64,000 nucleotides of DNA from an uncultured Flavobacteriales bacterium (GTDB lineage: Bacteria; Bacteroidota; Bacteroidia; Flavobacteriales_G; NORP312). A model generated the notes under the pieces. That model was not told the DNA's origin, searched no databases, and worked only from the letters and a program-made list of their open reading frames with translations. Positions 1-64,000 of the stretch are shown piece by piece. Where the stretch lies: assembly GCA_905480125.1 (NCBI GenBank), contig CAJQPE010000028.1, positions 1-64,000 on the forward strand, written 5' to 3'. Positions within the stretch are counted from its first letter, which is position 1, and each line of letters begins with the position of its first letter. The translations under genes and the position numbers were made by a program.

Positions 1-1
1 C

Positions 2-553
2 CGATGTATCATTAAAAGCAAAACTGATGAGTTGGAATTGATGCATAAAGCGCTTATTAATACAGATGCGGTAATTCCTGTTGCCTTTAGTCCTCTGGAT
101 AGAACGGGGATTCAGAGTTCGTACCAACGTTTTATGGAGCGAACGAGATACCTCAGAAGAGGTGATTACATCTTAAGCGATATTATGACAGCTCCACTTA
201 TTGTGGAAGATTTAGGTAGTGATGAAAATCTGAATATCAGAATGGTAACTTCAATGATTCGCCACCATACTATCATTTCGCAACCAATGGTAGCGTACAA
301 GAACGGAAACGATATTCTCAATTCGGAGGAAGTTGTCTCACGTTTCAAACGATTTAATGGACTGGTTAGAACTGCCATTTCTGGAAAGCTACAAGTTTAT
401 TCTGAAGGTATAAATCACCTGAAATACAATCCTGTTGGATACGTTTTGAGCACGGTGAAAGACACTGAGGATGAAAAGCTAAACAAGCGTCAGGCGATGG
501 TTGAAGACCGTATTGAGCAAACAAAGGCAGTTGCTAAAGAGCGTTTAATATAA
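2..553 (+). CDS. Unrecognised protein, C-terminal part (cut by window start)
   Basis: The reading frame is open to the first bases of the window, so the TTG start at 32 in the ORF track is only the first start-like codon inside a longer gene. About 183 residues of C-terminus are visible. They look soluble and charged, with no transmembrane segment or signal, and end in a basic/acidic helix (around KRQAMVEDRIEQTKAVAKERL). I do not recognise the family. The stop codon is one base before the TTG of the FemAB-like gene, so it probably belongs to the same operon and is linked to surface-glycan modification by position only. Confidence 0.6.
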   Translation, partial: RCIIKSKTDELELMHKALINTDAVIPVAFSPLDRTGIQSSYQRFMERTRYLRRGDYILSDIMTAPLIVEDLGSDENLNIRMVTSMIRHHTIISQPMVAYKNGNDILNSEEVVSRFKRFNGLVRTAISGKLQVYSEGINHLKYNPVGYVLSTVKDTEDEKLNKRQAMVEDRIEQTKAVAKERLI

Positions 554-554
554 G

Positions 555-1502
555 TTGGTTACTAACAAAGCATTATACAAAAAGTACTGCGAAGATAACC
601 CTGTACCGATATTCAATCAACCTTGGTGGTGGGATGCGGTATGCGAAAACCAATGGGATGTTACTCTTGTTAAAAATGGAGGAAGTATTATTGCTTCGCT
701 TCCTTATCATCTCAAGAAAAAAGGAATATACTCCGTTATACTCCCGCCTCAACTTACGCAGTACACTGAGCTAATTTTGAATTACCCCGATGGACAAAAG
801 TATGCATCAAAAATTGGGTTTGAGAAGAAGAATATAACCGAAATAATCGACCAACTACCCAACACGGATTACACTGAACTAACACTTTCAGGTAAATTAA
901 CTAACTGGCTGTCATTCAAATGGAAAGGATTTACAGAAACAACAAGGTACACCTATCTAATTCCTGATTTATCAGACTTAAAAAAGGTACATTCAGAGTT
1001 TAAAGAAAATATCAGACGAGAAATTAAGAAAGCTGAAAAACAGTTAACGATTTCTACTATTGAAGATTTGGATATATTCTATTCAGTCAATCAAAAAACG
1101 TTTGCTAGACAAAAAATTGAAAATCCTTATTCTATAGATTTATTTAAAAAGATGGATGAAGCCTGCACAAAACAGAATTGCAGATCTATCTATCTCGCCA
1201 AAGACCAAAATGGAAATGTTCACGGATCGGTCTACATAGTGTGGGACGAAACTACCAGCTATTACTTGGCTGGAAGTAGCGACCCAGATTTCAGAACCAG
1301 TGGCGCCCACTCTTTACTAATGTGGAAAGCGATTCAAGACGCGGCCAATCGAAATTTAATATTCGATTTTAAAGGCAGCATGATAGAATCTGTCGAAAGC
1401 TTCTTTAGAGGTTTTGGCGCTGTTCAAACCCCTTATTTTCTTGTAAAAAAGTACAATTCCAAAGTGTTAAAATTTGTTTTACCACTTTTGTATTCAGAAT
1501 AA
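555..1502 (+). CDS. FemAB-like GNAT-fold acyltransferase
   Basis: A 315-residue protein of the FemAB/GNAT type, enzymes that transfer an acyl or aminoacyl group to cell-wall or glycan amines. Visible signs are the N-terminal FNQPWWWDAV stretch, the basic helix FKENIRREIKKAEKQ before the second half, and the C-terminal GNAT part with HGSVYIVWD, SGAHSLLMWKAIQDA and FDFKGSMIESVESFFRGFGA. The start is a TTG one base after the upstream stop, which fits translational coupling. Neighbouring deacetylases suggest that it decorates amino sugars of a surface polysaccharide; the substrate is inferred, not visible. Confidence 0.75.
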   Translation: MVTNKALYKKYCEDNPVPIFNQPWWWDAVCENQWDVTLVKNGGSIIASLPYHLKKKGIYSVILPPQLTQYTELILNYPDGQKYASKIGFEKKNITEIIDQLPNTDYTELTLSGKLTNWLSFKWKGFTETTRYTYLIPDLSDLKKVHSEFKENIRREIKKAEKQLTISTIEDLDIFYSVNQKTFARQKIENPYSIDLFKKMDEACTKQNCRSIYLAKDQNGNVHGSVYIVWDETTSYYLAGSSDPDFRTSGAHSLLMWKAIQDAANRNLIFDFKGSMIESVESFFRGFGAVQTPYFLVKKYNSKVLKFVLPLLYSE

Positions 1503-1504
1503 AT

Positions 1505-1639
1505 ATGTCGGATAAAATAAAAGGTTTAATAGATGCTTTCGGAATGGGATTTGGTTGTCTTCTAATTACTGCTTTGGGAATTGTTGGTTTTGGAACTATT
1601 TTGGGAGCCATTATTATCACCGTTTGGCAAAGTCTTTAA
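1505..1639 (+). CDS. Small 44-residue membrane protein (not in ORF track)
   Basis: An ATG two bases after the stop of the FemAB-like gene opens a 44-codon frame that ends three bases before the ATG of the next gene. It reads MSDKIKGLIDAFGMGFGCLL followed by a hydrophobic run ending ITVWQSL: a short charged head followed by one glycine-rich transmembrane helix. Its tight fit between two co-directional genes argues that it is real. It could be a membrane anchor or regulator for the glycan enzymes around it. I do not know a family for it. Confidence 0.6.
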   Translation: MSDKIKGLIDAFGMGFGCLLITALGIVGFGTILGAIIITVWQSL

Positions 1640-1642
1640 GCT

Positions 1643-2926
1643 ATGATTACTGTTAAAGTTGATGTCTCACCTGATAGCAAACTCATAGTTGAATACACCT
1701 GGAACCTATTCTGTAAACACTTTGACATAGTCTATTCCTGTGCAAACGAAAGTTATGATCTAACGATTGGTTTTGGTCCAGATTCGGATATTCAGCTATC
1801 CGAAGACTTTTACAATAAGCTGCATAACAAAGACTACATGTGGAAATCTCATTTTACCAACTCTCCTATTGTTACTCTTGATAACGGACAACCAGATTAC
1901 TTAAGCTCTGCATTCTATTTGGTAAATTGTGTGCAAGAGTTGAAATCAACAGATATTGACTCTATTGGTAGATTCCTATACCAACAAAGCCTACAGAATC
2001 ATTTCAATTGCGTAAAAAAAGACCTTGTATCTGGTTATTTCTCAAAATTGAAGGACAGCGTTCCTACGCTGAAAAAAATCGCCTACAGCGAAGAAAAATC
2101 GAAGTTTTTCATTTCACATGACAACGACACATTCCATGCTTCTTTTCTGCAGGATGGATTTTGGGCTTTAAGAAATGGAAGATTTGATGTAATTCTTAAA
2201 CTCATGACTGCAGAAGCTCTGAGAAACCCAGGCTGGATAAACCTAGACAAAATCATGGACATTAATGATGAACACGGCATTAAGTCCACATTCTTTTGGT
2301 TGGTAAACAAAGGAAATACCTTCCTCAAAAAAGGGTTGAAAAACGCTGATTATAACTTTGATGATTCCTATGTTCAGGCTCAAGTTAAGCAAGTTGAAAG
2401 TAGAGGGTATTACAATGGTTTGCACAAAAGCATCTCTAAGGAGACTTACAAAGAAGAGTCTGAAAGACTGTCCTTCACTCCTATCGCAAATCGAAATCAT
2501 TACCTTCGACTTAACGTTGAAGAGCATTACAACGAGCTTGACAATGCCAACATTGACCTCGACTTTTCTTTAGGTTTTGCTGAGCATTATGGCTTTCGAA
2601 ATTCTTATGGTGTTCCATTCCACCCGTTCGATTTAGCGGCCAAAAAAACAAATAAAGTCTTAGAAGTGCCTTTAGCTATAATGGATACAACGTTTCACAC
2701 GTATTTAAAAACTCCACGAAAAGATATTGCCAATTTGATGATTGACTTTTTAGATGAGAATAAAAACGGCAAGCTGCTTTCTGTTTTATGGCACAACAAG
2801 TTCTTTACCTCTTATAAATTTGAAGGATATCTAACGATTTACAAAACGATGTTAGCATACTTCAAGCAAGAAGGGATCAACCCTGTTGACCAAAACGAGA
2901 TTGCAGAAACCTATAAGAATCACTAG
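1643..2926 (+). CDS. Polysaccharide-deacetylase-like protein (DUF7033 type)
   Basis: A 427-residue protein. An N-terminal alpha/beta portion (about 1-130) is followed by a deacetylase-like barrel that begins FFISHDNDTFHASF, resembling the H-D-x-D metal site of the DUF7033/NodB-related family instead of the classical TFDDGP. Later stretches NDEHGIKSTFFWLVNKGN and PFHPFD fit the same fold, with histidines that could bind metal. It lies in a run of glycan-modifying genes and probably removes acetyl groups from a surface polysaccharide. Start ATG is three bases after the small membrane gene. Family assignment is from motif layout only. Confidence 0.65.
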   Translation: MITVKVDVSPDSKLIVEYTWNLFCKHFDIVYSCANESYDLTIGFGPDSDIQLSEDFYNKLHNKDYMWKSHFTNSPIVTLDNGQPDYLSSAFYLVNCVQELKSTDIDSIGRFLYQQSLQNHFNCVKKDLVSGYFSKLKDSVPTLKKIAYSEEKSKFFISHDNDTFHASFLQDGFWALRNGRFDVILKLMTAEALRNPGWINLDKIMDINDEHGIKSTFFWLVNKGNTFLKKGLKNADYNFDDSYVQAQVKQVESRGYYNGLHKSISKETYKEESERLSFTPIANRNHYLRLNVEEHYNELDNANIDLDFSLGFAEHYGFRNSYGVPFHPFDLAAKKTNKVLEVPLAIMDTTFHTYLKTPRKDIANLMIDFLDENKNGKLLSVLWHNKFFTSYKFEGYLTIYKTMLAYFKQEGINPVDQNEIAETYKNH

Positions 2927-2966
2927 CATTTTTCTAAAGAATCTTATACTACAATCATAATTTCAA

Positions 2967-2974
2967 TACATTTG
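2967..2974 (+). promoter_or_regulatory. TAnnTTTG box 5 nt before PIG-L start
   Basis: TACATTTG matches the Bacteroidota -7 element and ends five bases before the ATG at 2980, so transcription could start at or next to the start codon. No good -33 TTTG is present at 19-21 nt (only CTTA). Confidence 0.4.
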
Positions 2975-2979
2975 ACCCT

Positions 2980-3621
2980 ATGAGTTTTACAAGAAAGATT
3001 AACACCGCAATAGTACTTGCGCCCCACCCAGACGATGGTGAATTTGGCTGTGGCGCAACACTTAACAAATTGATTAAACAAGGCACAAAAGTTCATTATA
3101 TAGCTTTTTCACCTTGTACCATTTCGGTACCCAATGGTTTCGATAGAGATGTTTTGTACCGCGAATTGAATGGTGCTTGTAAACAAATTGGCATTTCAAA
3201 AGAAAACATTACCACTTTCGATTTCCCTGTAAGAGAGCTGTCCTTTCACCGGCAAGAAATTTTAGAAGCCTTAATAAAACTGAGGAATTCTATTCAACCT
3301 GACTTAGTTTTTCTTCCTTCATCGTCTGATATACATCAAGACCACGAAACAATTCATAAAGAAGGGGTTAGAGCATTTAAATACACCTCTATATTAGGGT
3401 ACGAAATGCCATGGAACAACCTAAACATTACTACTAACTTTCATGTGAATATTGATGAGGCGAACCTAAAAGCGAAGTGGGATGCAATTAATGCATACGA
3501 ATCGCAAAGCGGAAGAAACTATAAGGATTTCGATTTTATTAAAGGACTTGCAAGACTAAGAGGAACTCAGATAAATACTGAATATGCTGAGGCATTTGAA
3601 TTAATCCGATGGATTATTTAA
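2980..3621 (+). CDS. PIG-L (LmbE-like) deacetylase
   Basis: A 213-residue zinc-dependent N-deacetylase of the PIG-L/LmbE/BshB family, which removes acetyl from GlcNAc-type sugars. The N-terminal motif APHPDDGEFGCGATL carries the metal-binding His-x-Asp-Asp, and DIHQDHETIH supplies the second histidine region. Length is normal for the family. It could be BshB-like (bacillithiol synthesis), but the neighbours (FemAB-like, DUF7033 deacetylase) point more to surface glycan editing. The 3' end overlaps the convergent gene at 3601 by 21 bp. Confidence 0.85.
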   Translation: MSFTRKINTAIVLAPHPDDGEFGCGATLNKLIKQGTKVHYIAFSPCTISVPNGFDRDVLYRELNGACKQIGISKENITTFDFPVRELSFHRQEILEALIKLRNSIQPDLVFLPSSSDIHQDHETIHKEGVRAFKYTSILGYEMPWNNLNITTNFHVNIDEANLKAKWDAINAYESQSGRNYKDFDFIKGLARLRGTQINTEYAEAFELIRWII

Positions 3622-4704
3622 TCTAACAATTTGTTCTTCTTGTTGGGCTGTTAACAATCCTATAATCATATCCTGAACTGCCCAGTTATCATTATAATCG
3701 ATTGTATCGATCAATTCTAATTCAGGATTGAAAATAACCAGTTTATTTCGGTTAGAGTCAATCGTGATAATATTACCCTCAACATTTTTAGAATTCTGCA
3801 ACCACTCCATACCCTCCAAAAACTCAGGCTTACCGCCTAGTTTGGAAAAATCGTAATGTGTAATAATACCTCTATTTACCACAGCAACAAAACCTGCTCC
3901 GGTACTGGTCCCGGTATAATGATTATAAAACCTATCACCTCCATGTGGATTCTTTAAACCAGAAATAACGGGATTCGCCATGCCAGTTTCAATATCAATT
4001 TCCATTACTTTCCCTTCATGGAAAAACGTAGCTAACAATTTGTTTTCATTTGCAGCATCGTAGACAACAGAATTTATAAACGCTGCGCGCATAGCAGTTG
4101 GCAAAGAATCTATCTCGGGATTCGAAACAATATGAAATTCATCATTCCCCCTATTTGACTCATCTCTTGAAATTGTTACATTTTTGGCTAACTCAGAGCT
4201 ATATCCTTGGTTGAATCCATTTTCCCAAGCCCACCATTCGTAAGTTTTATCCAATGTTGCTATATCAAACTCCATGATGACATCAAACCCAGAGGAGGAA
4301 ATTAGAATCTTACTGCCATCTTTCGAAAAATCTAGCGTATGAATATAACTGAACCAAGGGTCGTTTATTAACCTTAGCTCTCCATTTTCAGCGATAATGT
4401 ACGCTTCATTCTCTGATGAAATTCCAACGTGATTTTCAGATAAGGCAAGACCTCTAGGCTCTTTTAGTTTCGCTAATACTTTCTCTTCTCGTATTTTACC
4501 GCTATCGATCGACATTGAAACAATACCACCCATACTCACCCGTCTTCGCTCGACACTTCCTGTTTTACCTATTTTATCAGACCTAGACTTGATGTAGCGC
4601 TTCCGTATCGCTTGTAAGTCAAAGCTTTTAACAGTAAGCACGAGATTCAAGCTGCCGTAGAACGAGCTATCTTGCTTAAACTTTGAAATATCTACTTGCT
4701 TCAT
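3601..4704 (-). CDS. Propeller-like protein of unknown function
   Basis: A 367-residue protein with no signal peptide or membrane segment. From about residue 60 it shows repeated strand-turn units with conserved-looking blade phrases (HTLDFSKDGSKILISSSGFD, ANENKLLATFFHEGKVMEIDI, NPHGGDRF, NVEGNIITIDSNRNKLVIFN), consistent with an NHL/WD-like beta-propeller. The start codon overlaps the stop of the upstream glycosyltransferase by one base, so it is translationally coupled to it. It may be a cytoplasmic accessory or sensor of the glycan pathway; function is unknown. Confidence 0.6.
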   Translation of the reverse strand: MKQVDISKFKQDSSFYGSLNLVLTVKSFDLQAIRKRYIKSRSDKIGKTGSVERRRVSMGGIVSMSIDSGKIREEKVLAKLKEPRGLALSENHVGISSENEAYIIAENGELRLINDPWFSYIHTLDFSKDGSKILISSSGFDVIMEFDIATLDKTYEWWAWENGFNQGYSSELAKNVTISRDESNRGNDEFHIVSNPEIDSLPTAMRAAFINSVVYDAANENKLLATFFHEGKVMEIDIETGMANPVISGLKNPHGGDRFYNHYTGTSTGAGFVAVVNRGIITHYDFSKLGGKPEFLEGMEWLQNSKNVEGNIITIDSNRNKLVIFNPELELIDTIDYNDNWAVQDMIIGLLTAQQEEQIVRLNNPSD

Positions 4705-6008
4705 TATTCTAAGATTTTATTAAAAAATGAAACTAACTTTTTTGTTTGCAGCTTTCGGCTATACTGTTCAATTTCGGAATTAACAATCAATTGCGGACAT
4801 TGTTGACTAGATAACATCCACGAATCAAAAGCCTTCAAAAGGGATTCCTTAATACCAATTTCATTATTATAATCAAGCACAGTTCCTCGACTACAACCTG
4901 CTATAATCTTAGCAGCGTTGCCAGCTACGGGTCCTATTGACAGCAATGGTGTTCCAGAAGCAAGGTATTCAAAAAGCTTCCCAGTTAAAATCAGATTATT
5001 CTTCTCGGTTTGGGGCACTATAAACAATAACATACAGCTTTTCTGCATTCGTTTGACTGACTCTTTATGCTCTACAAAAGGATAAGCACTCAAATTATCC
5101 TCTAAACCTAAAGACTTTATTTCGCTCACAATTACCTCATGAACGTTACCCGTTAACTCTAGACTAAAATGTTTTTTGAACTGTTCATTCTTATTACATA
5201 GCTCTGACAACGCCCTCCATAGTGTTTTAATATGCTGGTTTGGTTTGAGGTTGCCAATGTAAGACAATGTAAATCTTGCTGTTTTAAATGGCTCTAATGG
5301 CTTGTAATCATCCTCGTCATAGCCATTATAAACTACAGATGTAGCTTCATTGTATTTGTCTAGCTGCTCTTTTAACCCATCACTTACAGTTAATACATGG
5401 TTAGCAGCCGCTAATACCTTACGCTCAAGAGCTAAATCTTTCTCTTTTGTCTTTTCACTTCTTGGAAGATCATTGTTGTAATGAATTTCAGTCCACGGAT
5501 CTCGCATATCAGCAACCCAAGGTATCTTATATTTTGCTTGCAGCTCCAACCCAATAAGATGAGTAGAATGAGGTGGTCCGGTACTAATAATTAAATCGAT
5601 ATCGTTCTGATTTATCACTTTCTCAGCAACCTTAAGCGCATAAGGCTTCCATCCTTTTCGTGCATCAGGAATAAAATAGTTCGCTCTAACATGCATCGAT
5701 AACTTCTGAATCGGAGATTTTGAATCTTTAATACCAATTAACCCAACCGACACAGATTTCCCCTTCTTTCCTCTAAGCGCATTATAAATTGTAAAAGGTT
5801 CAAACGTTTTTGTTTTATGCACCTCTAATCCTTCCGGAATGTCATCAATCAGCGATTCGTCAATTGACGGATAACTCCCGTCTTTTACTGTTACAACAAT
5901 AGGCTCCCATCCATACTTGGGCAGGTACTTACAGAACTTTAAAAAGCGCTGTACACCAGGGCCAGAACCCGGAGGCCAATGGTAAGTAAAGATGAGTACT
6001 TTTTTCAT
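4704..6008 (-). CDS. Glycosyltransferase, family 4-like
   Basis: A 434-residue GT-B glycosyltransferase. It begins KKVLIFTYHWPPGSGPGVQR, the N-terminal acceptor domain typical of WbuB/GT4 enzymes. The C-terminal donor-binding half has FTLSYIGNLKPNQHIKTLWRA and LILTGKLFEYLASGTPLLSIG, matching the conserved E-Y-x-A-S-G-x-P nucleotide-sugar loop. It probably adds a sugar to a lipid-linked surface glycan at the inner face of the cytoplasmic membrane. It sits 6 bases downstream of the YfhO-like gene and overlaps the propeller gene by one base. Confidence 0.85.
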   Translation of the reverse strand: MKKVLIFTYHWPPGSGPGVQRFLKFCKYLPKYGWEPIVVTVKDGSYPSIDESLIDDIPEGLEVHKTKTFEPFTIYNALRGKKGKSVSVGLIGIKDSKSPIQKLSMHVRANYFIPDARKGWKPYALKVAEKVINQNDIDLIISTGPPHSTHLIGLELQAKYKIPWVADMRDPWTEIHYNNDLPRSEKTKEKDLALERKVLAAANHVLTVSDGLKEQLDKYNEATSVVYNGYDEDDYKPLEPFKTARFTLSYIGNLKPNQHIKTLWRALSELCNKNEQFKKHFSLELTGNVHEVIVSEIKSLGLEDNLSAYPFVEHKESVKRMQKSCMLLFIVPQTEKNNLILTGKLFEYLASGTPLLSIGPVAGNAAKIIAGCSRGTVLDYNNEIGIKESLLKAFDSWMLSSQQCPQLIVNSEIEQYSRKLQTKKLVSFFNKILE

Positions 6009-6014
6009 TAAGCG

Positions 6015-8477
6015 TTATGCTGGTGCAGAATTATTATTCAATTCTCTGTATCCTGCAAAACCTACACCTGCCAATAATAATAAAGAAAAAGCCAATGACA
6101 ACTTCTCTCCTATGGAATAAACTACTGGCTCAAACTTAAATTCTACTTGATGTTCACCAGCTGGTATTTTCAGTCCCCGCAAAACGTAATTTGCCCTAAA
6201 ATGAGGCGTTTGCTGATTATCAACATAAGCATTCCATCCATCAGCATAATACATCTCAGAAAAGATAGCAATACCATCTTTTTCCGCACTTGAAGAATAA
6301 ACCAAATGTTTTGGATCATAACTATCCAACTTAATTGTTCCAGAAACACCTGCTGAAACACCTGCAATTTGATTACTAAACCTGGCTTCAACAACACATT
6401 GTGTTGCTGGATCGATTTCACCTAGTTTAGTGATTTCTTCGTCTGCATTCGCTACAGTAATTACATCATTTACAAACCAAGCATTACCTAACGCATTGGG
6501 ATTCTGCTGCGCTTGCAGCCCACCTTGTTGATTTTGAACAATCATATATTTTGTATTCAACATATCGAACGCTTTCATGTTTTGCTTATTCAAATGCATA
6601 TCAACCAACTCCTGAAAACGCTTCATTTTTGCACCATGGTACCCACCAATAGACTTATGAAAATATGGAGTTCTTCCATCTTGATCTAGACGAGATGTAG
6701 TATTCCACACTCGGTAATGTGGGTCTGGATCTCTTAGTATTTGCTGATCTGCCTGAGACATTTGATATGGTTTAGCGTTAGATATCTTCGATTCCCATTG
6801 AACATACTGCCCTGTATCCTTGTCATTATTTAAATACCGTTTGTTAACGGTCCACATATCAAAAAAGACAAATAGAGCCAAACTGCCTAACAATATGTTT
6901 TGCTTCAGTTTCCCTTGAACAAACATCCACATTAACCCGCCAGCAACAAATATTAACAGGAAGCTACGCCAAGCATCTGCAGTGGTAATTCCTTTTCGGA
7001 TATCCTCAACTTGTGCAAAAAAACCAGGCAGTTGAGCTGCAGGAAATTTGGCTTGCTCTTGCAGCTGTTGTCCTAATCGAGCGTCTCCGCTAGGATTAGT
7101 AAAATCTGTAAACATAGTTGGAGAGATTGCAATCAATAATGCCAAGCCTCCCGAAATTCCTATAGCTATGTATAATTTATTGATGTTCTTCTTAATCTCT
7201 TCTGAAGATTTTAAAACCTTATCTAATGCAACAAAGGCGAGAACAGGGATAGCCAATTCAGCGATTACCAATATCATAGATACCGCTCTGAATTTGTTGT
7301 AACCCGGAACGAAATCTAAAAAGAAATCTGTTAACCCCATAAAGTTCTTACCCCATGCCAGCATGATTGACAAAATTGTAGCTAACAACATCGCCCACTT
7401 TAATGGTCCATTAACAAAGAACACCCCTAAGATAAAAAGGAAACAAACAATTGCACCAACATATACAGGACCAGACGTAAAAGGTTGGTCACCATGATAT
7501 TTCTGAGCATAACCCAACAACTGCTTATACTGACCAGAAGCATCTTCTAATAATTCTGGATCCCCTCCAATTCCAGCGGATTCTCCACCTTGAAAATCTG
7601 GGACAAGTAATGTAAAAGTCTCTGCAACACCATAGCTCCAAGCCGTAGCGTAGTCTTTATCTAAACCAGATGTTTGGTTCTTATTATTAAGTATTGTTAG
7701 CTCAGATTTACCCCGCGTACTGTATTTACCATATTCGTAAACTGCCCAAAGGCCTGAAATGTTTGGTCCAATTGCTAAAACGAGAGCTACCAATAAATAA
7801 ACTGTTGACTTCATAAAACTAGGAAGTTGTTTCTCCTTTATTGCTTCATAAAATTTAAACGCCCCATAAATCCCAAGAATCATTGCTAAATAATAGGTGA
7901 TTTGCAAGTGATTTGCTTTTAGCTCTAGAGAGAAAAATAAGGCAGTTATTGCAGCCCCTAAAAGATATTTACCTCGATAGGCCAATATAAATCCAGCCAA
8001 AATAGGTGCCATATATGCAATTGCTATTCCTTTAGTATTATGTCCGGCTTCTAGTATGATAAAGAAATAAGAAGAGAAGGCAAATGCAAACGACCCTATC
8101 GCGCTTGGCAGTGGATCAATTTTTAAAACAAGTAATAAAATATAAAAACCAATTAAGTATAGAAAGAGCTGTTTCACTGGAGGATCCATCCATATTGACA
8201 TGGCCTTATCCACATGGTTCATCAAATTACCTTTCTTTCTAAAAGACACAAGATAAGCCGGCATTCCACCAAACATTGAATTCGTCCAAAGCGCCTCATC
8301 ACCAGTTTTTTCACGATAATCGGCAATCTCTTTGGACATTCCTTTATAGTTCTTAATATCCCCTTGAATTAGCTTATAACCTTTTAAAACTGGAGAGAAA
8401 TAAACTAGCGTTATCGCCAAAAAAGAAGCCACAACAATAATGTGTGGCAACAATTTTTTAAAATCAAAATTCTTCAT
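6015..8477 (-). CDS. YfhO-like multispanning membrane protein
   Basis: An 820-residue integral membrane protein of the YfhO type (GT-C-like fold, often linked to glycosylation). Roughly the first 540 residues are a chain of hydrophobic helices. A long soluble part follows, with DPDPHYRVWNTTSRLDQDG and SIGGYHGAKMKRFQELVD, and a last helix lies near the C-terminus. The N-terminal loop after helix 1 (QGDIKNYKGMSKEIADYREK) fits the acidic first loop of GT-C proteins. It lies between carB/DUF4834 and a glycosyltransferase, so a role in transferring sugar from a lipid carrier is a reasonable inference. Confidence 0.75.
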   Translation of the reverse strand: MKNFDFKKLLPHIIVVASFLAITLVYFSPVLKGYKLIQGDIKNYKGMSKEIADYREKTGDEALWTNSMFGGMPAYLVSFRKKGNLMNHVDKAMSIWMDPPVKQLFLYLIGFYILLLVLKIDPLPSAIGSFAFAFSSYFFIILEAGHNTKGIAIAYMAPILAGFILAYRGKYLLGAAITALFFSLELKANHLQITYYLAMILGIYGAFKFYEAIKEKQLPSFMKSTVYLLVALVLAIGPNISGLWAVYEYGKYSTRGKSELTILNNKNQTSGLDKDYATAWSYGVAETFTLLVPDFQGGESAGIGGDPELLEDASGQYKQLLGYAQKYHGDQPFTSGPVYVGAIVCFLFILGVFFVNGPLKWAMLLATILSIMLAWGKNFMGLTDFFLDFVPGYNKFRAVSMILVIAELAIPVLAFVALDKVLKSSEEIKKNINKLYIAIGISGGLALLIAISPTMFTDFTNPSGDARLGQQLQEQAKFPAAQLPGFFAQVEDIRKGITTADAWRSFLLIFVAGGLMWMFVQGKLKQNILLGSLALFVFFDMWTVNKRYLNNDKDTGQYVQWESKISNAKPYQMSQADQQILRDPDPHYRVWNTTSRLDQDGRTPYFHKSIGGYHGAKMKRFQELVDMHLNKQNMKAFDMLNTKYMIVQNQQGGLQAQQNPNALGNAWFVNDVITVANADEEITKLGEIDPATQCVVEARFSNQIAGVSAGVSGTIKLDSYDPKHLVYSSSAEKDGIAIFSEMYYADGWNAYVDNQQTPHFRANYVLRGLKIPAGEHQVEFKFEPVVYSIGEKLSLAFSLLLLAGVGFAGYRELNNNSAPA

Positions 8478-8486
8478 AAATGAGTT

Positions 8487-8735
8487 TTATTCAACATCTT
8501 CGTAATCAACATCTTCAGCCTCTACCTGATATATTTTCGATTGTTGCTTCGTTTTAATCCGGACCTCCCCTTCTTCCTGCTGCTGCCCACTTTGTTGCTG
8601 ACTAAATTTATCTTGCATATTCTGTTGAGCCTTGCTAACAAAAATTTTCAATAGATATGGAAAGAAAATACGGCCAATAAATTTAAACGCATAGTAGAAT
8701 AAAACGATTCCTAATATAGTTTTTAACAAACCCAT
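8487..8735 (-). CDS. DUF4834 small membrane protein
   Basis: An 82-residue protein with one N-terminal hydrophobic helix (LLKTILGIVLFYYAFKFIGR), a Gln-rich middle (QQNMQDKFSQQQSGQQQ) and an acidic tail (EAEDVDYEDVE). This layout matches the Bacteroidota family DUF4834, function unknown. Its ATG overlaps the carB stop in the sequence TAATG, so it is translationally coupled to carB. It is followed after 9 bases by the YfhO-like gene. Confidence 0.75.
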   Translation of the reverse strand: MGLLKTILGIVLFYYAFKFIGRIFFPYLLKIFVSKAQQNMQDKFSQQQSGQQQEEGEVRIKTKQQSKIYQVEAEDVDYEDVE

Positions 8736-11551
8736 TAACGGCTTAAGTATAAGTTTCTTTCAGCATAGATCTTTGTGAAGAATGGATCTCTTAAATCATC
8801 GATAAACTGAATTGCCTCTCCTGTAGACTTCATTTCTGGTCCTAGCTCCTTGTTAACATTCGGAAATTTATCGAACGAAAACACGGGTATTTTTATTGCA
8901 TACCCTTTCTTTCGCGGTTTAAAATCGAAGTCTGTGACTTTCTTTTCACCTAACATGATTTTGGTTGCAAAGTTCACATAAGGTTCATCATATGCCTTAG
9001 CAATAAATGGAACTGTTCTAGATGCCCTAGGATTGGCCTCAATAACATAAACCTTATCATCTTTTATCGCAAATTGCATATTAATCAAACCAACAGTTTC
9101 TAAATCAACAGCAACCTTTTTGGTAATATCCTCTATTTGCTGAATGATAAAATCTCCCAAATTATATGGGGGAAGAACACCATAAGAGTCTCCGGAATGT
9201 ATACCTGCAGGCTCAATGTGCTGCATAATTCCTATAATATATACATTTTCACCATCACAAATTGCATCAGATTCTGCTTCGATTGCACCGGCTAAATAAT
9301 GGTCTAACAAGATCTTGTTATTAGGCATCTGGTTATGAATCTTCGTAACATGACGCTCTAATTCATCTTCATTAATCACAATTTTCATCCCTTGTCCGCC
9401 AAGAACATAGGATGGCCTAACCAATAATGGAAACCCTAAATCTTTACTTTCTTCAACGGCTTCTTGAGCACTATCAACAGTAGTAAATTTTGGATATGCA
9501 ATTTTCTTCTCTTTTAATAAATTCGAAAAACGACCCCTATCTTCAGCTAAATCGAGTGCATTAAATGACGTTCCAATCACTTTAACCCCATATCGGTCGA
9601 GCTTCTCCGCAAGTTTTAATGCCGTTTGTCCTCCCAACTGAACAATTACTCCAACTGGATCTTCATGGAGAATGATATCGTAAATATGCTCCCAGAAAAC
9701 AGGTTCAAAATATAACTTATCCGATGTGTCAAAATCCGTTGAAACTGTTTCAGGATTACAATTAATCATGATGGTTTCGTATCCACATTCTTTGGCTGCA
9801 AGAACACCGTGAACACAACAATAGTCGAACTCAATACCTTGCCCAATGCGATTTGGTCCTGCTCCTAAAACGACTATTTTCTTTTTGTCACTTTTAATTG
9901 ACTCATTTTCATCTTCGAAAGTCGAGTAATAATAAGGTGTTTTCGCTTCAAACTCAGCTGCACAAGTATCAACAAGTTTATAAACCCTTTTTATACCTAG
10001 GTCGTTTCGTTTTTTATATACCTCACTCTCTTTACAGTTTAGCAAATGAGCGACCTGTCTATCAGCGTAACCCCGTTGCTTTGCATCATAAAGCAACCCT
10101 TTTGGGATTTCACCAACATTGTATTTTTCAATTTCCTTTTCTAAGCTAAGTAACTCGTCTATTTGATGCAAAAACCAATTGTCAATTCTAGTTACTTCAT
10201 GAATTTTCTTGAATGGAATACCCATTTTAATTGCATCATAAATATGGAAAACTCTATCATAACTTGGATGCTGCAAGCTATTCATTACAGCATCTCTGCT
10301 TCTTAGCTCACGGCCATCTGCGCCTAAACCATTCCTCCCAATCTCTAGCGACTGACATGCTTTTTGGAGTGCTTCTTGAAAAGTTCTTCCAATCGCCATT
10401 ACTTCACCAACAGATTTCATTTGAAGACCAACTTCGCGATCCGCTCCCACGAATTTATCGAAATTCCAACGAGGAATTTTCACTATAACATAATCTAACG
10501 TTGGCTCAAAATAGGCGGAAGTCGATTTTGTTATCTGATTCCCTAGTTCGTTTAAATGATAACCTATAGCTAATTTAGCTGCAATCTTTGCAATAGGATA
10601 TCCCGTTGCTTTAGATGCCAATGCAGATGATCGCGAAACCCTAGGATTTATCTCAATAGCGATTATATCTTCTGCATCATCAGGGCTTACGGCAAACTGC
10701 ACATTGCACCCCCCAGCAAAATCACCAATAGAACGCATCATTTTAATGGCCATATCTCGCATTCGTTGATATGTTGTATCGGATAAAGTCATTGCCGGTG
10801 CAACTGTAATTGAATCCCCCGTATGGATTCCCATTGGGTCAAAATTTTCAATAGAACAAATAATAATTACATTATCATTTGCATCACGCAAAAGTTCTAA
10901 CTCAAATTCTTTCCAGCCCAATAAAGCTTTATCAATCATCACCTCTTTAATTGGTGACATATGAAGTCCTGAATCTAATAATTTGTCAAATTTATCTTCA
11001 TCATGCACAACTGCAGCACCTGAACCTCCCAAAGTAAATGAAGAGCGAATGCAAAGTGGAAATCCGAATTTTTGAGCAATTTCCTTACCCTCTAAAAACG
11101 ATTTAGCTGTCGCTTGAGGTGCCATACCGACACCTATTTCTAACATTAATTTTCTAAACTTTTCCCTATCTTCAGTAATTTCAATTGCATCAATATTTAC
11201 ACCAACGATTTTTACACCAAAGTCTTCCCAAATTCCAAGATTATCACATTCAATACATAAGTTCAAGGCTGTTTGGCCTCCCATAGTTGGAAGCACTGCG
11301 TCAATTTTATGTTTCTCCAATATCTCACGAATCGACTGTGAATTAAGAGGAAGTAAATAAATATTATCAGCGGTAACTTTATCCGTCATAATTGTAGCCG
11401 GATTTGAATTTATTAGAGTCACCTCAATCCCTTCTTCACGCAAAGAGCGTGAAGCCTGAGACCCAGAATAATCAAATTCACAAGCTTGACCGATTACTAT
11501 CGGACCACTTCCAATAATCAAAATTGACTTAATACTATTATCTTTGGGCAT
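8735..11551 (-). CDS. carB: Carbamoyl-phosphate synthase large subunit, no MGS domain
   Basis: Makes carbamoyl phosphate from bicarbonate, ammonia and two ATP for pyrimidine and arginine synthesis, together with CarA (not in this window). Two homologous ATP-grasp halves are visible: the first begins ILIIGSGPIVIGQACEFDYS with NPRVSRSSALASKATGYPIA, the second begins VVLGAGPNRIGQGIEFDYCC with EANPRASRTVPFIAKA. At 938 residues it ends just after the second ATP-grasp half (NLYLSR) and lacks the roughly 135-residue MGS-like allosteric domain present in the 1073-residue enterobacterial enzyme. This short form is usual in Bacteroidota. No good promoter was seen upstream. Confidence 0.97.
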   Translation of the reverse strand: MPKDNSIKSILIIGSGPIVIGQACEFDYSGSQASRSLREEGIEVTLINSNPATIMTDKVTADNIYLLPLNSQSIREILEKHKIDAVLPTMGGQTALNLCIECDNLGIWEDFGVKIVGVNIDAIEITEDREKFRKLMLEIGVGMAPQATAKSFLEGKEIAQKFGFPLCIRSSFTLGGSGAAVVHDEDKFDKLLDSGLHMSPIKEVMIDKALLGWKEFELELLRDANDNVIIICSIENFDPMGIHTGDSITVAPAMTLSDTTYQRMRDMAIKMMRSIGDFAGGCNVQFAVSPDDAEDIIAIEINPRVSRSSALASKATGYPIAKIAAKLAIGYHLNELGNQITKSTSAYFEPTLDYVIVKIPRWNFDKFVGADREVGLQMKSVGEVMAIGRTFQEALQKACQSLEIGRNGLGADGRELRSRDAVMNSLQHPSYDRVFHIYDAIKMGIPFKKIHEVTRIDNWFLHQIDELLSLEKEIEKYNVGEIPKGLLYDAKQRGYADRQVAHLLNCKESEVYKKRNDLGIKRVYKLVDTCAAEFEAKTPYYYSTFEDENESIKSDKKKIVVLGAGPNRIGQGIEFDYCCVHGVLAAKECGYETIMINCNPETVSTDFDTSDKLYFEPVFWEHIYDIILHEDPVGVIVQLGGQTALKLAEKLDRYGVKVIGTSFNALDLAEDRGRFSNLLKEKKIAYPKFTTVDSAQEAVEESKDLGFPLLVRPSYVLGGQGMKIVINEDELERHVTKIHNQMPNNKILLDHYLAGAIEAESDAICDGENVYIIGIMQHIEPAGIHSGDSYGVLPPYNLGDFIIQQIEDITKKVAVDLETVGLINMQFAIKDDKVYVIEANPRASRTVPFIAKAYDEPYVNFATKIMLGEKKVTDFDFKPRKKGYAIKIPVFSFDKFPNVNKELGPEMKSTGEAIQFIDDLRDPFFTKIYAERNLYLSR

Positions 11552-11652
11552 CTGCTGCAGTATTATTTAAACGAATAACTGAACGCGAATTTAATGAGAA
11601 TCCAACAAGAAATCGAGTATTTTTTCATGTGTTTATACACACAGTATTAACG

Positions 11653-12498
11653 ATGGATTCGCACAGCTTTTCTCATAAAGATTTATCGATTCATTATACT
11701 AAGTTTGGTGCGGGCCCAACTCCACTTTTTGCCTTTCATGGTTTTGCGAGAACTGGGCAAGACTTTGCATTGTTTGAACCTTACCTTAAAGAACGATATA
11801 CCATCTATGCTTTCGATCTTTTTCTGCACGGGAAAAGTTCGTTTCCAAAAGATAGAATTGAAGAAAAACCAATTTCTGAAATTGAGCTAAAACACTTTTT
11901 TGAAGCTTTGCTTTCCAGGCTAAGCATTTCAGATTTCGCTTTAATGGGCTATAGCTTGGGTGGTAAAATTGCACTATCTCTTTTACAGCTATTTCCAAAT
12001 TCTGTTAAAGAAATTTACCTTTTGGCGCCAGATGGTATTATCCTTAACAGGTGGTACAATTTTACTAGCAGAACTAGAATCGGCAGAAAGATCTATCGTT
12101 ACATCACAGACAATCCAAATAGCTACTTCACAATGCTTGGAATTCTTAAATTCACTGGTATTATTAGAAAAAAGATGCACACTTTTTTATTAGATAACAT
12201 GAAGACAAAGAAAAAGAGAGAGTTAGTTTATAATATCTGGCGCACCTATTCTTTAATTAAACCTAATATTGACTTAATTCAAAAAAACATTAATAATCAT
12301 AACGTAACTTGCCATTTATTCTTTGGGAAAAACGACAATATTATTAAGCCAAAAATAGGAAAAGGCTTCGCCAGTATGCTTCCAAATCATGCAAGATTGC
12401 ACATTATTGATTGCGGTCATGTGCTAATTAGAGAACAAACGGGGGAAATAATTCAAAAAATCATCAACAATGAGAAGATTAACTATCATAATCACTAG
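11653..12498 (+). CDS. Alpha/beta hydrolase
   Basis: A 281-residue alpha/beta-hydrolase-fold protein. The oxyanion region is FAFHGFARTGQDF, the nucleophile elbow is GYSLGGK (catalytic Ser), an acidic residue may come from FFGKNDNII, and the catalytic His from DCGHVLIREQ. The ORF track starts at a GTG at 11629, but the ATG at 11653 gives a natural family N-terminus (MDSHSFSHKDLSIHY), so I prefer it. The substrate cannot be told from sequence. The gene overlaps the following lipoprotein gene by 29 bases, so the two are co-transcribed. Confidence 0.8.
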   Translation: MDSHSFSHKDLSIHYTKFGAGPTPLFAFHGFARTGQDFALFEPYLKERYTIYAFDLFLHGKSSFPKDRIEEKPISEIELKHFFEALLSRLSISDFALMGYSLGGKIALSLLQLFPNSVKEIYLLAPDGIILNRWYNFTSRTRIGRKIYRYITDNPNSYFTMLGILKFTGIIRKKMHTFLLDNMKTKKKRELVYNIWRTYSLIKPNIDLIQKNINNHNVTCHLFFGKNDNIIKPKIGKGFASMLPNHARLHIIDCGHVLIREQTGEIIQKIINNEKINYHNH

Positions 12499-12871
12499 CA
12501 TTTTACTAATTAGCTGCGCCACTTTCAAAAAAAGTCCGGCTCTCAAGGAATTTATCATCCTATCGGCAACTGTCCAAAAATGGCATGGTGGGCAAAAAAG
12601 TAGCGGAACTGGGATTCATTACAAAATCATCGCATTAGCAAACTCAAGCAACCTAACTATCGATTCTCTTCATTTAGCTGGATACTCAGCTAAAATTGGT
12701 ATAATGAAAGGAAACAAAGCAGCAGAAACTATTAAGAAAGGAGATACGCTAACATTAAAAGTTGGCACACCAAATTCTATTGCACTTCAGCTGAACGGAA
12801 CGGTCAGCTATAATGGAGATCTAAGAAAGAATGTAACTTTTGAAAAACTTCAAGATTTATATTATCCATAA
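12470..12871 (+). CDS. Small predicted lipoprotein, unknown function
   Basis: A 133-residue protein with a lipoprotein signal: a basic N-terminus (MRRLT), a hydrophobic stretch and the lipobox LISC, predicting lipidation at Cys16. The rest is beta-rich and small. I do not recognise a family. Its start lies inside the end of the alpha/beta hydrolase gene in another frame. A bidirectional terminator follows. Confidence 0.65.
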   Translation: MRRLTIIITSILLISCATFKKSPALKEFIILSATVQKWHGGQKSSGTGIHYKIIALANSSNLTIDSLHLAGYSAKIGIMKGNKAAETIKKGDTLTLKVGTPNSIALQLNGTVSYNGDLRKNVTFEKLQDLYYP

Positions 12872-12883
12872 TTAAGCGCATAA

Positions 12884-12913
12884 AAAAAGCCCCACCTTTA
12901 GGTAGAGCTTTTT
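12884..12913. terminator. Bidirectional terminator between lipoprotein gene and rpmH
   Basis: Imperfect hairpin AAAAAGCCCCACC/GGTAGAGCTTTTT with two C-A mismatches and a TTTA loop, flanked by A- and T-runs, placed between convergent genes. It can serve both strands. Confidence 0.65.
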
Positions 12914-12933
12914 CAAACAATTAATCTAGCCAA

Positions 12934-13092
12934 TTATTTTTTATGTCTTGGTTCGTCAGATACAGAGATTTTCTTTCTGCCTTTAGCTCTTCTTCTTGCT
13001 AATACCTTTCTACCGGCTTTAGTTGACATTCTGTCTCTAAACCCGTGTTTGTTCTTTCTCTTTCTGTTCGATGGTTGAAAAGTCCTTTTCAT
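12934..13092 (-). CDS. rpmH: 50S ribosomal protein L34 (not in ORF track)
   Basis: Reverse-strand frame of 52 residues that reads [19 protein letters not shown] at the start, the unmistakable L34 N-terminus, and continues with [19 protein letters not shown], also conserved in L34. It has a short C-terminal extension ([12 protein letters not shown]) beyond the usual 44-46 residues, as in other Bacteroidota. It was missed by the ORF track because of length. A textbook Bacteroidota promoter lies 35 bases upstream and a terminator downstream, so it is a single-gene unit; no dnaA or rnpA lies beside it. Confidence 0.97.
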
Positions 13093-13126
13093 ATCTTTAA
13101 GCTATAGGTATTCGTAAATTGGAGTG

Positions 13127-13157
13127 CAAAAATATACCTTTTTTACTTACCCGCAAA
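13127..13157 (-). promoter_or_regulatory. Promoter of rpmH
   Basis: On the minus strand TTTG, 19 bases, then TATTTTTG. Both elements match the primary sigma-factor promoter of Bacteroidota. The -7 box ends 34 bases before the rpmH ATG. Confidence 0.8.
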
Positions 13158-13189
13158 CAATTTAGATAATTTATCTTTCATTTTAAATA

Positions 13190-13197
13190 TATCTTTG
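13190..13197 (+). promoter_or_regulatory. Possible -7 box of ABC exporter gene
   Basis: TATCTTTG fits TAnnTTTG and ends 20 bases before the TTG start at 13218. No -33 TTTG is present at the right distance. Confidence 0.4.
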
Positions 13198-13217
13198 CCT
13201 TCATTATTAACAACCTT

Positions 13218-14996
13218 TTGGCCAACAAAACAGCAGACGAAGAAAAAGTAAAAATCACGAAAGAATCCTTTAAACGATCTTTGCGTATTTTTAAATACAT
13301 AAAGCCCTACATAGGTGTTTTTACAATCGGCCTGTTTTTCCTTTTTGTTACAGGAGCTACTGCATTAGCATTCCCTAAATTAATGGGAAACATGATTGAT
13401 GCATCTAAAGAAACGTCAATTGATGATATTAATAGGATAGCACTTATTCTTTTGGTGGTGTTCATATTTCAGTCGATTGCATCTTACTTCAGGATTTATA
13501 CCTTCTCGTATGTTACTGAAAAAGCATTAGGGAAAATGAGACTGGATGTATACCAACACGTTATTAAATTACCAATGACATTCTTTTCTACTAGGAGAGT
13601 TGGGGAATTAAATAGCCGAATTTCAAGTGATGTTGAGTTACTCAACACTACGTTTACGATTACAATTGCTGAGTTACTTCGACAAATCATTATTATTATA
13701 GGTGGTGTAATATTTCTAGCAACCATTTCTAGCAAGTTGACACTAGGTATGTTATCTATTGTTCCAATGGTCGCTATTTCGGCAGTTATATTTGGAAAAT
13801 ATATTAAAGGATTTTCGAAACAAACTCAAGCCAAGATTGCAGAATCGAATGTAATTGTAGAAGAGACATTTCAGGGGATTGCCAATGTAAAATCATTTGC
13901 CAACGAAGGTTTTGAAATCATACGATACGCTAACGACATTAAAGAAGTCGTATCGCTGGCGATTAAGGGCGCCAAATGGCGAGGAGCATTTGCTTCTTTT
14001 ATCATCTTCTGCATTTTCGGGTCTATTGTTGCAGTGGTATGGTACGGTGCGATTTTAGTGCAAGGCGGAGAACTTTCCATAGGCGAGTTAATCTCATTCA
14101 TACTTTACACTGTGTTTATGGGTGCTTCTATTGGTGGAATTGCCGCGCAATATGCACAGGTTCAAAAAGCAATTGGAGCTACTGAAAACCTAATGGACCT
14201 GTTAGATGAAAATGCCGAAGAAATTAACACCCAAGAATCAAAATCAATTAAAATAAGTGGAGATATTGGATTTAGTAACGTATCTTTCAACTATCCATCA
14301 AGAAAAGATGTGACAGTACTTTCCGATGTTTCATTTACCGCAAAATCTGGGCAATTAATCGCAGTAGTTGGCCCCAGCGGTGCAGGGAAATCAACTATTG
14401 CATCCCTTCTTTTTAGATTTTATGACGCTAAATCTGGTTCTATTAAAATTGATAACAAATTAGTTTCTGAATATTCTATTACAGGCTTAAGAAACGAAAT
14501 GGCAATTGTGCCTCAAGATGTTATTCTTTTTGGTGGCACCATACAAGAGAACATAGCTTACGGAAAACCAAATGCAACTCTCCAAGAAATTAAACTCGCT
14601 GCCGAACAAGCTAATGCTAAAGGTTTTGTTGAAAAATTCCCTGAGCAGTATGATACTATTGTGGGAGAAAGAGGCGTTCAACTTTCGGGGGGACAACGCC
14701 AGCGCATAGCTATTGCACGAGCCGTTCTCAAAGATCCATCTATATTAATTTTGGATGAAGCAACTAGTTCTTTAGATTCAGAATCTGAAAAACTTGTGCA
14801 AAACGCACTGGAAAAACTAATGAAAGACCGCACCTCGATTGTAATTGCTCATCGATTATCTACAATAAGAAATGCAGATAAAATTTTGGTTCTAGAAAAT
14901 GGTGAGATAAAAGAAAGTGGAACCCATGATGAGCTTATTTCCAATAAAACTGGCACATACAGACACCTCTCCGATCTTCAATTCGAATTATCATGA
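13218..14996 (+). CDS. MsbA-type ABC exporter (fused permease-ATPase)
   Basis: A 592-residue half-transporter that would work as a homodimer. The N-terminal membrane domain (about 30-320) has six hydrophobic helices. The ATPase domain has Walker A GPSGAGKST, signature LSGGQRQR, Walker B ILILDEATSSLD and the switch histidine in IAHRLST. The family exports lipids, peptides or drugs; in this lipid A-making organism it could be a lipid flippase, but the substrate is not visible. The start is a TTG. The stop overlaps the next gene by four bases (ATGA), coupling it to an outer-membrane barrel protein. Confidence 0.9.
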   Translation: MANKTADEEKVKITKESFKRSLRIFKYIKPYIGVFTIGLFFLFVTGATALAFPKLMGNMIDASKETSIDDINRIALILLVVFIFQSIASYFRIYTFSYVTEKALGKMRLDVYQHVIKLPMTFFSTRRVGELNSRISSDVELLNTTFTITIAELLRQIIIIIGGVIFLATISSKLTLGMLSIVPMVAISAVIFGKYIKGFSKQTQAKIAESNVIVEETFQGIANVKSFANEGFEIIRYANDIKEVVSLAIKGAKWRGAFASFIIFCIFGSIVAVVWYGAILVQGGELSIGELISFILYTVFMGASIGGIAAQYAQVQKAIGATENLMDLLDENAEEINTQESKSIKISGDIGFSNVSFNYPSRKDVTVLSDVSFTAKSGQLIAVVGPSGAGKSTIASLLFRFYDAKSGSIKIDNKLVSEYSITGLRNEMAIVPQDVILFGGTIQENIAYGKPNATLQEIKLAAEQANAKGFVEKFPEQYDTIVGERGVQLSGGQRQRIAIARAVLKDPSILILDEATSSLDSESEKLVQNALEKLMKDRTSIVIAHRLSTIRNADKILVLENGEIKESGTHDELISNKTGTYRHLSDLQFELS

Positions 14997-15655
14997 AAAA
15001 ATTATTTACTTTTTTAATTTTCATTATTAGCATTTGCACATTTGCGCAAGAAACCATAGATGCGCAACGTCCAACCATGACGGAGTCAAACACAGTTGTA
15101 GCTCCCGGTTTTATTCAAGCAGAAAATGGCGGCACTTATATTGATGGATTTTATGGATTTAACACATTTGTACGCTTTGGAATAACTGAACGGCTAGAAT
15201 TTAGATTTGCAACCGCATACGCTTCTCCAACGTTAGACCTAAGTGGAAAAATATTTATTTGGGGAGGCAAAGGGGCAATACCTGGGCTATCATTCCAATT
15301 GGATTACAACCCATTTTTTGGAAGACAGAATTATACATTATCGGCTACCGGAGATTTGAGTAAAAAGTTCTTTTATACAATAAATGCTGGAAACGATTAC
15401 AGTTGGTATGGTCTTGGCCTCATCGGATTCTCATATACTAAAGGATGCATTTTTGGAGAGTATAAATACCACGAAGACTACCAGCAACTGAATTTTGGAG
15501 TAACGTATATCTTAAAAAACGAAGTGCAATTTGATCTTAATGGAGGCCTAATTGATTATTCTACACTTTATGTTGGTGCAGGAATTGCCTTTAGATTAAA
15601 ACCATTTGATCTAATTAAAAACGATGGGACAGTTGTGTTCCCTACTGCAGAATAA
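14993..15655 (+). CDS. Outer-membrane beta-barrel protein, transporter-like
   Basis: A 220-residue secreted protein. The signal peptide MKKLFTFLIFIISICTFAQ has the FAQ cleavage site common in this phylum. The body has alternating amphipathic strands, each rich in Tyr, Phe and Gly, and begins QRPTMTESNTVVAPGFIQAE, which is typical of the 'transporter/MetA-pathway of phenol degradation' barrel family. Translation is coupled to the ABC exporter by a 4-base overlap, so the pair may move a substrate across both membranes; this partnership is inferred from position. Confidence 0.7.
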   Translation: MKKLFTFLIFIISICTFAQETIDAQRPTMTESNTVVAPGFIQAENGGTYIDGFYGFNTFVRFGITERLEFRFATAYASPTLDLSGKIFIWGGKGAIPGLSFQLDYNPFFGRQNYTLSATGDLSKKFFYTINAGNDYSWYGLGLIGFSYTKGCIFGEYKYHEDYQQLNFGVTYILKNEVQFDLNGGLIDYSTLYVGAGIAFRLKPFDLIKNDGTVVFPTAE

Positions 15656-15695
15656 ATTAATACCCTTAATAGATAAGCACCACGATTTCTAAGTT

Positions 15696-17534
15696 ATGGA
15701 AGACAGATTAATAGAATATATAAAAAGCGTATTAGAAAACATACCTAATGGGTGGCTAAATCTAACTACACATAGACTTGACATATATGATGAAAGTAAA
15801 GCTAAAACTCAATTTTTAGACGAACTTGAAAACTTGTATAGTAATAGTAAAGCTTTACCTTCTGAATTAAACGAATTACCAACTGCATACGATTACATTC
15901 GTCTAGGTCATCCTTTGTCATGTTTATTAGAATGGGGAGTTGCAAAATCTAATGGTCTTAATTCTGAAAATGTGATAAGCTTTTCATCCAAGATCGCGCC
16001 AGTTATGGCGATTCTTAGAAAGAACCTACTTGATAAAAAAAATACTAAAATATTTTATACAGGAGATTCTCCAGATTCTTTTGACTCGGAAGTCCTTAAA
16101 GAGATTTATGGCTATCAATTTGAATTAAAGCAAGTAAATGATGTTTCTTCTATTGTTAAAGAAAATAGTAGCAATATTTTAATATCTCAGCCCAAAGAAA
16201 TATGCAGTTTCGAACTATCATCAAATATTGATTTCTATGTTAACACGAGCTCGCAACTTGGTAGCATCTTGGCAGTAAACGGTAAAGAAAATGAGAGCTA
16301 TATTTCAGAAATTCAACATGTAAGAAGAAGAGAGACGATTGCAATGACTCCGGCTAATTGTCTTATTGTTTTGAACAGAATAACAAACTCCTCTTTAGCA
16401 GGCACTTCTGGTAATTTAGAATCGAACAAAACAAAAGTATTAGATTCAATCGCTGAGATTACTGGCTCAAAAACAAAGGCAGTGGTTGCCTCTAGTGGAC
16501 TATCCATGCAATATGCTATTGTAATGGGATTAATTCATGATGCTCAGAAGAACCATAAAGGAAAGGCAATAAAAATTGTGGTTCCACCAAATTGCTACGG
16601 CGGGACAAACGACCAAGCAAGAAGGGTTGCAGCATGCATAGACAATGTTGAGGTAATAGATTTGCCTGTAGATGGAGACCATGACATGGTGCAAAGCATA
16701 ATTCTCGTATTAGATAAAATTGCCACTGAAGATGCTGTACCATACATAATTACTGAAATACCGACAAACCCTAGAGTTGAAGTTCCTGACCTATTAAAAT
16801 TAAAAGATGCCCTAAGTCAAAAGCGAACAACCGCTAATGGGAAAATTGCAACTGATCCTGTATTTATTTTAGATCAAACTTTTTGCCCCAATACAAACTT
16901 TTTAGGGGAAACCGAAATATTAGCATCAGTTAGAACTATTGCATACGTCAGCGGTTCAAAATTTCCTAGCGGTGGACAATGCACTGCTGGTTATTGTGTA
17001 GCTAATAAAAAAGCGGGTGCGTTGATGGAAAGAATTGATTTACATCTAAGCCTTTGCGATAACGAAGCGACTGCCCTTCAAATGGAAATATTGGCCAAAC
17101 AATTACCATCAATGAACCAACGAATTAAAGATGCATATACCAACACACGTGAATTTGTTACGTTCATAAATGACACGTTACCAGCTGCAAAAATCAATTT
17201 TGTAACAGAACAACTTGCCAAACAAGGCTTCACTCCTTCTGTTTTCTCACTAGACTTGCCTACTAAAGGCAACACTGACGATGAAAAAGAAGATTACAAA
17301 AGAGCATTGAATTTGAAATTAATCAACTTAATGATTACTCAAATTCCTGATGAAAGCAAATATTGTGTGAGTTATGGGCAACTAAAGGGTTGCTATTGGA
17401 CTATACCTGCTACTTCAACTCAAGGAACAACCAAAGAAGGCGACAAAGATTACATTGCACGCGTAGCTCTTTCAGCTAACATGGACCTTGAGTTACACAA
17501 AAAAGTCTTTTTAGATTTTGTTAAAAGTATTTGA
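15696..17534 (+). CDS. Large PLP-dependent Cys/Met-metabolism family enzyme
   Basis: A 612-residue PLP enzyme of the cystathionine gamma-synthase/lyase clan. The probable Schiff-base lysine is in AYVSGSKFPSGGQCTAGY, the cofactor ring aspartate in VFILDQTF, and VVASSGLSMQYA may be the phosphate-binding loop. An N-terminal region of about 200 residues before the PLP domain makes it much longer than the usual 380-400 residues, and that part has no motif I know. It may use sulfur amino acids or a related beta/gamma-substituted substrate. The gene stands alone, with short spacers on both sides. Confidence 0.8.
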   Translation: MEDRLIEYIKSVLENIPNGWLNLTTHRLDIYDESKAKTQFLDELENLYSNSKALPSELNELPTAYDYIRLGHPLSCLLEWGVAKSNGLNSENVISFSSKIAPVMAILRKNLLDKKNTKIFYTGDSPDSFDSEVLKEIYGYQFELKQVNDVSSIVKENSSNILISQPKEICSFELSSNIDFYVNTSSQLGSILAVNGKENESYISEIQHVRRRETIAMTPANCLIVLNRITNSSLAGTSGNLESNKTKVLDSIAEITGSKTKAVVASSGLSMQYAIVMGLIHDAQKNHKGKAIKIVVPPNCYGGTNDQARRVAACIDNVEVIDLPVDGDHDMVQSIILVLDKIATEDAVPYIITEIPTNPRVEVPDLLKLKDALSQKRTTANGKIATDPVFILDQTFCPNTNFLGETEILASVRTIAYVSGSKFPSGGQCTAGYCVANKKAGALMERIDLHLSLCDNEATALQMEILAKQLPSMNQRIKDAYTNTREFVTFINDTLPAAKINFVTEQLAKQGFTPSVFSLDLPTKGNTDDEKEDYKRALNLKLINLMITQIPDESKYCVSYGQLKGCYWTIPATSTQGTTKEGDKDYIARVALSANMDLELHKKVFLDFVKSI

Positions 17535-17562
17535 TTAACAGCTCCCTGTTCCTGAATTAATA

Positions 17563-17590
17563 ATTAATTACATGTTAATTAATAACTTTG
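17563..17590 (+). other. AT palindrome followed by TAnnTTTG
   Basis: ATTAATTA-CATGT-TAATTAAT is a perfect 8-bp inverted repeat, and its last T begins TAACTTTG, a -7-like box on the plus strand. No plus-strand gene follows before the convergent rsmG, so it is either a binding site, a non-coding RNA promoter or chance in AT-rich DNA. The remainder of the 276-base gap holds only the terminator below. Confidence 0.3.
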
Positions 17591-17710
17591 CAGTTTCCTA
17601 GCCTAAATTCAGAAGATAAATTCCATTAAGAAGATTTGAAATATCCAAAATCTGCAGTAAAAACATCAAACCAAAACTCTTCTTACGTAAATAAATCGTA
17701 GACATTATTT

Positions 17711-17734
17711 AAAAAAATCTTGGGAAAACCCAAG
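17711..17734 (-). terminator. Terminator downstream of rsmG
   Basis: On the minus strand the perfect hairpin CTTGGG-TTTT-CCCAAG is followed by A and seven Ts. It lies 77 bases past the rsmG stop and would end the glycosyltransferase-sigma-rsmG transcript. Confidence 0.75.
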
Positions 17735-17810
17735 GCACATTATAAGAGAAAGGTATACCAAAGCCAGCTCTTAAAAAAGCAATATATAAATAACTTAAAC
17801 GGTCTGATTA

Positions 17811-18440
17811 TTAGAGCTTAACCCAAACCACCTTTTTGGTTTCGAAAAATTCTTCTGTAAAGTGGTCCCTTAGATTAAATACATTGTAATCTCTTTTTAT
17901 TTCGGCAAGTTCATCGTTAATATCACCACCTTTTAAATAGAGAATACCATTAAGCAATTTATTACTGTTCTTTTTCAAAGTTTTGCCATGCACCCAATTT
18001 ATAAAGGGTTTCATGCGGGTTACAGCCCGGCTAATTATAAAGTCGTATTTGTATTTAACTTTTTCAGCCCTTTGGTGCTCTGTAGTAAGGTTAATTAAAC
18101 CAATTGCTTCGGCAACTTCATTTACCACTTTTATTTTTTTACCAATAGAATCGACACAATGAAATCGACACTTTGGAAACAGAATAGCCAAAGGTATACC
18201 AGGGAAACCACCGCCAGTACCAACATCTAGGATAGAGGTTCCATCTCTAAAATTGATGATTTTCGCAATTCCTAATGAATGCAGCGCATGGCGCTCATAT
18301 AAGTGATAAATGTCCTTACGAGAGATAACATTTATCTGCTCATTCCATTCAGTATACAATCTTTCCAGTTCAGAAAACTGCCACTTCTGATGGTCCGATA
18401 AATCAGGAAAATATTGATAAATTAGTTCTACGCCTTCCAT
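17811..18440 (-). CDS. rsmG: 16S rRNA (guanine-527-N7)-methyltransferase
   Basis: A 209-residue SAM-dependent methyltransferase that modifies the 530 loop of 16S rRNA. Motif I is ILDVGTGGGFPGIPLAILFP and the family phrases NVISRKD, LYERHALHSL and DFIISRAVTRM are all present. Size is as usual. It is the last gene of a three-gene minus-strand run behind an ECF sigma factor, with an 11-base gap, and has its own downstream hairpin. Confidence 0.95.
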   Translation of the reverse strand: MEGVELIYQYFPDLSDHQKWQFSELERLYTEWNEQINVISRKDIYHLYERHALHSLGIAKIINFRDGTSILDVGTGGGFPGIPLAILFPKCRFHCVDSIGKKIKVVNEVAEAIGLINLTTEHQRAEKVKYKYDFIISRAVTRMKPFINWVHGKTLKKNSNKLLNGILYLKGGDINDELAEIKRDYNVFNLRDHFTEEFFETKKVVWVKL

Positions 18441-18451
18441 GGCTAAACTAG

Positions 18452-19063
18452 CTATATTTTGTCCTTAGAGTTTTTAAGAATCTGAAATAAGAAATCTCTC
18501 GCCCTAAACAGCTGAGCCTTTACTGTACCAAGCGGTATCTCAAGCTCTGCCGATATTTCTTCATAAGAATACTCCTTAAAGTATCGTAATTCAACTAATT
18601 CCCGATATCGCGGTTTTAATTGTTCAACTACACTGCGCATGAGCTTAATTTTTTGCTGACGCACTAACTCCTCTTCCGGATCTCGAGTATTCGATTTTAA
18701 ATCAACTTGTATTTCTCCACCTTCATCATCAAAAATTCCTTTATCAATGGAATACAATTTCATCTTCTTCTTTCGAATAAAATCAATACAATTATTACTC
18801 GCTATCTTAAACAACCAGGTACTAAATGCATAATTAGGAGTATACTGCTCTAAACGTTTAAAAGCCTTGCCAAATGCTTCGATTGTTAAATCATCAGCAT
18901 CTTCGCGGTTATTAACCATTTTAAGCAACATAAAATAAATAGAATCTCTATATCGGTTCATTAAACTAGCATAAGCCATCTGATCACCGCCAATCGCTTT
19001 TTTCACCAGCGTGTAATCCTGCTTACCCTTATCTGATAAATTTGAATTTATATCGTCCTCCAT
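18452..19063 (-). CDS. ECF-type RNA polymerase sigma factor
   Basis: A 203-residue sigma-70 family factor with only regions 2 and 4. Region 2 shows NREDADDLTIEAFGKAFKRL and FSTWLFKIASNNCIDFIRKK. Region 4 shows PRYRELVELRYFKEYSYEEI and LGTVKAQLFRARDFL, a helix-turn-helix for the -35 element. No anti-sigma gene is adjacent. Its start lies inside the end of the upstream glycosyltransferase gene (16-base overlap), so the two are co-expressed. The regulon cannot be inferred. Confidence 0.92.
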   Translation of the reverse strand: MEDDINSNLSDKGKQDYTLVKKAIGGDQMAYASLMNRYRDSIYFMLLKMVNNREDADDLTIEAFGKAFKRLEQYTPNYAFSTWLFKIASNNCIDFIRKKKMKLYSIDKGIFDDEGGEIQVDLKSNTRDPEEELVRQQKIKLMRSVVEQLKPRYRELVELRYFKEYSYEEISAELEIPLGTVKAQLFRARDFLFQILKNSKDKI

Positions 19064-20163
19064 TTCCCTGGTTTGATAACTAAATTGGATAGTGTAATTA
19101 ATGGGTAGATGATTATTAATAATATTTCAAACACTGGTGCACAGTACCAAATACCTCTTTCACCCATCTTTTTTTCACTTTGATGAAATATCAATAATTG
19201 AATCAACATCCTAACGCCATATATTCCCAATACAATTTGTAATTGAAAACCGACGATAATAAGAGCTAAGAACGCTGCATGAAATAGAACAACGCTACCA
19301 GTTAATGTCGCTAACAAAAATAAATGTGCTACTTTATATTGTTTACCTGTAGTCATATGTCTTCTTTTCTGATGAAACCAATCACTAAATGATTCTTTAG
19401 GTTTAGAAATTGTATTGGCCAGTATACCTATTACAACTTCAGTATTACTAGAATTACCTGTTTCGTTGATAAACAAGTCGTCATCACCAGATTTGAGGTG
19501 GTGATGACTCGCAAAACCTTTGTTTTTAAAAAATAAATCTTTGCGGTACGCCATGTTTCTACCTACACCCATATAAGGAACTCCTAATTTCGCAAAGGAC
19601 AAATATTTGATAGCTATATAAATAGCATCAAAACGAATGAGTGTATTAAGTAAACCAGCTTTCTTTTCATAACCGCCATACCCCAACACGATCTCCTTTC
19701 CTTCATTAAACCCATTACTTATAGTTGCTAACCATTCTTTAGAGCTCGGTTTACAATCTGCGTCTGTAAAAACGATAAGATCATTTGCTGCAGCTTTAAT
19801 CCCTAATGTAATTGCAAATTTCTTTCCCCCATAAAAGTTGACTGTTTCTTTTAAAGTTGTGACTTTAAAGTTATCATATTTCATAGAAAAAGCGCGAAGT
19901 ACATCTTGTGTATCATCAGAAGAACAATCGTCAACAACGATAATTTCAAAATCTGGGTGATTTTGTTCTAGAATTAAAGGCAGGTTTTCTAACAAGTTTT
20001 TTTCCTCGTTTCGTGCAGCAATAACCACAGTAACAGGCTCCTTAGCCACCTTTGCTTTACGTTTACGAGCAAACGCTAGTGAACCAAAAACAATGGAATA
20101 AATAAGCATCTGCAAACTTGCAGCAACGACAAATACCCAAAAAATAATTTCAATTATTCCCAC
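19048..20163 (-). CDS. Membrane glycosyltransferase, family 2
   Basis: A 371-residue GT-A glycosyltransferase. It has an N-terminal transmembrane helix (1-28), the nucleotide-binding start VTVVIAARNEEKNLLENLP, VDDCSSDDT, the metal-binding DxD in VFTDADCKP, and the acceptor-site QxxRRxH-like phrase WFHQKRRHM, followed by two or three C-terminal helices. This layout fits processive or lipid-linked sugar transfer at the cytoplasmic membrane. The start is a GTG, preceded at five bases by a TAnnTTTG box. It overlaps the sigma factor gene by 16 bases. Confidence 0.85.
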   Translation of the reverse strand: MGIIEIIFWVFVVAASLQMLIYSIVFGSLAFARKRKAKVAKEPVTVVIAARNEEKNLLENLPLILEQNHPDFEIIVVDDCSSDDTQDVLRAFSMKYDNFKVTTLKETVNFYGGKKFAITLGIKAAANDLIVFTDADCKPSSKEWLATISNGFNEGKEIVLGYGGYEKKAGLLNTLIRFDAIYIAIKYLSFAKLGVPYMGVGRNMAYRKDLFFKNKGFASHHHLKSGDDDLFINETGNSSNTEVVIGILANTISKPKESFSDWFHQKRRHMTTGKQYKVAHLFLLATLTGSVVLFHAAFLALIIVGFQLQIVLGIYGVRMLIQLLIFHQSEKKMGERGIWYCAPVFEILLIIIYPLITLSNLVIKPGKWRTI

Positions 20164-20168
20164 GATTC

Positions 20169-20176
20169 CAAAACTA
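20169..20176 (-). promoter_or_regulatory. TAnnTTTG box 5 nt before glycosyltransferase start
   Basis: On the minus strand TAGTTTTG ends five bases before the GTG at 20163. No -33 element is evident. It suggests a leaderless message for the glycosyltransferase-sigma-rsmG unit. Confidence 0.4.
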
Positions 20177-20321
20177 CTAGGACTTTAAAGGTAAAGATTT
20201 TTGAATACATAAAGGTTTCCACATCCACATGTTAGTCATTTAAATAGACTGGATATAAAAATGATAAGCCATTTTTATAAAACTGCTATAATTATATTTA
20301 AACAATGGAGTATATTTCGTA

Positions 20322-20393
20322 ATGTTCAAACTAGAGATGAAGTATTCATTAAAAAAGATTGCTAAATTGCAAAGACAACTGCTTAATATTTAA
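20322..20393 (+). CDS. Possible 23-residue ORF directly before a terminator
   Basis: ATG at 20322 opens a 23-codon frame (MFKLEMKYSLKKIAKLQRQL then LNI) whose stop codon overlaps the start of the hairpin at 20392. It is basic and amphipathic. Nothing else on this strand lies between the divergent glycosyltransferase and tgt, so the terminator needs some transcript. A short peptide or a small RNA is possible; chance is also possible. Confidence 0.25.
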   Translation: MFKLEMKYSLKKIAKLQRQLLNI

Positions 20394-20420
20394 AAAGCTT
20401 CGCAATTGCGGGGCTTTTTT
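20392..20420 (+). terminator. Orphan terminator upstream of tgt
   Basis: Hairpin AAAAAGC-TT-CGC-AATT-GCG-GG-GCTTTTTT, a strong stem with two T-G wobbles and a T-run, on the plus strand. No annotated plus-strand gene precedes it, so it ends an unknown short transcript or limits read-through into tgt. Confidence 0.7.
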
Positions 20421-20452
20421 CGTTTATTTTGTCCAAAATATCAGCATACAGA

Positions 20453-21583
20453 ATGCAATTCGAATTAAATAGTGAAGATGCCTCCTCAAAGGCTAGAGCG
20501 GGAACAATAACAACAGCCCACGGAAAAATAGAAACGCCTATTTTTATGCCTGTTGGCACTGCTGGCACCGTTAAAGGCGTCCACCAACGCGAACTATACG
20601 AAGACATTAAAGCTCAGATCATATTAAGTAATACGTATCATCTATATATAAGACCGGGATTAGATGTTATCGAAAAAGCAGGAGGTCTTCACAAATTCAA
20701 CAACTGGCATAAGCCAATTCTAACTGACAGTGGTGGATACCAAGTATATTCTTTAGCAGGCCAGCGAAAAATAAAAGAGGATGGTGTTAAGTTTTCCTCT
20801 CATGTTGACGGCTCTAAACTTTTCTTTACCCCCGAAAACGTAATGGATACGCAACGAACAATAGGTGCTGATATTATTATGGCATTTGATGAATGCACAC
20901 CATATCCTTGCGAATACAAATACGCCAAACGCAGTATGGAAATGACACATCGCTGGCTAAAAAGATGCTGTGAACGTTTCGATTCAACCGTACCAAAATA
21001 TGGTTACGACCAGACTTTCTTCCCGATTGTTCAAGGAAGTGTCTATAAAGATTTGCGGATCAAATCTGCTGAAACAATTGCATCCTTTGAAAGAGAAGGA
21101 AACGCAATTGGTGGTTTATCTGTGGGTGAACCTCACGAAGAAATGTACGCCATGACTGATTTGGTTTGCCAAATACTTCCTAAAGACAAACCAAGATATT
21201 TAATGGGAGTTGGTACACCTGCCAACTTATTAGAAAACATTGCGTTAGGGGTTGATATGTTTGATTGCGTAATGCCGACCAGAAATGCCAGAAATGGTCA
21301 ACTTTTCACCCAAAATGGCATAATGAATATTAAAAATGAAAAATGGAAAGAAGATTTCTCTCCACTAGATCCTGAAGGAACTTCATATGTAGATTCGCAA
21401 TACTCTAAGGCTTATGTTCGCCATCTAATCACATTAAACGAGCGACTCGGAGCTCAGATAGCAAGTATTCATAACTTAGCATTCTATTTATGGTTGGTCA
21501 ATGAAGCGAGAAGACAGATTATTGCAGGAACATTCACTTCTTGGAAGAATACAATGGTAAAAAAAGTTGCGGAAAGAATTTAG
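20453..21583 (+). CDS. tgt: tRNA-guanine transglycosylase
   Basis: Exchanges guanine-34 for preQ1 in tRNAs with a GUN anticodon, part of queuosine synthesis. The ATG at 20453 gives 376 residues, almost exactly the usual length; the TTG at 20429 in the track adds eight unlikely residues. Conserved features are the nucleophile region LTDSGGYQVYSL, GGLSVGEPHEEM, GVGTPANLLENIALGVDMFDCVMPTRNARNG, and a normal C-terminal half. The usual zinc ligand cluster (CxCxxC) is not apparent: the corresponding segment reads DPEGTSYVDSQYSKAYVRHL, with its cysteines replaced. Coupled to the next gene by a one-base overlap. Confidence 0.97.
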   Translation: MQFELNSEDASSKARAGTITTAHGKIETPIFMPVGTAGTVKGVHQRELYEDIKAQIILSNTYHLYIRPGLDVIEKAGGLHKFNNWHKPILTDSGGYQVYSLAGQRKIKEDGVKFSSHVDGSKLFFTPENVMDTQRTIGADIIMAFDECTPYPCEYKYAKRSMEMTHRWLKRCCERFDSTVPKYGYDQTFFPIVQGSVYKDLRIKSAETIASFEREGNAIGGLSVGEPHEEMYAMTDLVCQILPKDKPRYLMGVGTPANLLENIALGVDMFDCVMPTRNARNGQLFTQNGIMNIKNEKWKEDFSPLDPEGTSYVDSQYSKAYVRHLITLNERLGAQIASIHNLAFYLWLVNEARRQIIAGTFTSWKNTMVKKVAERI

Positions 21584-22662
21584 TGAAAAAGCTAGACATT
21601 TATATCGTTAAGAATTTCCTCGTAACGTTCTTTTTTCTTTTGGGAATTATCATGTCCATTGCTGTAGTATTTGATATTTCAGAAAAATTAGAAGATTTTC
21701 TAACCAATCAACCAACCACAAAAGCATTGGTAATCGATTATTACCTCAATTTTGTCATCTACTACACGAATCTCTTTAGCGCACTATTAATTTTTATCGC
21801 AGTCTTATTCTTTACCGCCAAGCTAGCTGCTAGGACTGAAATAATTGCAATACTTACCAGCGGTGTGAGTTTTAATCGCTTGCTTGTCCCTTACTTTATT
21901 GCTGCAACCATTTTAGCATCACTATCTTGGTACGCTAATAATTATTTGGTGCCTCAGGCAAACAAAACAAGACTGCAATTCGAGGAGACTTATGTTAATG
22001 GTTTTTCAAGCTATAAAATGAAGAACATACATAAGCAAATTACTCCTGACGAAATGATATACATGGAATCTTATAACAATTTGAAAGACATTGGATATAA
22101 GTTTGCTTGGGAAAAATGGAAAGACGGCAAATTGAAATTCAAGATGATGTCAGACTTCATTAGGTGGGATAGTGTTGGGAATCAATGGCAAATTGAACGT
22201 TACACTATTCGACAAATAAATGGGCTTGACGAAGAAATAATTCATGGTGCTAGAATCGATACTATCATAACCAATATGTTTCCTTCAGATTTTGAACGCA
22301 GTTATACCCAAGTATCGACTATGCAGACTCCTGCATTGAAGAAATTCATTGAAGAGCAGCGACAAATTGGTTCCGATGAAGTAACTCACTACGAGTTAGA
22401 ACTCTATCAGCGATCATCTATGCCTTTTGCTACCTATATATTAACATTAATTGGTGTTGCCGTCGCTAGTAGAAAAATTAGAGGGGGAACTGGAATTCAT
22501 ATTGCACTTGGCCTGGGTGTAAGCGTATTGTATATCCTGGCAATGAAGGTTACTACTGTATATGCCACTAATGCAGGGTTAAACCCTTTTATTGCAGTTT
22601 GGATACCGAACGCGTGCTTTGCTTTAATATCTATTTATATCTATAAAAAAGCCCCGAAATAG
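21583..22662 (+). CDS. LptF/LptG-family lipopolysaccharide export permease
   Basis: A 359-residue YjgP/YjgQ-type membrane protein, a component of the complex that pulls LPS out of the inner membrane towards LptC/A/D. The true start is a GTG that overlaps the tgt stop (TAGTG), giving MKKLDIYIVKNFLVTFFFLL. It has three hydrophobic helices at the N-terminus, a periplasmic beta-jellyroll of about 170 residues, and three helices at the C-terminus, including MPFATYILTLIGVAVASRKIRGG. The tgt-LptF order is common in this phylum. The 3' end is three bases from the convergent ispE. Confidence 0.9.
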   Translation: MKKLDIYIVKNFLVTFFFLLGIIMSIAVVFDISEKLEDFLTNQPTTKALVIDYYLNFVIYYTNLFSALLIFIAVLFFTAKLAARTEIIAILTSGVSFNRLLVPYFIAATILASLSWYANNYLVPQANKTRLQFEETYVNGFSSYKMKNIHKQITPDEMIYMESYNNLKDIGYKFAWEKWKDGKLKFKMMSDFIRWDSVGNQWQIERYTIRQINGLDEEIIHGARIDTIITNMFPSDFERSYTQVSTMQTPALKKFIEEQRQIGSDEVTHYELELYQRSSMPFATYILTLIGVAVASRKIRGGTGIHIALGLGVSVLYILAMKVTTVYATNAGLNPFIAVWIPNACFALISIYIYKKAPK

Positions 22663-22665
22663 TTT

Positions 22666-23466
22666 TTAAAATCTTCCTTTCCAGGTGAAAAACTGTTTAA
22701 AACTTAATACCGGTTCTTGATCGAAAATTCCATATATAGTCGACCCACTTCCAGTCATGGATGCATATTCTGCACCGATATCATATAACTCCTTTTTTAA
22801 GGATTCAATCTGTGGATATTTCTTAAAAACAGATGTCTCGAATTCGTTGATTATTGATTCGTTCCATCTACTAATTGGGCTAGTTAATTTATCGATTAAA
22901 TCAGTTTTCGAATCATCCACAGTGACACCGCTAAATGCGTCTGCTGTACTTACATGAATATTAGGATTGACCAAAATAATCCATTTACCAGATAAATCAA
23001 CATTAATAGGTCGCAGAATCTCCCCCTTTCCAGTAGCAACTGCCGAACGGTTTTCTATAAAAAAAGGACAATCACTGCCTAACTGAGCCGCATACTTTAT
23101 CCTTTTTTGTATCGAAATGTTAAGCTCGAAAAGTTCATTCAACATATTAATACAAAATGCTCCATTGGCAGACCCACCGCCTAAACCAGCACCCATCGGA
23201 ATAACTTTATGCAGATGCATTTTAACATTACCAATCGAATAATCATTTTTGATTATGTCATAGGCTTTTATACATAGATTATTAGCTGAGTCGCCTGGAA
23301 TATCAAGACCCGAAGAAGTAAATTCAAATTCTTTGCTTTCTACTAACTCCAAAACATCGAAAAAAGCTACTGGATGTAATAAAGATTCAATATCATGAAA
23401 TTCATCGGCTCGCTTGCGAAGAATGTTTAACCCAATATTTATTTTTGCGTTCGGAAAAGTTATCAT
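22666..23466 (-). CDS. ispE: 4-diphosphocytidyl-2-C-methylerythritol kinase
   Basis: A GHMP kinase of the non-mevalonate (MEP) isoprenoid pathway, phosphorylating CDP-methylerythritol. It starts FPNAKINIGLNILRKR. The ATP loop is PMGAGLGGGSANGAF and the C-terminal glycine motif MTGSGSTIYGIF. At 266 residues it is slightly short for the family (about 280). It indicates isoprenoids are made by the MEP route. It lies 21 bases downstream of the oxidoreductase gene, probably in one transcript. Confidence 0.95.
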   Translation of the reverse strand: MITFPNAKINIGLNILRKRADEFHDIESLLHPVAFFDVLELVESKEFEFTSSGLDIPGDSANNLCIKAYDIIKNDYSIGNVKMHLHKVIPMGAGLGGGSANGAFCINMLNELFELNISIQKRIKYAAQLGSDCPFFIENRSAVATGKGEILRPINVDLSGKWIILVNPNIHVSTADAFSGVTVDDSKTDLIDKLTSPISRWNESIINEFETSVFKKYPQIESLKKELYDIGAEYASMTGSGSTIYGIFDQEPVLSFKQFFTWKGRF

Positions 23467-23487
23467 TATAGCAACTAGTCTTCCTAA

Positions 23488-24981
23488 TTACAATCTCTGA
23501 AGTGGTGTGCAAACTCCATCAACACAGCTATAACACTTCAACTTATCTTTAAATACTGATGATTTGAATATTGACTTATTCATCAGCATTCTGACACATT
23601 CTTGTATCCCTTCAATAATTGAGGGATGTGGATGCACTAATTCAGCTAAAATACTAATCCCCACATTCATCTTTATAAGCAATGCTACTCCTTGAATTGC
23701 GCTTGACGCATGCTCACCTACAGCCCGCATGCCAAGAATTTTCATCTCCTTGTCATTCGTTACTATAATCTTAAAGAATCCCTGCGTTTTACGCATTGCA
23801 ATAGCTCTTGCAATACATGAATAATCGATTTGCACAACCTTTACAGCAATGTTTTTCTTGAGGCAATCTTGCTCACTCATGCCCACTCCAGCAACTTCGG
23901 GGTCAAGAAACATAATACTTGAGATATTATCGTAGGATAACTTATCTGTTGTTTGCTTAAACATTAATTCAACTGCGTGCCTTGCTTCTAGTTCGCCCAT
24001 ATTTACTAATGCTACTCTTCCTGTAACATCTCCCACAGCATATATATTTGGAATATTGGTTTTCGTGTCGTCATCACCAATGTGAACACCTCTTTTACTC
24101 ATTTTGACACCCGCCTCTTCCATGCCAATGTTTTTAACATTTGGTGAACGACCAATAGAAATCATAGCTTTTTCAACTTGCATAATTTCCCTTGTACCAT
24201 CTGGCAAAGACACCTCAAACTCAACTCCTTCATCTTTATGATTCATAGAAACTAGAGTTACTGAATGAAATATTTCCACGCCTTTTTCTTGTAAATTATC
24301 GGCAACTAATTTGGCAACATCTTCATCTTCAAAAGGAAGAATTCGCTCAGCTCTATCAAGCAAGTAGACTTTAGTTTTTCCGAAATTGGAAAAAATAGTG
24401 GCGAATTCACACCCAATGACACCTGCTCCAACTATCACCAAACTTTTGGGAAAACCTTCAATCTGATGTATACCATCACTGGTCATTATAGTTTTTTCGT
24501 CTATATCGATATTTGGTAATTTTCTTGGGTGACTTCCTGTTGCTATTATTATATTTTCTGTCTCAATTATTTTCTTTTCTCCATTATGTTTCGTGACTTC
24601 AACTTGACTTGAATTCAACATCTTACCAAAGCCACGCTCGTAACGAAATACAATTTCTTCAGTTTCTGTCTGTAACAACTTTAAATGACATGAATACTGA
24701 AATTTTCGATCGAAAATTGCTTCATTCATTGTTCGCTTTACCTCTTCCCAACTAGTCTCAAATTTTTGTCTACCCGTAGAAACAACTGTCTTATTTACCT
24801 CATATACCTTTTGCGATAACTCCCAAAGTGTTTTAGAAGAAAGTGCACCATTATAAACCCCTGCTCCACCAACCTTATCATTTTCTACAAGGATGACTTT
24901 TTTTCCTAAATCAATCGCTCGCATGGCGGCAGCATAACCCGTAGGTCCGCCACCAATTATACACAAATCAAATTTTCCCAT
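23488..24981 (-). CDS. Lpd-like FAD/NAD oxidoreductase lacking the redox disulfide
   Basis: A 497-residue protein of the dihydrolipoamide dehydrogenase/glutathione reductase family. FAD motif IIGGGPTGYAAA, NAD motif IVGAGVIGCEFATIF, second FAD motif IYAVGDVTGR and the dimer-domain HPHPSIIEGIQE (His-Glu dyad) are intact. The active-site segment, normally GGTCLNVGCIPSK, reads GGAGVYNGALSSK, so both cysteines are missing. A non-family tail carries CYSCVDGVC. It cannot work as a classical disulfide reductase. It may be a transhydrogenase-like or quinone/other electron-transfer flavoprotein, or use the C-terminal cysteines. Confidence 0.85.
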   Translation of the reverse strand: MGKFDLCIIGGGPTGYAAAMRAIDLGKKVILVENDKVGGAGVYNGALSSKTLWELSQKVYEVNKTVVSTGRQKFETSWEEVKRTMNEAIFDRKFQYSCHLKLLQTETEEIVFRYERGFGKMLNSSQVEVTKHNGEKKIIETENIIIATGSHPRKLPNIDIDEKTIMTSDGIHQIEGFPKSLVIVGAGVIGCEFATIFSNFGKTKVYLLDRAERILPFEDEDVAKLVADNLQEKGVEIFHSVTLVSMNHKDEGVEFEVSLPDGTREIMQVEKAMISIGRSPNVKNIGMEEAGVKMSKRGVHIGDDDTKTNIPNIYAVGDVTGRVALVNMGELEARHAVELMFKQTTDKLSYDNISSIMFLDPEVAGVGMSEQDCLKKNIAVKVVQIDYSCIARAIAMRKTQGFFKIIVTNDKEMKILGMRAVGEHASSAIQGVALLIKMNVGISILAELVHPHPSIIEGIQECVRMLMNKSIFKSSVFKDKLKCYSCVDGVCTPLQRL

Positions 24982-25050
24982 TACGACTCTGTTTAGTGAA
25001 GCGAAAGATAAAAAAAGTTATGGATAAATTTCATTATTAATGTTAAGTAC

Positions 25051-26685
25051 TTATAAATTCAAGCGCTTATCCTTAGGAAATTTAACAGCAAATTTAACAA
25101 TAAACGTCTGCACTTCAGCAGGTTCTAATTTCACTTCCCAATTTAGATAGCCATTTTTCTCATCTCGTCTGGCACTGCTAATTTCTATCACCTCAACCTC
25201 GATATCTTTGTTACTTGAAATAGGAACTTGATCCATTAAATCTAAAATGATTGCAATTGATTTTGTATTTCGAATTGTAATCTTGATACCTGTAGTTTCT
25301 GTCTTATTGGAACCAATTGTTTGCACCTTGCAAAAGTCTTCAATTTTTTCTCTTTTAATTACGATTGCCGGATCTCTAGCCAAAGAGAAATCTAGAGTGT
25401 CATTTGTTGTACTAAGATTAATTATTGACTTCCCCGTGTAGGTTCCTTCGAAGAAAATATTGGCTTGACCAGGCAATAAATTCAATTTATCCCACCCCGC
25501 GACTTTTGCTAATAAAAATGCCTCTGGGTCTAATTTTGGTGCTGCAAAATAACGATATTCAGCTGGCAATTCATAAGACTGAATACTAACATCGCGATGC
25601 TTTCCATCAGATACTAAAGAATAAGGAATCCCAATCTCAAATGCAGTATTCACTTGCGATGGTGATATTTGAGTAAAATTAGACAATGTCAGGGCGTCCT
25701 TATTTTCTTCTAACGTTTTGACCCCCGCCGGCACTAACATTATTTCTTCCGCACCATCTTCTTCAGCGTAGTATCTCTTGAAATCAGTTTTATCATTTCT
25801 ATAAAGTCCCTCCTGATAATCTTCTTGGTAGCTTAATCTCCATGGGTAAATTATCGGTTGTGTTGAGTTTCTCATGGGGTTTCCGGTAGACAGTTTAAGA
25901 CTTACATCTTCCCAATCTACACCAGAATTTTGATAAACTTTGGCCTTATAATTTAACGTCATTGGACCATTACTATCTTTAATTCTAATATCATAATTGG
26001 GTATCCAACCTGCGTTAGGAACTACATAACTCAAGTTTAGCCGTGCCGCGGAACGAGACTTAGAGGAAATCTCAACAATAATTTCACTTGTAGCCTTGTT
26101 CCATTTAGCATTTAATTCGTCTTTTTGCCTTCTTAACTTGCTTTGAACTTCTCGTAAAGAGAAGTTTTTTTGAGTTAATTTCTGCTTATCAATAGCAATA
26201 TTTTTTAAAGATTCTCTATAATAAATAGCTAAATCGTCCAAGTCTTCTATATCAAAACCCATGTTATTATTAACTTGCTTGTGGGCTACAATCATTTTCC
26301 ACTCTTCGTCTAAGGCCAATGAGAAGATATTATTCAAACTAATCTTCTTCTCAATCATTTTAATTGAATCTTCTAACATTTTTACTCTTGCATGTGTTCT
26401 TCCTTCACGCAAGTGGTCAATGCCATGCGTTACAGATAGAATCGTTATTGCTCCCGTTCCTCTCACCTTGATACTATTTGGGTCTATGTCAGGAGACAAA
26501 TATGAAAACCGAATTTTACTAATTCCAGCGTCAACCAACTTACTTCCCGTTCTTTCTATTTGAGCTCCTCTAAGAAAAACTGTAACCTTAGTAATTTTTG
26601 AATCAACATCAATATATTCTTGAATCTGGGCAAAAGACTGAATTGCAAGCAATAGTGAAATAAATACAAACAGAAATTTTTTCAT
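25051..26685 (-). CDS. DUF4139 (mucoidy-inhibitor MuiA-like) secreted protein
   Basis: A 544-residue exported protein. The ATG at 26685 gives a clean signal peptide (KKFLFVFISLLLAIQSFAQ), so I reject the longer start at 26718. An N-terminal DUF4140-like domain (TKVTVFLRGAQIERTGSKLV), a helical coiled-coil segment (about 110-200) and a C-terminal DUF4139 beta domain (RLNLSYVVPNAGWIPNYDIR to the end) follow. The family is widespread and of uncertain function; some members were linked to mucoid phenotype. Probably periplasmic or surface exposed. A promoter-like pair lies 19 bases upstream. Confidence 0.85.
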   Translation of the reverse strand: MKKFLFVFISLLLAIQSFAQIQEYIDVDSKITKVTVFLRGAQIERTGSKLVDAGISKIRFSYLSPDIDPNSIKVRGTGAITILSVTHGIDHLREGRTHARVKMLEDSIKMIEKKISLNNIFSLALDEEWKMIVAHKQVNNNMGFDIEDLDDLAIYYRESLKNIAIDKQKLTQKNFSLREVQSKLRRQKDELNAKWNKATSEIIVEISSKSRSAARLNLSYVVPNAGWIPNYDIRIKDSNGPMTLNYKAKVYQNSGVDWEDVSLKLSTGNPMRNSTQPIIYPWRLSYQEDYQEGLYRNDKTDFKRYYAEEDGAEEIMLVPAGVKTLEENKDALTLSNFTQISPSQVNTAFEIGIPYSLVSDGKHRDVSIQSYELPAEYRYFAAPKLDPEAFLLAKVAGWDKLNLLPGQANIFFEGTYTGKSIINLSTTNDTLDFSLARDPAIVIKREKIEDFCKVQTIGSNKTETTGIKITIRNTKSIAIILDLMDQVPISSNKDIEVEVIEISSARRDEKNGYLNWEVKLEPAEVQTFIVKFAVKFPKDKRLNL

Positions 26686-26703
26686 AAAGTATTTGATAAA
26701 ACA

Positions 26704-26733
26704 CAAAGGTAACATCAAAAATGAGACAACAAT
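26704..26733 (-). promoter_or_regulatory. Promoter of DUF4139 gene
   Basis: On the minus strand ATTG, 18 bases, then TACCTTTG. The -7 element is a full match and the -33 a partial one. The box ends 18 bases before the ATG at 26685 and supports that start. Confidence 0.5.
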
Positions 26734-26801
26734 ATACTACTGGTCGCTAGACAATTTCAGCTAGCAACATAAGGTATTAACTTACTAATATAATTAATCT
26801 T

Positions 26802-27506
26802 TTAATCTCTTCTTCCTGCAAACATCATAACCCAATATAACAACTGAGTTACGGCGGCCAATGCAGAAACAACATAGGTCATGGCAGCCCAGGTCAAAGC
26901 ATTTTTTGCCTTATCATATCCTATTCTATCAACAATCCCATGCCTGTTGGATTGCAACCAAATCAGTGCACGATTACTTGCATCAAATTCAACTGGCAAG
27001 GTTATTAAACTAAATAATGCCAAGGAACCTTGGCCTAAAACAATTATAGTTAACATGATATCATTGTTAATCCAATGCAATGCAAAGCTGAAAAAGATAC
27101 TAGCCATAAAAATGTAATTCATCATCTTAGAACTAAATTGAACAATAGGAACCAAAGTAGACCTTAATTGTAGCATATTGTATGCTGTTGCATGTTGCAC
27201 AGCATGCCCAGTTTCATGCGCTGCGACAGCCGCAGCTGCAACATTCCTTCCATGATAAACATCATTACTCAAATTAATCGTTTTATTTTGTGGATTATAG
27301 TGGTCTGTCAAACTACCTGGCACACATGTAATTTCTACATCAAAAATATTATTCTCTTTCAGCATCATTGCCGCAACTTCTTCCCCATTCATGCCATTAG
27401 AAGTTGGAACATTAGAATACTCTTTAAATTTACTTTTCAACCTCCTACTTACAACCCAGCCAATAAACATAAAAACCAACATTATTCCAAATAATCCTAT
27501 ATTCAT
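26802..27506 (-). CDS. YugP-type membrane zinc metallopeptidase
   Basis: A 234-residue membrane protease of the neutral zinc metallopeptidase family (Zn_peptidase_2). A first helix (GLFGIMLVFMFIGWVVS) precedes the catalytic motif AVAAHETGHAVQHAT (HExxH). Helices follow at about 120-160 and 205-230, with the possible third zinc ligand region LPVEFDASNRAL between them. Length is normal. The substrate is unknown; such enzymes act within or near the cytoplasmic membrane. Divergent from surE. Confidence 0.9.
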   Translation of the reverse strand: MNIGLFGIMLVFMFIGWVVSRRLKSKFKEYSNVPTSNGMNGEEVAAMMLKENNIFDVEITCVPGSLTDHYNPQNKTINLSNDVYHGRNVAAAAVAAHETGHAVQHATAYNMLQLRSTLVPIVQFSSKMMNYIFMASIFFSFALHWINNDIMLTIIVLGQGSLALFSLITLPVEFDASNRALIWLQSNRHGIVDRIGYDKAKNALTWAAMTYVVSALAAVTQLLYWVMMFAGRRD

Positions 27507-27639
27507 CTTATCTAATTTTTTAAATTTAATTAATGGAATTAAGAAGTCAATTCTTATGCCTTCTTCGAATATTAAGTTTTATTAATAGTTTTTAGACGAA
27601 TTGACAGATAAAGTGAAGTAAAATTGTCAGACTAATCAC

Positions 27640-27647
27640 TAAATTTG
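27640..27647 (+). promoter_or_regulatory. TAnnTTTG box 5 nt before surE start
   Basis: TAAATTTG ends five bases before the surE ATG. No -33 TTTG is found at the normal distance. It suggests a leaderless or near-leaderless mRNA for the surE-lpxB unit. Confidence 0.4.
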
Positions 27648-27652
27648 AAGCC

Positions 27653-28420
27653 ATGACAAAACCTTTAATATTAGTTACCAACGATGATGGAGTTTCTGCT
27701 CCTGGGATTCGAGCCTTAGTTGAAGTAGCCCAAAAATTAGGGGAAGTTGTAGTTGTTGCTCCTGATCAAGCAAGATCTGGTATGGGCCATGCTATTACCC
27801 TAGAAAATACCCTACGAAGGACGTCTATAAATTATTTTGAAGGAATTGAAGCGTATTCATGCAGCGGAACCCCCGTAGATTGCGTAAAACTAGCCGTTAA
27901 CGTATTTCTTGATAGAAAGCCAGATTTAATAATTTCAGGGATTAATCACGGATCAAACGCATCGGTAAATGTAATTTACTCGGGAACAATGTCTGCTGCA
28001 GTTGAAGGTGCTATGGAAAAAATTCCATCGCTAGGATTTTCGTTGCTTGACCACTCGATTGATGCTAACTTTGAAACAGCTAAGAAATATGCAGCTAAAA
28101 TTATTAAAGAAACATTGAAACGGTCGATTCCTGATGGAATTTGTTTAAATGTCAACTTTCCCAAACGTGGAGAAAATGAAATTGTTGGTATTAAAATTTG
28201 CCGACAATGTCATGGTAATTGGACTGAAGAATTTGACGTTAGAATCGATCCTTCAGGAAAAGAATATTATTGGCTTACAGGCGTTTTCATAAATTATGAA
28301 CCAGAGGCAACAGATACAGATATTTGGGCATTAGATAACAATTATATATCCATAGTTCCTGTCCATTGCGACATGACTGCTTATAGTGCTCTAGAAAAAC
28401 TAAATAACTGGACTTTATAA
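27653..28420 (+). CDS. surE: 5'-nucleotidase SurE
   Basis: A 255-residue metal-dependent nucleoside 5'/3'-monophosphatase. The family start ILVTNDDGVSAPGIRALVE contains the metal-binding Asp-Asp, and VVAPDQARSGMGHAIT, SCSGTPVDCVKL and SGINHGSNASVNVIYSGTMSAAVEG are all conserved. It hydrolyses nucleotides and perhaps short polyphosphate in stress or stationary phase. The stop overlaps the ATG of the following small membrane gene by one base, so the two are coupled. Confidence 0.97.
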   Translation: MTKPLILVTNDDGVSAPGIRALVEVAQKLGEVVVVAPDQARSGMGHAITLENTLRRTSINYFEGIEAYSCSGTPVDCVKLAVNVFLDRKPDLIISGINHGSNASVNVIYSGTMSAAVEGAMEKIPSLGFSLLDHSIDANFETAKKYAAKIIKETLKRSIPDGICLNVNFPKRGENEIVGIKICRQCHGNWTEEFDVRIDPSGKEYYWLTGVFINYEPEATDTDIWALDNNYISIVPVHCDMTAYSALEKLNNWTL

Positions 28421-28710
28421 TGAAAAAATATTTTAAACTTGATTCGTGGCTTACTGGAATTTTTGTTGGATTGCTGCTGCCCGCAACAATATATTTTGGA
28501 GGTAAGTCAATTCTTCTATGGCAAGCGCATAAACAAGGTAATGCCCTTGGTTCTGGTTTTGATGAAAGTTTTTCATTATTTGCTTTTGCGATAAACGGAG
28601 GAATTATGTATTTTTTTTTAAATAAAAAAGGTCGCGATAAATTTGGTAAAGGAATTATTGCAGCTACGTTTGTTTATGTTTTTATCTGGGTTTTTAAGTA
28701 TCAGGTATAG
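28420..28710 (+). CDS. Small membrane protein between surE and lpxB
   Basis: A 96-residue protein with about three hydrophobic segments (LTGIFVGLLLPATIYFG, SLFAFAINGGIMYFFL, GIIAATFVYVFIWVF) and basic loops. It starts inside the surE stop and ends immediately before the lpxB start, so it is firmly within this operon. I know no named family; the position suggests a role connected with lipid A synthesis or membrane insertion. Confidence 0.7.
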   Translation: MKKYFKLDSWLTGIFVGLLLPATIYFGGKSILLWQAHKQGNALGSGFDESFSLFAFAINGGIMYFFLNKKGRDKFGKGIIAATFVYVFIWVFKYQV

Positions 28711-29820
28711 ATGAAATTTTACGTCATAGCTGGAGAAGCATCTGGAGATCTACATGCATCTAACTTGATGAAGGAGCTAAAGTCTGAAGACTCCGAAACG
28801 AAATTTCGGTTTTGGGGTGGAGATTTAATGAATGGTCAAAGCCCTAACCTTGTAAAGCACTATAGGGAAATGGCATTTATGGGATTCACCGAAGTGCTAT
28901 TGAACCTAAGAACCATTAAAGCCAATCTTAGTTTTTGTAAACAAGACCTTTTAGAATACAATCCAGATGCGCTCATTCTCGTTGACTATCCTGGTTTTAA
29001 CCTTCGAATCGCGAAGTTTGCTAAAAGTAAAGGAATCAAGGTTTTCTATTACATCTCACCAAAAGTTTGGGCTTGGAATCAGAAAAGAGCTTTAAAAATC
29101 AAAGCTTGTGTAGACGAAATGTTTGCCATATTTCCTTTCGAATCAAAATTTTACCAGAAATATAATTTTGATATTAATTATGTAGGTCACCCTTTACTAG
29201 ATGCAATAGATAACATTTCTTTTTCGAATAATGAAAAAGATATATTTTTAACTAAAAACAAGCTATCAAATAAAGCCATAATTGCTCTTTTACCTGGCAG
29301 CAGAAAGCAAGAAGTAACAAGAATACTTTCGGAAATGCTTTCTGTTCAATCATATTTTCCTGATTATCAATTTATAATTGCAGGTGCACCATCATTGGAT
29401 ATAGAGTTTTACAGAACTTTTCTTTCTAGTAATACGACTATAATATTCGATCAAACCTACGATTTATTAAAAATAGCTGAGGCCGCGCTTATTACCTCCG
29501 GAACCGCAACTTTAGAAGCTGCTATTTTTAATGTTCCACAAGTTGTTTGCTACAAAGCGGGAACCCTAACTTATCAGATAGCAAAGCGTTTGATTAACGT
29601 TAAATTTATATCACTGGTAAATCTCATTCTTAACAAAGAAGCTGTTGCAGAGCTCATTCAAGATGATCTAAATACCAAGCGAATAGTTGACGAGCTCCAC
29701 AAAATACTTGGGCCAAACAAGAAGCAGCAACTAAACGATTACGAAAAGCTAAGAGAATTACTAGGTGGACAAGGTGCTTCTGCCAAAACTGCATCATTGA
29801 TGTTGAAAACTCTTAACTAG
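28711..29820 (+). CDS. lpxB: Lipid-A-disaccharide synthase
   Basis: A 369-residue GT19 enzyme that joins UDP-2,3-diacylglucosamine and lipid X to form the lipid A disaccharide at the inner membrane. Typical elements are FYVIAGEASGDLHASNLM, REMAFMGFTEVLLNL, VDYPGFNLRIAKFAK, YYISPKVWAWNQKR, NYVGHPLLD, LLPGSRKQEV and SGTATLEAAIF. Length is normal (E. coli 382). It shows that the organism makes lipid A. It begins on the base after the preceding stop codon. Confidence 0.97.
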   Translation: MKFYVIAGEASGDLHASNLMKELKSEDSETKFRFWGGDLMNGQSPNLVKHYREMAFMGFTEVLLNLRTIKANLSFCKQDLLEYNPDALILVDYPGFNLRIAKFAKSKGIKVFYYISPKVWAWNQKRALKIKACVDEMFAIFPFESKFYQKYNFDINYVGHPLLDAIDNISFSNNEKDIFLTKNKLSNKAIIALLPGSRKQEVTRILSEMLSVQSYFPDYQFIIAGAPSLDIEFYRTFLSSNTTIIFDQTYDLLKIAEAALITSGTATLEAAIFNVPQVVCYKAGTLTYQIAKRLINVKFISLVNLILNKEAVAELIQDDLNTKRIVDELHKILGPNKKQQLNDYEKLRELLGGQGASAKTASLMLKTLN

Positions 29821-29847
29821 CGAAGTAATAGTAATAGCCTGCCCAAT

Positions 29848-29855
29848 TATTTTTG
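29848..29855 (+). promoter_or_regulatory. TAnnTTTG box 6 nt before SpoIID-like start
   Basis: TATTTTTG ends six bases before the ATG at 29862. No -33 TTTG is visible. It is one of several boxes placed unusually close to a start codon in this window. Confidence 0.35.
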
Positions 29856-29861
29856 CTTTAA

Positions 29862-31025
29862 ATGCGTATTTGGCTAGTCATACTCGTGGGTTTTCTCTCA
29901 ACATTCTATTCGTTTTCGAATAACGAGATTATTAGAATAGGGATTTTGCATACCCGTGAGCCAATGGCGGTTCTATTTGCTCCCCTCTACGGTAGTTATG
30001 AGGTAATTGGAGACGGAAAAGTGCTTTATACTATTAAAGAGAAGGAGGCAATCCAAGTTACCAACATAGGAGGGCAACTTCATTTAAAGTCTTTTAATCG
30101 AGACTTGGGAACAGTAAATAAAGTTTACTTTAAACGAACAAAGTGGGGTGCTATTTTTAAAGTAAAACCAACTCGGCCCAATAGATACGAGCACCAATAT
30201 TTCGACAACCTTACCATCACTCCAAAAGGTTCGAAATTAAAATTAATAAATACCGTCTATATCGAACATTATGTGGCTGGTGTTATTGAATCCGAAGCTG
30301 GTTCAAATCAAAATCTTGAGTATTATAAAGTACAAGCAATTATCTGCAGGACATACGCTTTAGCCAATAAAGCGAGGCATAAAAAAGAAGGATTTAGTGT
30401 TTGTGACAAGGTACATTGTCAAGTTTATCATAACAGAAGTAGACATAATTCGGACATTCAAAAAGCTTCAAATTCTACAAGGAGAATTGTAGTTGTAGAT
30501 AGCGACATCGATGTCATAACTGCTGCATTTTTCTCCAATTGTGGGGGGCAAACGGTCAATTCAGAAGATGCTTGGCGATATCCTCTGCCTTATTTAAGGT
30601 CCATTTGTGATACATTTTGTACGGATATGCCCCATGCCGCATGGCAGAAAGACGTGCCAAAAGATGTTTGGTTAAACTATTTGAGTAATACGTATAATTT
30701 TCCAGTGAATGATTCTCTTTATGCCAATTGTGCTACAGAGCACTTTCCTGAAATGAGAGAAAAATACTTTAGCTATATCGATTCAACTATAACGACTCCC
30801 AGAATTAGAAAAGATATGAAGTTTCGTTCTGCTAATTTTAACCTGATAGACGAAGGTGATGTAATCAAGTTTATTGGAAATGGATTTGGACACGGTATTG
30901 GCTTATGCCAAGAGGGAGCTATGAAGATGTCAACTTTGGGATACGATTTCAAAGAAATTCTGCATTACTATTATACTGATGTGCACCTCATCGATATAGA
31001 GCATATTGATTTTTTTAAAGATTAG
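29862..31025 (+). CDS. SpoIID/LytB-domain protein, probable lytic transglycosylase
   Basis: A 387-residue exported protein with a signal-like N-terminus (IWLVILVGFLSTFYSFS). The SpoIID domain is clear: YVAGVIESEAGSNQNLEYYK (with the catalytic-type Glu), VQAIICRTYALANKARHK, AFFSNCGGQTVNSEDAW, and the C-terminal IGNGFGHGIGLCQEGAMKM. In spore formers SpoIID degrades peptidoglycan stripped of stem peptides. Here, in a non-sporulating Gram-negative lineage, it probably remodels periplasmic peptidoglycan, perhaps at division septa. Independent promoter-like box at the start codon. Confidence 0.88.
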   Translation: MRIWLVILVGFLSTFYSFSNNEIIRIGILHTREPMAVLFAPLYGSYEVIGDGKVLYTIKEKEAIQVTNIGGQLHLKSFNRDLGTVNKVYFKRTKWGAIFKVKPTRPNRYEHQYFDNLTITPKGSKLKLINTVYIEHYVAGVIESEAGSNQNLEYYKVQAIICRTYALANKARHKKEGFSVCDKVHCQVYHNRSRHNSDIQKASNSTRRIVVVDSDIDVITAAFFSNCGGQTVNSEDAWRYPLPYLRSICDTFCTDMPHAAWQKDVPKDVWLNYLSNTYNFPVNDSLYANCATEHFPEMREKYFSYIDSTITTPRIRKDMKFRSANFNLIDEGDVIKFIGNGFGHGIGLCQEGAMKMSTLGYDFKEILHYYYTDVHLIDIEHIDFFKD

Positions 31026-31075
31026 TATAATGCTTTTAATTTGCATACTTCAGTCATGAAAAAGTAGTGAATTAG

Positions 31076-31112
31076 CCATAAGTATTATGGTCTCAAAAAA
31101 AATATCTGAGAC
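31076..31112. other. Two adjoining hairpins before comEC
   Basis: CCATAA-GTA-TTATGG is followed directly by GTCTCA, an 11-base A-rich loop and TGAGAC. Neither is followed by a clear T-run, so they do not look like a standard terminator. They fill much of the 136-base gap between the SpoIID-like gene and comEC and could be an RNA structure at the 3' end of the former. Confidence 0.35.
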
Positions 31113-31161
31113 ACAATTTTAAGATTAGCAACAAATAAAATTGGATTAGTATATTTCGATC

Positions 31162-33258
31162 TTGAAATTCTATCAGCAGATACCCTTCTTCCGACTAATT
31201 ACTCCATTTATCATAGGATTAATATTCGCAGCATTTTTTCCCTTAAAAATCGACTTGTGGTGGGAAATTCTAATTTGTACATCAGCCCTCACCATTGGAA
31301 TAGGTGCATTCAAGTTACTCAACAAGAGTTACGGTTTACGATGGATCTACGGAATCTTATTAACCACTACCCTTCTTGCAAACGGGTACTTGCTTACCAT
31401 AGGCAACATTCAGATTTTCTCTACTTCCCATGTCGGCAATCTTGTTTCTGAAAAAACGTGGCTGCAAGTTCGTGTAACAGAACCTGCAGAAGAAAAAGCT
31501 AAATCCTATAAAGTATCAATGGAGGTTGAATCGTTTCGCGACAGCTCTGGGTGGCATGAAACACATGGCAAGGTAATCACTTATATCCAAAAATCAGAAG
31601 AAGCTAAAGCAATTGAATATGGAGATATACTCTTGCTAAATACTCGACTTAATGAAAGTAAATCTCCTAATAACCCAGGTGAATTTAACTATAAGCGGTA
31701 TTTACAGTTTCATAATATATACCACCAATGTTATATCGACGCATCAGATTGGATCAACACCGGCAAAAATGAAGGCTTTTTAATATTTATTTGGTCGAAT
31801 AGTTTACGAACTCACTTGCTCCGTATATTCAAGCAATACGGAATTAATGGAAATGAATTTGGTGTCGCTTCTGCTCTGGTTTTGGGGTATAAAGGAGCCA
31901 TAGAAGCCGAACTAATTAGAGCATATTCAAGTGCTGGTGCTACGCACGTATTAGCAGTTTCAGGCCTACATGTGGGGATAATATTTGTTATTCTAAATAA
32001 CATTTTAATGTTTCTCGATAAAATCAAATATGGCCACATCATCAAAGGAATTTTACTTATCGCTTTTCTCTGGTTTTATGCAATGCTTACAGGTTTATCT
32101 CCCTCAGTTTTGAGAGCTGCTACTATGTTTAGTTTTATTGTAATTGCAAAAGCCACGCGGCGAAATACCAATATATATAACACGCTAGCAGTTTCAGCTT
32201 TCGTCCTATTGATTATCAATCCGTTTCTAATAATGGAAGTTGGTTTTCAACTCTCATACCTCGCGGTAATCGGCATCATTTATTTGCAACCAAAAATCTA
32301 TAATTGGCTTAATCCACATAATTGGCTTTTAGATAAAATGTGGGAATTAACAGCTGTTTCTATTGCCGCTCAAGTTGCCACATTTCCGCTTGGACTGTTA
32401 TACTTTCACCAATTTCCAAACTACTTTTTCATCTCCAACTTAATAGTAATACCAATAGCTACACTTATCGTTTATGCGGGAATACTATTATTTTTAATCT
32501 CCTGGGAGACGATACTGGCCGCTTGGGTTGCCAAGGCAATGTATTGGCTAATTTGGTTTATGAACTATTGCGTTCAACTAATTGAATCTATTCCATACGC
32601 TCTAACTGAAAGCCTTACAATTAACATCACTGAAACATGGATGATCTATCTCATCATCATCACTTTTTTGATATATTTTGCTTATAAAAAGGCGAAGTAT
32701 TTACATGTTGCATTAAGCTGCACTTTGTTACTTGTTTCATATCAACTATATCAAGGTATAACACAAAGTAAACAATTAAAATTTGTCGTTTATCATGTGC
32801 CCAAAACAACAGCCTTTGAATTTATTGATGGGCATTCTAGTTTTTTAGTCGCTGACAGCTCTTTAATTCATGATAACGAAAAAATGAAATTCTACATTAA
32901 GCACCATTGGTGGGAAGTTGGAGCGACCAATAACCAATTAATTGATGGAAATAAATCGGTTTCAAAAAGAGTTAAAAAATATGGAATCGGATTCTTTCAA
33001 CACAACAAAAAGTCAGTTGCTGTTGTAACTGATCAAAGTAGTGCCCATGCCTCTCAATTATTAGTCGATTATTTAATTGTCTCTAAAATAAAGCACTTGG
33101 ATCTAGAAAAACTAACTCAGGATTACGAATTCGAAACCTTAATTTTTGATTCATCTAACCCAAAGTGGATGACACAAAAATGGAAACAACAAGCGCTCAA
33201 AATGAGACTAAATGTTCATTCTGTACCAAACGATGGTGCATTTGTAGTAGATATTTGA
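31162..33258 (+). CDS. comEC: ComEC/Rec2-family DNA uptake channel
   Basis: A 698-residue polytopic membrane protein. An N-terminal DUF4131-like part (1-200, helices then a beta-rich periplasmic segment) precedes the competence domain, with the signature SAGATHVLAVSGLHVGIIF and GLSPSVLRAATMFSFIVIAK. The C-terminal 170 residues are soluble but lack the HxHxDH metal motif of the metallo-beta-lactamase nuclease domain found in long ComEC proteins. It would carry single-stranded DNA across the inner membrane in natural transformation. Start TTG chosen by the track; TATATTTC lies four bases before it. Confidence 0.88.
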   Translation: MKFYQQIPFFRLITPFIIGLIFAAFFPLKIDLWWEILICTSALTIGIGAFKLLNKSYGLRWIYGILLTTTLLANGYLLTIGNIQIFSTSHVGNLVSEKTWLQVRVTEPAEEKAKSYKVSMEVESFRDSSGWHETHGKVITYIQKSEEAKAIEYGDILLLNTRLNESKSPNNPGEFNYKRYLQFHNIYHQCYIDASDWINTGKNEGFLIFIWSNSLRTHLLRIFKQYGINGNEFGVASALVLGYKGAIEAELIRAYSSAGATHVLAVSGLHVGIIFVILNNILMFLDKIKYGHIIKGILLIAFLWFYAMLTGLSPSVLRAATMFSFIVIAKATRRNTNIYNTLAVSAFVLLIINPFLIMEVGFQLSYLAVIGIIYLQPKIYNWLNPHNWLLDKMWELTAVSIAAQVATFPLGLLYFHQFPNYFFISNLIVIPIATLIVYAGILLFLISWETILAAWVAKAMYWLIWFMNYCVQLIESIPYALTESLTINITETWMIYLIIITFLIYFAYKKAKYLHVALSCTLLLVSYQLYQGITQSKQLKFVVYHVPKTTAFEFIDGHSSFLVADSSLIHDNEKMKFYIKHHWWEVGATNNQLIDGNKSVSKRVKKYGIGFFQHNKKSVAVVTDQSSAHASQLLVDYLIVSKIKHLDLEKLTQDYEFETLIFDSSNPKWMTQKWKQQALKMRLNVHSVPNDGAFVVDI

Positions 33259-33264
33259 AACCGA

Positions 33265-33297
33265 ATTGAATAAGAAACGTTTTAATTGCTTTATTTG
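33265..33297 (+). promoter_or_regulatory. Probable promoter of cotransporter gene, leaderless type
   Basis: ATTG, 21 bases, then TTTATTTG (one mismatch to TAnnTTTG) ending four bases before the ATG at 33302. Both elements are present, which supports transcription starting at the start codon. Confidence 0.4.
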
Positions 33298-33301
33298 AAA
33301 C

Positions 33302-35566
33302 ATGGCTAAAACTTTAGGGAGAACAAAAGGCGCAAGCATGGGTACACTACCCGTGTTTATGACAGCTATATCGACCATATTAGGGGCGATATTGTTCCTT
33401 CGTTTTGGATATGCCGTTGGTCATGTTGGCTTGTTTGGCACTTTGTTAATTATTCTAGTCGGTCATTTAGTTACTGTGCCCACTGCCCTGGCAGTTGCTG
33501 AAATCGCTACTAACCAAAAGGTTGAAGGTGGTGGAGCATATTACATGATTTCGCGATCATTCGGTTTTAATGTTGGAGCCTCTATTGGTATCACTTTATT
33601 TCTTTCTCAAGCAGTTAGTGTTGCTTTCTATATAATAGCTTTTGCCGTTGCGTTTGAACCTATTACAGAAATTATTAATGCCTACATGGCAATTCATATT
33701 TCTGAAATTCCTTATTTCGGACGACCCGAACTTAACAACACTTGGATAGGACTTATTTTTATGGGGTTGCTTACAATACTGATGGTTACAAAAGGTGCAA
33801 ACATTGGTGTTAAGGCTTTATATATTGTTGTTGGAGTGCTGTTTGTCTCACTTCTTCTTTTCTTTATGGGTGATGAATCATCAGGTCACCAAACATTGCT
33901 AGATTTCAATCAAAAAATTACTGATGGATATGATTTTTTCTATATGTTTACTATTATTTTCCCTGCATTTACAGGTATTGCCGCTGGCCTAGGGCTGTCT
34001 GGCGATTTAAGAGATCCAAAAAAATCAATACCGCACGGGACGTTATGGGCAACAATTGTTGGCATAATAGTTTATGTAGCAGTAGCATTTAAACTATACT
34101 TCTCAGCGACAACTTTTGAATTAGCATATGACGAAATGATTATGCAAAAAATCGCTATTTGGGGACCAATTATTCCTATAGGTCTAGGATGTGCTGCAAT
34201 TTCTTCAGCTCTTGGCTCTGTAATGATTGCCCCAAGAACTTTGCAAGCTTTAGGTGTTGATAAAATATTTAATGATGGCGCTAGTGGTTGGTTTGCTAGA
34301 GGAAGAAAAAAAGACGGAGAACCTATTAATTCTCTACTCCTTACTTGCGCAATAGCATTTTTCTTTATTGCTATTGGCGATATTGATTTTGTTGCCCAAA
34401 TTATTTCAATGTTCTTCATGGTTACCTATGGTGCTATTTGTACAATTTCGTTCCTAGAACATTTTGCAGCCGACCCAGCATACAGGCCAACATTTAAATC
34501 GAAATGGTATTTCTCAGTTGGTGGGGCAATTCTCTCTTTCGGGCTGATGTTTGCAATGAACTTTGAATATGCCATAATTTCTATTGTAATAATGGTTGGT
34601 ATCTACTTCTGGGTTGCCGCAAAAAACACGGATAAACCAGGAATAGAAAAACTATTTAAAGGTGTCATTTTCCAATTGAGTAGAGAATTGCAAGTTTATC
34701 TCCAAAAAAGAGACAAAGGTATTGATGACACTAACTGGCGACCGTTTATTATATGTTTCAGTCAAGATTCGTTTAAAAGACGTTCAGCCTTCGATATGAT
34801 TCGTTGGATGTCAAACAAATATGGTTTTGGGACTTACATTCATTATACCGAAGGATTTTTATCAAAAGAAACTTTCGATTCTTCTGCAGATGCACGCGAT
34901 CGATTAATAGAACTAGCCGAAGGAGTGAAAAGTCGTGTTTATATAGATACTTTGATTAGTCCCTCTTATACTTCTGCAATTGCACAGGTTATTCAGCTTT
35001 CTGGCGTTTCTGGTAAAGGGAATAACATGATGTTATTCGAGTATCTAAATTCCGACCCTAAAACGATCCAAGACGTGATCGACAATTATGGTCTATTAAG
35101 AACTACAGAATTTGATGTTTGCATTTTAAGAAGTACCTACAAAGGATTTGGCTACAAGAAAGAAATACATATATGGATTTCGCATAAAGATTACGAAAAC
35201 TCTAACCTTATGATATTGTTGGCATACATTATGATGGGGCACCCTGAATGGAAAAACGCTACAATTAAGATTTTCTCAATTTATGAAAACGACCAAGAAG
35301 ATGTTCAAAGAGAGAAATTACTGTCGCTTATTCAATCTGGTCGTTTACCTATTTCACAAAACAATATTGAGCTAATTCCTACTGTAAAAGGAGGAGATAT
35401 TAAATCTACTATTAATATCAAATCTGGAGATGCAGACTTAACAGTGCTTGGCTACGATAATGATTCTCTAGCGAGGCAAGGCATAGAACTTTTTGAAGGT
35501 TACGAAGACATAGGTAATATCCTTTTTGTTAGTGCTTTTAAAGAGAAAGAGATTGATTTATTGTAA
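33302..35566 (+). CDS. Cation-chloride-cotransporter (SLC12)-like permease
   Basis: A 754-residue APC-superfamily permease. About twelve helices fill residues 15-460, beginning LPVFMTAISTILGAILFLRF, with KVEGGGAYYMISRSFGFNVG and SGDLRDPKKSIPHGTLWA, phrases typical of SLC12 Na-K-Cl type transporters. A long cytoplasmic C-terminal domain (about 470-754) ends in a segment with STINIKSGDADLTVLGYDND, as in the family. It probably couples sodium or potassium to chloride movement, useful for osmotic control; amino acid transport is the alternative. Confidence 0.85.
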   Translation: MAKTLGRTKGASMGTLPVFMTAISTILGAILFLRFGYAVGHVGLFGTLLIILVGHLVTVPTALAVAEIATNQKVEGGGAYYMISRSFGFNVGASIGITLFLSQAVSVAFYIIAFAVAFEPITEIINAYMAIHISEIPYFGRPELNNTWIGLIFMGLLTILMVTKGANIGVKALYIVVGVLFVSLLLFFMGDESSGHQTLLDFNQKITDGYDFFYMFTIIFPAFTGIAAGLGLSGDLRDPKKSIPHGTLWATIVGIIVYVAVAFKLYFSATTFELAYDEMIMQKIAIWGPIIPIGLGCAAISSALGSVMIAPRTLQALGVDKIFNDGASGWFARGRKKDGEPINSLLLTCAIAFFFIAIGDIDFVAQIISMFFMVTYGAICTISFLEHFAADPAYRPTFKSKWYFSVGGAILSFGLMFAMNFEYAIISIVIMVGIYFWVAAKNTDKPGIEKLFKGVIFQLSRELQVYLQKRDKGIDDTNWRPFIICFSQDSFKRRSAFDMIRWMSNKYGFGTYIHYTEGFLSKETFDSSADARDRLIELAEGVKSRVYIDTLISPSYTSAIAQVIQLSGVSGKGNNMMLFEYLNSDPKTIQDVIDNYGLLRTTEFDVCILRSTYKGFGYKKEIHIWISHKDYENSNLMILLAYIMMGHPEWKNATIKIFSIYENDQEDVQREKLLSLIQSGRLPISQNNIELIPTVKGGDIKSTINIKSGDADLTVLGYDNDSLARQGIELFEGYEDIGNILFVSAFKEKEIDLL

Positions 35567-35620
35567 CTATCTAGTGCAACATTTTCTCCAGTGGTGATGT
35601 TAAAATATTATTGATATTGT

Positions 35621-37153
35621 TTAAAACGGTTCATCTTCCTCTTCATTCATTGAAGATGGCATAATCATATTACTTGCACCTGCATCGAAACCAAAATCAT
35701 CTGATGGTTCGATTGGGGTAAACGAATCGAACTCATCAGATTGTCTATCCATAAACTTGGTAAACTTACCGATAAATTTGAGCGGAACAGTTTGAAGCGA
35801 ACCATTTCTATGCTTAGCAATATTGACCTCAGCATAATCTTCTGGTATCACATTACCGTCTTCGTCTTGGTCGAGATCATAATAACTAGGGCGATAGATG
35901 AACATTACCATATCTGCATCCTGTTCAATCGCACCAGATTCACGTAAATCAGATAGCATTGGTTTTTTAGACCCACCGCGGGTTTCGACTGCACGACTTA
36001 ACTGAGATAACGCTATTATAGGTATATTTAATTCTTTTGCGATACTTTTAATTGATCTAGAAATTGTACTAATTTCTTGCTCACGATTACCTGCACCACT
36101 GGTTCCTCCAACAGTCATTAACTGAAGATAATCAATGATAATCATTTCAATCTTATGCTTCTGCTTTAATCTCCTTGCCTTGGCTCTAAACTCAAAAACA
36201 GATAATGCAGGAGTATCATCAATAAAGATTTTCGCATTTGATAATCTATCTATTTTTGAATGCAATTGCTGCCATTCATGATCTTGGAGGTTTCCTTTTT
36301 TTAATTTTTCAGAATCTAGTTCTGTTTCGCTAGAAATTAATCGATTAGTAAGTTGTAAAGAAGACATTTCCAAAGAGAAAATAGCAACAGGTCTTTCGTG
36401 CTCAACCGCGGTGTTTCTTGCCATAGAAAGAACGAAAGCGGTTTTCCCCATACCAGGTCGAGCAGCCAAAATAACCATGTCTGCAGGCTGAAAACCAGCA
36501 GTTACTTTATCAAGTGCTGCAAATCCTGTAGGTACTCCACTAATCGCTTCGTCTTTACCTTGCATTTCTTCGATACGATCAATAGCTTGACTTAATAGAG
36601 AATGCATCGGGTCCCAACTTTTCTTTAAATTACCCTCAGTAACAGAAAACAAACCGCTTTCCGCTTTGTCTAATAAATCAAAAATATCTGTAGTTTCATC
36701 ATAAGCCAATTTTATAGTTTCGGATGAAATACGAATCAACTCACGCTGAACATACTTTTGAGCAATTATTCTTGCGTGATATTCAGCATTGGCAGAAGAA
36801 GCAACTCTGCTAGTAAGTTGTGATATATAATATGGTCCTCCAACGAAATCTAAATCCCCACTTTTCTTCAACTTTTCTGTTACTGTAAGTATATCAATCG
36901 GCTCGGAATCTTGAAATAGTATCTGAATTGCCTCAAATATTTTTTGATGTGTTTCTTTATAAAAACTGTTTGGCTTAAGTATGTCAATAACATCATTCAC
37001 TGCCTCTTTTTCGAGCATTAAAGCACCTAAAACAGCGTCTTCTAGATCAACAGCCTGTGGCGGTAATTTACCTTTTTCAATATATTGCGGCAAAGGAGCC
37101 ACTTTTCGTAATTGAGTGGACGATTTTGTCATTTTCGAATGCGGTTCTTCCAT
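35621..37153 (-). CDS. dnaB: Replicative DNA helicase DnaB
   Basis: A 510-residue hexameric 5'-3' helicase of the replication fork. The N-terminal helical domain begins around PPQAVDLEDAVLGALMLEKEA. The RecA-like core has Walker A ARPGMGKTAF, SLEMSSLQLTNRLISSE, Walker B MIIIDYLQLM and the DnaB phrase LSQLSRAVETRGGSKKPMLSDLRESGAIEQDAD. No intein interrupts it. An acidic C-terminal tail (MNEEEDEPF) is present. I prefer the ATG at 37153 over the GTG at 37159 because a -7-like box sits five bases before it. Confidence 0.97.
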   Translation of the reverse strand: MEEPHSKMTKSSTQLRKVAPLPQYIEKGKLPPQAVDLEDAVLGALMLEKEAVNDVIDILKPNSFYKETHQKIFEAIQILFQDSEPIDILTVTEKLKKSGDLDFVGGPYYISQLTSRVASSANAEYHARIIAQKYVQRELIRISSETIKLAYDETTDIFDLLDKAESGLFSVTEGNLKKSWDPMHSLLSQAIDRIEEMQGKDEAISGVPTGFAALDKVTAGFQPADMVILAARPGMGKTAFVLSMARNTAVEHERPVAIFSLEMSSLQLTNRLISSETELDSEKLKKGNLQDHEWQQLHSKIDRLSNAKIFIDDTPALSVFEFRAKARRLKQKHKIEMIIIDYLQLMTVGGTSGAGNREQEISTISRSIKSIAKELNIPIIALSQLSRAVETRGGSKKPMLSDLRESGAIEQDADMVMFIYRPSYYDLDQDEDGNVIPEDYAEVNIAKHRNGSLQTVPLKFIGKFTKFMDRQSDEFDSFTPIEPSDDFGFDAGASNMIMPSSMNEEEDEPF

Positions 37154-37207
37154 AAACACAAAGGTGAGAATAACTTAAAGATAATACATTAAAATGAAAC
37201 TGAATGA

Positions 37208-37250
37208 TATCAACAAGTTAATCGATTGATTTGTTAACCGATTGTTGATA
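37208..37250. promoter_or_regulatory. Nested direct and inverted repeats upstream of dnaB
   Basis: Two direct repeats GTTAATCGATTG and GTTAACCGATTG (11 of 12 bases identical, 16-base period) lie between the arms of an inverted repeat TATCAACAA/TTGTTGATA. The block starts 55 bases upstream of the dnaB ATG in the gap after moxR. The 16-base period and dyad resemble an operator or initiator-type binding site; the protein is unknown. Confidence 0.45.
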
Positions 37251-37301
37251 CTTTAATGTGTTAAAAAGACTTATTATTCGCAGCTTATGCTCAGCAAAGA
37301 A

Positions 37302-38273
37302 TTAAAGTAGTTCATTTATTATTTTCTCTACAGAATACCCTTCAGCTTCGGCTTTATAATTTCTAACAATTCTGTGTCTCAAAACTGAACTTGCTATTGC
37401 TTTTACATCTTCAATATCTGGTGAAAATTTACCATGTACCAATGCATGACACTTCGCTCCAATTATCAAATATTGTGATGCTCGAGGCCCCGCACCCCAG
37501 GAAAGATATTTCTGAACTAGTTCTGGTGTATTCGCTTGATTGGGTCTAGTTTTGTTAACTAGCTTAACAGCATATTCTAACAAATTATCTGTCACCGGTA
37601 TTCTTCTAACCAAGTCTTGAAAAAATAAAATTTCCTCTGCAGAAATTATACTTTTAACTTCAGAAGTATAGTTAGTCGTTGTCCGTTTAACAACATCAAT
37701 TTCTTCTTCTAGTGTTGGGTAGTCTACCCAAATATTGAACATAAATCTATCTAGTTGAGCCTCTGGCAAAGGGTAAGTTCCCTCTTGCTCAATTGGGTTT
37801 TGAGTTGCTAAAACGAAAAATGGTTTAGCTAATTGGTATGTTGTTCCTCCGGTTGTAACTGAGCGCTCCTGCATAGCCTCTAACAATGCAGATTGTGTTT
37901 TAGGTGGTGTTCTGTTTATTTCATCTGCAAGAATAATGTTAGCGAACAAAGGACCTTTTATGAACTTAAAATTTCTGCTTTCGTCTAATATTTCTGACCC
38001 TACTATATCAGATGGCATCAAATCCGGTGTAAACTGAATACGATTAAAATTTAATCCTAAACTATCAGCAATTGTATTAACTAAAAGTGTCTTTGCCAGA
38101 CCAGGAACACCTATTAATAAGCAGTGTCCGTTACTGAAAATTGAAATTAAAACACTATCAATTACATCTTGTTGTCCAACAATTACTTTCCCAATTTCGG
38201 CAGCTAACTCCTTATATTTAGCACCAAAAGCTTCTACTGCTTTTACATCTGATTCAAATTTTACTTCTGACAT
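37302..38273 (-). CDS. MoxR-family AAA ATPase
   Basis: A 323-residue AAA+ ATPase. Walker A is GVPGLAKT, Walker B with sensor region IILADEINRTPPKTQSALLE, followed by MQERSVTTGG, sensor 1 FFVLATQNPIEQEGTYPLPE and LDRFMFNI. MoxR proteins act as chaperones that assemble or activate protein complexes, usually with VWA-domain and DUF58 partners in the same operon. Here no such partner follows; it sits 10 bases after a SurA-like gene instead, in the run that starts at the PpiC protein. Confidence 0.95.
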   Translation of the reverse strand: MSEVKFESDVKAVEAFGAKYKELAAEIGKVIVGQQDVIDSVLISIFSNGHCLLIGVPGLAKTLLVNTIADSLGLNFNRIQFTPDLMPSDIVGSEILDESRNFKFIKGPLFANIILADEINRTPPKTQSALLEAMQERSVTTGGTTYQLAKPFFVLATQNPIEQEGTYPLPEAQLDRFMFNIWVDYPTLEEEIDVVKRTTTNYTSEVKSIISAEEILFFQDLVRRIPVTDNLLEYAVKLVNKTRPNQANTPELVQKYLSWGAGPRASQYLIIGAKCHALVHGKFSPDIEDVKAIASSVLRHRIVRNYKAEAEGYSVEKIINELL

Positions 38274-38283
38274 AATTTTATAG

Positions 38284-39642
38284 TTACGGTTGAGTTATTC
38301 CCCAATTATTTTCGAACTCACAGGTTGAGAAAGTGTTATCAATTTTAATATATGTTTTTACAGCTTTTTTTGTAATCCAGTTGGCCAACTTTTCAGCCTG
38401 TTTCTGAACTTTGGCAGCTTCTTTAATCCGCTGATAATCATCATCCATATTAACAATATGTGGATCGGTTCTAGACATAATCTTTACCAAACGATAAGCT
38501 TGCGAGCCATCAGGTAACTGCGTTGCTATTGGTTTAGAAATATCCCCTTCTTCCATTTTGTCAATTGTAAAAGAAAGCGTTGCGTCCATCTGTCCTAATT
38601 GAGCCATATCGAATTTGCTAGCGCCTGTCATATAGTTTATTAACCTACCTCCGTTTTGTTTTGTTTCTTCATCATCTGAGAATAATGTTGCGGCAATTCC
38701 AAAATTCAAAGTATCTATCTCATCTATTAGGCTAGTTATGCTATCTAATTGATTTTTTGCTTTTACTAAATCGTAAGGATTCACTTTTGGTGACAACAAA
38801 ATATGTCTGATTTCGTATTCCTCACCTCTTCTGTTCAACACTTCCATAATATGATACCCATACTCTGTTTCGATTACTTCAGAAAGGTCACCTACTTTTA
38901 ATTTTCTAGCTGCATCTGCAAATTCAGGTACAAAGTTATCTAGGAGCATATATCCCAAAGACCCTCCTTGCGCAGCAGATCCGGGGTCAGAAGAATATAA
39001 TGTTGCAATTACCTCAAACTTCGACAAGCCGGCTAAAATATCTTTTCGATATCCCTCTAATTTTATTTTAGCTATCTCCTTTTCTCTATCACTAATTTTT
39101 GGTTTGATAACAATTTGTGCCAATTCTACTTCAGAATTAATGTAAGGTAGGCTATCTTTTGGAATATTCTTAAAGTAATCCTTAACTTCTGACGGTGTTA
39201 ATTCAATTCCATCCATAATTTTTTGTTCCATCATCTGAACTAAAATCTGGTCACGAATTACGTCATGAAACTCTGCCTTAATTTCTAAAATCGATTTATT
39301 ATAGAATTCTTCTAATTTTTTTTCGGACCCAATTTGTGAAATAAAATAAGCTAATCGCCTTTGCATCTCAGACTCTATTTGATCTTCGCCAACCTCAATA
39401 CTATCAAGCTTAGATTGGTGCAATAAAAGTTTTTGGTACATAATATCTTCATACAAATTACATCGGGTTTCAATTGTTGTTGGGGCACCACTTTGGATGT
39501 ATTGTAATAATTGAGTTTCGACCTCAGACTTCAAAATAATTTCCTCGCCAACTACACCAACTACTTTGTCGATAATATCGCCTTTTTGCGCCAAAACAAT
39601 TGTGGATAATATTACTAATAAGACGGTAATTAAATTTTTCAT
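38284..39642 (-). CDS. SurA-like periplasmic peptidyl-prolyl isomerase
   Basis: A 452-residue exported chaperone. The signal peptide is KNLITVLLVILSTIVLAQ. A SurA_N-type domain (DIIDKVVGVVGEEIILKSEV, LQYIQSGAP) is followed by two parvulin-like segments: one around VELAQIVIKPK to YGYHIMEVLNRRG, a second around YEIRHILLSPKVNPYD to LVKIMSRTDPH. It likely escorts outer-membrane beta-barrel proteins through the periplasm. It begins on the base after the preceding lipoprotein gene's stop and is the third SurA-type gene in this operon. Confidence 0.92.
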   Translation of the reverse strand: MKNLITVLLVILSTIVLAQKGDIIDKVVGVVGEEIILKSEVETQLLQYIQSGAPTTIETRCNLYEDIMYQKLLLHQSKLDSIEVGEDQIESEMQRRLAYFISQIGSEKKLEEFYNKSILEIKAEFHDVIRDQILVQMMEQKIMDGIELTPSEVKDYFKNIPKDSLPYINSEVELAQIVIKPKISDREKEIAKIKLEGYRKDILAGLSKFEVIATLYSSDPGSAAQGGSLGYMLLDNFVPEFADAARKLKVGDLSEVIETEYGYHIMEVLNRRGEEYEIRHILLSPKVNPYDLVKAKNQLDSITSLIDEIDTLNFGIAATLFSDDEETKQNGGRLINYMTGASKFDMAQLGQMDATLSFTIDKMEEGDISKPIATQLPDGSQAYRLVKIMSRTDPHIVNMDDDYQRIKEAAKVQKQAEKLANWITKKAVKTYIKIDNTFSTCEFENNWGITQP

Positions 39643-40503
39643 CTATTCTTCTTTCAAAAATATTTCGAATTTCTCCTGCATTAACGCATTCTTATATATC
39701 TGATTGTGCATCGTTTTAACAAGGTCTAGCTTTCGCTGATTAAGCAAAATATTACTAATGTTTTCTTTTTCTAAAGCTAGAGGTGAAATACTATCTTTCA
39801 TCAAGTATTCATCAATTCTTAGCAAATGTAAGTAATACTCATCTTCAAATTGTAGGTGTTGATTTTCTTTTAAAAAGTACTCAATATTTAGTGTTTTGAT
39901 ACCTGACTGCTTTTGCAATTCTTTAAAATAAATCCATTGTGCTGTGTCTAAAATAAATGTACTTGCATATTGAAAGCAATAGTCCTTTAACTCCACGAAT
40001 TCCTCCTCGCCACCATCTATAAACCAATTAATTGCTTCGTCTTTTTTAGGTACATTTTTCTCTAGTTTAACGTAGTTACCTCTTAAGATGTAGTCTTTTA
40101 GTTCGAAGTTCTTTTTATTTGCATCATAATAAACCTTTATTTCATCCTCAGAAACTAAGGTATCTAACTTCTGACGAATCAGCTCTCTTTCATATGCATA
40201 AACGATTCTAGAAGAACGATATTCGTTTACTTCATTGTCAATTTCGGCTTCTTGTTCCTCTGGCAAGTTATATTCCGCTTGAGCCAAAATCAGCTCTTCT
40301 CTAACCCAGTTATCAATATAAGATTTGATTATTGAAATACTGTCTTCAGGAGATTTATTATCTGCAACTAATCCAACAATATCATCTTCATAAAGATACT
40401 TATCGAAAACTCTAGCTATAGGGACTTGTTCTTCTTTCTGCCGATTAGAACATGAAGGCATCATAAATAAAATGAAGACTGAAACTATTAATAAACGTTG
40501 CAA
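39643..40503 (-). CDS. SurA-N-like lipoprotein without obvious isomerase domain
   Basis: A 286-residue predicted lipoprotein. I choose the TTG start at 40503, which gives a compact lipoprotein signal (MQRLLIVSVFILFMMPSC) and does not overlap the upstream gene; the ATG at 40542 in the track would overlap by 32 bases. The body is helical and acidic, with IKSYIDNWVREELILAQAEY resembling the SurA N-terminal chaperone region, but no parvulin core (no GYHI-type motif). It sits between two PpiC/SurA genes and probably assists the same outer-membrane protein folding path. Confidence 0.75.
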   Translation of the reverse strand: MQRLLIVSVFILFMMPSCSNRQKEEQVPIARVFDKYLYEDDIVGLVADNKSPEDSISIIKSYIDNWVREELILAQAEYNLPEEQEAEIDNEVNEYRSSRIVYAYERELIRQKLDTLVSEDEIKVYYDANKKNFELKDYILRGNYVKLEKNVPKKDEAINWFIDGGEEEFVELKDYCFQYASTFILDTAQWIYFKELQKQSGIKTLNIEYFLKENQHLQFEDEYYLHLLRIDEYLMKDSISPLALEKENISNILLNQRKLDLVKTMHNQIYKNALMQEKFEIFLKEE

Positions 40504-40510
40504 GCAGGGA

Positions 40511-42502
40511 TTACTTGTTAACCTTAGCAAGGACATCTTCATTTACTTTCACAACATATTTTGCACGAAGTTCTTTAATCCATTCTTCTTCCAAATGTTT
40601 TTGATAATCTGCTGTGACCAAACCTTTACATTCTGATAATGATTTTGTCATAGGATCAATGACCTTTTTCACATTAACGAATTTCACTTTACCTTCGGGT
40701 GCTGGTATACCATATATGCCTTTTGCCCAGATAACTTTATCAACAACCTCGTTGTCACCTTTTTGGTACTTGTCGCCTTCAATAAAGCAATTAAGTTGCG
40801 AATCAACATTTAACTGCTCCATGATGTACTCATCTGAGTATCCTTTTTTAGCTTGTTTTTTGATCAATTTCTTAGCACTCGTAGCGATTTCAGCATTTTC
40901 GCAAGTATAAGTTGAAGCTTCAATACGTTGTTCCCACATATAATTTGCTCTATTTAATTCGAAGAAATTTGCCAAGCCCGCTGAGTCTTTAACTGCTTTT
41001 GACCACACTTTATTATCCATTAATTCGAACAACAAAATACCATCGTTATATTCTCGCATTAAGAGATTAAATTCGATATATTTCGCTTCTAGTAATCCAT
41101 TCTCAAAATCGATACAGGCTTCATCAGAAAACGATTTGAATGCTCCTTGAATGAATTCATCTTTGGACACTTTTGCATATCTTCTCTGCGTTTTTTGTAA
41201 GTATTTAGCAAACTCTTGTTGCGTTATGTTTTTTGATGTTTTCGTATATTTCTCATCAGTTAACGTAAACATTATACTTTGTAAATCCTTGGCTAATTCA
41301 GCCACCCATTTTCCTTGTTTATAACTTTCATCTAATACTTTGTAAAATTCCTGAAGAGATGTTTCATCTAATTTATAGCCAGCATCCACTTTAATCTTTG
41401 CTATGAGTGATGATTTACTTTTTGTTGAACGACCATCTTTAGCTATTTTATTTTTGATTTCGTTCTCTGAATCTTCAAAAGATTTTGTTTCTTTTCTTTC
41501 TACTCTCTTAATAATATGCCAACCATACTTAGTCTTAATTGGGGCAGCAATATCGCCATTCACTTTAAGAGCGAAAGCTGCAGTTTCAAATTCCTCAACC
41601 ATTCTACCTGACCCAAACCAAGGTAATTCTCCACCCCTTTTTGCAGAACCTTTATCTTCGGAATACAGTTTAGCCAATTGTTTAAAATCTTCACCTGCCT
41701 TTAGTTTACCATATATTTCTTCAATCTTTACTTTTTTCTGAACTGCCTGATCTGCTGTCATGGCTTTCGGTGTTGCCACCATTATGTGGGCAGCTTTAAT
41801 TTCCCCTCTACTCTCTCTCTTATCGTATACTTTTAAGATATGATAACCAAAACGAGTTCTAATTACTTTCGAAACTTCACCTACTGGGGTAGTAAATGCG
41901 ACCGTTTCAAAATTATATACCATTTGAAAAGCAGTGAAATAGCCTAAATCTTCAGCGATAACTTCTTTATCTTTTGCTTTGTCTGGAGTTTTAGATTCTA
42001 GCATTATTTTTTCAAAATCAGCATTTTTCTTTGTTGCCTTCTGACGTAACACTTTAATTCTGGCATAAGCTTTCATGGTGTCAGCCGGAGTTGGATCACT
42101 CGGCAGCACAACTAAAATATGCTTCGCTTTAACGTCAAATCTCAATCTATCATATGCTTCTTTTATCAGTTGCTCAGTAATTTCTCTATCTTCTAAATAT
42201 GGTTTAGCCAATTGTTTCCTGTAACCAGCTAATTCGTCAATAAATGCTTTATCTGTATCCATTTTCAGCACAGTGGCTTCCTTAACTTTTAACTTAAAAT
42301 TTATAAAAAGATCTACATAGTCGTCAATCGACTGTTCGTTTTGATCTTGCAAATTCGAATTATTTTTATTGTAGATGTTTTCAAATTCACCTATTGACAC
42401 TGGATCTCCTCCAATTGTCATCAAAATTTCTTCACCTTTTTGGGCAAAAAGTGTACTACCCAAAAAAATCATCACCACAACTAAACCAACTATATTTTTC
42501 AT
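40511..42502 (-). CDS. PpiC-type periplasmic isomerase with two parvulin domains
   Basis: A 663-residue exported foldase. The signal peptide is KNIVGLVVVMIFLGSTLFAQ. Two parvulin domains follow: first from VKAKHILVVLPSDPTPAD to RFGYHILKVYDKRESRG, second from IKAAHIMVATPKAMTADQ to KYGWHIIKRVERKET. A helical C-terminal half of about 300 residues has no known motif. It should isomerise Xaa-Pro bonds and chaperone envelope proteins. It is the first gene of the run ppiC, lipoprotein, surA, moxR, with a good promoter just upstream. Confidence 0.92.
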   Translation of the reverse strand: MKNIVGLVVVMIFLGSTLFAQKGEEILMTIGGDPVSIGEFENIYNKNNSNLQDQNEQSIDDYVDLFINFKLKVKEATVLKMDTDKAFIDELAGYRKQLAKPYLEDREITEQLIKEAYDRLRFDVKAKHILVVLPSDPTPADTMKAYARIKVLRQKATKKNADFEKIMLESKTPDKAKDKEVIAEDLGYFTAFQMVYNFETVAFTTPVGEVSKVIRTRFGYHILKVYDKRESRGEIKAAHIMVATPKAMTADQAVQKKVKIEEIYGKLKAGEDFKQLAKLYSEDKGSAKRGGELPWFGSGRMVEEFETAAFALKVNGDIAAPIKTKYGWHIIKRVERKETKSFEDSENEIKNKIAKDGRSTKSKSSLIAKIKVDAGYKLDETSLQEFYKVLDESYKQGKWVAELAKDLQSIMFTLTDEKYTKTSKNITQQEFAKYLQKTQRRYAKVSKDEFIQGAFKSFSDEACIDFENGLLEAKYIEFNLLMREYNDGILLFELMDNKVWSKAVKDSAGLANFFELNRANYMWEQRIEASTYTCENAEIATSAKKLIKKQAKKGYSDEYIMEQLNVDSQLNCFIEGDKYQKGDNEVVDKVIWAKGIYGIPAPEGKVKFVNVKKVIDPMTKSLSECKGLVTADYQKHLEEEWIKELRAKYVVKVNEDVLAKVNK

Positions 42503-42534
42503 TTATTCAATTTTTTCATTGCCATAACGGCATA

Positions 42535-42564
42535 CAAAATTATTTATTTTAGATTCTTATCAAA
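42535..42564 (-). promoter_or_regulatory. Promoter of the ppiC-surA-moxR run
   Basis: On the minus strand TTTG, 18 bases, then TAATTTTG, 32 bases before the ppiC ATG. The -33 element lies over the last codons of guaB, so the foldase genes can be transcribed separately from guaB. Confidence 0.65.
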
Positions 42565-44035
42565 ATCCTGCCTTCATACTATAATTAGGTGCTTCCCTTG
42601 TGATTGTTACACCATGAGGATGACTTTCTCTTGATCCTGCAGAAGTTATTCTAACGAACTTAGACCCTGCAAGTGATGAAATATCTTTTGCCCCGCAATA
42701 TCCCATACCAGCCCGAAGTCCACCTATTAGTTGGAATACAACTTCGGCTAGTGTTCCTTTATATGGAACCCTTCCTGAAATTCCTTCAGGTACTAACTTT
42801 TTAATATCTGCCTCCATATCTTGGAAATAACGATCTTTTGAGCCTTGCTGCATCGCTTCTATTGAGCCCATACCTCTGTAGGTTTTATATTTTCTTCCTT
42901 CATATATTATTGTTTCGCCGGGGGACTCTTCAACCCCTGCAAAAAGAGAACCTGCCATTATGCAGCTAGCGCCACCAGCCATTGCTTTAACTATATCGCC
43001 AGTGAAACGAACACCACCATCTGCAATTAATGGAACACCTGTTCCTTCTAGAGCCTTCGCAACATCCATTACAGCTGTAAGTTGAGGAACTCCCACACCT
43101 GCGATAATTCTCGTTGTGCATATAGAGCCAGGTCCAATTCCTACTTTGACCCCATCAGCACCTGCATCAATTAGATACTTTGCCGCTTCGGCTGTAGCGA
43201 TATTCCCCACAACAACATCCAATGTTGGATGAGCTGATTTTACTTTTTTCAAAGAATCAACTACTCCTGCGGTGTGCCCATGGGCTGTGTCAATAACTAC
43301 AGCATCTACTCCTGATTTCACCAAAGCATTAACACGCTCAACAATATCTGCAGTAACTCCTAAAGCCGCTGCAACGCGCAAACGACCATATTCATCTTTG
43401 CAGGCATTTGGACTCACTCGAATTTTGATAATATCTCTAAAAGTAATAAGTCCAACCAGCTTTTTATTATCGTCAACAATTGGTAACTTCTCAATTTTAT
43501 GTTCTTGTAAGATATCCTCTGCTTTGGAGAGGTCGTCTTTTTTCGTAGCTGTAACTAAGTTTTCTTTAGTCATGACCTCTTCAATAGAACGACTCATGTT
43601 TTTTTCAAAGCGTAAATCTCTATTTGTTACAATTCCTATCAATGTTTGATCATCTTCAATTACAGGAATCCCTCCGATAGAATTCTCCTTCATCAATTGT
43701 AACGCATCTCCGACATTAGCAACCTTTGAAATCGTTACAGGGTCTTGAATCATGCCGCTTTCGGAACGCTTCACTTTTCGCACTTCGGCTGCTTGTGCCT
43801 CAATAGACATGTTTTTATGCAATACGCCAATTCCCCCTTCTCTGGCCATAGCTATAGCTAATGCCGATTCTGTAACAGTATCCATTGCTGCTGAAACTAT
43901 AGGCGTATTAATAGTTATATTTCGGGTAAATTTAGATGCAATACTCACCGTATGCGGCAACACCTCCGAGTAAGCCGGAACTAATAAAACATCATCATAC
44001 GTTAATCCTTCTACAATTTGAGCCATCGTGTTCAT
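42560..44035 (-). CDS. guaB: Inosine-5'-monophosphate dehydrogenase
   Basis: A 491-residue enzyme that oxidises IMP to XMP with NAD, the committed step to GTP. The barrel starts [19 protein letters not shown]. Two CBS domains are inserted at about 95-215 ([20 protein letters not shown]). The catalytic cysteine loop is [12 protein letters not shown] and the flap region has [10 protein letters not shown] and GRVPYKG. Length is normal. A second start (MAQIVEGL at 44026) is possible. It is divergent from rpsP over a 208-base shared upstream region. Confidence 0.97.
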
Positions 44036-44150
44036 GTTTCAGATTTCGACTAAAGTCCGCGAAAATAATCATTTTAAGCCGTTTAAATGTATCTACTTTT
44101 AAGATAATTTAAGGTATAATATAAATTTCTGTCAAATAATTGTGCGATGT

Positions 44151-44182
44151 ATTGCCTATTGTTTAAAATAGTACGACATTTG
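44151..44182 (+). promoter_or_regulatory. Probable promoter of rpsP
   Basis: ATTG, 20 bases, then GACATTTG (one mismatch to TAnnTTTG), giving a leader of roughly 55 bases. The leader holds a small GGTTC/GAACC hairpin just before the start codon. Confidence 0.45.
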
Positions 44183-44243
44183 CCGCCTGAAAAAAATTAT
44201 TTAACCGCAGGTTCTACGAGATGGAACCGTAACAATAAAAAAT

Positions 44244-44963
44244 ATGGCTACGAAAATTAGATTACAACGTCACGGTAAAAAAGGAAAACCATTTTTCCAT
44301 ATTGTGGCTGCTGACACAAGGTCGAAAAGAGATGGTAAATATATTGAGCGATTGGGCTCCTATAATCCCAACACAAATCCAGCAAGAATAGATATTGATT
44401 TTGACAGATGTTTAAGCTGGCTAAAAACTGGTGCAGAAAGAACTGATACCGCTAACGCGATTTTAAAATATAAAGGTGTTGTTTACAAATATCATTTGGA
44501 TAGAGGTGTGCTTAAAGGAGCTATGACTCAAGATCAAGCTGATGCGAAGTTTGACAAATGGATGAAAGAAAAAGATGCTAAACTTGAAGGTCAAATAGGA
44601 AATATTGCTAAAGCAATAGATGCAGATACAAAAGCAAAATTTAAAGCTGAAACTGAAATTAAAGAAGCTCGAGCTAAAATACTATTAGCTAAATCATCTG
44701 AGTTAGCGGCGGCTGCGGCGGCTGAAGTTGCTGCTGCAAATGCACCAGAAGAAACTACTACTGATGAAGCACCAGCAGCAGAAGCTGCTAACGAAGAAGC
44801 TACGCCTATTGCTGAAACTCCAGCTACTGAGGAAGCTGCTCCAGCTGAAGAAGTAAAAGAAGAAGCTCCAGCTGTTGAAGCGAAAGCTGAAGAGGCTCCT
44901 GCAGCTGAAGAGGCAAAACAAGAGGCACCTGCTGAAGATAAAAAAGAAGAGGCTGCTGAATAA
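44244..44963 (+). CDS. rpsP: 30S ribosomal protein S16 with long Ala/Glu-rich tail
   Basis: The first 80 or so residues are canonical S16 (KIRLQRHGKKGKPFFHIVAA, YIERLGSYNPNTNPARIDID). The protein goes on to 239 residues, about three times the E. coli length of 82. Residues 85-155 form a charged helical part, and the last 80 are almost only Ala, Glu, Pro, Lys and Thr (EEAPAVEAKAEEAPAAEEAK). Tails on S16 occur in Bacteroidota, but this one is long and repetitive. It is transcribed ahead of rimM, separated from it by a terminator. Confidence 0.96.
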   Translation: MATKIRLQRHGKKGKPFFHIVAADTRSKRDGKYIERLGSYNPNTNPARIDIDFDRCLSWLKTGAERTDTANAILKYKGVVYKYHLDRGVLKGAMTQDQADAKFDKWMKEKDAKLEGQIGNIAKAIDADTKAKFKAETEIKEARAKILLAKSSELAAAAAAEVAAANAPEETTTDEAPAAEAANEEATPIAETPATEEAAPAEEVKEEAPAVEAKAEEAPAAEEAKQEAPAEDKKEEAAE

Positions 44964-44986
44964 TTTAGCGCTTAATTAGATATTAG

Positions 44987-45016
44987 AAAGCCACGCAATT
45001 TTTGTGTGGCTTTTTT
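44987..45016 (+). terminator. Terminator between rpsP and rimM
   Basis: Hairpin AAAGCCAC-GCAA-TTTT-TGT-GTGGCTTT followed by a T-run. It lies over the upstream TTG that the ORF track uses for rimM, which argues for the later ATG. Confidence 0.8.
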
Positions 45017-45027
45017 ATTTTTACAAA

Positions 45028-45558
45028 ATGAATAAACAAGATTGTTTTAAATTAGGGTATGTAATAAAACGCCACGGTTTTAAAGGAGAGTTGAGCATTA
45101 AATTCGATTGTAAAACGCCTGATTACTATAAAGAAATTGAGGCCATCTTTATTGAGATTAATGAGCAATTAATTCCATTCTTTATCGAACGGTTGCGCAT
45201 AAATAATAAAGGGATTGCGACAATCAAATTAGAAGATGTTATTAATGATGATGATTCTGGGCCATTGCTAAAAAAAAGCGTATACCTTCCGCTGAATCTG
45301 CTGCGAGAAGACACAAGCTTGGCGGGGGGGTTAAATGAACTAATCGGATTTACCGTAGTTGACAAGACGCATGGAAATATCGGAAAGCTGGCCGATATTA
45401 TTGATCAAACTGCACAGGTTATTTTACAAATAGATAATAATGGGACAGATATTTTGATTCCCGCAGTTGATAATTTTCTTAAGAGTATTAAAACAGAAAC
45501 AAAAACTATTGAGATTGAAGCGCCCGAAGGATTAATCGAATTGTATCTTGGAGAATAA
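45028..45558 (+). CDS. rimM: Ribosome maturation factor RimM
   Basis: A 176-residue 16S rRNA processing factor that binds S19 and helps assemble the 30S head. The N-terminal RimM barrel has FKLGYVIKRHGFKGELSIKF, and the C-terminal PRC-type barrel has LIGFTVVDKTHGNIGKLADI and DILIPAVDNFLKSI. The ATG at 45028 gives the standard start; the track's TTG lies inside a terminator. Gene order rpsP-rimM is conserved in bacteria, although trmD does not follow here. Confidence 0.95.
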   Translation: MNKQDCFKLGYVIKRHGFKGELSIKFDCKTPDYYKEIEAIFIEINEQLIPFFIERLRINNKGIATIKLEDVINDDDSGPLLKKSVYLPLNLLREDTSLAGGLNELIGFTVVDKTHGNIGKLADIIDQTAQVILQIDNNGTDILIPAVDNFLKSIKTETKTIEIEAPEGLIELYLGE

Positions 45559-45586
45559 GATAGCTTCGATTCAGATTAAGTATAAT

Positions 45587-46285
45587 ATGATTTTCAAATT
45601 CAAACAATTTTCGATTGACCAAACCAACTCTCCATTTAAAATTGGAACTGATGGAGTATTGGCTGGGGCACTTTGCACAGTAAACACCTCTAAAAAAATT
45701 TTAGATGTTGGAACCGGAACAGGTCTAATTGCGTTGATGTTGGCCCAAAGGTGCAACGCGAAAATTGATGCAATTGAAATTAATCAAATTGCTTTTAACC
45801 AAGCGAAACTCAATTTTAAAAACTCACCTTGGGTAAATAAAATTAATATTCATCATTGTGCTTTACAAGAATATAATCTAGGCATGAACTATGATTTAAT
45901 TATTAGTAATCCCCCCTTCTTCCAAAGCTCACTTAAATCTGATGTTGAGAGTAAGAACCAAGCGCGCCATATCGATTCATTAAAACTCGCTGAACTTGTA
46001 AGAATATCAGCGGGTTTATTATCATCAGCAGGAAAACTGTGCTTAATTTACCCCGTTGAACAAGGTGAACAGAGCATTCTACTAGCTAAAGAACAGGGGA
46101 TGTATTGTACTAGAATTGTAAGTATTAAACCAACACCAGATAAAAAAACGAAGCGCTTATTTCTAGAATTCGAATTCTCCGATATTCCAGCAATAAGAGA
46201 GGAACTTATTATCGAACAAACCGGAAGGCATCAGTACTCAGAAGCTTATAGAGAACTAACTCAAGAATTTTATCTAGATTTATAA
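45587..46285 (+). CDS. trmN6: tRNA1(Val) (adenine-37-N6)-methyltransferase
   Basis: A 232-residue SAM-dependent N6-adenine methyltransferase. The start phrase FKFKQFSIDQTNSPFKIGTDGVLAGA is the TrmN6/YfiC N-terminus. SAM motif I is ILDVGTGTGLIALMLAQR and the catalytic motif is SNPPFF (the NPPF class for base N6-methylation). The ATG at 45587 is chosen; the frame at 45548 overlaps rimM by 11 bases and adds an unlikely leader. It is part of the rimM transcript and followed by the frameshifted secreted-protein gene after one base. Confidence 0.88.
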   Translation: MIFKFKQFSIDQTNSPFKIGTDGVLAGALCTVNTSKKILDVGTGTGLIALMLAQRCNAKIDAIEINQIAFNQAKLNFKNSPWVNKINIHHCALQEYNLGMNYDLIISNPPFFQSSLKSDVESKNQARHIDSLKLAELVRISAGLLSSAGKLCLIYPVEQGEQSILLAKEQGMYCTRIVSIKPTPDKKTKRLFLEFEFSDIPAIREELIIEQTGRHQYSEAYRELTQEFYLDL

Positions 46286-46286
46286 A

Positions 46287-46983
46287 ATGAAAAATTTTCT
46301 TAGTTCATTTTCTTATTTCATTCCTCTTTATTTACTCTCAAATATTTGCTCAATTAAACCCGGCAACACAAGAATACACCAACTCTGAAATTGAAGATAC
46401 AGCAAAGTTGTTAAAAAAGGGCAAAATCAAACCAGGATATTACGTTAAGGGTATAGATACAACATTTACATTTTTAATTGATTTCAAAAATTCAAAAAAA
46501 ACAAATTCACACCTTTTCTGTGTCGAGTTAATAGGAAAGGATTCAATTAAAATTATTTACCCTAAAGATATTAGTTTCTATTCGGTGAATGGTAAATCTT
46601 ACAAAAAACATATTAATAATAAAAATCATTTTTTTATTGAAGAACTTGAGATTGGTAAAGTCAAGTTATACCAAAGGGGCAAAATTCCATGTGACTACAA
46701 AAATCTCTATTATATTTTGTTCGAAAATGAGAAAGATTATCTCATTTTAGATGCAGACGCAGAAGATATAGAAATAGTTAGATTATCAACTGGTTCGAAC
46801 GGGAATTCTAACGGCTCAGCTACAATAGGAATTTCTAGTTCTGGACAGAACGAAAAATTCAAATCATTTATTAGAACTTACTTTAATAGCTGCGAATCAG
46901 TTGTTAATATGGTTCGAGCTGACCTCCTTACTGTAACTGATTTACAAAGTATTGTGTCTAGATATAATAAGTGCTCAGACTAA
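46287..46983 (+). pseudogene. Secreted protein gene with 1-nt frameshift at codon 2
   Basis: The ATG at 46287 is followed by five As and four Ts. In that frame translation stops after about 33 codons. If one A is removed, the product reads MKIFLVHFLISFLFIYSQIFAQ, a perfect Bacteroidota signal peptide, and continues without a break into the 191-residue ORF at 46408 (total about 231 residues). The mature part is beta-rich with a Ser/Gly stretch (STGSNGNSNGSATIGISSSG) and no family I recognise. Either a sequencing or assembly error, a broken gene, or slippage-controlled expression. It overlaps the convergent gene by four bases. Confidence 0.7.
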
Positions 46984-48326
46984 TACCCGACAAACTCTGT
47001 ATCTTTCTCTGTAAAACTAATACCATGTTGGGATAACTCTTCCAGCATAGGTTTATAAATTTCCTTCGTTACCGGAACATGAACGCCCGGAGTTTTAATT
47101 ACCCCATTGAGCACTAATTTAGTTGCTATTGCGACCGGTATTCCCACCGTTTTTGCCATTGCTGTATAGGTTTGGTCATCTCCTATGCAAACCATAGATG
47201 ATTCTTTTTGGTGTTTCTTTCCATTAAGCTCATAACCGAACTTATGCCACATAATTATCATGTCTTTGTCATCTTCTTCTAATGACCATTTTTCTTCTAA
47301 AATTTTTTGTAGAATTTGTGCAGGAGTTGCATCCTTCATTCCAACTTTTTTTTCACTAAAAATACCCAACCATTCCAATTTTTCGAATACATGGGTGTCG
47401 TCCCACAATCTCAACTGATACTTCAATTTTAATTCAACTGAATCATTTGGATTATACGGAAGAAACGAATTAATAAATTGCCGATATGTCATCTCTTCAG
47501 AGCCCTCCAAGATATAGGAATCATCAGTTGCACCTAATTGGACAAAACAATCCCATGCTCTGCAAAAACCCCTCTTTCTTAATGTCCCTCTATATATAGT
47601 GGGGATATCGTCTAATCCATAGACACTTCTATATCCTAGCGAATCTCGATTAGCATAACCTTCAAACTCACCATGCCCGTCAATATCTATTAGCTCTGTT
47701 CTTCTAAATAATTTATTGTAAGGAACATATTTGTATCTTCCCTCTTGAAAAAATTTTGCTGCACCGCCTTGCCCTGCTAGCACAACATTTCTGGGGTTCC
47801 ACGTAAACTTATAATTCCAAGGATTATTATCACTTTCAGGCGCTACCAATCCACCTGTAAAAGATTCAAAAATGAGCATCTTTCCGCCAGTATCCCTTAT
47901 CTCATCTAACACATTCATTGCGGATAAATGATCTACGCCGGGATCAACGCCAATTTCGTTCATTACAACAACACCTGCAGCTTTAGCATCCTCATTTAAT
48001 GCTTCCATTTCTTCAGAAACATAACTTGCAGTTACCATTGACTTTTTGAGATTAATGCAGTCTTTGGCAACTTGAACATGCATACTCGCAGGAAGCATGG
48101 AAACAACTATATCAGAATTACTTATTTCTGCAACTCGTTGCACTGCATTATTAATGTCAAACTCTATCGCATTAGCATTTTCATGACCACTAATTTTTGA
48201 TTGCGCCAGTTCCAACGAAAGGTCAGCCACTGTCAAATACCAGTTCTGTTCCGCTGAATTTTCAAGCAGATACTTAATCAATGATGAAGCTGACCTTCCG
48301 GCCCCTATTAATAATATTTTACGCAT
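46980..48326 (-). CDS. Saccharopine dehydrogenase-like reductase
   Basis: A 448-residue NAD(P)-binding enzyme of the LYS9/saccharopine reductase type. The Rossmann start KILLIGAGRSASSLIKYLLE is followed by SDIVVSMLPASMHVQVAKDC and EIGVDPGVDHLSAMNVLDE, then the large C-terminal substrate domain (FTGGLVAPESDNNPWNYKFT). The family interconverts saccharopine with glutamate plus aminoadipate semialdehyde in lysine metabolism. In Bacteroidota the usual role is lysine degradation, but the partner enzyme is not in this window. Confidence 0.88.
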   Translation of the reverse strand: MRKILLIGAGRSASSLIKYLLENSAEQNWYLTVADLSLELAQSKISGHENANAIEFDINNAVQRVAEISNSDIVVSMLPASMHVQVAKDCINLKKSMVTASYVSEEMEALNEDAKAAGVVVMNEIGVDPGVDHLSAMNVLDEIRDTGGKMLIFESFTGGLVAPESDNNPWNYKFTWNPRNVVLAGQGGAAKFFQEGRYKYVPYNKLFRRTELIDIDGHGEFEGYANRDSLGYRSVYGLDDIPTIYRGTLRKRGFCRAWDCFVQLGATDDSYILEGSEEMTYRQFINSFLPYNPNDSVELKLKYQLRLWDDTHVFEKLEWLGIFSEKKVGMKDATPAQILQKILEEKWSLEEDDKDMIIMWHKFGYELNGKKHQKESSMVCIGDDQTYTAMAKTVGIPVAIATKLVLNGVIKTPGVHVPVTKEIYKPMLEELSQHGISFTEKDTEFVGY

Positions 48327-48418
48327 AAGTATATTTTAGATGGGTGCTAATTTAGCTTTTTAATCTAAGCAAGTATATTTATTATCTTGGTCGCTTAATT
48401 AATTATCAACAACATATT

Positions 48419-48511
48419 ATGAAGGGGATTCTCATCAAGTTTATTACTATCTTTTACACGCGGATCGTTGACCTTTTTACAAAATTCAAAGTTGGTTTTT
48501 TACTCTTCTAG
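48419..48511 (+). CDS. Possible 30-residue hydrophobic peptide
   Basis: In the 308-base gap between divergent genes, ATG at 48419 opens a 30-codon frame (MKGILIKFITIFYTRIVDLF then TKFKVGFLLF). It is basic and hydrophobic, like small membrane peptides. There is no homology or neighbour to support it; the rest of the gap shows nothing else. Confidence 0.3.
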   Translation: MKGILIKFITIFYTRIVDLFTKFKVGFLLF

Positions 48512-48634
48512 AATTGATTTGTTTCATATCGAATTAAATGAAGTTAGACAAAACAAAATACACACTTCCTTCGTGCGGATTAATAATTATAATGAGAAGG
48601 ACCGGAAAATAGTAAAAAACTAAATTAGTACCTA

Positions 48635-49036
48635 ATGAAAAAAACACTTCTCATTGTTTCTGGAGTTTCAGGAGTTGTCGCAATTGGTCTCGGGGCACTT
48701 GGAGCTCATAGCCTTAAGGGGATTCTAACCCCTGAAAGACTAAAAAGTTTTGAAACAGGAAGTGAATATCACATTTATCACACCATTGCTTTGCTGCTGC
48801 TAGTCGCTCTATCAAACACTCTTTCTAAAAAAACGATCAAAATTATTTCTTTGCTTTGGGGTTCAGGAATCGTATTGTTTTCAGGATCAATCTACTTATT
48901 AGCAGCGCGAGAAGTTGCAGGTATTGAATCTTGGGCAGGATTTCTTGGCCCAATTACACCGATTGGCGGGTTATGTTTTATTACAGGATGGGCAACATTA
49001 ATTTATGCAGGCATAAAAGTTCAAACAAATGTATAA
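48635..49036 (+). CDS. DUF423 membrane protein
   Basis: A 133-residue protein with four hydrophobic helices. The family pattern is clear: GVVAIGLGALGAHSLKGILT, FETGSEYHIYHTIALLLLVA, and GSGIVLFSGSIYLLA followed by GPITPIGGLCFITGW. DUF423 proteins are small inner-membrane proteins of unknown function found across bacteria. It overlaps the next gene by eight bases and is therefore co-transcribed with the M32 carboxypeptidase. Confidence 0.92.
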   Translation: MKKTLLIVSGVSGVVAIGLGALGAHSLKGILTPERLKSFETGSEYHIYHTIALLLLVALSNTLSKKTIKIISLLWGSGIVLFSGSIYLLAAREVAGIESWAGFLGPITPIGGLCFITGWATLIYAGIKVQTNV

Positions 49037-50525
49037 CTACGATAAATACAAAGAACATTGTAAAAAAATTGCGGACATCTATCACGCCTCTGCCTTATTA
49101 CAATGGGACCAAGAAACGTATATGCCTGCTAAGAGTGCCCCAACAAGAGCACAGCAACTTTCAACTTTGGCAGGCATTGGCCACGAGCTGTCAGTCAATA
49201 CAGAATTTGGAGATTTACTTTCAGAATTAGTTAATGATGGCAAACTATCTGACGTTGAGTCAAGAAATGTATTTCAATCAAAAAAGGATTATGATAAAAG
49301 CTTAAAGTACACGACAGAATTTGTTAAAGAAATGAGCGAAGCAGTCTCTGCTGCTTTTCAGGCATGGCAAAAAGCAAAAACTGACAACAACTTTGGTTTT
49401 TTTGCTCCGAAATTAGAAAAATTAGTTGCGCTAAAACGAAAAGAATGTGAACTGATGGGATATGATGAGCACCCCTACGATGCTTTATTAGATGCATTTG
49501 AACCGGGTTCAAAAACTACAACTATCGAAGCTGTTTTTGAAAATATCAAGCTAAAATTAATCGCTTTACTTGATAAAATCTCAATCGCAAATCAGAACAA
49601 CGATGCATTCATGTTCCAGAATTTTTCCAAAGACAAACAGTGGGATTTCGGAATTGACTTACTCAAACAAATGAACTACGATTTTGATGCTGGTCGACAA
49701 GATTTATCTGCCCATCCGTTTACCACTAGTTTTAGCTCAGAAGATGTAAGAGTAACAACTCGAATCAACGAAAATGACCTCAGCGAAATGATTTGGAGTT
49801 GTATTCATGAAGGTGGTCATGGCTTATACGAACAAGGCCTAAAACCTTCGGAGTATGGCTTACCCTCGGGGTCTTATCTTTCATTGAGCATTCATGAGTC
49901 GCAGTCAAGACTTTGGGAAAATAATGTTGGAAGAAGTTTATCTTATTGGAAAAAAAACTACTCACTATTACAGCAATATTTTTCAGAGCAATTAATAGGT
50001 GTTTCTGTTAAGGATTTTTACAAGGCAATGAACGTTGTAAAGCCCTCTTTAATTAGAACTAGTGCTGATGAATTAACCTATCATTTTCATGTAATGATTC
50101 GATTTGAAATCGAAAAATCGTTGATTGAAGGGACAATCGAAGTTAGAGATTTACCTTCTGTTTGGAATGCGAAATACAAAGAGTATATGGGCATCAATGT
50201 ACCTAGTGATTCACAAGGCGTATTACAAGATATTCACTGGTCGCATGGGAGTTTTGGTTATTTTCCAACCTATTCCTTAGGTAGCTTTTATGCCGCACAG
50301 TTTTTCGCCCAAGCGAAAAAAGACATTCCAGAATTGAGCGCCAAAATTGAAAATGGAGAATTAAACCCTTTACTAGATTGGTTGAGAACCAAAATCCACC
50401 AGCATGGAAAAAACTATACTTCTGATGAACTTTGTACCATGGTAACTGGCGAAACTCTTAATTCTGATTACTTCATGAAATACGCGGAAGAGAAGTACAG
50501 GAACTTGTATGGATTCCGCGCTTAA
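49029..50525 (+). CDS. M32 (Taq-type) metallocarboxypeptidase
   Basis: A 498-residue cytoplasmic carboxypeptidase. The zinc-binding motif is SCIHEGGHGLYEQG (HExxH), followed by the distal Glu region SLSIHESQSRLWENNVGRS. Start phrases DIYHASALLQWDQETYMPAK and the C-terminal IHQHGKNYTSDEL are also family hallmarks. It removes single residues from peptide C-termini with broad specificity, probably for peptide recycling. Length is normal (about 500). Confidence 0.95.
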   Translation: MYNYDKYKEHCKKIADIYHASALLQWDQETYMPAKSAPTRAQQLSTLAGIGHELSVNTEFGDLLSELVNDGKLSDVESRNVFQSKKDYDKSLKYTTEFVKEMSEAVSAAFQAWQKAKTDNNFGFFAPKLEKLVALKRKECELMGYDEHPYDALLDAFEPGSKTTTIEAVFENIKLKLIALLDKISIANQNNDAFMFQNFSKDKQWDFGIDLLKQMNYDFDAGRQDLSAHPFTTSFSSEDVRVTTRINENDLSEMIWSCIHEGGHGLYEQGLKPSEYGLPSGSYLSLSIHESQSRLWENNVGRSLSYWKKNYSLLQQYFSEQLIGVSVKDFYKAMNVVKPSLIRTSADELTYHFHVMIRFEIEKSLIEGTIEVRDLPSVWNAKYKEYMGINVPSDSQGVLQDIHWSHGSFGYFPTYSLGSFYAAQFFAQAKKDIPELSAKIENGELNPLLDWLRTKIHQHGKNYTSDELCTMVTGETLNSDYFMKYAEEKYRNLYGFRA

Positions 50526-50641
50526 TTTTTTACACCTTTTTATCGAAACACCCTATTTTTTATGTCAATAGTTTTCCACGAATAGGCAAATGCTGTGAAT
50601 AAAATCTAATATTTATAAAGCGTTACGAGAAATTAATGATA

Positions 50642-50649
50642 TAAATTTG
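50642..50649 (+). promoter_or_regulatory. Possible -7 box of pckA
   Basis: TAAATTTG lies 57 bases before the pckA ATG. It overlaps the TTG at 50647 that the ORF track uses as start, so the later ATG is preferred. No -33 TTTG is evident. Confidence 0.4.
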
Positions 50650-50706
50650 TATTTTACTATTAATCTAATATCAAGTTTAAACAAAAGTTTAACCAAATTA
50701 TTAATT

Positions 50707-52317
50707 ATGACAGAAACAGGTTTTAGAGCAGATGGAGCGACTGTTGCTTCGCTTGGACTTAATCCTTCAAAAGCGCATTGGAACTTATCACCTGAGGAAC
50801 TAACTAAAATATCAGTTGATAACAACATGGGAATCATTGCCGACAATGGCGCTCTTTCAGTTAACACTGGAAAATTTACCGGTCGTTCTCCAAAAGATAG
50901 ATTTATTGTTGAAGATGATATTACGCGTGACTCTGTATGGTGGGGGAATGTAAATATCAAATTCGATGGTGATAAATTTGACAAACTTTACGATAAAGTT
51001 ATCGCTCACCTAGAGGAAAAAGAACTATTCGTTCGTGATTCTTATGTGTGTGCCGATGATAATTACAGGTTAACTGTTCGTTCTGTTTCCGAGTTGCCGT
51101 GGTCTAGCATTTTTGCTTACAACATGTTTTTGAGACCAACCGACGAAGAAATAAAAACAATGGATATTGAATGGAATATCATTCAAGCTCCCAGTTTCGA
51201 AGCCGACCCTGATATTGATGGTACTCGACAAGGGAACTTCGCTATTATGAATTTTACAAAAAAAATTCTTCTAATCGGAGGAACGGGTTACACAGGAGAA
51301 ATGAAAAAAGGGATTTTTTCTGCACTCAATTTTATTTTACCGCACGATAGAAATGTACTTTCAATGCACTGTTCTTCGAATATCGGTGAAAGTGGAGATA
51401 CCTCTGTATTTTTCGGATTATCAGGAACAGGTAAAACAACTCTTTCCTCTGATCCTAATAGAAGATTAATTGGAGATGATGAGCACGGTTGGGCAGAAAA
51501 TTCTGTTTTTAACTTCGAAGGAGGATGTTATGCCAAATGTATCGACTTGAGTAAAGAAAAAGAACCTCAAATTTATGATGCAATTAAGCCTGGCGCTTTA
51601 CTGGAAAATATTACTTTCAAAAATGGCAATATGCCCGATTACGAAGATGGTTCTATTACTGAAAATACCAGAGTAAGCTATCCTATTTATCATATTGATA
51701 ATGTAGCAGAACCTTCTGTAGGAAATGTACCAAACAATATTTTCTTCTTAACTTGCGATGCCTTTGGCGTATTGCCTCCGATTTCTAAATTAACACCCGG
51801 ACAAGCAATGTATCAGTTCATCTCAGGATATACTGCAAAAGTAGCTGGAACAGAAGAAGGTGTTACTGAGCCAGAGACTACATTCTCCGCCTGTTTCGGA
51901 GCGCCATTCTTACCATTACATCCAACAAAATATGCTGAGATGTTAGGCGAAAAAATGAGGAAACACGATGTTAATGTTTGGCTAATCAATACAGGCTGGT
52001 CAGGTGGTGTTTATGGCGTAGGTTCGAGAATGAAACTTTCTTTTACTCGATCTATGATAACAGCTGCCTTAGAAGGACAGCTTGACAATGTTGATTTCGA
52101 AAATCATCCAGTATTTGGATTGGCAATGCCAACTTCGTGTGCTGATTTACCCAATGATATTCTTAACCCAAGAAAAACATGGACAGATAAAAACGCATAC
52201 GATTCGAAAGCAAATGAACTTGCAGAAGCATTTGTAAACAACTTTGAAAAATATGCCGCAGGAGCAAATGACGAGATACTGGCAGCTGCACCAAAAACTT
52301 CTGTTAACGTAAATTGA
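50707..52317 (+). CDS. pckA: ATP-dependent phosphoenolpyruvate carboxykinase
   Basis: A 536-residue enzyme that converts oxaloacetate and ATP to phosphoenolpyruvate, the first step of gluconeogenesis. It has the kinase-1a loop FFGLSGTGKTTLSSDPNRRL, the metal-binding GDDEHGWAENSVFNFEGGCYAK, the substrate region TGRSPKDRFIVED and the kinase-2/adenine region NTGWSGGVYGVG. The ATG at 50707 gives the usual length (E. coli 540). A strong terminator follows. Carried alone, with its own -7-like box. Confidence 0.97.
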   Translation: MTETGFRADGATVASLGLNPSKAHWNLSPEELTKISVDNNMGIIADNGALSVNTGKFTGRSPKDRFIVEDDITRDSVWWGNVNIKFDGDKFDKLYDKVIAHLEEKELFVRDSYVCADDNYRLTVRSVSELPWSSIFAYNMFLRPTDEEIKTMDIEWNIIQAPSFEADPDIDGTRQGNFAIMNFTKKILLIGGTGYTGEMKKGIFSALNFILPHDRNVLSMHCSSNIGESGDTSVFFGLSGTGKTTLSSDPNRRLIGDDEHGWAENSVFNFEGGCYAKCIDLSKEKEPQIYDAIKPGALLENITFKNGNMPDYEDGSITENTRVSYPIYHIDNVAEPSVGNVPNNIFFLTCDAFGVLPPISKLTPGQAMYQFISGYTAKVAGTEEGVTEPETTFSACFGAPFLPLHPTKYAEMLGEKMRKHDVNVWLINTGWSGGVYGVGSRMKLSFTRSMITAALEGQLDNVDFENHPVFGLAMPTSCADLPNDILNPRKTWTDKNAYDSKANELAEAFVNNFEKYAAGANDEILAAAPKTSVNVN

Positions 52318-52341
52318 TTTATTACCAAACAATATTTGAAG

Positions 52342-52370
52342 AACCCCGTCTAATTTTGATGGGGTTTTTT
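52342..52370 (+). terminator. Terminator of pckA
   Basis: Hairpin AACCCC-GTC-taatttt-GAT-GGGGTT with a run of Ts, 24 bases after the pckA stop and just before rsmE. Confidence 0.85.
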
Positions 52371-52377
52371 ATTTTTG
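52370..52377 (+). promoter_or_regulatory. TAnnTTTG box 4 nt before rsmE start
   Basis: TATTTTTG ends four bases before the GTG at 52382 and starts in the T-run of the pckA terminator. The T-run raises the odds of a chance match. No -33 element fits. Confidence 0.3.
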
Positions 52378-52381
52378 GATT

Positions 52382-53083
52382 GTGCAACTCTTTTACTCAC
52401 CAAAAATAGCGAATCAACAACTGCATCTCTCCGCAGAGGAATCCAGGCATGCTATTAAAGTTCTTCGAAAAGGCGAGGGAGAAATACTTCATTTAGTTGA
52501 TGGAAAAGGAGGTTATTACCAGGTCGAAATAACTGTTGCGAATCATAAAAAATGTGAATTCCGAATAGTAGATAAAGTTGAACAATCCAATCCAATTCCA
52601 TATGAACTCCATATTGCAATAGCGCCAACAAAAAACAACGACCGGATTGAGTGGTTTATAGAAAAAGCTACAGAAATTGGAATTACCGAAATTACACCTA
52701 TACTTTGCGACCATTCAGAGAGAAAAGTAATAAATCAAGAACGTTTAACAAAAGTATTAGTTTCTGCAATGAAGCAAAGCGGGCAAGCTTTTCTGCCAAA
52801 ACTAAATCCGCTCACCAAACTTGGTGACTTAATAAAAGTGCAAAATATGGAGTCAAAATATATCGCCCATTGTGAAGAACAAAGACAGAAAAAACTCAAC
52901 GAACTATACAAAAAGGGCAGCAAATCTTTAATTTTAATTGGGCCCGAAGGAGATTTTTCAACAAATGAAATCAAGCTTGCTTTGGACAATAATTTCAAAC
53001 CAATAACTTTGGGAAATAATCGTTTGCGAACCGAAACCGCAGGTGTTTTTGTTTGTAGCACCATTAACCTGTTAGAGTCTTGA
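52382..53083 (+). CDS. rsmE: 16S rRNA (uracil-1498-N3)-methyltransferase
   Basis: A 233-residue SPOUT-class methyltransferase. It begins QLFYSPKIANQQLHLSAEES with HAIKVLRKGEGE (PUA-like RNA-binding part); the SAM-binding trefoil knot has KNNDRIEWFIEKATEIGITE, LILIGPEGDFSTNE and ITLGNNRLRTETAGVF. Start is a GTG; length is normal. The last bases overlap the TTG start of the following gene, so both are made from one message. Confidence 0.95.
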   Translation: MQLFYSPKIANQQLHLSAEESRHAIKVLRKGEGEILHLVDGKGGYYQVEITVANHKKCEFRIVDKVEQSNPIPYELHIAIAPTKNNDRIEWFIEKATEIGITEITPILCDHSERKVINQERLTKVLVSAMKQSGQAFLPKLNPLTKLGDLIKVQNMESKYIAHCEEQRQKKLNELYKKGSKSLILIGPEGDFSTNEIKLALDNNFKPITLGNNRLRTETAGVFVCSTINLLES

Positions 53084-53754
53084 AAAGAATCTTCTTCATA
53101 CTAATCTTAATTATCTTTTGGGTGCTTGGCTCAGGGCTAATTTCTAAACCAACTTACAACATTGGTCTACTTAAGTATAGCGGTGGTGGAGATTGGTACG
53201 CAAACCTAGAAACATCATTACCAAACTTGATTGCTTTTTGCAATACAAATCTTAAAACGAATATTGGTGAGCAAGAAACTGTTGAAGTTGGTAGCCCTGA
53301 GATTTTCAACTTTCCATTTGTGCACATGACCGGTCATGGCAATGTCATATTTTCATCTGAAGATTCAGAGAACTTACGTAACTACCTAATTGCTGGAGGT
53401 TTTTTGCATATATCTGACAATTATGGAATGGATAAATTCATTCGGCCAGAAATGAAAAAAGTATTTCCAGAATTAGATTTTATTGAACTGCCCTTCTCCC
53501 ACCCTATCTACCATCAAAAATACAATTTCCCAAAAGGGCTGCCGAAAATTCATGAGCACGATGAAAAAGCACCACAAGGTTTTGGACTAATTTACGAAGG
53601 TAGGCTAGTTTGCTTTTACGATGTAGAATGCGATTTAGGTGATGGTTGGGAAGACGTATCTGTTCACAACGATTCTAAAGATGCCCGCTCGAGTGCCCTG
53701 AAAATGGGAGCAAATATTATTCAGTTCGCATTTCTTAGTGAAGGAAATAATTAA
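53080..53754 (+). CDS. DUF4159 exported protein
   Basis: A 224-residue protein with an N-terminal hydrophobic anchor or signal (FFILILIIFWVLGSGLI). The body starts YNIGLLKYSGGGDWYANLET and contains FVHMTGHGNVIFSSEDSENL and GGFLHISDNYGMDKFIRPEM, the pattern of DUF4159, a ThuA/GATase-like fold found in Bacteroidota, often near MoxR-type genes. Function unknown. Its TTG start overlaps the rsmE stop, and its 3' end overlaps the convergent hutH by four bases. Confidence 0.85.
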   Translation: MKRIFFILILIIFWVLGSGLISKPTYNIGLLKYSGGGDWYANLETSLPNLIAFCNTNLKTNIGEQETVEVGSPEIFNFPFVHMTGHGNVIFSSEDSENLRNYLIAGGFLHISDNYGMDKFIRPEMKKVFPELDFIELPFSHPIYHQKYNFPKGLPKIHEHDEKAPQGFGLIYEGRLVCFYDVECDLGDGWEDVSVHNDSKDARSSALKMGANIIQFAFLSEGNN

Positions 53755-55226
53755 CTTAACGCACTTACAAAAGCAACAGACTTTTTAATGTCTTCATGCA
53801 AATACCTATCATCTTTGACGAACGAAACTGTTTTTCTGTAATCAGCAACAAATTGAGCCAAAACCTCTGATGTTTTTTCAGTTCTAAACTCAATCGCCTG
53901 AGCAGCATTGAGCAATTCTATTGCTAAAAGTTTTTCTAAATTCTCTACTACCTTGTGGCATTTAGTAGCCGCGTTCGCCCCCATACTAACATGATCCTCT
54001 TGTCCTTGCGATGAATCAATAGTGTCAACGGATGCCGGAGCGCATAAATGCTTGTTCTGGCTTGCAATAGATGCCGCAGTATATTGAGGAATCATAAAAC
54101 CAGAATTCAACCCTGAATTTGCAACTAAAAATACTGGTAGTCCACGCTCACCTCCTATTAGTTTGTAAACTCTTCTTTCTGATATACTGCCAAGTTCTGC
54201 AACTGCAATTGCTAAAAAATCGAGGGAAATAGCTAGTGGCTGCCCGTGGAAATTACCTGCAGAAATTATCTTATCTTCATCTGGGAAAATTGTAGGATTA
54301 TCAGTAACTGAATTTATCTCGGTTTCAAAAACGGAAGTTATATATGTTATTGCGTCTTTCGATGCTCCATGAACTTGCGGCATACAACGAAACGAATATG
54401 GATCTTGAACGTGCTCTTTTTTACGTGCTATAATTTCACTGCCCTTAACGTAAGAAAATATATTACGAGCTGTTTCCAACTGCCCAGCATGGCCACGAAC
54501 ATGATGAACATCATCATGAAAAGGCTCCAGCCTGCCATCGAAAGCATCTAAAGATAACGCACCAATTTTATCAGCTAGTTCTGACAATTTTGTAGCTTGA
54601 ATTAAATTCCAAACACCATAGGCACTCATAAACTGTGTTCCATTAAGTAGTGCTAGTCCTTCTTTTGAATGTAATTCAATCGGAAACCAATTTAGTTCCT
54701 TAAGCACATCTTCCGAGTTCCTTTTCTGTCCTTTATAATATACTTCACCCATTCCAATTAAAGCCAAAGCCAAGTGTGCCAATGGAGCTAAATCTCCGGA
54801 AGCGCCTAATGAGCCTTGCTGGTATACGACAGGAAGAATATCATTATTGTAAAAATCAACGAGGCGTTCAATAGTTATCAACTGCACTCCAGAATGGCCA
54901 TAAGAAAGTCCTTGAATCTTGAGGAGTAGCATCAACTTCACAATATTCTGGGGAACCTCATCACCAATGCCACAAGCATGAGACATTACCAAGTTCTTCT
55001 GTAAAATGCCTAAGTCATCATTTGAAATAGATGTATTACAAAGTGAACCAAAACCTGTGTTAATACCATAAATAGGATCAGAATGCGTTTTAATTTTTTC
55101 GTTTAAATAGTTTCGACACTTCACAACAAGATGTTTTACCTCATCAGACAATTCAATTTTCGTTTGCAGGATATCAGCTAGCTTAGATATCGTTAATTTC
55201 TCTTTCGATATTTGATGCACTCTCAT
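53751..55226 (-). CDS. hutH: Histidine ammonia-lyase
   Basis: A 491-residue lyase that deaminates histidine to urocanate with a self-formed MIO group. The MIO tripeptide lies in QGSLGASGDLAPLAHLALAL. YGINTGFGSLCNTSISND and MSHACGIGDEVPQN agree with the histidine enzymes of Bacteroidota; related tyrosine lyases from flexirubin clusters share the SH pair, so a different aromatic substrate is not fully excluded. No hutU, hutI or hutG is present nearby. It lies seven bases downstream of the SDR gene and in line with hisS. Confidence 0.93.
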   Translation of the reverse strand: MRVHQISKEKLTISKLADILQTKIELSDEVKHLVVKCRNYLNEKIKTHSDPIYGINTGFGSLCNTSISNDDLGILQKNLVMSHACGIGDEVPQNIVKLMLLLKIQGLSYGHSGVQLITIERLVDFYNNDILPVVYQQGSLGASGDLAPLAHLALALIGMGEVYYKGQKRNSEDVLKELNWFPIELHSKEGLALLNGTQFMSAYGVWNLIQATKLSELADKIGALSLDAFDGRLEPFHDDVHHVRGHAGQLETARNIFSYVKGSEIIARKKEHVQDPYSFRCMPQVHGASKDAITYITSVFETEINSVTDNPTIFPDEDKIISAGNFHGQPLAISLDFLAIAVAELGSISERRVYKLIGGERGLPVFLVANSGLNSGFMIPQYTAASIASQNKHLCAPASVDTIDSSQGQEDHVSMGANAATKCHKVVENLEKLLAIELLNAAQAIEFRTEKTSEVLAQFVADYRKTVSFVKDDRYLHEDIKKSVAFVSALS

Positions 55227-55233
55227 AACTAAA

Positions 55234-56277
55234 CTACTTTTTTAATAATTGTAAGGCGTTCATTTTTGAAATCATATCTCCCATAGTTTCCATTAAAGGT
55301 CGGTACTTCATACCCAAACTATTCATACTTTTTGTTGCATTTAAACTGATAGGATAACCTACATTTCTTTTTACAAAAGTAAATGTTGAACCGAACATCC
55401 AACCAATTATATAAAGTAAGAACTTTGGTGCCTTCATTATCGGAAGTGGATACTTATTTCCGTATTTTCCTTTCAATAAACTGGCAAAGTCGAACATGTT
55501 TATAGTCTGTTCACATAAAATATATCTGCCTTCTGCTGCTTCAGATTCTAGCCCAAGAATATGAGCCTTTGCAACTTCCCTAACGTCTACAAATCCAAAA
55601 TCTAAATTAGGTGCCCCTGTATAAAATTTCCCACCAAGCATATCTTGTATAAAGCTTATACTGCCCGAGTTAGATGTTTTAGACAATGGAGGGCCCATTA
55701 CAAAAGATGGATTCATAACAATCAATTTCCAGTTAGATTGTTCTTTTTCTAGCTTCCAAGCCTCTCTTTCTGCCAATACTTTTGAATATGAATATGGTTG
55801 ATGTTGCAAAGTGCTCGTTTCATTAAAGTTCTTTTCTGTGAATTCTTTAAGACCAAGATTAGCCATATCGGAGTTATCCCCGAACACTGCCGCTACACTT
55901 GAAGTAAGAATCACCTTCTTAATCGTACCAGATTTACTTGCTGCATTAAGCACATTTTTTGTTCCCATTAGCGCAGGGTCGACAAGTTCCTTTTGCGGGT
56001 CTTTGAATTTTAAAACAAAAGGGGAAGCTATGTGAAAAACTGCTGAACAACCTTTAGCGGGTTCATCATAAGAGCCTTCTTTCAGTAATGAAGCCTCATA
56101 CAATTTAATGGCTCCTTCACAACTTTCTGCTATATCTAGCAGGTGTTGGTACTTCTTCAAATTCGTTTTTTTGCGAACAGTTAGCCTAACAGTATATCCA
56201 TTTTCTAATAGATACTTAACAACCCAAGAACCGACATATCCAGTTCCTCCAGTAACCAATACAGTTTTATACAACAC
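55234..56277 (-). CDS. Extended SDR reductase, dihydroflavonol-reductase-like
   Basis: A 347-residue NAD(P)-dependent short-chain dehydrogenase of the extended type. The cofactor loop is VLVTGGTGYVGSWVVKYLLE and the catalytic Tyr-Lys is PYSYSKVLAEREAW, with VILTSSVAAVFGD supplying the Ser. The overall pattern resembles dihydroflavonol 4-reductase/cinnamoyl-CoA-reductase-like proteins, which in bacteria reduce diverse carbonyls. Its start overlaps the hisS end by 11 bases and hutH follows after seven bases, so all three are probably co-transcribed. Confidence 0.85.
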   Translation of the reverse strand: MLYKTVLVTGGTGYVGSWVVKYLLENGYTVRLTVRKKTNLKKYQHLLDIAESCEGAIKLYEASLLKEGSYDEPAKGCSAVFHIASPFVLKFKDPQKELVDPALMGTKNVLNAASKSGTIKKVILTSSVAAVFGDNSDMANLGLKEFTEKNFNETSTLQHQPYSYSKVLAEREAWKLEKEQSNWKLIVMNPSFVMGPPLSKTSNSGSISFIQDMLGGKFYTGAPNLDFGFVDVREVAKAHILGLESEAAEGRYILCEQTINMFDFASLLKGKYGNKYPLPIMKAPKFLLYIIGWMFGSTFTFVKRNVGYPISLNATKSMNSLGMKYRPLMETMGDMISKMNALQLLKK

Positions 56278-57613
56278 AGCTATGAATTAATTGTTCAATG
56301 GTTAGGCTAGCTTGCTCTCCAGTTTCCATATCCTTAACTGTTAGTATTCCGTTCGCTATTTCTGTTTCCCCTACCATTACTACTTTTCTTGCGCCCTTTT
56401 CGTTAGCATATTTCATCTGCTTTTTCATTTTAGCAGAATCGGGGTATAACTCGGAACTAATTTCATTGGCCCGCAACTGGGCCAATAAACCTAGGCAGTA
56501 TAATGCTTCTTTTTCTCCGAAATTCACAAATAGAACATCCAATATTGTTTCGATATTCTGAGGAAATAAATTTTGGTCATCCATTACATCATAAATACGA
56601 TCGGCACCAAAAGAAATACCAACGCCAGAAATATCTTTTAATCCAAAAATGCCTGTTAAATCATCATAACGCCCACCACCACAAATACTACTTGGAAAAT
56701 CGTCACATACTACCTCAAAAATAGCTCCTGTATAATAGTTCAGTCCGCGAGCAAGCGTAATATCTAATTCAATACTATCAGGTTTGATATTACACGCGAT
56801 AAGATTCTTCAAAATACTTTGCACCTCATCAATTCCTTTTCTTCCTATATCAGTTGTTCCGATTAGAACTTCCAGTTTTTCTAGCTTAAATTCATTGGTG
56901 CCTGCGAAATCAAATATTGGTTCTAACTTAGTAATAGCTTTGCTAGAAATACCTTTTTCATTTAACTCATTAATAACCCCTACTTGACCCACTTTATCGA
57001 ACTTGTCTAAAGCCACAGTTATATCAATCATTCTGTCTGACTCTCCTATTACCTCAGCAATTCCAGCTAATATTTTTCGATTGTTAAGTTTAATTTTGGC
57101 ATTAATATTCAACTTACCAAGCACCTCATCCATTATCTGAACAAGTTCAACTTCGTTTAATAATGAGTTGGACCCAATTACGTCAACATCGCATTGGTAA
57201 AATTCTCTATATCGACCTTTTTGTGGTCTATCTGCTCTCCAAACAGGTTGGATTTGATATCGCTTAAATGGAAAGGAAATATCGTTCTGATTTTGAACAA
57301 CATAACGAGCAAAAGGAACTGTTAAATCGTAACGTAAAGCTTCCTCCGCATAAGTAGCTTTCTTACCATTCTTACTTTTTTGTAAATCTTTCTCTAAAGA
57401 AGCACCTCGTTTTAGAATTTTGAAAATAAGTCTATCCCCTTCTTCACCATATTTACCCAACAACGTTTCTGTTTTCTCCATCGCTGGAGTTTCAATCGAC
57501 CGGTACCCATACTTTTGAAACACAGTAGAAATGGCATCGAAAATATAATTTCGCTTCACCATTTCTTTTGGTCCAAAATCTCTGGTTCCTTTAGGTATAG
57601 ATGGTTTACTCAT
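56267..57613 (-). CDS. hisS: Histidyl-tRNA synthetase (eukaryote-like type)
   Basis: A 448-residue class II synthetase that charges tRNA-His. Start phrase SIPKGTRDFGPKEMVKRNYI. Motif 2 reads VWRADRPQKGRYREFYQCDV, closer to the eukaryotic GRYREFYQCDFD than the usual bacterial form. The HisA-type motif is LARGLNYYTGAIFEV. A C-terminal anticodon-binding domain ends the protein. ATG at 57613 is chosen; seven extra codons at the track start are unlikely. TACTTTTG sits 18 bases upstream as a possible -7 box. Confidence 0.96.
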   Translation of the reverse strand: MSKPSIPKGTRDFGPKEMVKRNYIFDAISTVFQKYGYRSIETPAMEKTETLLGKYGEEGDRLIFKILKRGASLEKDLQKSKNGKKATYAEEALRYDLTVPFARYVVQNQNDISFPFKRYQIQPVWRADRPQKGRYREFYQCDVDVIGSNSLLNEVELVQIMDEVLGKLNINAKIKLNNRKILAGIAEVIGESDRMIDITVALDKFDKVGQVGVINELNEKGISSKAITKLEPIFDFAGTNEFKLEKLEVLIGTTDIGRKGIDEVQSILKNLIACNIKPDSIELDITLARGLNYYTGAIFEVVCDDFPSSICGGGRYDDLTGIFGLKDISGVGISFGADRIYDVMDDQNLFPQNIETILDVLFVNFGEKEALYCLGLLAQLRANEISSELYPDSAKMKKQMKYANEKGARKVVMVGETEIANGILTVKDMETGEQASLTIEQLIHSCVV

Positions 57614-57685
57614 AATCTTACATTTGAACTTCAAAAGTAATCTTTTGTGGCTTTATTTAGTGCATTTCATTACCTTGGGCAATTG

Positions 57686-58807
57686 ATGGATAAGAGGTAT
57701 AATATTTTAATCGTTGAAAACGATAGTCAACTTTTCCGAATTTGGGAAGATATCATTTCAGAGCCATCTAGAAATATTATTCATGCTGCTTCAGGTTATG
57801 AAGCCCTTCGAAAAATTATTGAAGAGGATATTCATTTGGTTATTACAGATATTGATATGCCGATTAAGAATGGTCCACAAATGAATGGGTTGGAGCTAAT
57901 TAAGCACATTCGTTCAAAATCGAAATATAGCTCCATCAGCGTTATATTCACTGTAGATCAAAATGATTCCCTCGGTGATATTGTGAAAGGCTTAAAGCGC
58001 GGTGCAATCGATTACTTAAGAGAACCGCTTCATCCTGAAATTACTCGTGCTAAAATAGCTACTCACCATAAACTTCATAATAAGCGAACATTATTAAGAC
58101 TTGAAAGAGATAAAACCGAAAAACTACTAAAAAATATATTGCCAGAACAGACTATTAATGAGCTCAAAGTTTCTGGAAAGTCTACTGCCAGGTACTACCC
58201 AATGGCCACCATGTTGTTTACTGATTTTGTAAACTTTACCAAAAGTTCGGAACATCGAGATCCTGGATTAGTAGTGGAGCAATTGAATTACTATTTCTCG
58301 TATTTCGATGATGTGATAGAGGAATACTTTTTAGAAAAAATAAAAACAATAGGAGATTCTTATATGGCCGCTGGAGGGTTGCCAATAAGGAATAAACTCA
58401 ACCCAGTGTTCTGCTGTCTTGCAGCGTTAAAGGTCAGAGATTTTGTTTCAAATGAACTTTTAAATCCAAATTTAGATCCGTGGGAAGTGCGCATTGGCAT
58501 TAATACTGGTCCTATAGTAGCCGGCGTTGTTGGCACAATGAAATACCAGTATGATGTTTGGGGCGATACTGTTAACACTGCTAGCAGGTTGGAGGGTGCC
58601 AGTATTCCTGGAAAAATCAACATCTCTAAATCAACCTATGATTTAGTTAGTGAATACTTTGAATGCGAAGATAGGGGGAAGATTGCAGTAAAAAGTAAAG
58701 GCAAAATAAATATGTATTACCTCAACAATATAAGAAGTAAATATGCTGAGACAAATGACTCATCGGCTCCTAACAAGAAATTCTTAAAGCTTCTCACCGA
58801 AAACTAA
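57686..58807 (+). CDS. Receiver-domain class III adenylate cyclase
   Basis: A 373-residue fusion. Residues 1-130 are a response-regulator receiver (ILIVENDSQ, phospho-acceptor Asp in LVITDIDMPIKNG, and DYLREPLHPEI near the conserved Lys position, which is not evident). A helical linker follows, with KTEKLLKNILPEQTINELK. The cyclase domain has metal Asp residues in MLFTDFVNFTKS and KTIGDSYMAAGG, and DVWGDTVNTASRLEG; the Lys and Asp at the base-contact sites suit ATP instead of GTP. The ATG at 57686 gives a natural receiver start. It probably makes cAMP under control of a sensor kinase located elsewhere. Confidence 0.88.
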   Translation: MDKRYNILIVENDSQLFRIWEDIISEPSRNIIHAASGYEALRKIIEEDIHLVITDIDMPIKNGPQMNGLELIKHIRSKSKYSSISVIFTVDQNDSLGDIVKGLKRGAIDYLREPLHPEITRAKIATHHKLHNKRTLLRLERDKTEKLLKNILPEQTINELKVSGKSTARYYPMATMLFTDFVNFTKSSEHRDPGLVVEQLNYYFSYFDDVIEEYFLEKIKTIGDSYMAAGGLPIRNKLNPVFCCLAALKVRDFVSNELLNPNLDPWEVRIGINTGPIVAGVVGTMKYQYDVWGDTVNTASRLEGASIPGKINISKSTYDLVSEYFECEDRGKIAVKSKGKINMYYLNNIRSKYAETNDSSAPNKKFLKLLTEN

Positions 58808-58816
58808 ATTCAAAAA

Positions 58817-58847
58817 AAAAGCCCCTACGATTATCGCAGGGGCTTTT
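58817..58847. terminator. Bidirectional terminator between cyclase and T9SS gene
   Basis: Hairpin AAAAGCCCCT-A-CGA-TTA-TCG-C-AGGGGCTTTT between convergent genes, with A and T tracts on both sides. Confidence 0.9.
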
Positions 58848-58866
58848 ATTAAGTATAAAGAACTGA

Positions 58867-61800
58867 TTACTTAATTACAATCTTCTCGGTTCTTTCGAAG
58901 CCATCAGATTGAATAGTAACAAAGTAAATTCCAGATTCAACATTGTTTAATCTAAATTCTGCAGTTGTTCCATTAATCAAATCGCTCTTAATCGTTTGCC
59001 CAATTACGTTTCTAATTACGACATTATAATTACCAGCTTCTGATATGCTAACTACGAAGTTCCCGCTGTTAGGGTTTGGATATAGAGTCATCTCAATTGA
59101 GTTATTCAACTCACCTATAGATTGAGGCTCGCCAACAATTACTGTATCAATAACAAAGCAATCAGCTGTTGCATCATCAGTTACTATAACAGTATATGTT
59201 CCTGCAATCAACCCAGTAATAGATGCTGTAGTTTCAGAATTAGACCATGAATAAGTAACAACACCTTGTTCTCCTGATACAGTTGCTGTAGCAGTTCCAT
59301 CAGATGCCCCATTTAAAGTGGCATCAGTAGCAGACACACTTGCAGCTAATGTACAGGTTACAACTACTGGTTCTGAAATTATTACAGAAGCAGTTGCTTC
59401 ACATCCTAGTAAAACATCATCCATTACAGTAACACCATATGTTCCTGCAATTAGTCCAGAAATCATTGATGTTGTAGCTCCGTTAGACCACATGTACGTT
59501 ACAGTACCTTGACCTCCTGTTACAGTTGCCATAGCATCGCCATCACTACCTCCAGCGTTTGTTACATCATTTCCTGAAGCTGTTAACGATATATTACATG
59601 TAGCAGCTGGTTCAGTTAAAGTTACTGATGCAGTAACAGCACAACCAGCAGTAATATCATCTGTTACTGTAACAGTGAATATACCGCCTGCTAAACCATT
59701 GATTACTTGTGTTGCTGCTGCATTATCCCATAAATATGATAGGTTTCCTTGGTTTCCTGCAGCAACAGCTGTAGCTGAACCATCACTTGCTCCAAACGCA
59801 GTTGGATCTATTGATGAAGCCGTTACTGATAAGTTACAAGAAACTGTAACACTTGGATCGGTTACTAACCCTGAGGCGCTCGCTGTACATCCTGCAATTA
59901 CGTCATCAGTTACTGTAACTGAATACGTATTTGTTGGTAAACCTGTAATCATCGAAGTTGTACCTCCGTTTGACCACATGTAAGTTAGGTTGCCTTGAGC
60001 TCCTGAAACTAAAGCTTCGGCAGCGCCATCAGAACCCCCAGCAGTTGTAGCTGCAGTAACACTTAGGTTAGCTAGAATATCGCAGGTTAATGCTGGTTCA
60101 GTAATAGTTACTGTTGCTGAAGCTGAACAACCAGCTACCGTATCATCAGTTACTGTAACAGTATAAATGCCTGCTGTGATATTGACAATAGCCGAAGTAG
60201 TTTCACCATTAGACCATGCATAGGTAATATTTCCTAGCTCTCCTGAAATAGAAGATGATGCAGATCCATCACTACCTCCGTTACTTGTAACGTTTGTTCC
60301 AGAAGCAGTAACTGCAATTGAGCATCCTGCTGGAGGTTCAGATACAATTACACTACCTAATGCTTCACAACCTGTCAATATATCATCCATTACAGTTACA
60401 TCATAGGTTCCGGCAATTAAACCAGAAATCATTGCTGTTGTACCTCCGTTAGACCACATATAAGTTACAGTACCTTGACCTCCTGTTACCATTGCCATAG
60501 CGTCTCCATCACTCCCTCCAGTAGTGGATGCGTCATTTCCTGAAGTTGTTAAAGAGATATTACATGTAGGAGCAGGTTCTATAATTTGTACAGAAAGAGT
60601 ATCTGCACAACCTGTCAATATATCATCCATTACAGTTACATCATAAGTTCCTGCAGTTAGACCAGAAATCATTGCTGTTGTACCTCCGTTAGACCACATG
60701 TACGTTACAGTGCCTTGACCTCCTGTTACAGTTGCCGTAGCGTCTCCATCACTACCTCCGTAAGTAGTTGCGTCATTTCCTGAAGCTGTTACAGATATAT
60801 TACATGTTGGAGCAGGTTCTAAAATTTGTACAGAAAGAGTATCTGCACATCCTGCCAATATATCATCCATTACAGTTACATCATAGGTTCCGGCAATTAA
60901 ACCAGAAATCATTGCTGTTGTACCTCCGTTAGACCACATGTAAGTTACGTTACCTTGACCTCCTGTTAAAGTTGCCGTAGCGTCTCCATCACTACCTCCA
61001 TAAGTAGTTGCGTCATTTCCTGAAACTGTTACAGATATATTACATGTAGGTGCAGGTTCAGATATAATCACACTACCTACTGCTTCACATGCTGCCAATA
61101 TATCATCCATTACAGTTACATCATAGGTTCCTGCAATTAGACCAGAAATCATTGCTGTTGTACCTCCGTTAGACCACATGTAAGTTACATTACCTTGACC
61201 TCCTGTTACAGTTGCCATAGCATCTCCATCACTACCGCCGTAGGTAGTTGCGTCATTTCCTGAAGCTGTTACAGATATATTACATGTAGGTATGCAAGTT
61301 GTAACTTCAAATAAATCAATCGACATATCTCCATCATAACCTGAGCCTAAATAGTTCATAGAATCTATTTGAGTCAATTCGATGTATATAGGTTGACCGA
61401 TATAAGCTGATAAATCAACTCCAATATTTGCCCAAGGATCACTACCTGCTGTTTGATACTGCCCTGTCCAACTGAACTCATTATTAAAAGGACCTGAAGG
61501 AGAGGTTCCTACACCTATATTTAATGTACCCATTGAAGCACCATAAGCATGCATCCAGAAAGATAATTCAGCACCATCTTGAGCATATGTTAAATCAATA
61601 GCCGGAGAAACAATACTGCCTTGGTTAGTTGCAGTGCTAGATGCCTCATAATTCATGTAGTTGGCGCCACTGTGTGCATTATTTGCACCTGTGTTGCCAG
61701 AAGTAGCAGCGTCAGGGATTTCCCATTGACCATTTCCGTTTCCAATATCACCAGTCCAACCAGCACTATTGGCATCAAATTCTTCAGAAAAAACAACACT

Positions 61801-63405
61801 ACTGTTTCCTCCAGAAACGCAAGTTACTCCTGTAGGTGCATTAAAATTCGTCACAAAGCTAAAAGGACCAGTCCATGCACTTCTTCCATTAGCACCACAA
61901 TCTGATCTTACATAAAAATCATAAGATGTCGCAGCAGTTAGACCGGTTACGTTGAAAGGGTTTGTTGTTACACCAAATGTTGTTGGTGTTCCTGTTGGAG
62001 TAAAGCCAGCAGCCCCCAATTCAATATCCCATAAACTACCAGTAGGGTCTGTCCAACCAAGGTCAGCAGCAGTGGCAGTTAGACCTGTTGCAGTTAATAC
62101 TGTTGGTTCTATACAAGTTGGAATTGGATCTATAACTAAATTGTCAACAAATAAATCAGGACCGTAACCTGAGTTGGCAACAAATCTAATTTGAATATCA
62201 TTTCCTGTATAAGTACCAGGAGCAAGGATTATAGTTTCTGTAACCATAGAACCTGGGGTGGTATTTCCTGCTCCATCATTTGATTCTAAGTTGGCACCGC
62301 CTTTTCCCCAGATACTTACCCAAGTACCAGCAGGCAAAACTTTAACCTCAACATTTAATGAATCCAAAGGATATGAGGCGCTGTAACTGTGTGACCAGTC
62401 AAATCGAACCCTAGCATCAACACTAATATTAATTGCTTCTGAAGTCATAATAGCATCATTTGGATTGGGCCAGCCCCAGAAGGATGCTTCAGCAATTCCG
62501 GAACCATTATCACCCCATGTTTGAGTACCGCCTGTTAAGTCCCAACAAGGGATAGGCCAAGTACTAAAATCTTGGGTATAAGTTAAGGAAGCTGTATTAC
62601 ATAATGTACTAAAGCTATAAGGACCAACCCAAGTACTTGTTCCATTAGCACCGCAATCTGCTCTTACATAATAATCGTATGGAGTATTAGCAGTTAACCC
62701 TGTTAAGCTATAAGGGTTTATTACCGATGCAGATGTTGGTGTTCCTGTTGGAGTAAAGCCCGCAGCGCCCAATTCAATATCGAAAAGTATTTCAGCACTT
62801 GTCCAACTTAAATCAGCTGTTGTTGTTGCGATGCTAGTGGCCGTTAAGCTACTTGGTGCAATACAAGTTGGCGTAAAACCTCCAGAAACAACAACTGTAA
62901 AATCAACTACCGAACCCCAGTTAAATGATCCACAAGGGTCAAGAGGCAAGGCGCCACTTTCCCACTGCATTACACGCATACGGGTATTACCATTATACGC
63001 CCCAGCAGGAACTGTAAATCCAAATGCCGAAGGGGCGACAGGAGGAGTTCCAGTCCAAGTACCAATGGATTCAGAGGCATCAAAGATGTCATTTTGATTC
63101 CAATCAATCCAAGCTTCACCTGCCCCTCCGTATGTACCACCACAGGTGCCAAATTGAATATTGGCAGTATAGCTACTGCTAGCTGTAACGCTTACTAATA
63201 AACCAGTTTGGTCTTCAACGCCAGCTACACCTGGACATGCAGCGTAGGCAATTACTGAACCGCCATCGCCAGTTAAGTCAACAGTTTCTGTGTTAGAATC
63301 GCCGGTGAGGCCTGGCCCCCCAAAAGTACAATATTGGGCCAACGTATTAGTTGAAGTTATAGATAGAGTTATAAGTACTATCAGACTTAAGTAAATTTTT
63401 TTCAT
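58867..63405 (-). CDS. Giant T9SS-secreted surface protein with nine SprB repeats
   Basis: A 1512-residue secreted protein. Signal peptide 1-24 (KKIYLSLIVLITLSITSTNT). A GEVED domain follows (about 25-175, AWIDWNQNDIFDASE), then a fibronectin-III unit, a MAM/jellyroll-like domain (QDFSTWPIPCWDL), a second FN3 unit, and a second jellyroll (FSEEFDANSAGWTGDIGNGN). Nine SprB repeats of about 80 residues (716-1435) come next, each with two Cys (CNISVTASGNDATTYGGSDG start, GC near the end). The last 76 residues are a type A T9SS sorting domain (MTLYPNPNSGNFVVSISEAG). Likely an adhesin or matrix protein. It has a full promoter and lies beside a paralogue. Confidence 0.93.
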   Translation of the reverse strand: MKKIYLSLIVLITLSITSTNTLAQYCTFGGPGLTGDSNTETVDLTGDGGSVIAYAACPGVAGVEDQTGLLVSVTASSSYTANIQFGTCGGTYGGAGEAWIDWNQNDIFDASESIGTWTGTPPVAPSAFGFTVPAGAYNGNTRMRVMQWESGALPLDPCGSFNWGSVVDFTVVVSGGFTPTCIAPSSLTATSIATTTADLSWTSAEILFDIELGAAGFTPTGTPTSASVINPYSLTGLTANTPYDYYVRADCGANGTSTWVGPYSFSTLCNTASLTYTQDFSTWPIPCWDLTGGTQTWGDNGSGIAEASFWGWPNPNDAIMTSEAINISVDARVRFDWSHSYSASYPLDSLNVEVKVLPAGTWVSIWGKGGANLESNDGAGNTTPGSMVTETIILAPGTYTGNDIQIRFVANSGYGPDLFVDNLVIDPIPTCIEPTVLTATGLTATAADLGWTDPTGSLWDIELGAAGFTPTGTPTTFGVTTNPFNVTGLTAATSYDFYVRSDCGANGRSAWTGPFSFVTNFNAPTGVTCVSGGNSSVVFSEEFDANSAGWTGDIGNGNGQWEIPDAATSGNTGANNAHSGANYMNYEASSTATNQGSIVSPAIDLTYAQDGAELSFWMHAYGASMGTLNIGVGTSPSGPFNNEFSWTGQYQTAGSDPWANIGVDLSAYIGQPIYIELTQIDSMNYLGSGYDGDMSIDLFEVTTCIPTCNISVTASGNDATTYGGSDGDAMATVTGGQGNVTYMWSNGGTTAMISGLIAGTYDVTVMDDILAACEAVGSVIISEPAPTCNISVTVSGNDATTYGGSDGDATATLTGGQGNVTYMWSNGGTTAMISGLIAGTYDVTVMDDILAGCADTLSVQILEPAPTCNISVTASGNDATTYGGSDGDATATVTGGQGTVTYMWSNGGTTAMISGLTAGTYDVTVMDDILTGCADTLSVQIIEPAPTCNISLTTSGNDASTTGGSDGDAMAMVTGGQGTVTYMWSNGGTTAMISGLIAGTYDVTVMDDILTGCEALGSVIVSEPPAGCSIAVTASGTNVTSNGGSDGSASSSISGELGNITYAWSNGETTSAIVNITAGIYTVTVTDDTVAGCSASATVTITEPALTCDILANLSVTAATTAGGSDGAAEALVSGAQGNLTYMWSNGGTTSMITGLPTNTYSVTVTDDVIAGCTASASGLVTDPSVTVSCNLSVTASSIDPTAFGASDGSATAVAAGNQGNLSYLWDNAAATQVINGLAGGIFTVTVTDDITAGCAVTASVTLTEPAATCNISLTASGNDVTNAGGSDGDAMATVTGGQGTVTYMWSNGATTSMISGLIAGTYGVTVMDDVLLGCEATASVIISEPVVVTCTLAASVSATDATLNGASDGTATATVSGEQGVVTYSWSNSETTASITGLIAGTYTVIVTDDATADCFVIDTVIVGEPQSIGELNNSIEMTLYPNPNSGNFVVSISEAGNYNVVIRNVIGQTIKSDLINGTTAEFRLNNVESGIYFVTIQSDGFERTEKIVIK
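59113..61284 (-). repeat. Tandem SprB repeats (9 units, 240-246 bp)
   Basis: The first cysteine codon of each unit falls at 61284, 61044, 60804, 60564, 60324, 60084, 59838, 59598 and 59355. Units 1-4 (60325-61284) are exactly 240 bp apart and nearly identical in DNA, for example TATATCATCCATTACAGT recurs at the same offset in each. Unit 8 is close in protein to units 1-4 while units 5-7 and 9 are diverged. Confidence 0.9.
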
Positions 63406-63458
63406 AATCAGAAGTTTTTAAATTATTGAGAGTTAGTAAAGCGAAATTAAGTTAATTA

Positions 63459-63490
63459 CAAATATAAACTATTTTAGTTTTCTAGACAAA
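63459..63490 (-). promoter_or_regulatory. Promoter of the giant T9SS gene
   Basis: On the minus strand TTTG, exactly 20 bases, then TATATTTG, a perfect primary-sigma promoter of Bacteroidota. It leaves a leader of about 50 bases before the ATG at 63405. Confidence 0.85.
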
Positions 63491-63561
63491 CCATTCGTTT
63501 TTTTTGATTTATCCAACAAAATATTTTGAATATACTTTTGGGGAAAGCAAAGAAAGCAAAG

Positions 63562-63591
63562 AAAAAAAACCCTCCCGATTTCTCGAGAGGG
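63562..63591 (-). terminator. Terminator of the second T9SS gene
   Basis: Minus-strand hairpin CCCTC-T-CGA-GAAA-TCG-G-GAGGG followed by eight Ts, 25 bases past the stop codon of the partial gene. Confidence 0.8.
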
Positions 63592-63615
63592 CTTTAGATA
63601 GGTATAAAGAGCTGT

Positions 63616-64000
63616 TTACTTAATTACAAGCTTTTCGGTTCTTTCGAATCCATCAGATTGAATAGTAACTAAGTAAATTCCAGACTCAACATTCTGTAAT
63701 TTAACCTCTGTTATTGTGCCATTAATTAAATTACGATAAATCGATTGACCAATTACATTTCTAATAACAACATTGTAATTACCGACTTCTGATATGCTAA
63801 CTGAAAAGTTTCCATTATTAGGGTTTGGATATAGAGTCATCTCAATTGAGTTATTCAACTCACCTATAGATTGAGGCTCGCCAACAGTTACTGTATCAAC
63901 AACATTACAATCAGCTGTTGCATCATCAGTTACTGTAACAGTATAGCTTCCTGCAACCAACCCAGTAATAGATGCTGTAGTTTCAGCGTTAGACCATGCG
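63616..64000 (-). CDS. Second T9SS/SprB protein, C-terminal fragment (cut by window end)
   Basis: The frame is open to the window edge; the 114-residue ORF in the track starts at an internal TTG. It continues upstream as AWSNAETTASITGLVAGSY, part of an SprB repeat, so the gene begins outside the window. The end is a T9SS sorting domain (MTLYPNPNNGNFSVSISEVG to LVIK) nearly the same as in the gene at 58867. A 69-base stretch is identical in both. It probably encodes a paralogous surface protein, in the same orientation and upstream of the first. Confidence 0.9.
   Translation of the reverse strand, partial: AWSNAETTASITGLVAGSYTVTVTDDATADCNVVDTVTVGEPQSIGELNNSIEMTLYPNPNNGNFSVSISEVGNYNVVIRNVIGQSIYRNLINGTITEVKLQNVESGIYLVTIQSDGFERTEKLVIK

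What the first reader, a model, noticed from the sequence alone, without database searches (positions are those of the whole stretch)
46287..46300. One-base frameshift in an A5T4 tract right after the start codon of a secreted protein
ATG-AAAAA-TTTT gives an early stop, while removal of a single A yields a perfect signal peptide (MKIFLVHFLISFLFIYSQIF then AQ) fused to a 191-residue open frame. The rest of the gene is intact, so the defect is very recent, an error, or a slippage switch that turns the product on and off.
Basis: seen in the sequence. Interest (0 to 1): 0.5.

Follow-up and report, generated by a model that had tools for sequence, protein, structure and literature searches.

The report
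Signal peptide broken by 13-base duplication
A secreted protein gene of a marine flavobacterium has its start codon knocked out of frame, most likely by a 13-base tandem duplication inside its signal peptide rather than by one extra A; this is an ordinary gene-breaking mutation, since a sister species carries the gene intact.

Summary
The frame break is real in the assembly. ATG 46287 reads only 33 codons, to TGA at 46386, while the +1 frame is open for 230 codons (46291-46983) and encodes a signal peptide plus a ~210-residue secreted protein. Immediately after ATGAAAAA lies a tandem repeat, TTTTCTTAGTTCA/TTTTCTTATTTCA (46295-46320, 12 of 13 identical, period 13 = +1 mod 3). Read with one unit, the A5T4 tract is already in frame. 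The only close orthologue found (sister-species MAG SI039_bin50, 88% amino-acid identity) has one intact frame from the equivalent ATG and no duplication. The repeat is the only non-3n tandem repeat of its size in 324 kb of this genome. No other uncompensated coding frameshift was seen in 36 kb aligned to the sister. The copies differ by one base, arguing against an assembly artefact; dN/dS of 0.24 and no stops mean the loss is recent relative to speciation. Best reading: a natural loss-of-expression mutation, an early pseudogene. A slippage switch is not excluded (population reads unavailable) but nothing supports it. The protein has no Pfam match and only sparse, distant relatives.

The parts
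46287..46388 (+). Out-of-frame short ORF from the original start codon: 33 codons, ends at TGA 46386-46388
46295..46307 (+). Copy 1 of 13-nt tandem repeat TTTTCTTAGTTCA
   Evidence: only period 10-21 repeat of this size in the 64-kb window
46308..46320 (+). Copy 2 of 13-nt tandem repeat TTTTCTTATTTCA (12/13 identical to copy 1; period match runs 46294-46322)
46290..46298 (+).
46291..46983 (+). Open frame of the secreted protein without a usable in-frame start codon (230 codons + stop); signal-peptide remnant to 46350, mature part from Q at 46351
45548..46285 (+). Upstream gene, TrmN6-like methyltransferase (MTS domain), stop codon 1 nt before the ATG; probable operon partner
46980..48326 (-). 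Convergent gene, saccharopine dehydrogenase-like; its 3' end overlaps the secreted gene's stop by 4 nt

Best explanation
In the lineage of this genome a 13-bp stretch at the start of the signal-peptide region was duplicated in tandem (a standard replication-slippage or short-repeat duplication). Thirteen is one more than a multiple of three, so the start codon now reads into a stop after 33 codons, and the secreted protein is no longer made, or is made only in trace amounts by re-initiation or rare frameshifting. One substitution has since separated the two copies. The gene downstream is still intact, so this is an early pseudogene or strain-level loss allele. Shown: repeat, frame break, intact orthologue. 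Inferred: the mutational event, its order, and lack of product.
For: Repeat of period 13 (15/16 matches) unique in the window; dinucleotide shuffles of 46287-46350 gave any comparable repeat in 3 of 5000 and period 13 in 0 of 5000. In 260 kb more of the same genome only two loci have comparable repeats, with periods 12 and 15, i.e. multiples of three. The unit has no match elsewhere in the window within 1 mismatch. Sister-species gene (L004, 92% DNA) has an in-frame ATG, a signal peptide, and is 10 nt shorter from ATG to the shared TATTTACTC, i.e. 13-3. One-copy reading aligns to it with score 41 (or 36 with the other copy) versus 26 as is and 25 with one A less. No other uncompensated coding frameshift in 36 kb versus the sister. 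dN 0.064, dS 0.265 in the mature part.
Against: Only one close orthologue exists in the collections, so the ancestral state is inferred from a single sister whose signal peptide differs at several positions; signal peptides evolve fast and are T-rich. A one-base insertion in a longer ancestral signal peptide that happened to contain the repeat would give the same sequence. The third genus member (G001) has an assembly gap exactly here.
Confidence: 0.72

Rival explanations
1. A single extra A (or T) in the A5T4 tract, natural and recent; the 13-nt repeat is older and in frame through other changes.
For: One A fewer gives a complete signal peptide MKIFLVHFLISFLFIYSQIFA.
Against: Leaves a unique, non-3n tandem repeat at the same place as coincidence; needs a 9-nt longer signal peptide than the sister's and aligns worse; A5 and T4 are short, with low slippage rates (established knowledge).
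Confidence: 0.13
2. Assembly or sequencing error in the MAG.
For: MAG, 83% complete, 112 contigs; reads not available.
Against: The copies differ by one base, unlike a collapsed or stuttered artefact; a 13-nt repeat is well inside read and k-mer length; no other uncompensated frameshift in a coding region in 36 kb aligned to the sister. Locus is inside the contig, not at an end.
Confidence: 0.07
3. Reversible phase-variation switch: gain or loss of the 13-nt unit, or of A in the tract, turns secretion on and off.
For: Position right after the start codon of a surface or secreted protein is typical of contingency loci (general knowledge); frame downstream is intact.
Against: Only two imperfect units; short homopolymers; the sister has neither the repeat nor A5T4; no sign of other such loci in 324 kb sampled.
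Confidence: 0.05
4. The protein is still produced: initiation at the near-cognate ATT 46294, or +1 ribosomal frameshifting in the 33-codon overlap.
For: Open frame from ATT 46294 would give MFLVHFLISFLFIYSQIFAQ; purifying selection.
Against: ATT is a very poor start and the product lacks the basic n-region; the sister uses ATG in a single frame with no shift needed.
Confidence: 0.03

Closest known systems
Loss-of-function frameshift by short tandem duplication (replication slippage), as in many bacterial pseudogenes
   Same: Direct adjacent copies, length not a multiple of three, rest of gene intact, intact orthologue in a sister species
   Different: Nothing essential; copies have diverged by one base
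Phase-variable contingency loci with repeat tracts near the start codon
   Same: Repeat directly after the start codon of a secreted protein; out-of-frame state
   Different: Two imperfect units and short A5/T4 tracts rather than long perfect repeats; no population variation shown
Secreted protein of unknown function, 212 aa, in a distant member of the same class (L067)
   Same: Signal peptide, YPKxI..Y, FFxEE...GKxxLY, C-terminal YNKC motifs; BLASTP E 5e-07 pairwise
   Different: About 20% identity, different gene neighbourhood, intact start

Membership tests
Frameshifted pseudogene (tandem duplication type) | Start codon out of frame with an otherwise open reading frame | tested here: met
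Frameshifted pseudogene (tandem duplication type) | Adjacent repeated unit of non-3n length at the break, beyond chance | tested here: met
Frameshifted pseudogene (tandem duplication type) | Intact orthologue without the duplication in a relative | tested here: met
   (one relative only)
Frameshifted pseudogene (tandem duplication type) | No functional product | not testable with these tools
   needs proteomics or a reporter
Phase-variable contingency locus | Long perfect simple-sequence repeat or homopolymer at the break | tested here: not met
   A5, T4 and two imperfect 13-nt units
Phase-variable contingency locus | Mixed repeat numbers in the population or among strains | not testable with these tools
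   no reads; one genome per species

The most novel reading that the evidence does not exclude
A two-unit 13-bp repeat in the signal-peptide code acts as a reversible secretion switch in a marine flavobacterium, losing or regaining one unit at appreciable frequency.
Probability: 0.04. Interest if true: 0.45.

Novelty: new member of a known kind. Interest (0 to 1): 0.14.

Why it matters
It is a clean example of how a single short tandem duplication silences a secreted protein, and a reminder that the obvious homopolymer near a frameshift is not always its cause. Beyond that it is ordinary; it would matter only if reads showed both states coexisting in the population.

Tried and rejected
Orthologues: family, order and genome-contig scans gave one sister only; viral contigs none. 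Pfam, NCBIfam and PDB sequence searches gave nothing for the protein. AlphaFold2 model with two sequences too poor to use (pLDDT 35), so no fold search was made. Downstream start without signal peptide (TTG 46408): rejected, since the sister has an in-frame ATG and signal peptide at the equivalent place. Apparent 1-nt indels elsewhere in the window (20434, 26692) lie upstream of the likely ATG starts, and those in 56267-57634 compensate each other within a divergent stretch. Literature searches gave nothing specific. Wider profile searches of the class gave few and weak matches besides L067.

Full report
Observation. Read from this ATG, translation stops after 33 codons at TGA 46386-46388. The +1 frame has TGA at 46288-46290 and is then open to 46983, 230 codons, beginning KIFLVHFLISFLFIYSQIFAQLNP.

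Directly after ATGAAAAA the sequence reads TTTTCTTAGTTCA TTTTCTTATTTCA, two adjacent 13-nt units with one difference. The period-13 match runs over 16 positions with one mismatch (46294-46322). It is the only repeat of period 10-21 with at least 16 compared positions and at most one mismatch in the 64-kb window; among 5000 dinucleotide shuffles of 46287-46350, 3 had such a repeat at any of these periods and none at period 13. In another 260 kb of the same genome only two loci have such repeats, with periods 12 and 15, both compatible with an open frame. The unit has no further match in the window and one exact single copy elsewhere in the genome. Thirteen is 1 mod 3, exactly the shift seen. 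Read with one unit, the ATG, the A5 and the T4 are all in frame with the gene.

Orthologue. There the ATG is in frame: MKKIFFFLFLFIYSQIFAQLNPATKEY.... From ATG to the shared TATTTACTC the sister is 10 nt shorter, i.e. one 13-nt unit minus one codon. Aligned to the sister, the one-copy sequence scores 41 (or 36, keeping the other copy), the sequence as it stands 26, and the sequence with one A fewer 25. This single sister is the main limit: signal peptides diverge quickly, so the ancestral form is an inference. The third genus member has an assembly gap here: its contigs end at the points corresponding to about 45.4 and 48.3 kb or so of the window.

Error or biology. The MAG is 83% complete in 112 contigs. 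Over 36 kb aligned to the sister, the other non-3n indels lie between genes, upstream of start codons, or compensate one another inside divergent stretches, so frame errors are rare in this assembly. The two units differ by one base, which a stutter or assembly artefact would not be expected to produce. An error is therefore unlikely, but reads were not available.

Age and consequence. The mature part has dN 0.064 and dS 0.265 (ratio 0.24), against 0.05 for the saccharopine dehydrogenase-like neighbour and 0.41 for the last 114 codons of the methyltransferase. A simulation of neutral drift gives a 2% chance of no stop codon had the gene been free of selection since the species split, 33% for a quarter of that time and 64% for a tenth. 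One difference between the copies fits anything from a tenth to half of the branch. So the duplication is recent relative to the split, but not necessarily very recent. The expected consequence is loss of the secreted protein. Residual expression from ATT 46294 or by ribosomal frameshifting is possible in principle and unsupported.

The protein. It has no Pfam or NCBIfam family and no PDB relative by sequence, and the structure prediction is too poor to use. A distant relative in another family of the class (L067, 212 aa, with its own apparent signal peptide and intact start) shares the YPK.I..Y, FF.EE...GK..LY and terminal YNKC motifs. Relatives are sparse: besides the own genome and L067 (itself in the profile), only weak partial matches among 395 genomes drawn from the class.

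Verdict. The frame break is real, the single-A diagnosis is probably wrong, and a 13-bp tandem duplication is the best-supported cause. It is an ordinary loss mutation. Phase variation remains a low-probability reading that only population reads can settle.

Noticed in passing
window 46291-46983; L067 1498-2136 (-): Sparse, undescribed family of secreted Bacteroidota proteins (~210 aa) with YPK.I..Y, FF.EE...GK..LY and C-terminal YNKC motifs and no Pfam entry.
   Followed up: partly
window 46640-46720: Short divergent stretch in the mature protein versus the sister (YQRGKIPCDYKNL vs YSRAKLPSNSKNL), with paired compensating 1-nt gaps in the DNA alignment; local dS about 0.9 versus 0.27 overall.
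   Followed up: no
window 46980-46983: The secreted gene and the saccharopine dehydrogenase-like gene converge with stop codons overlapping by 4 nt, and no terminator-like hairpin was found between them.
   Followed up: no
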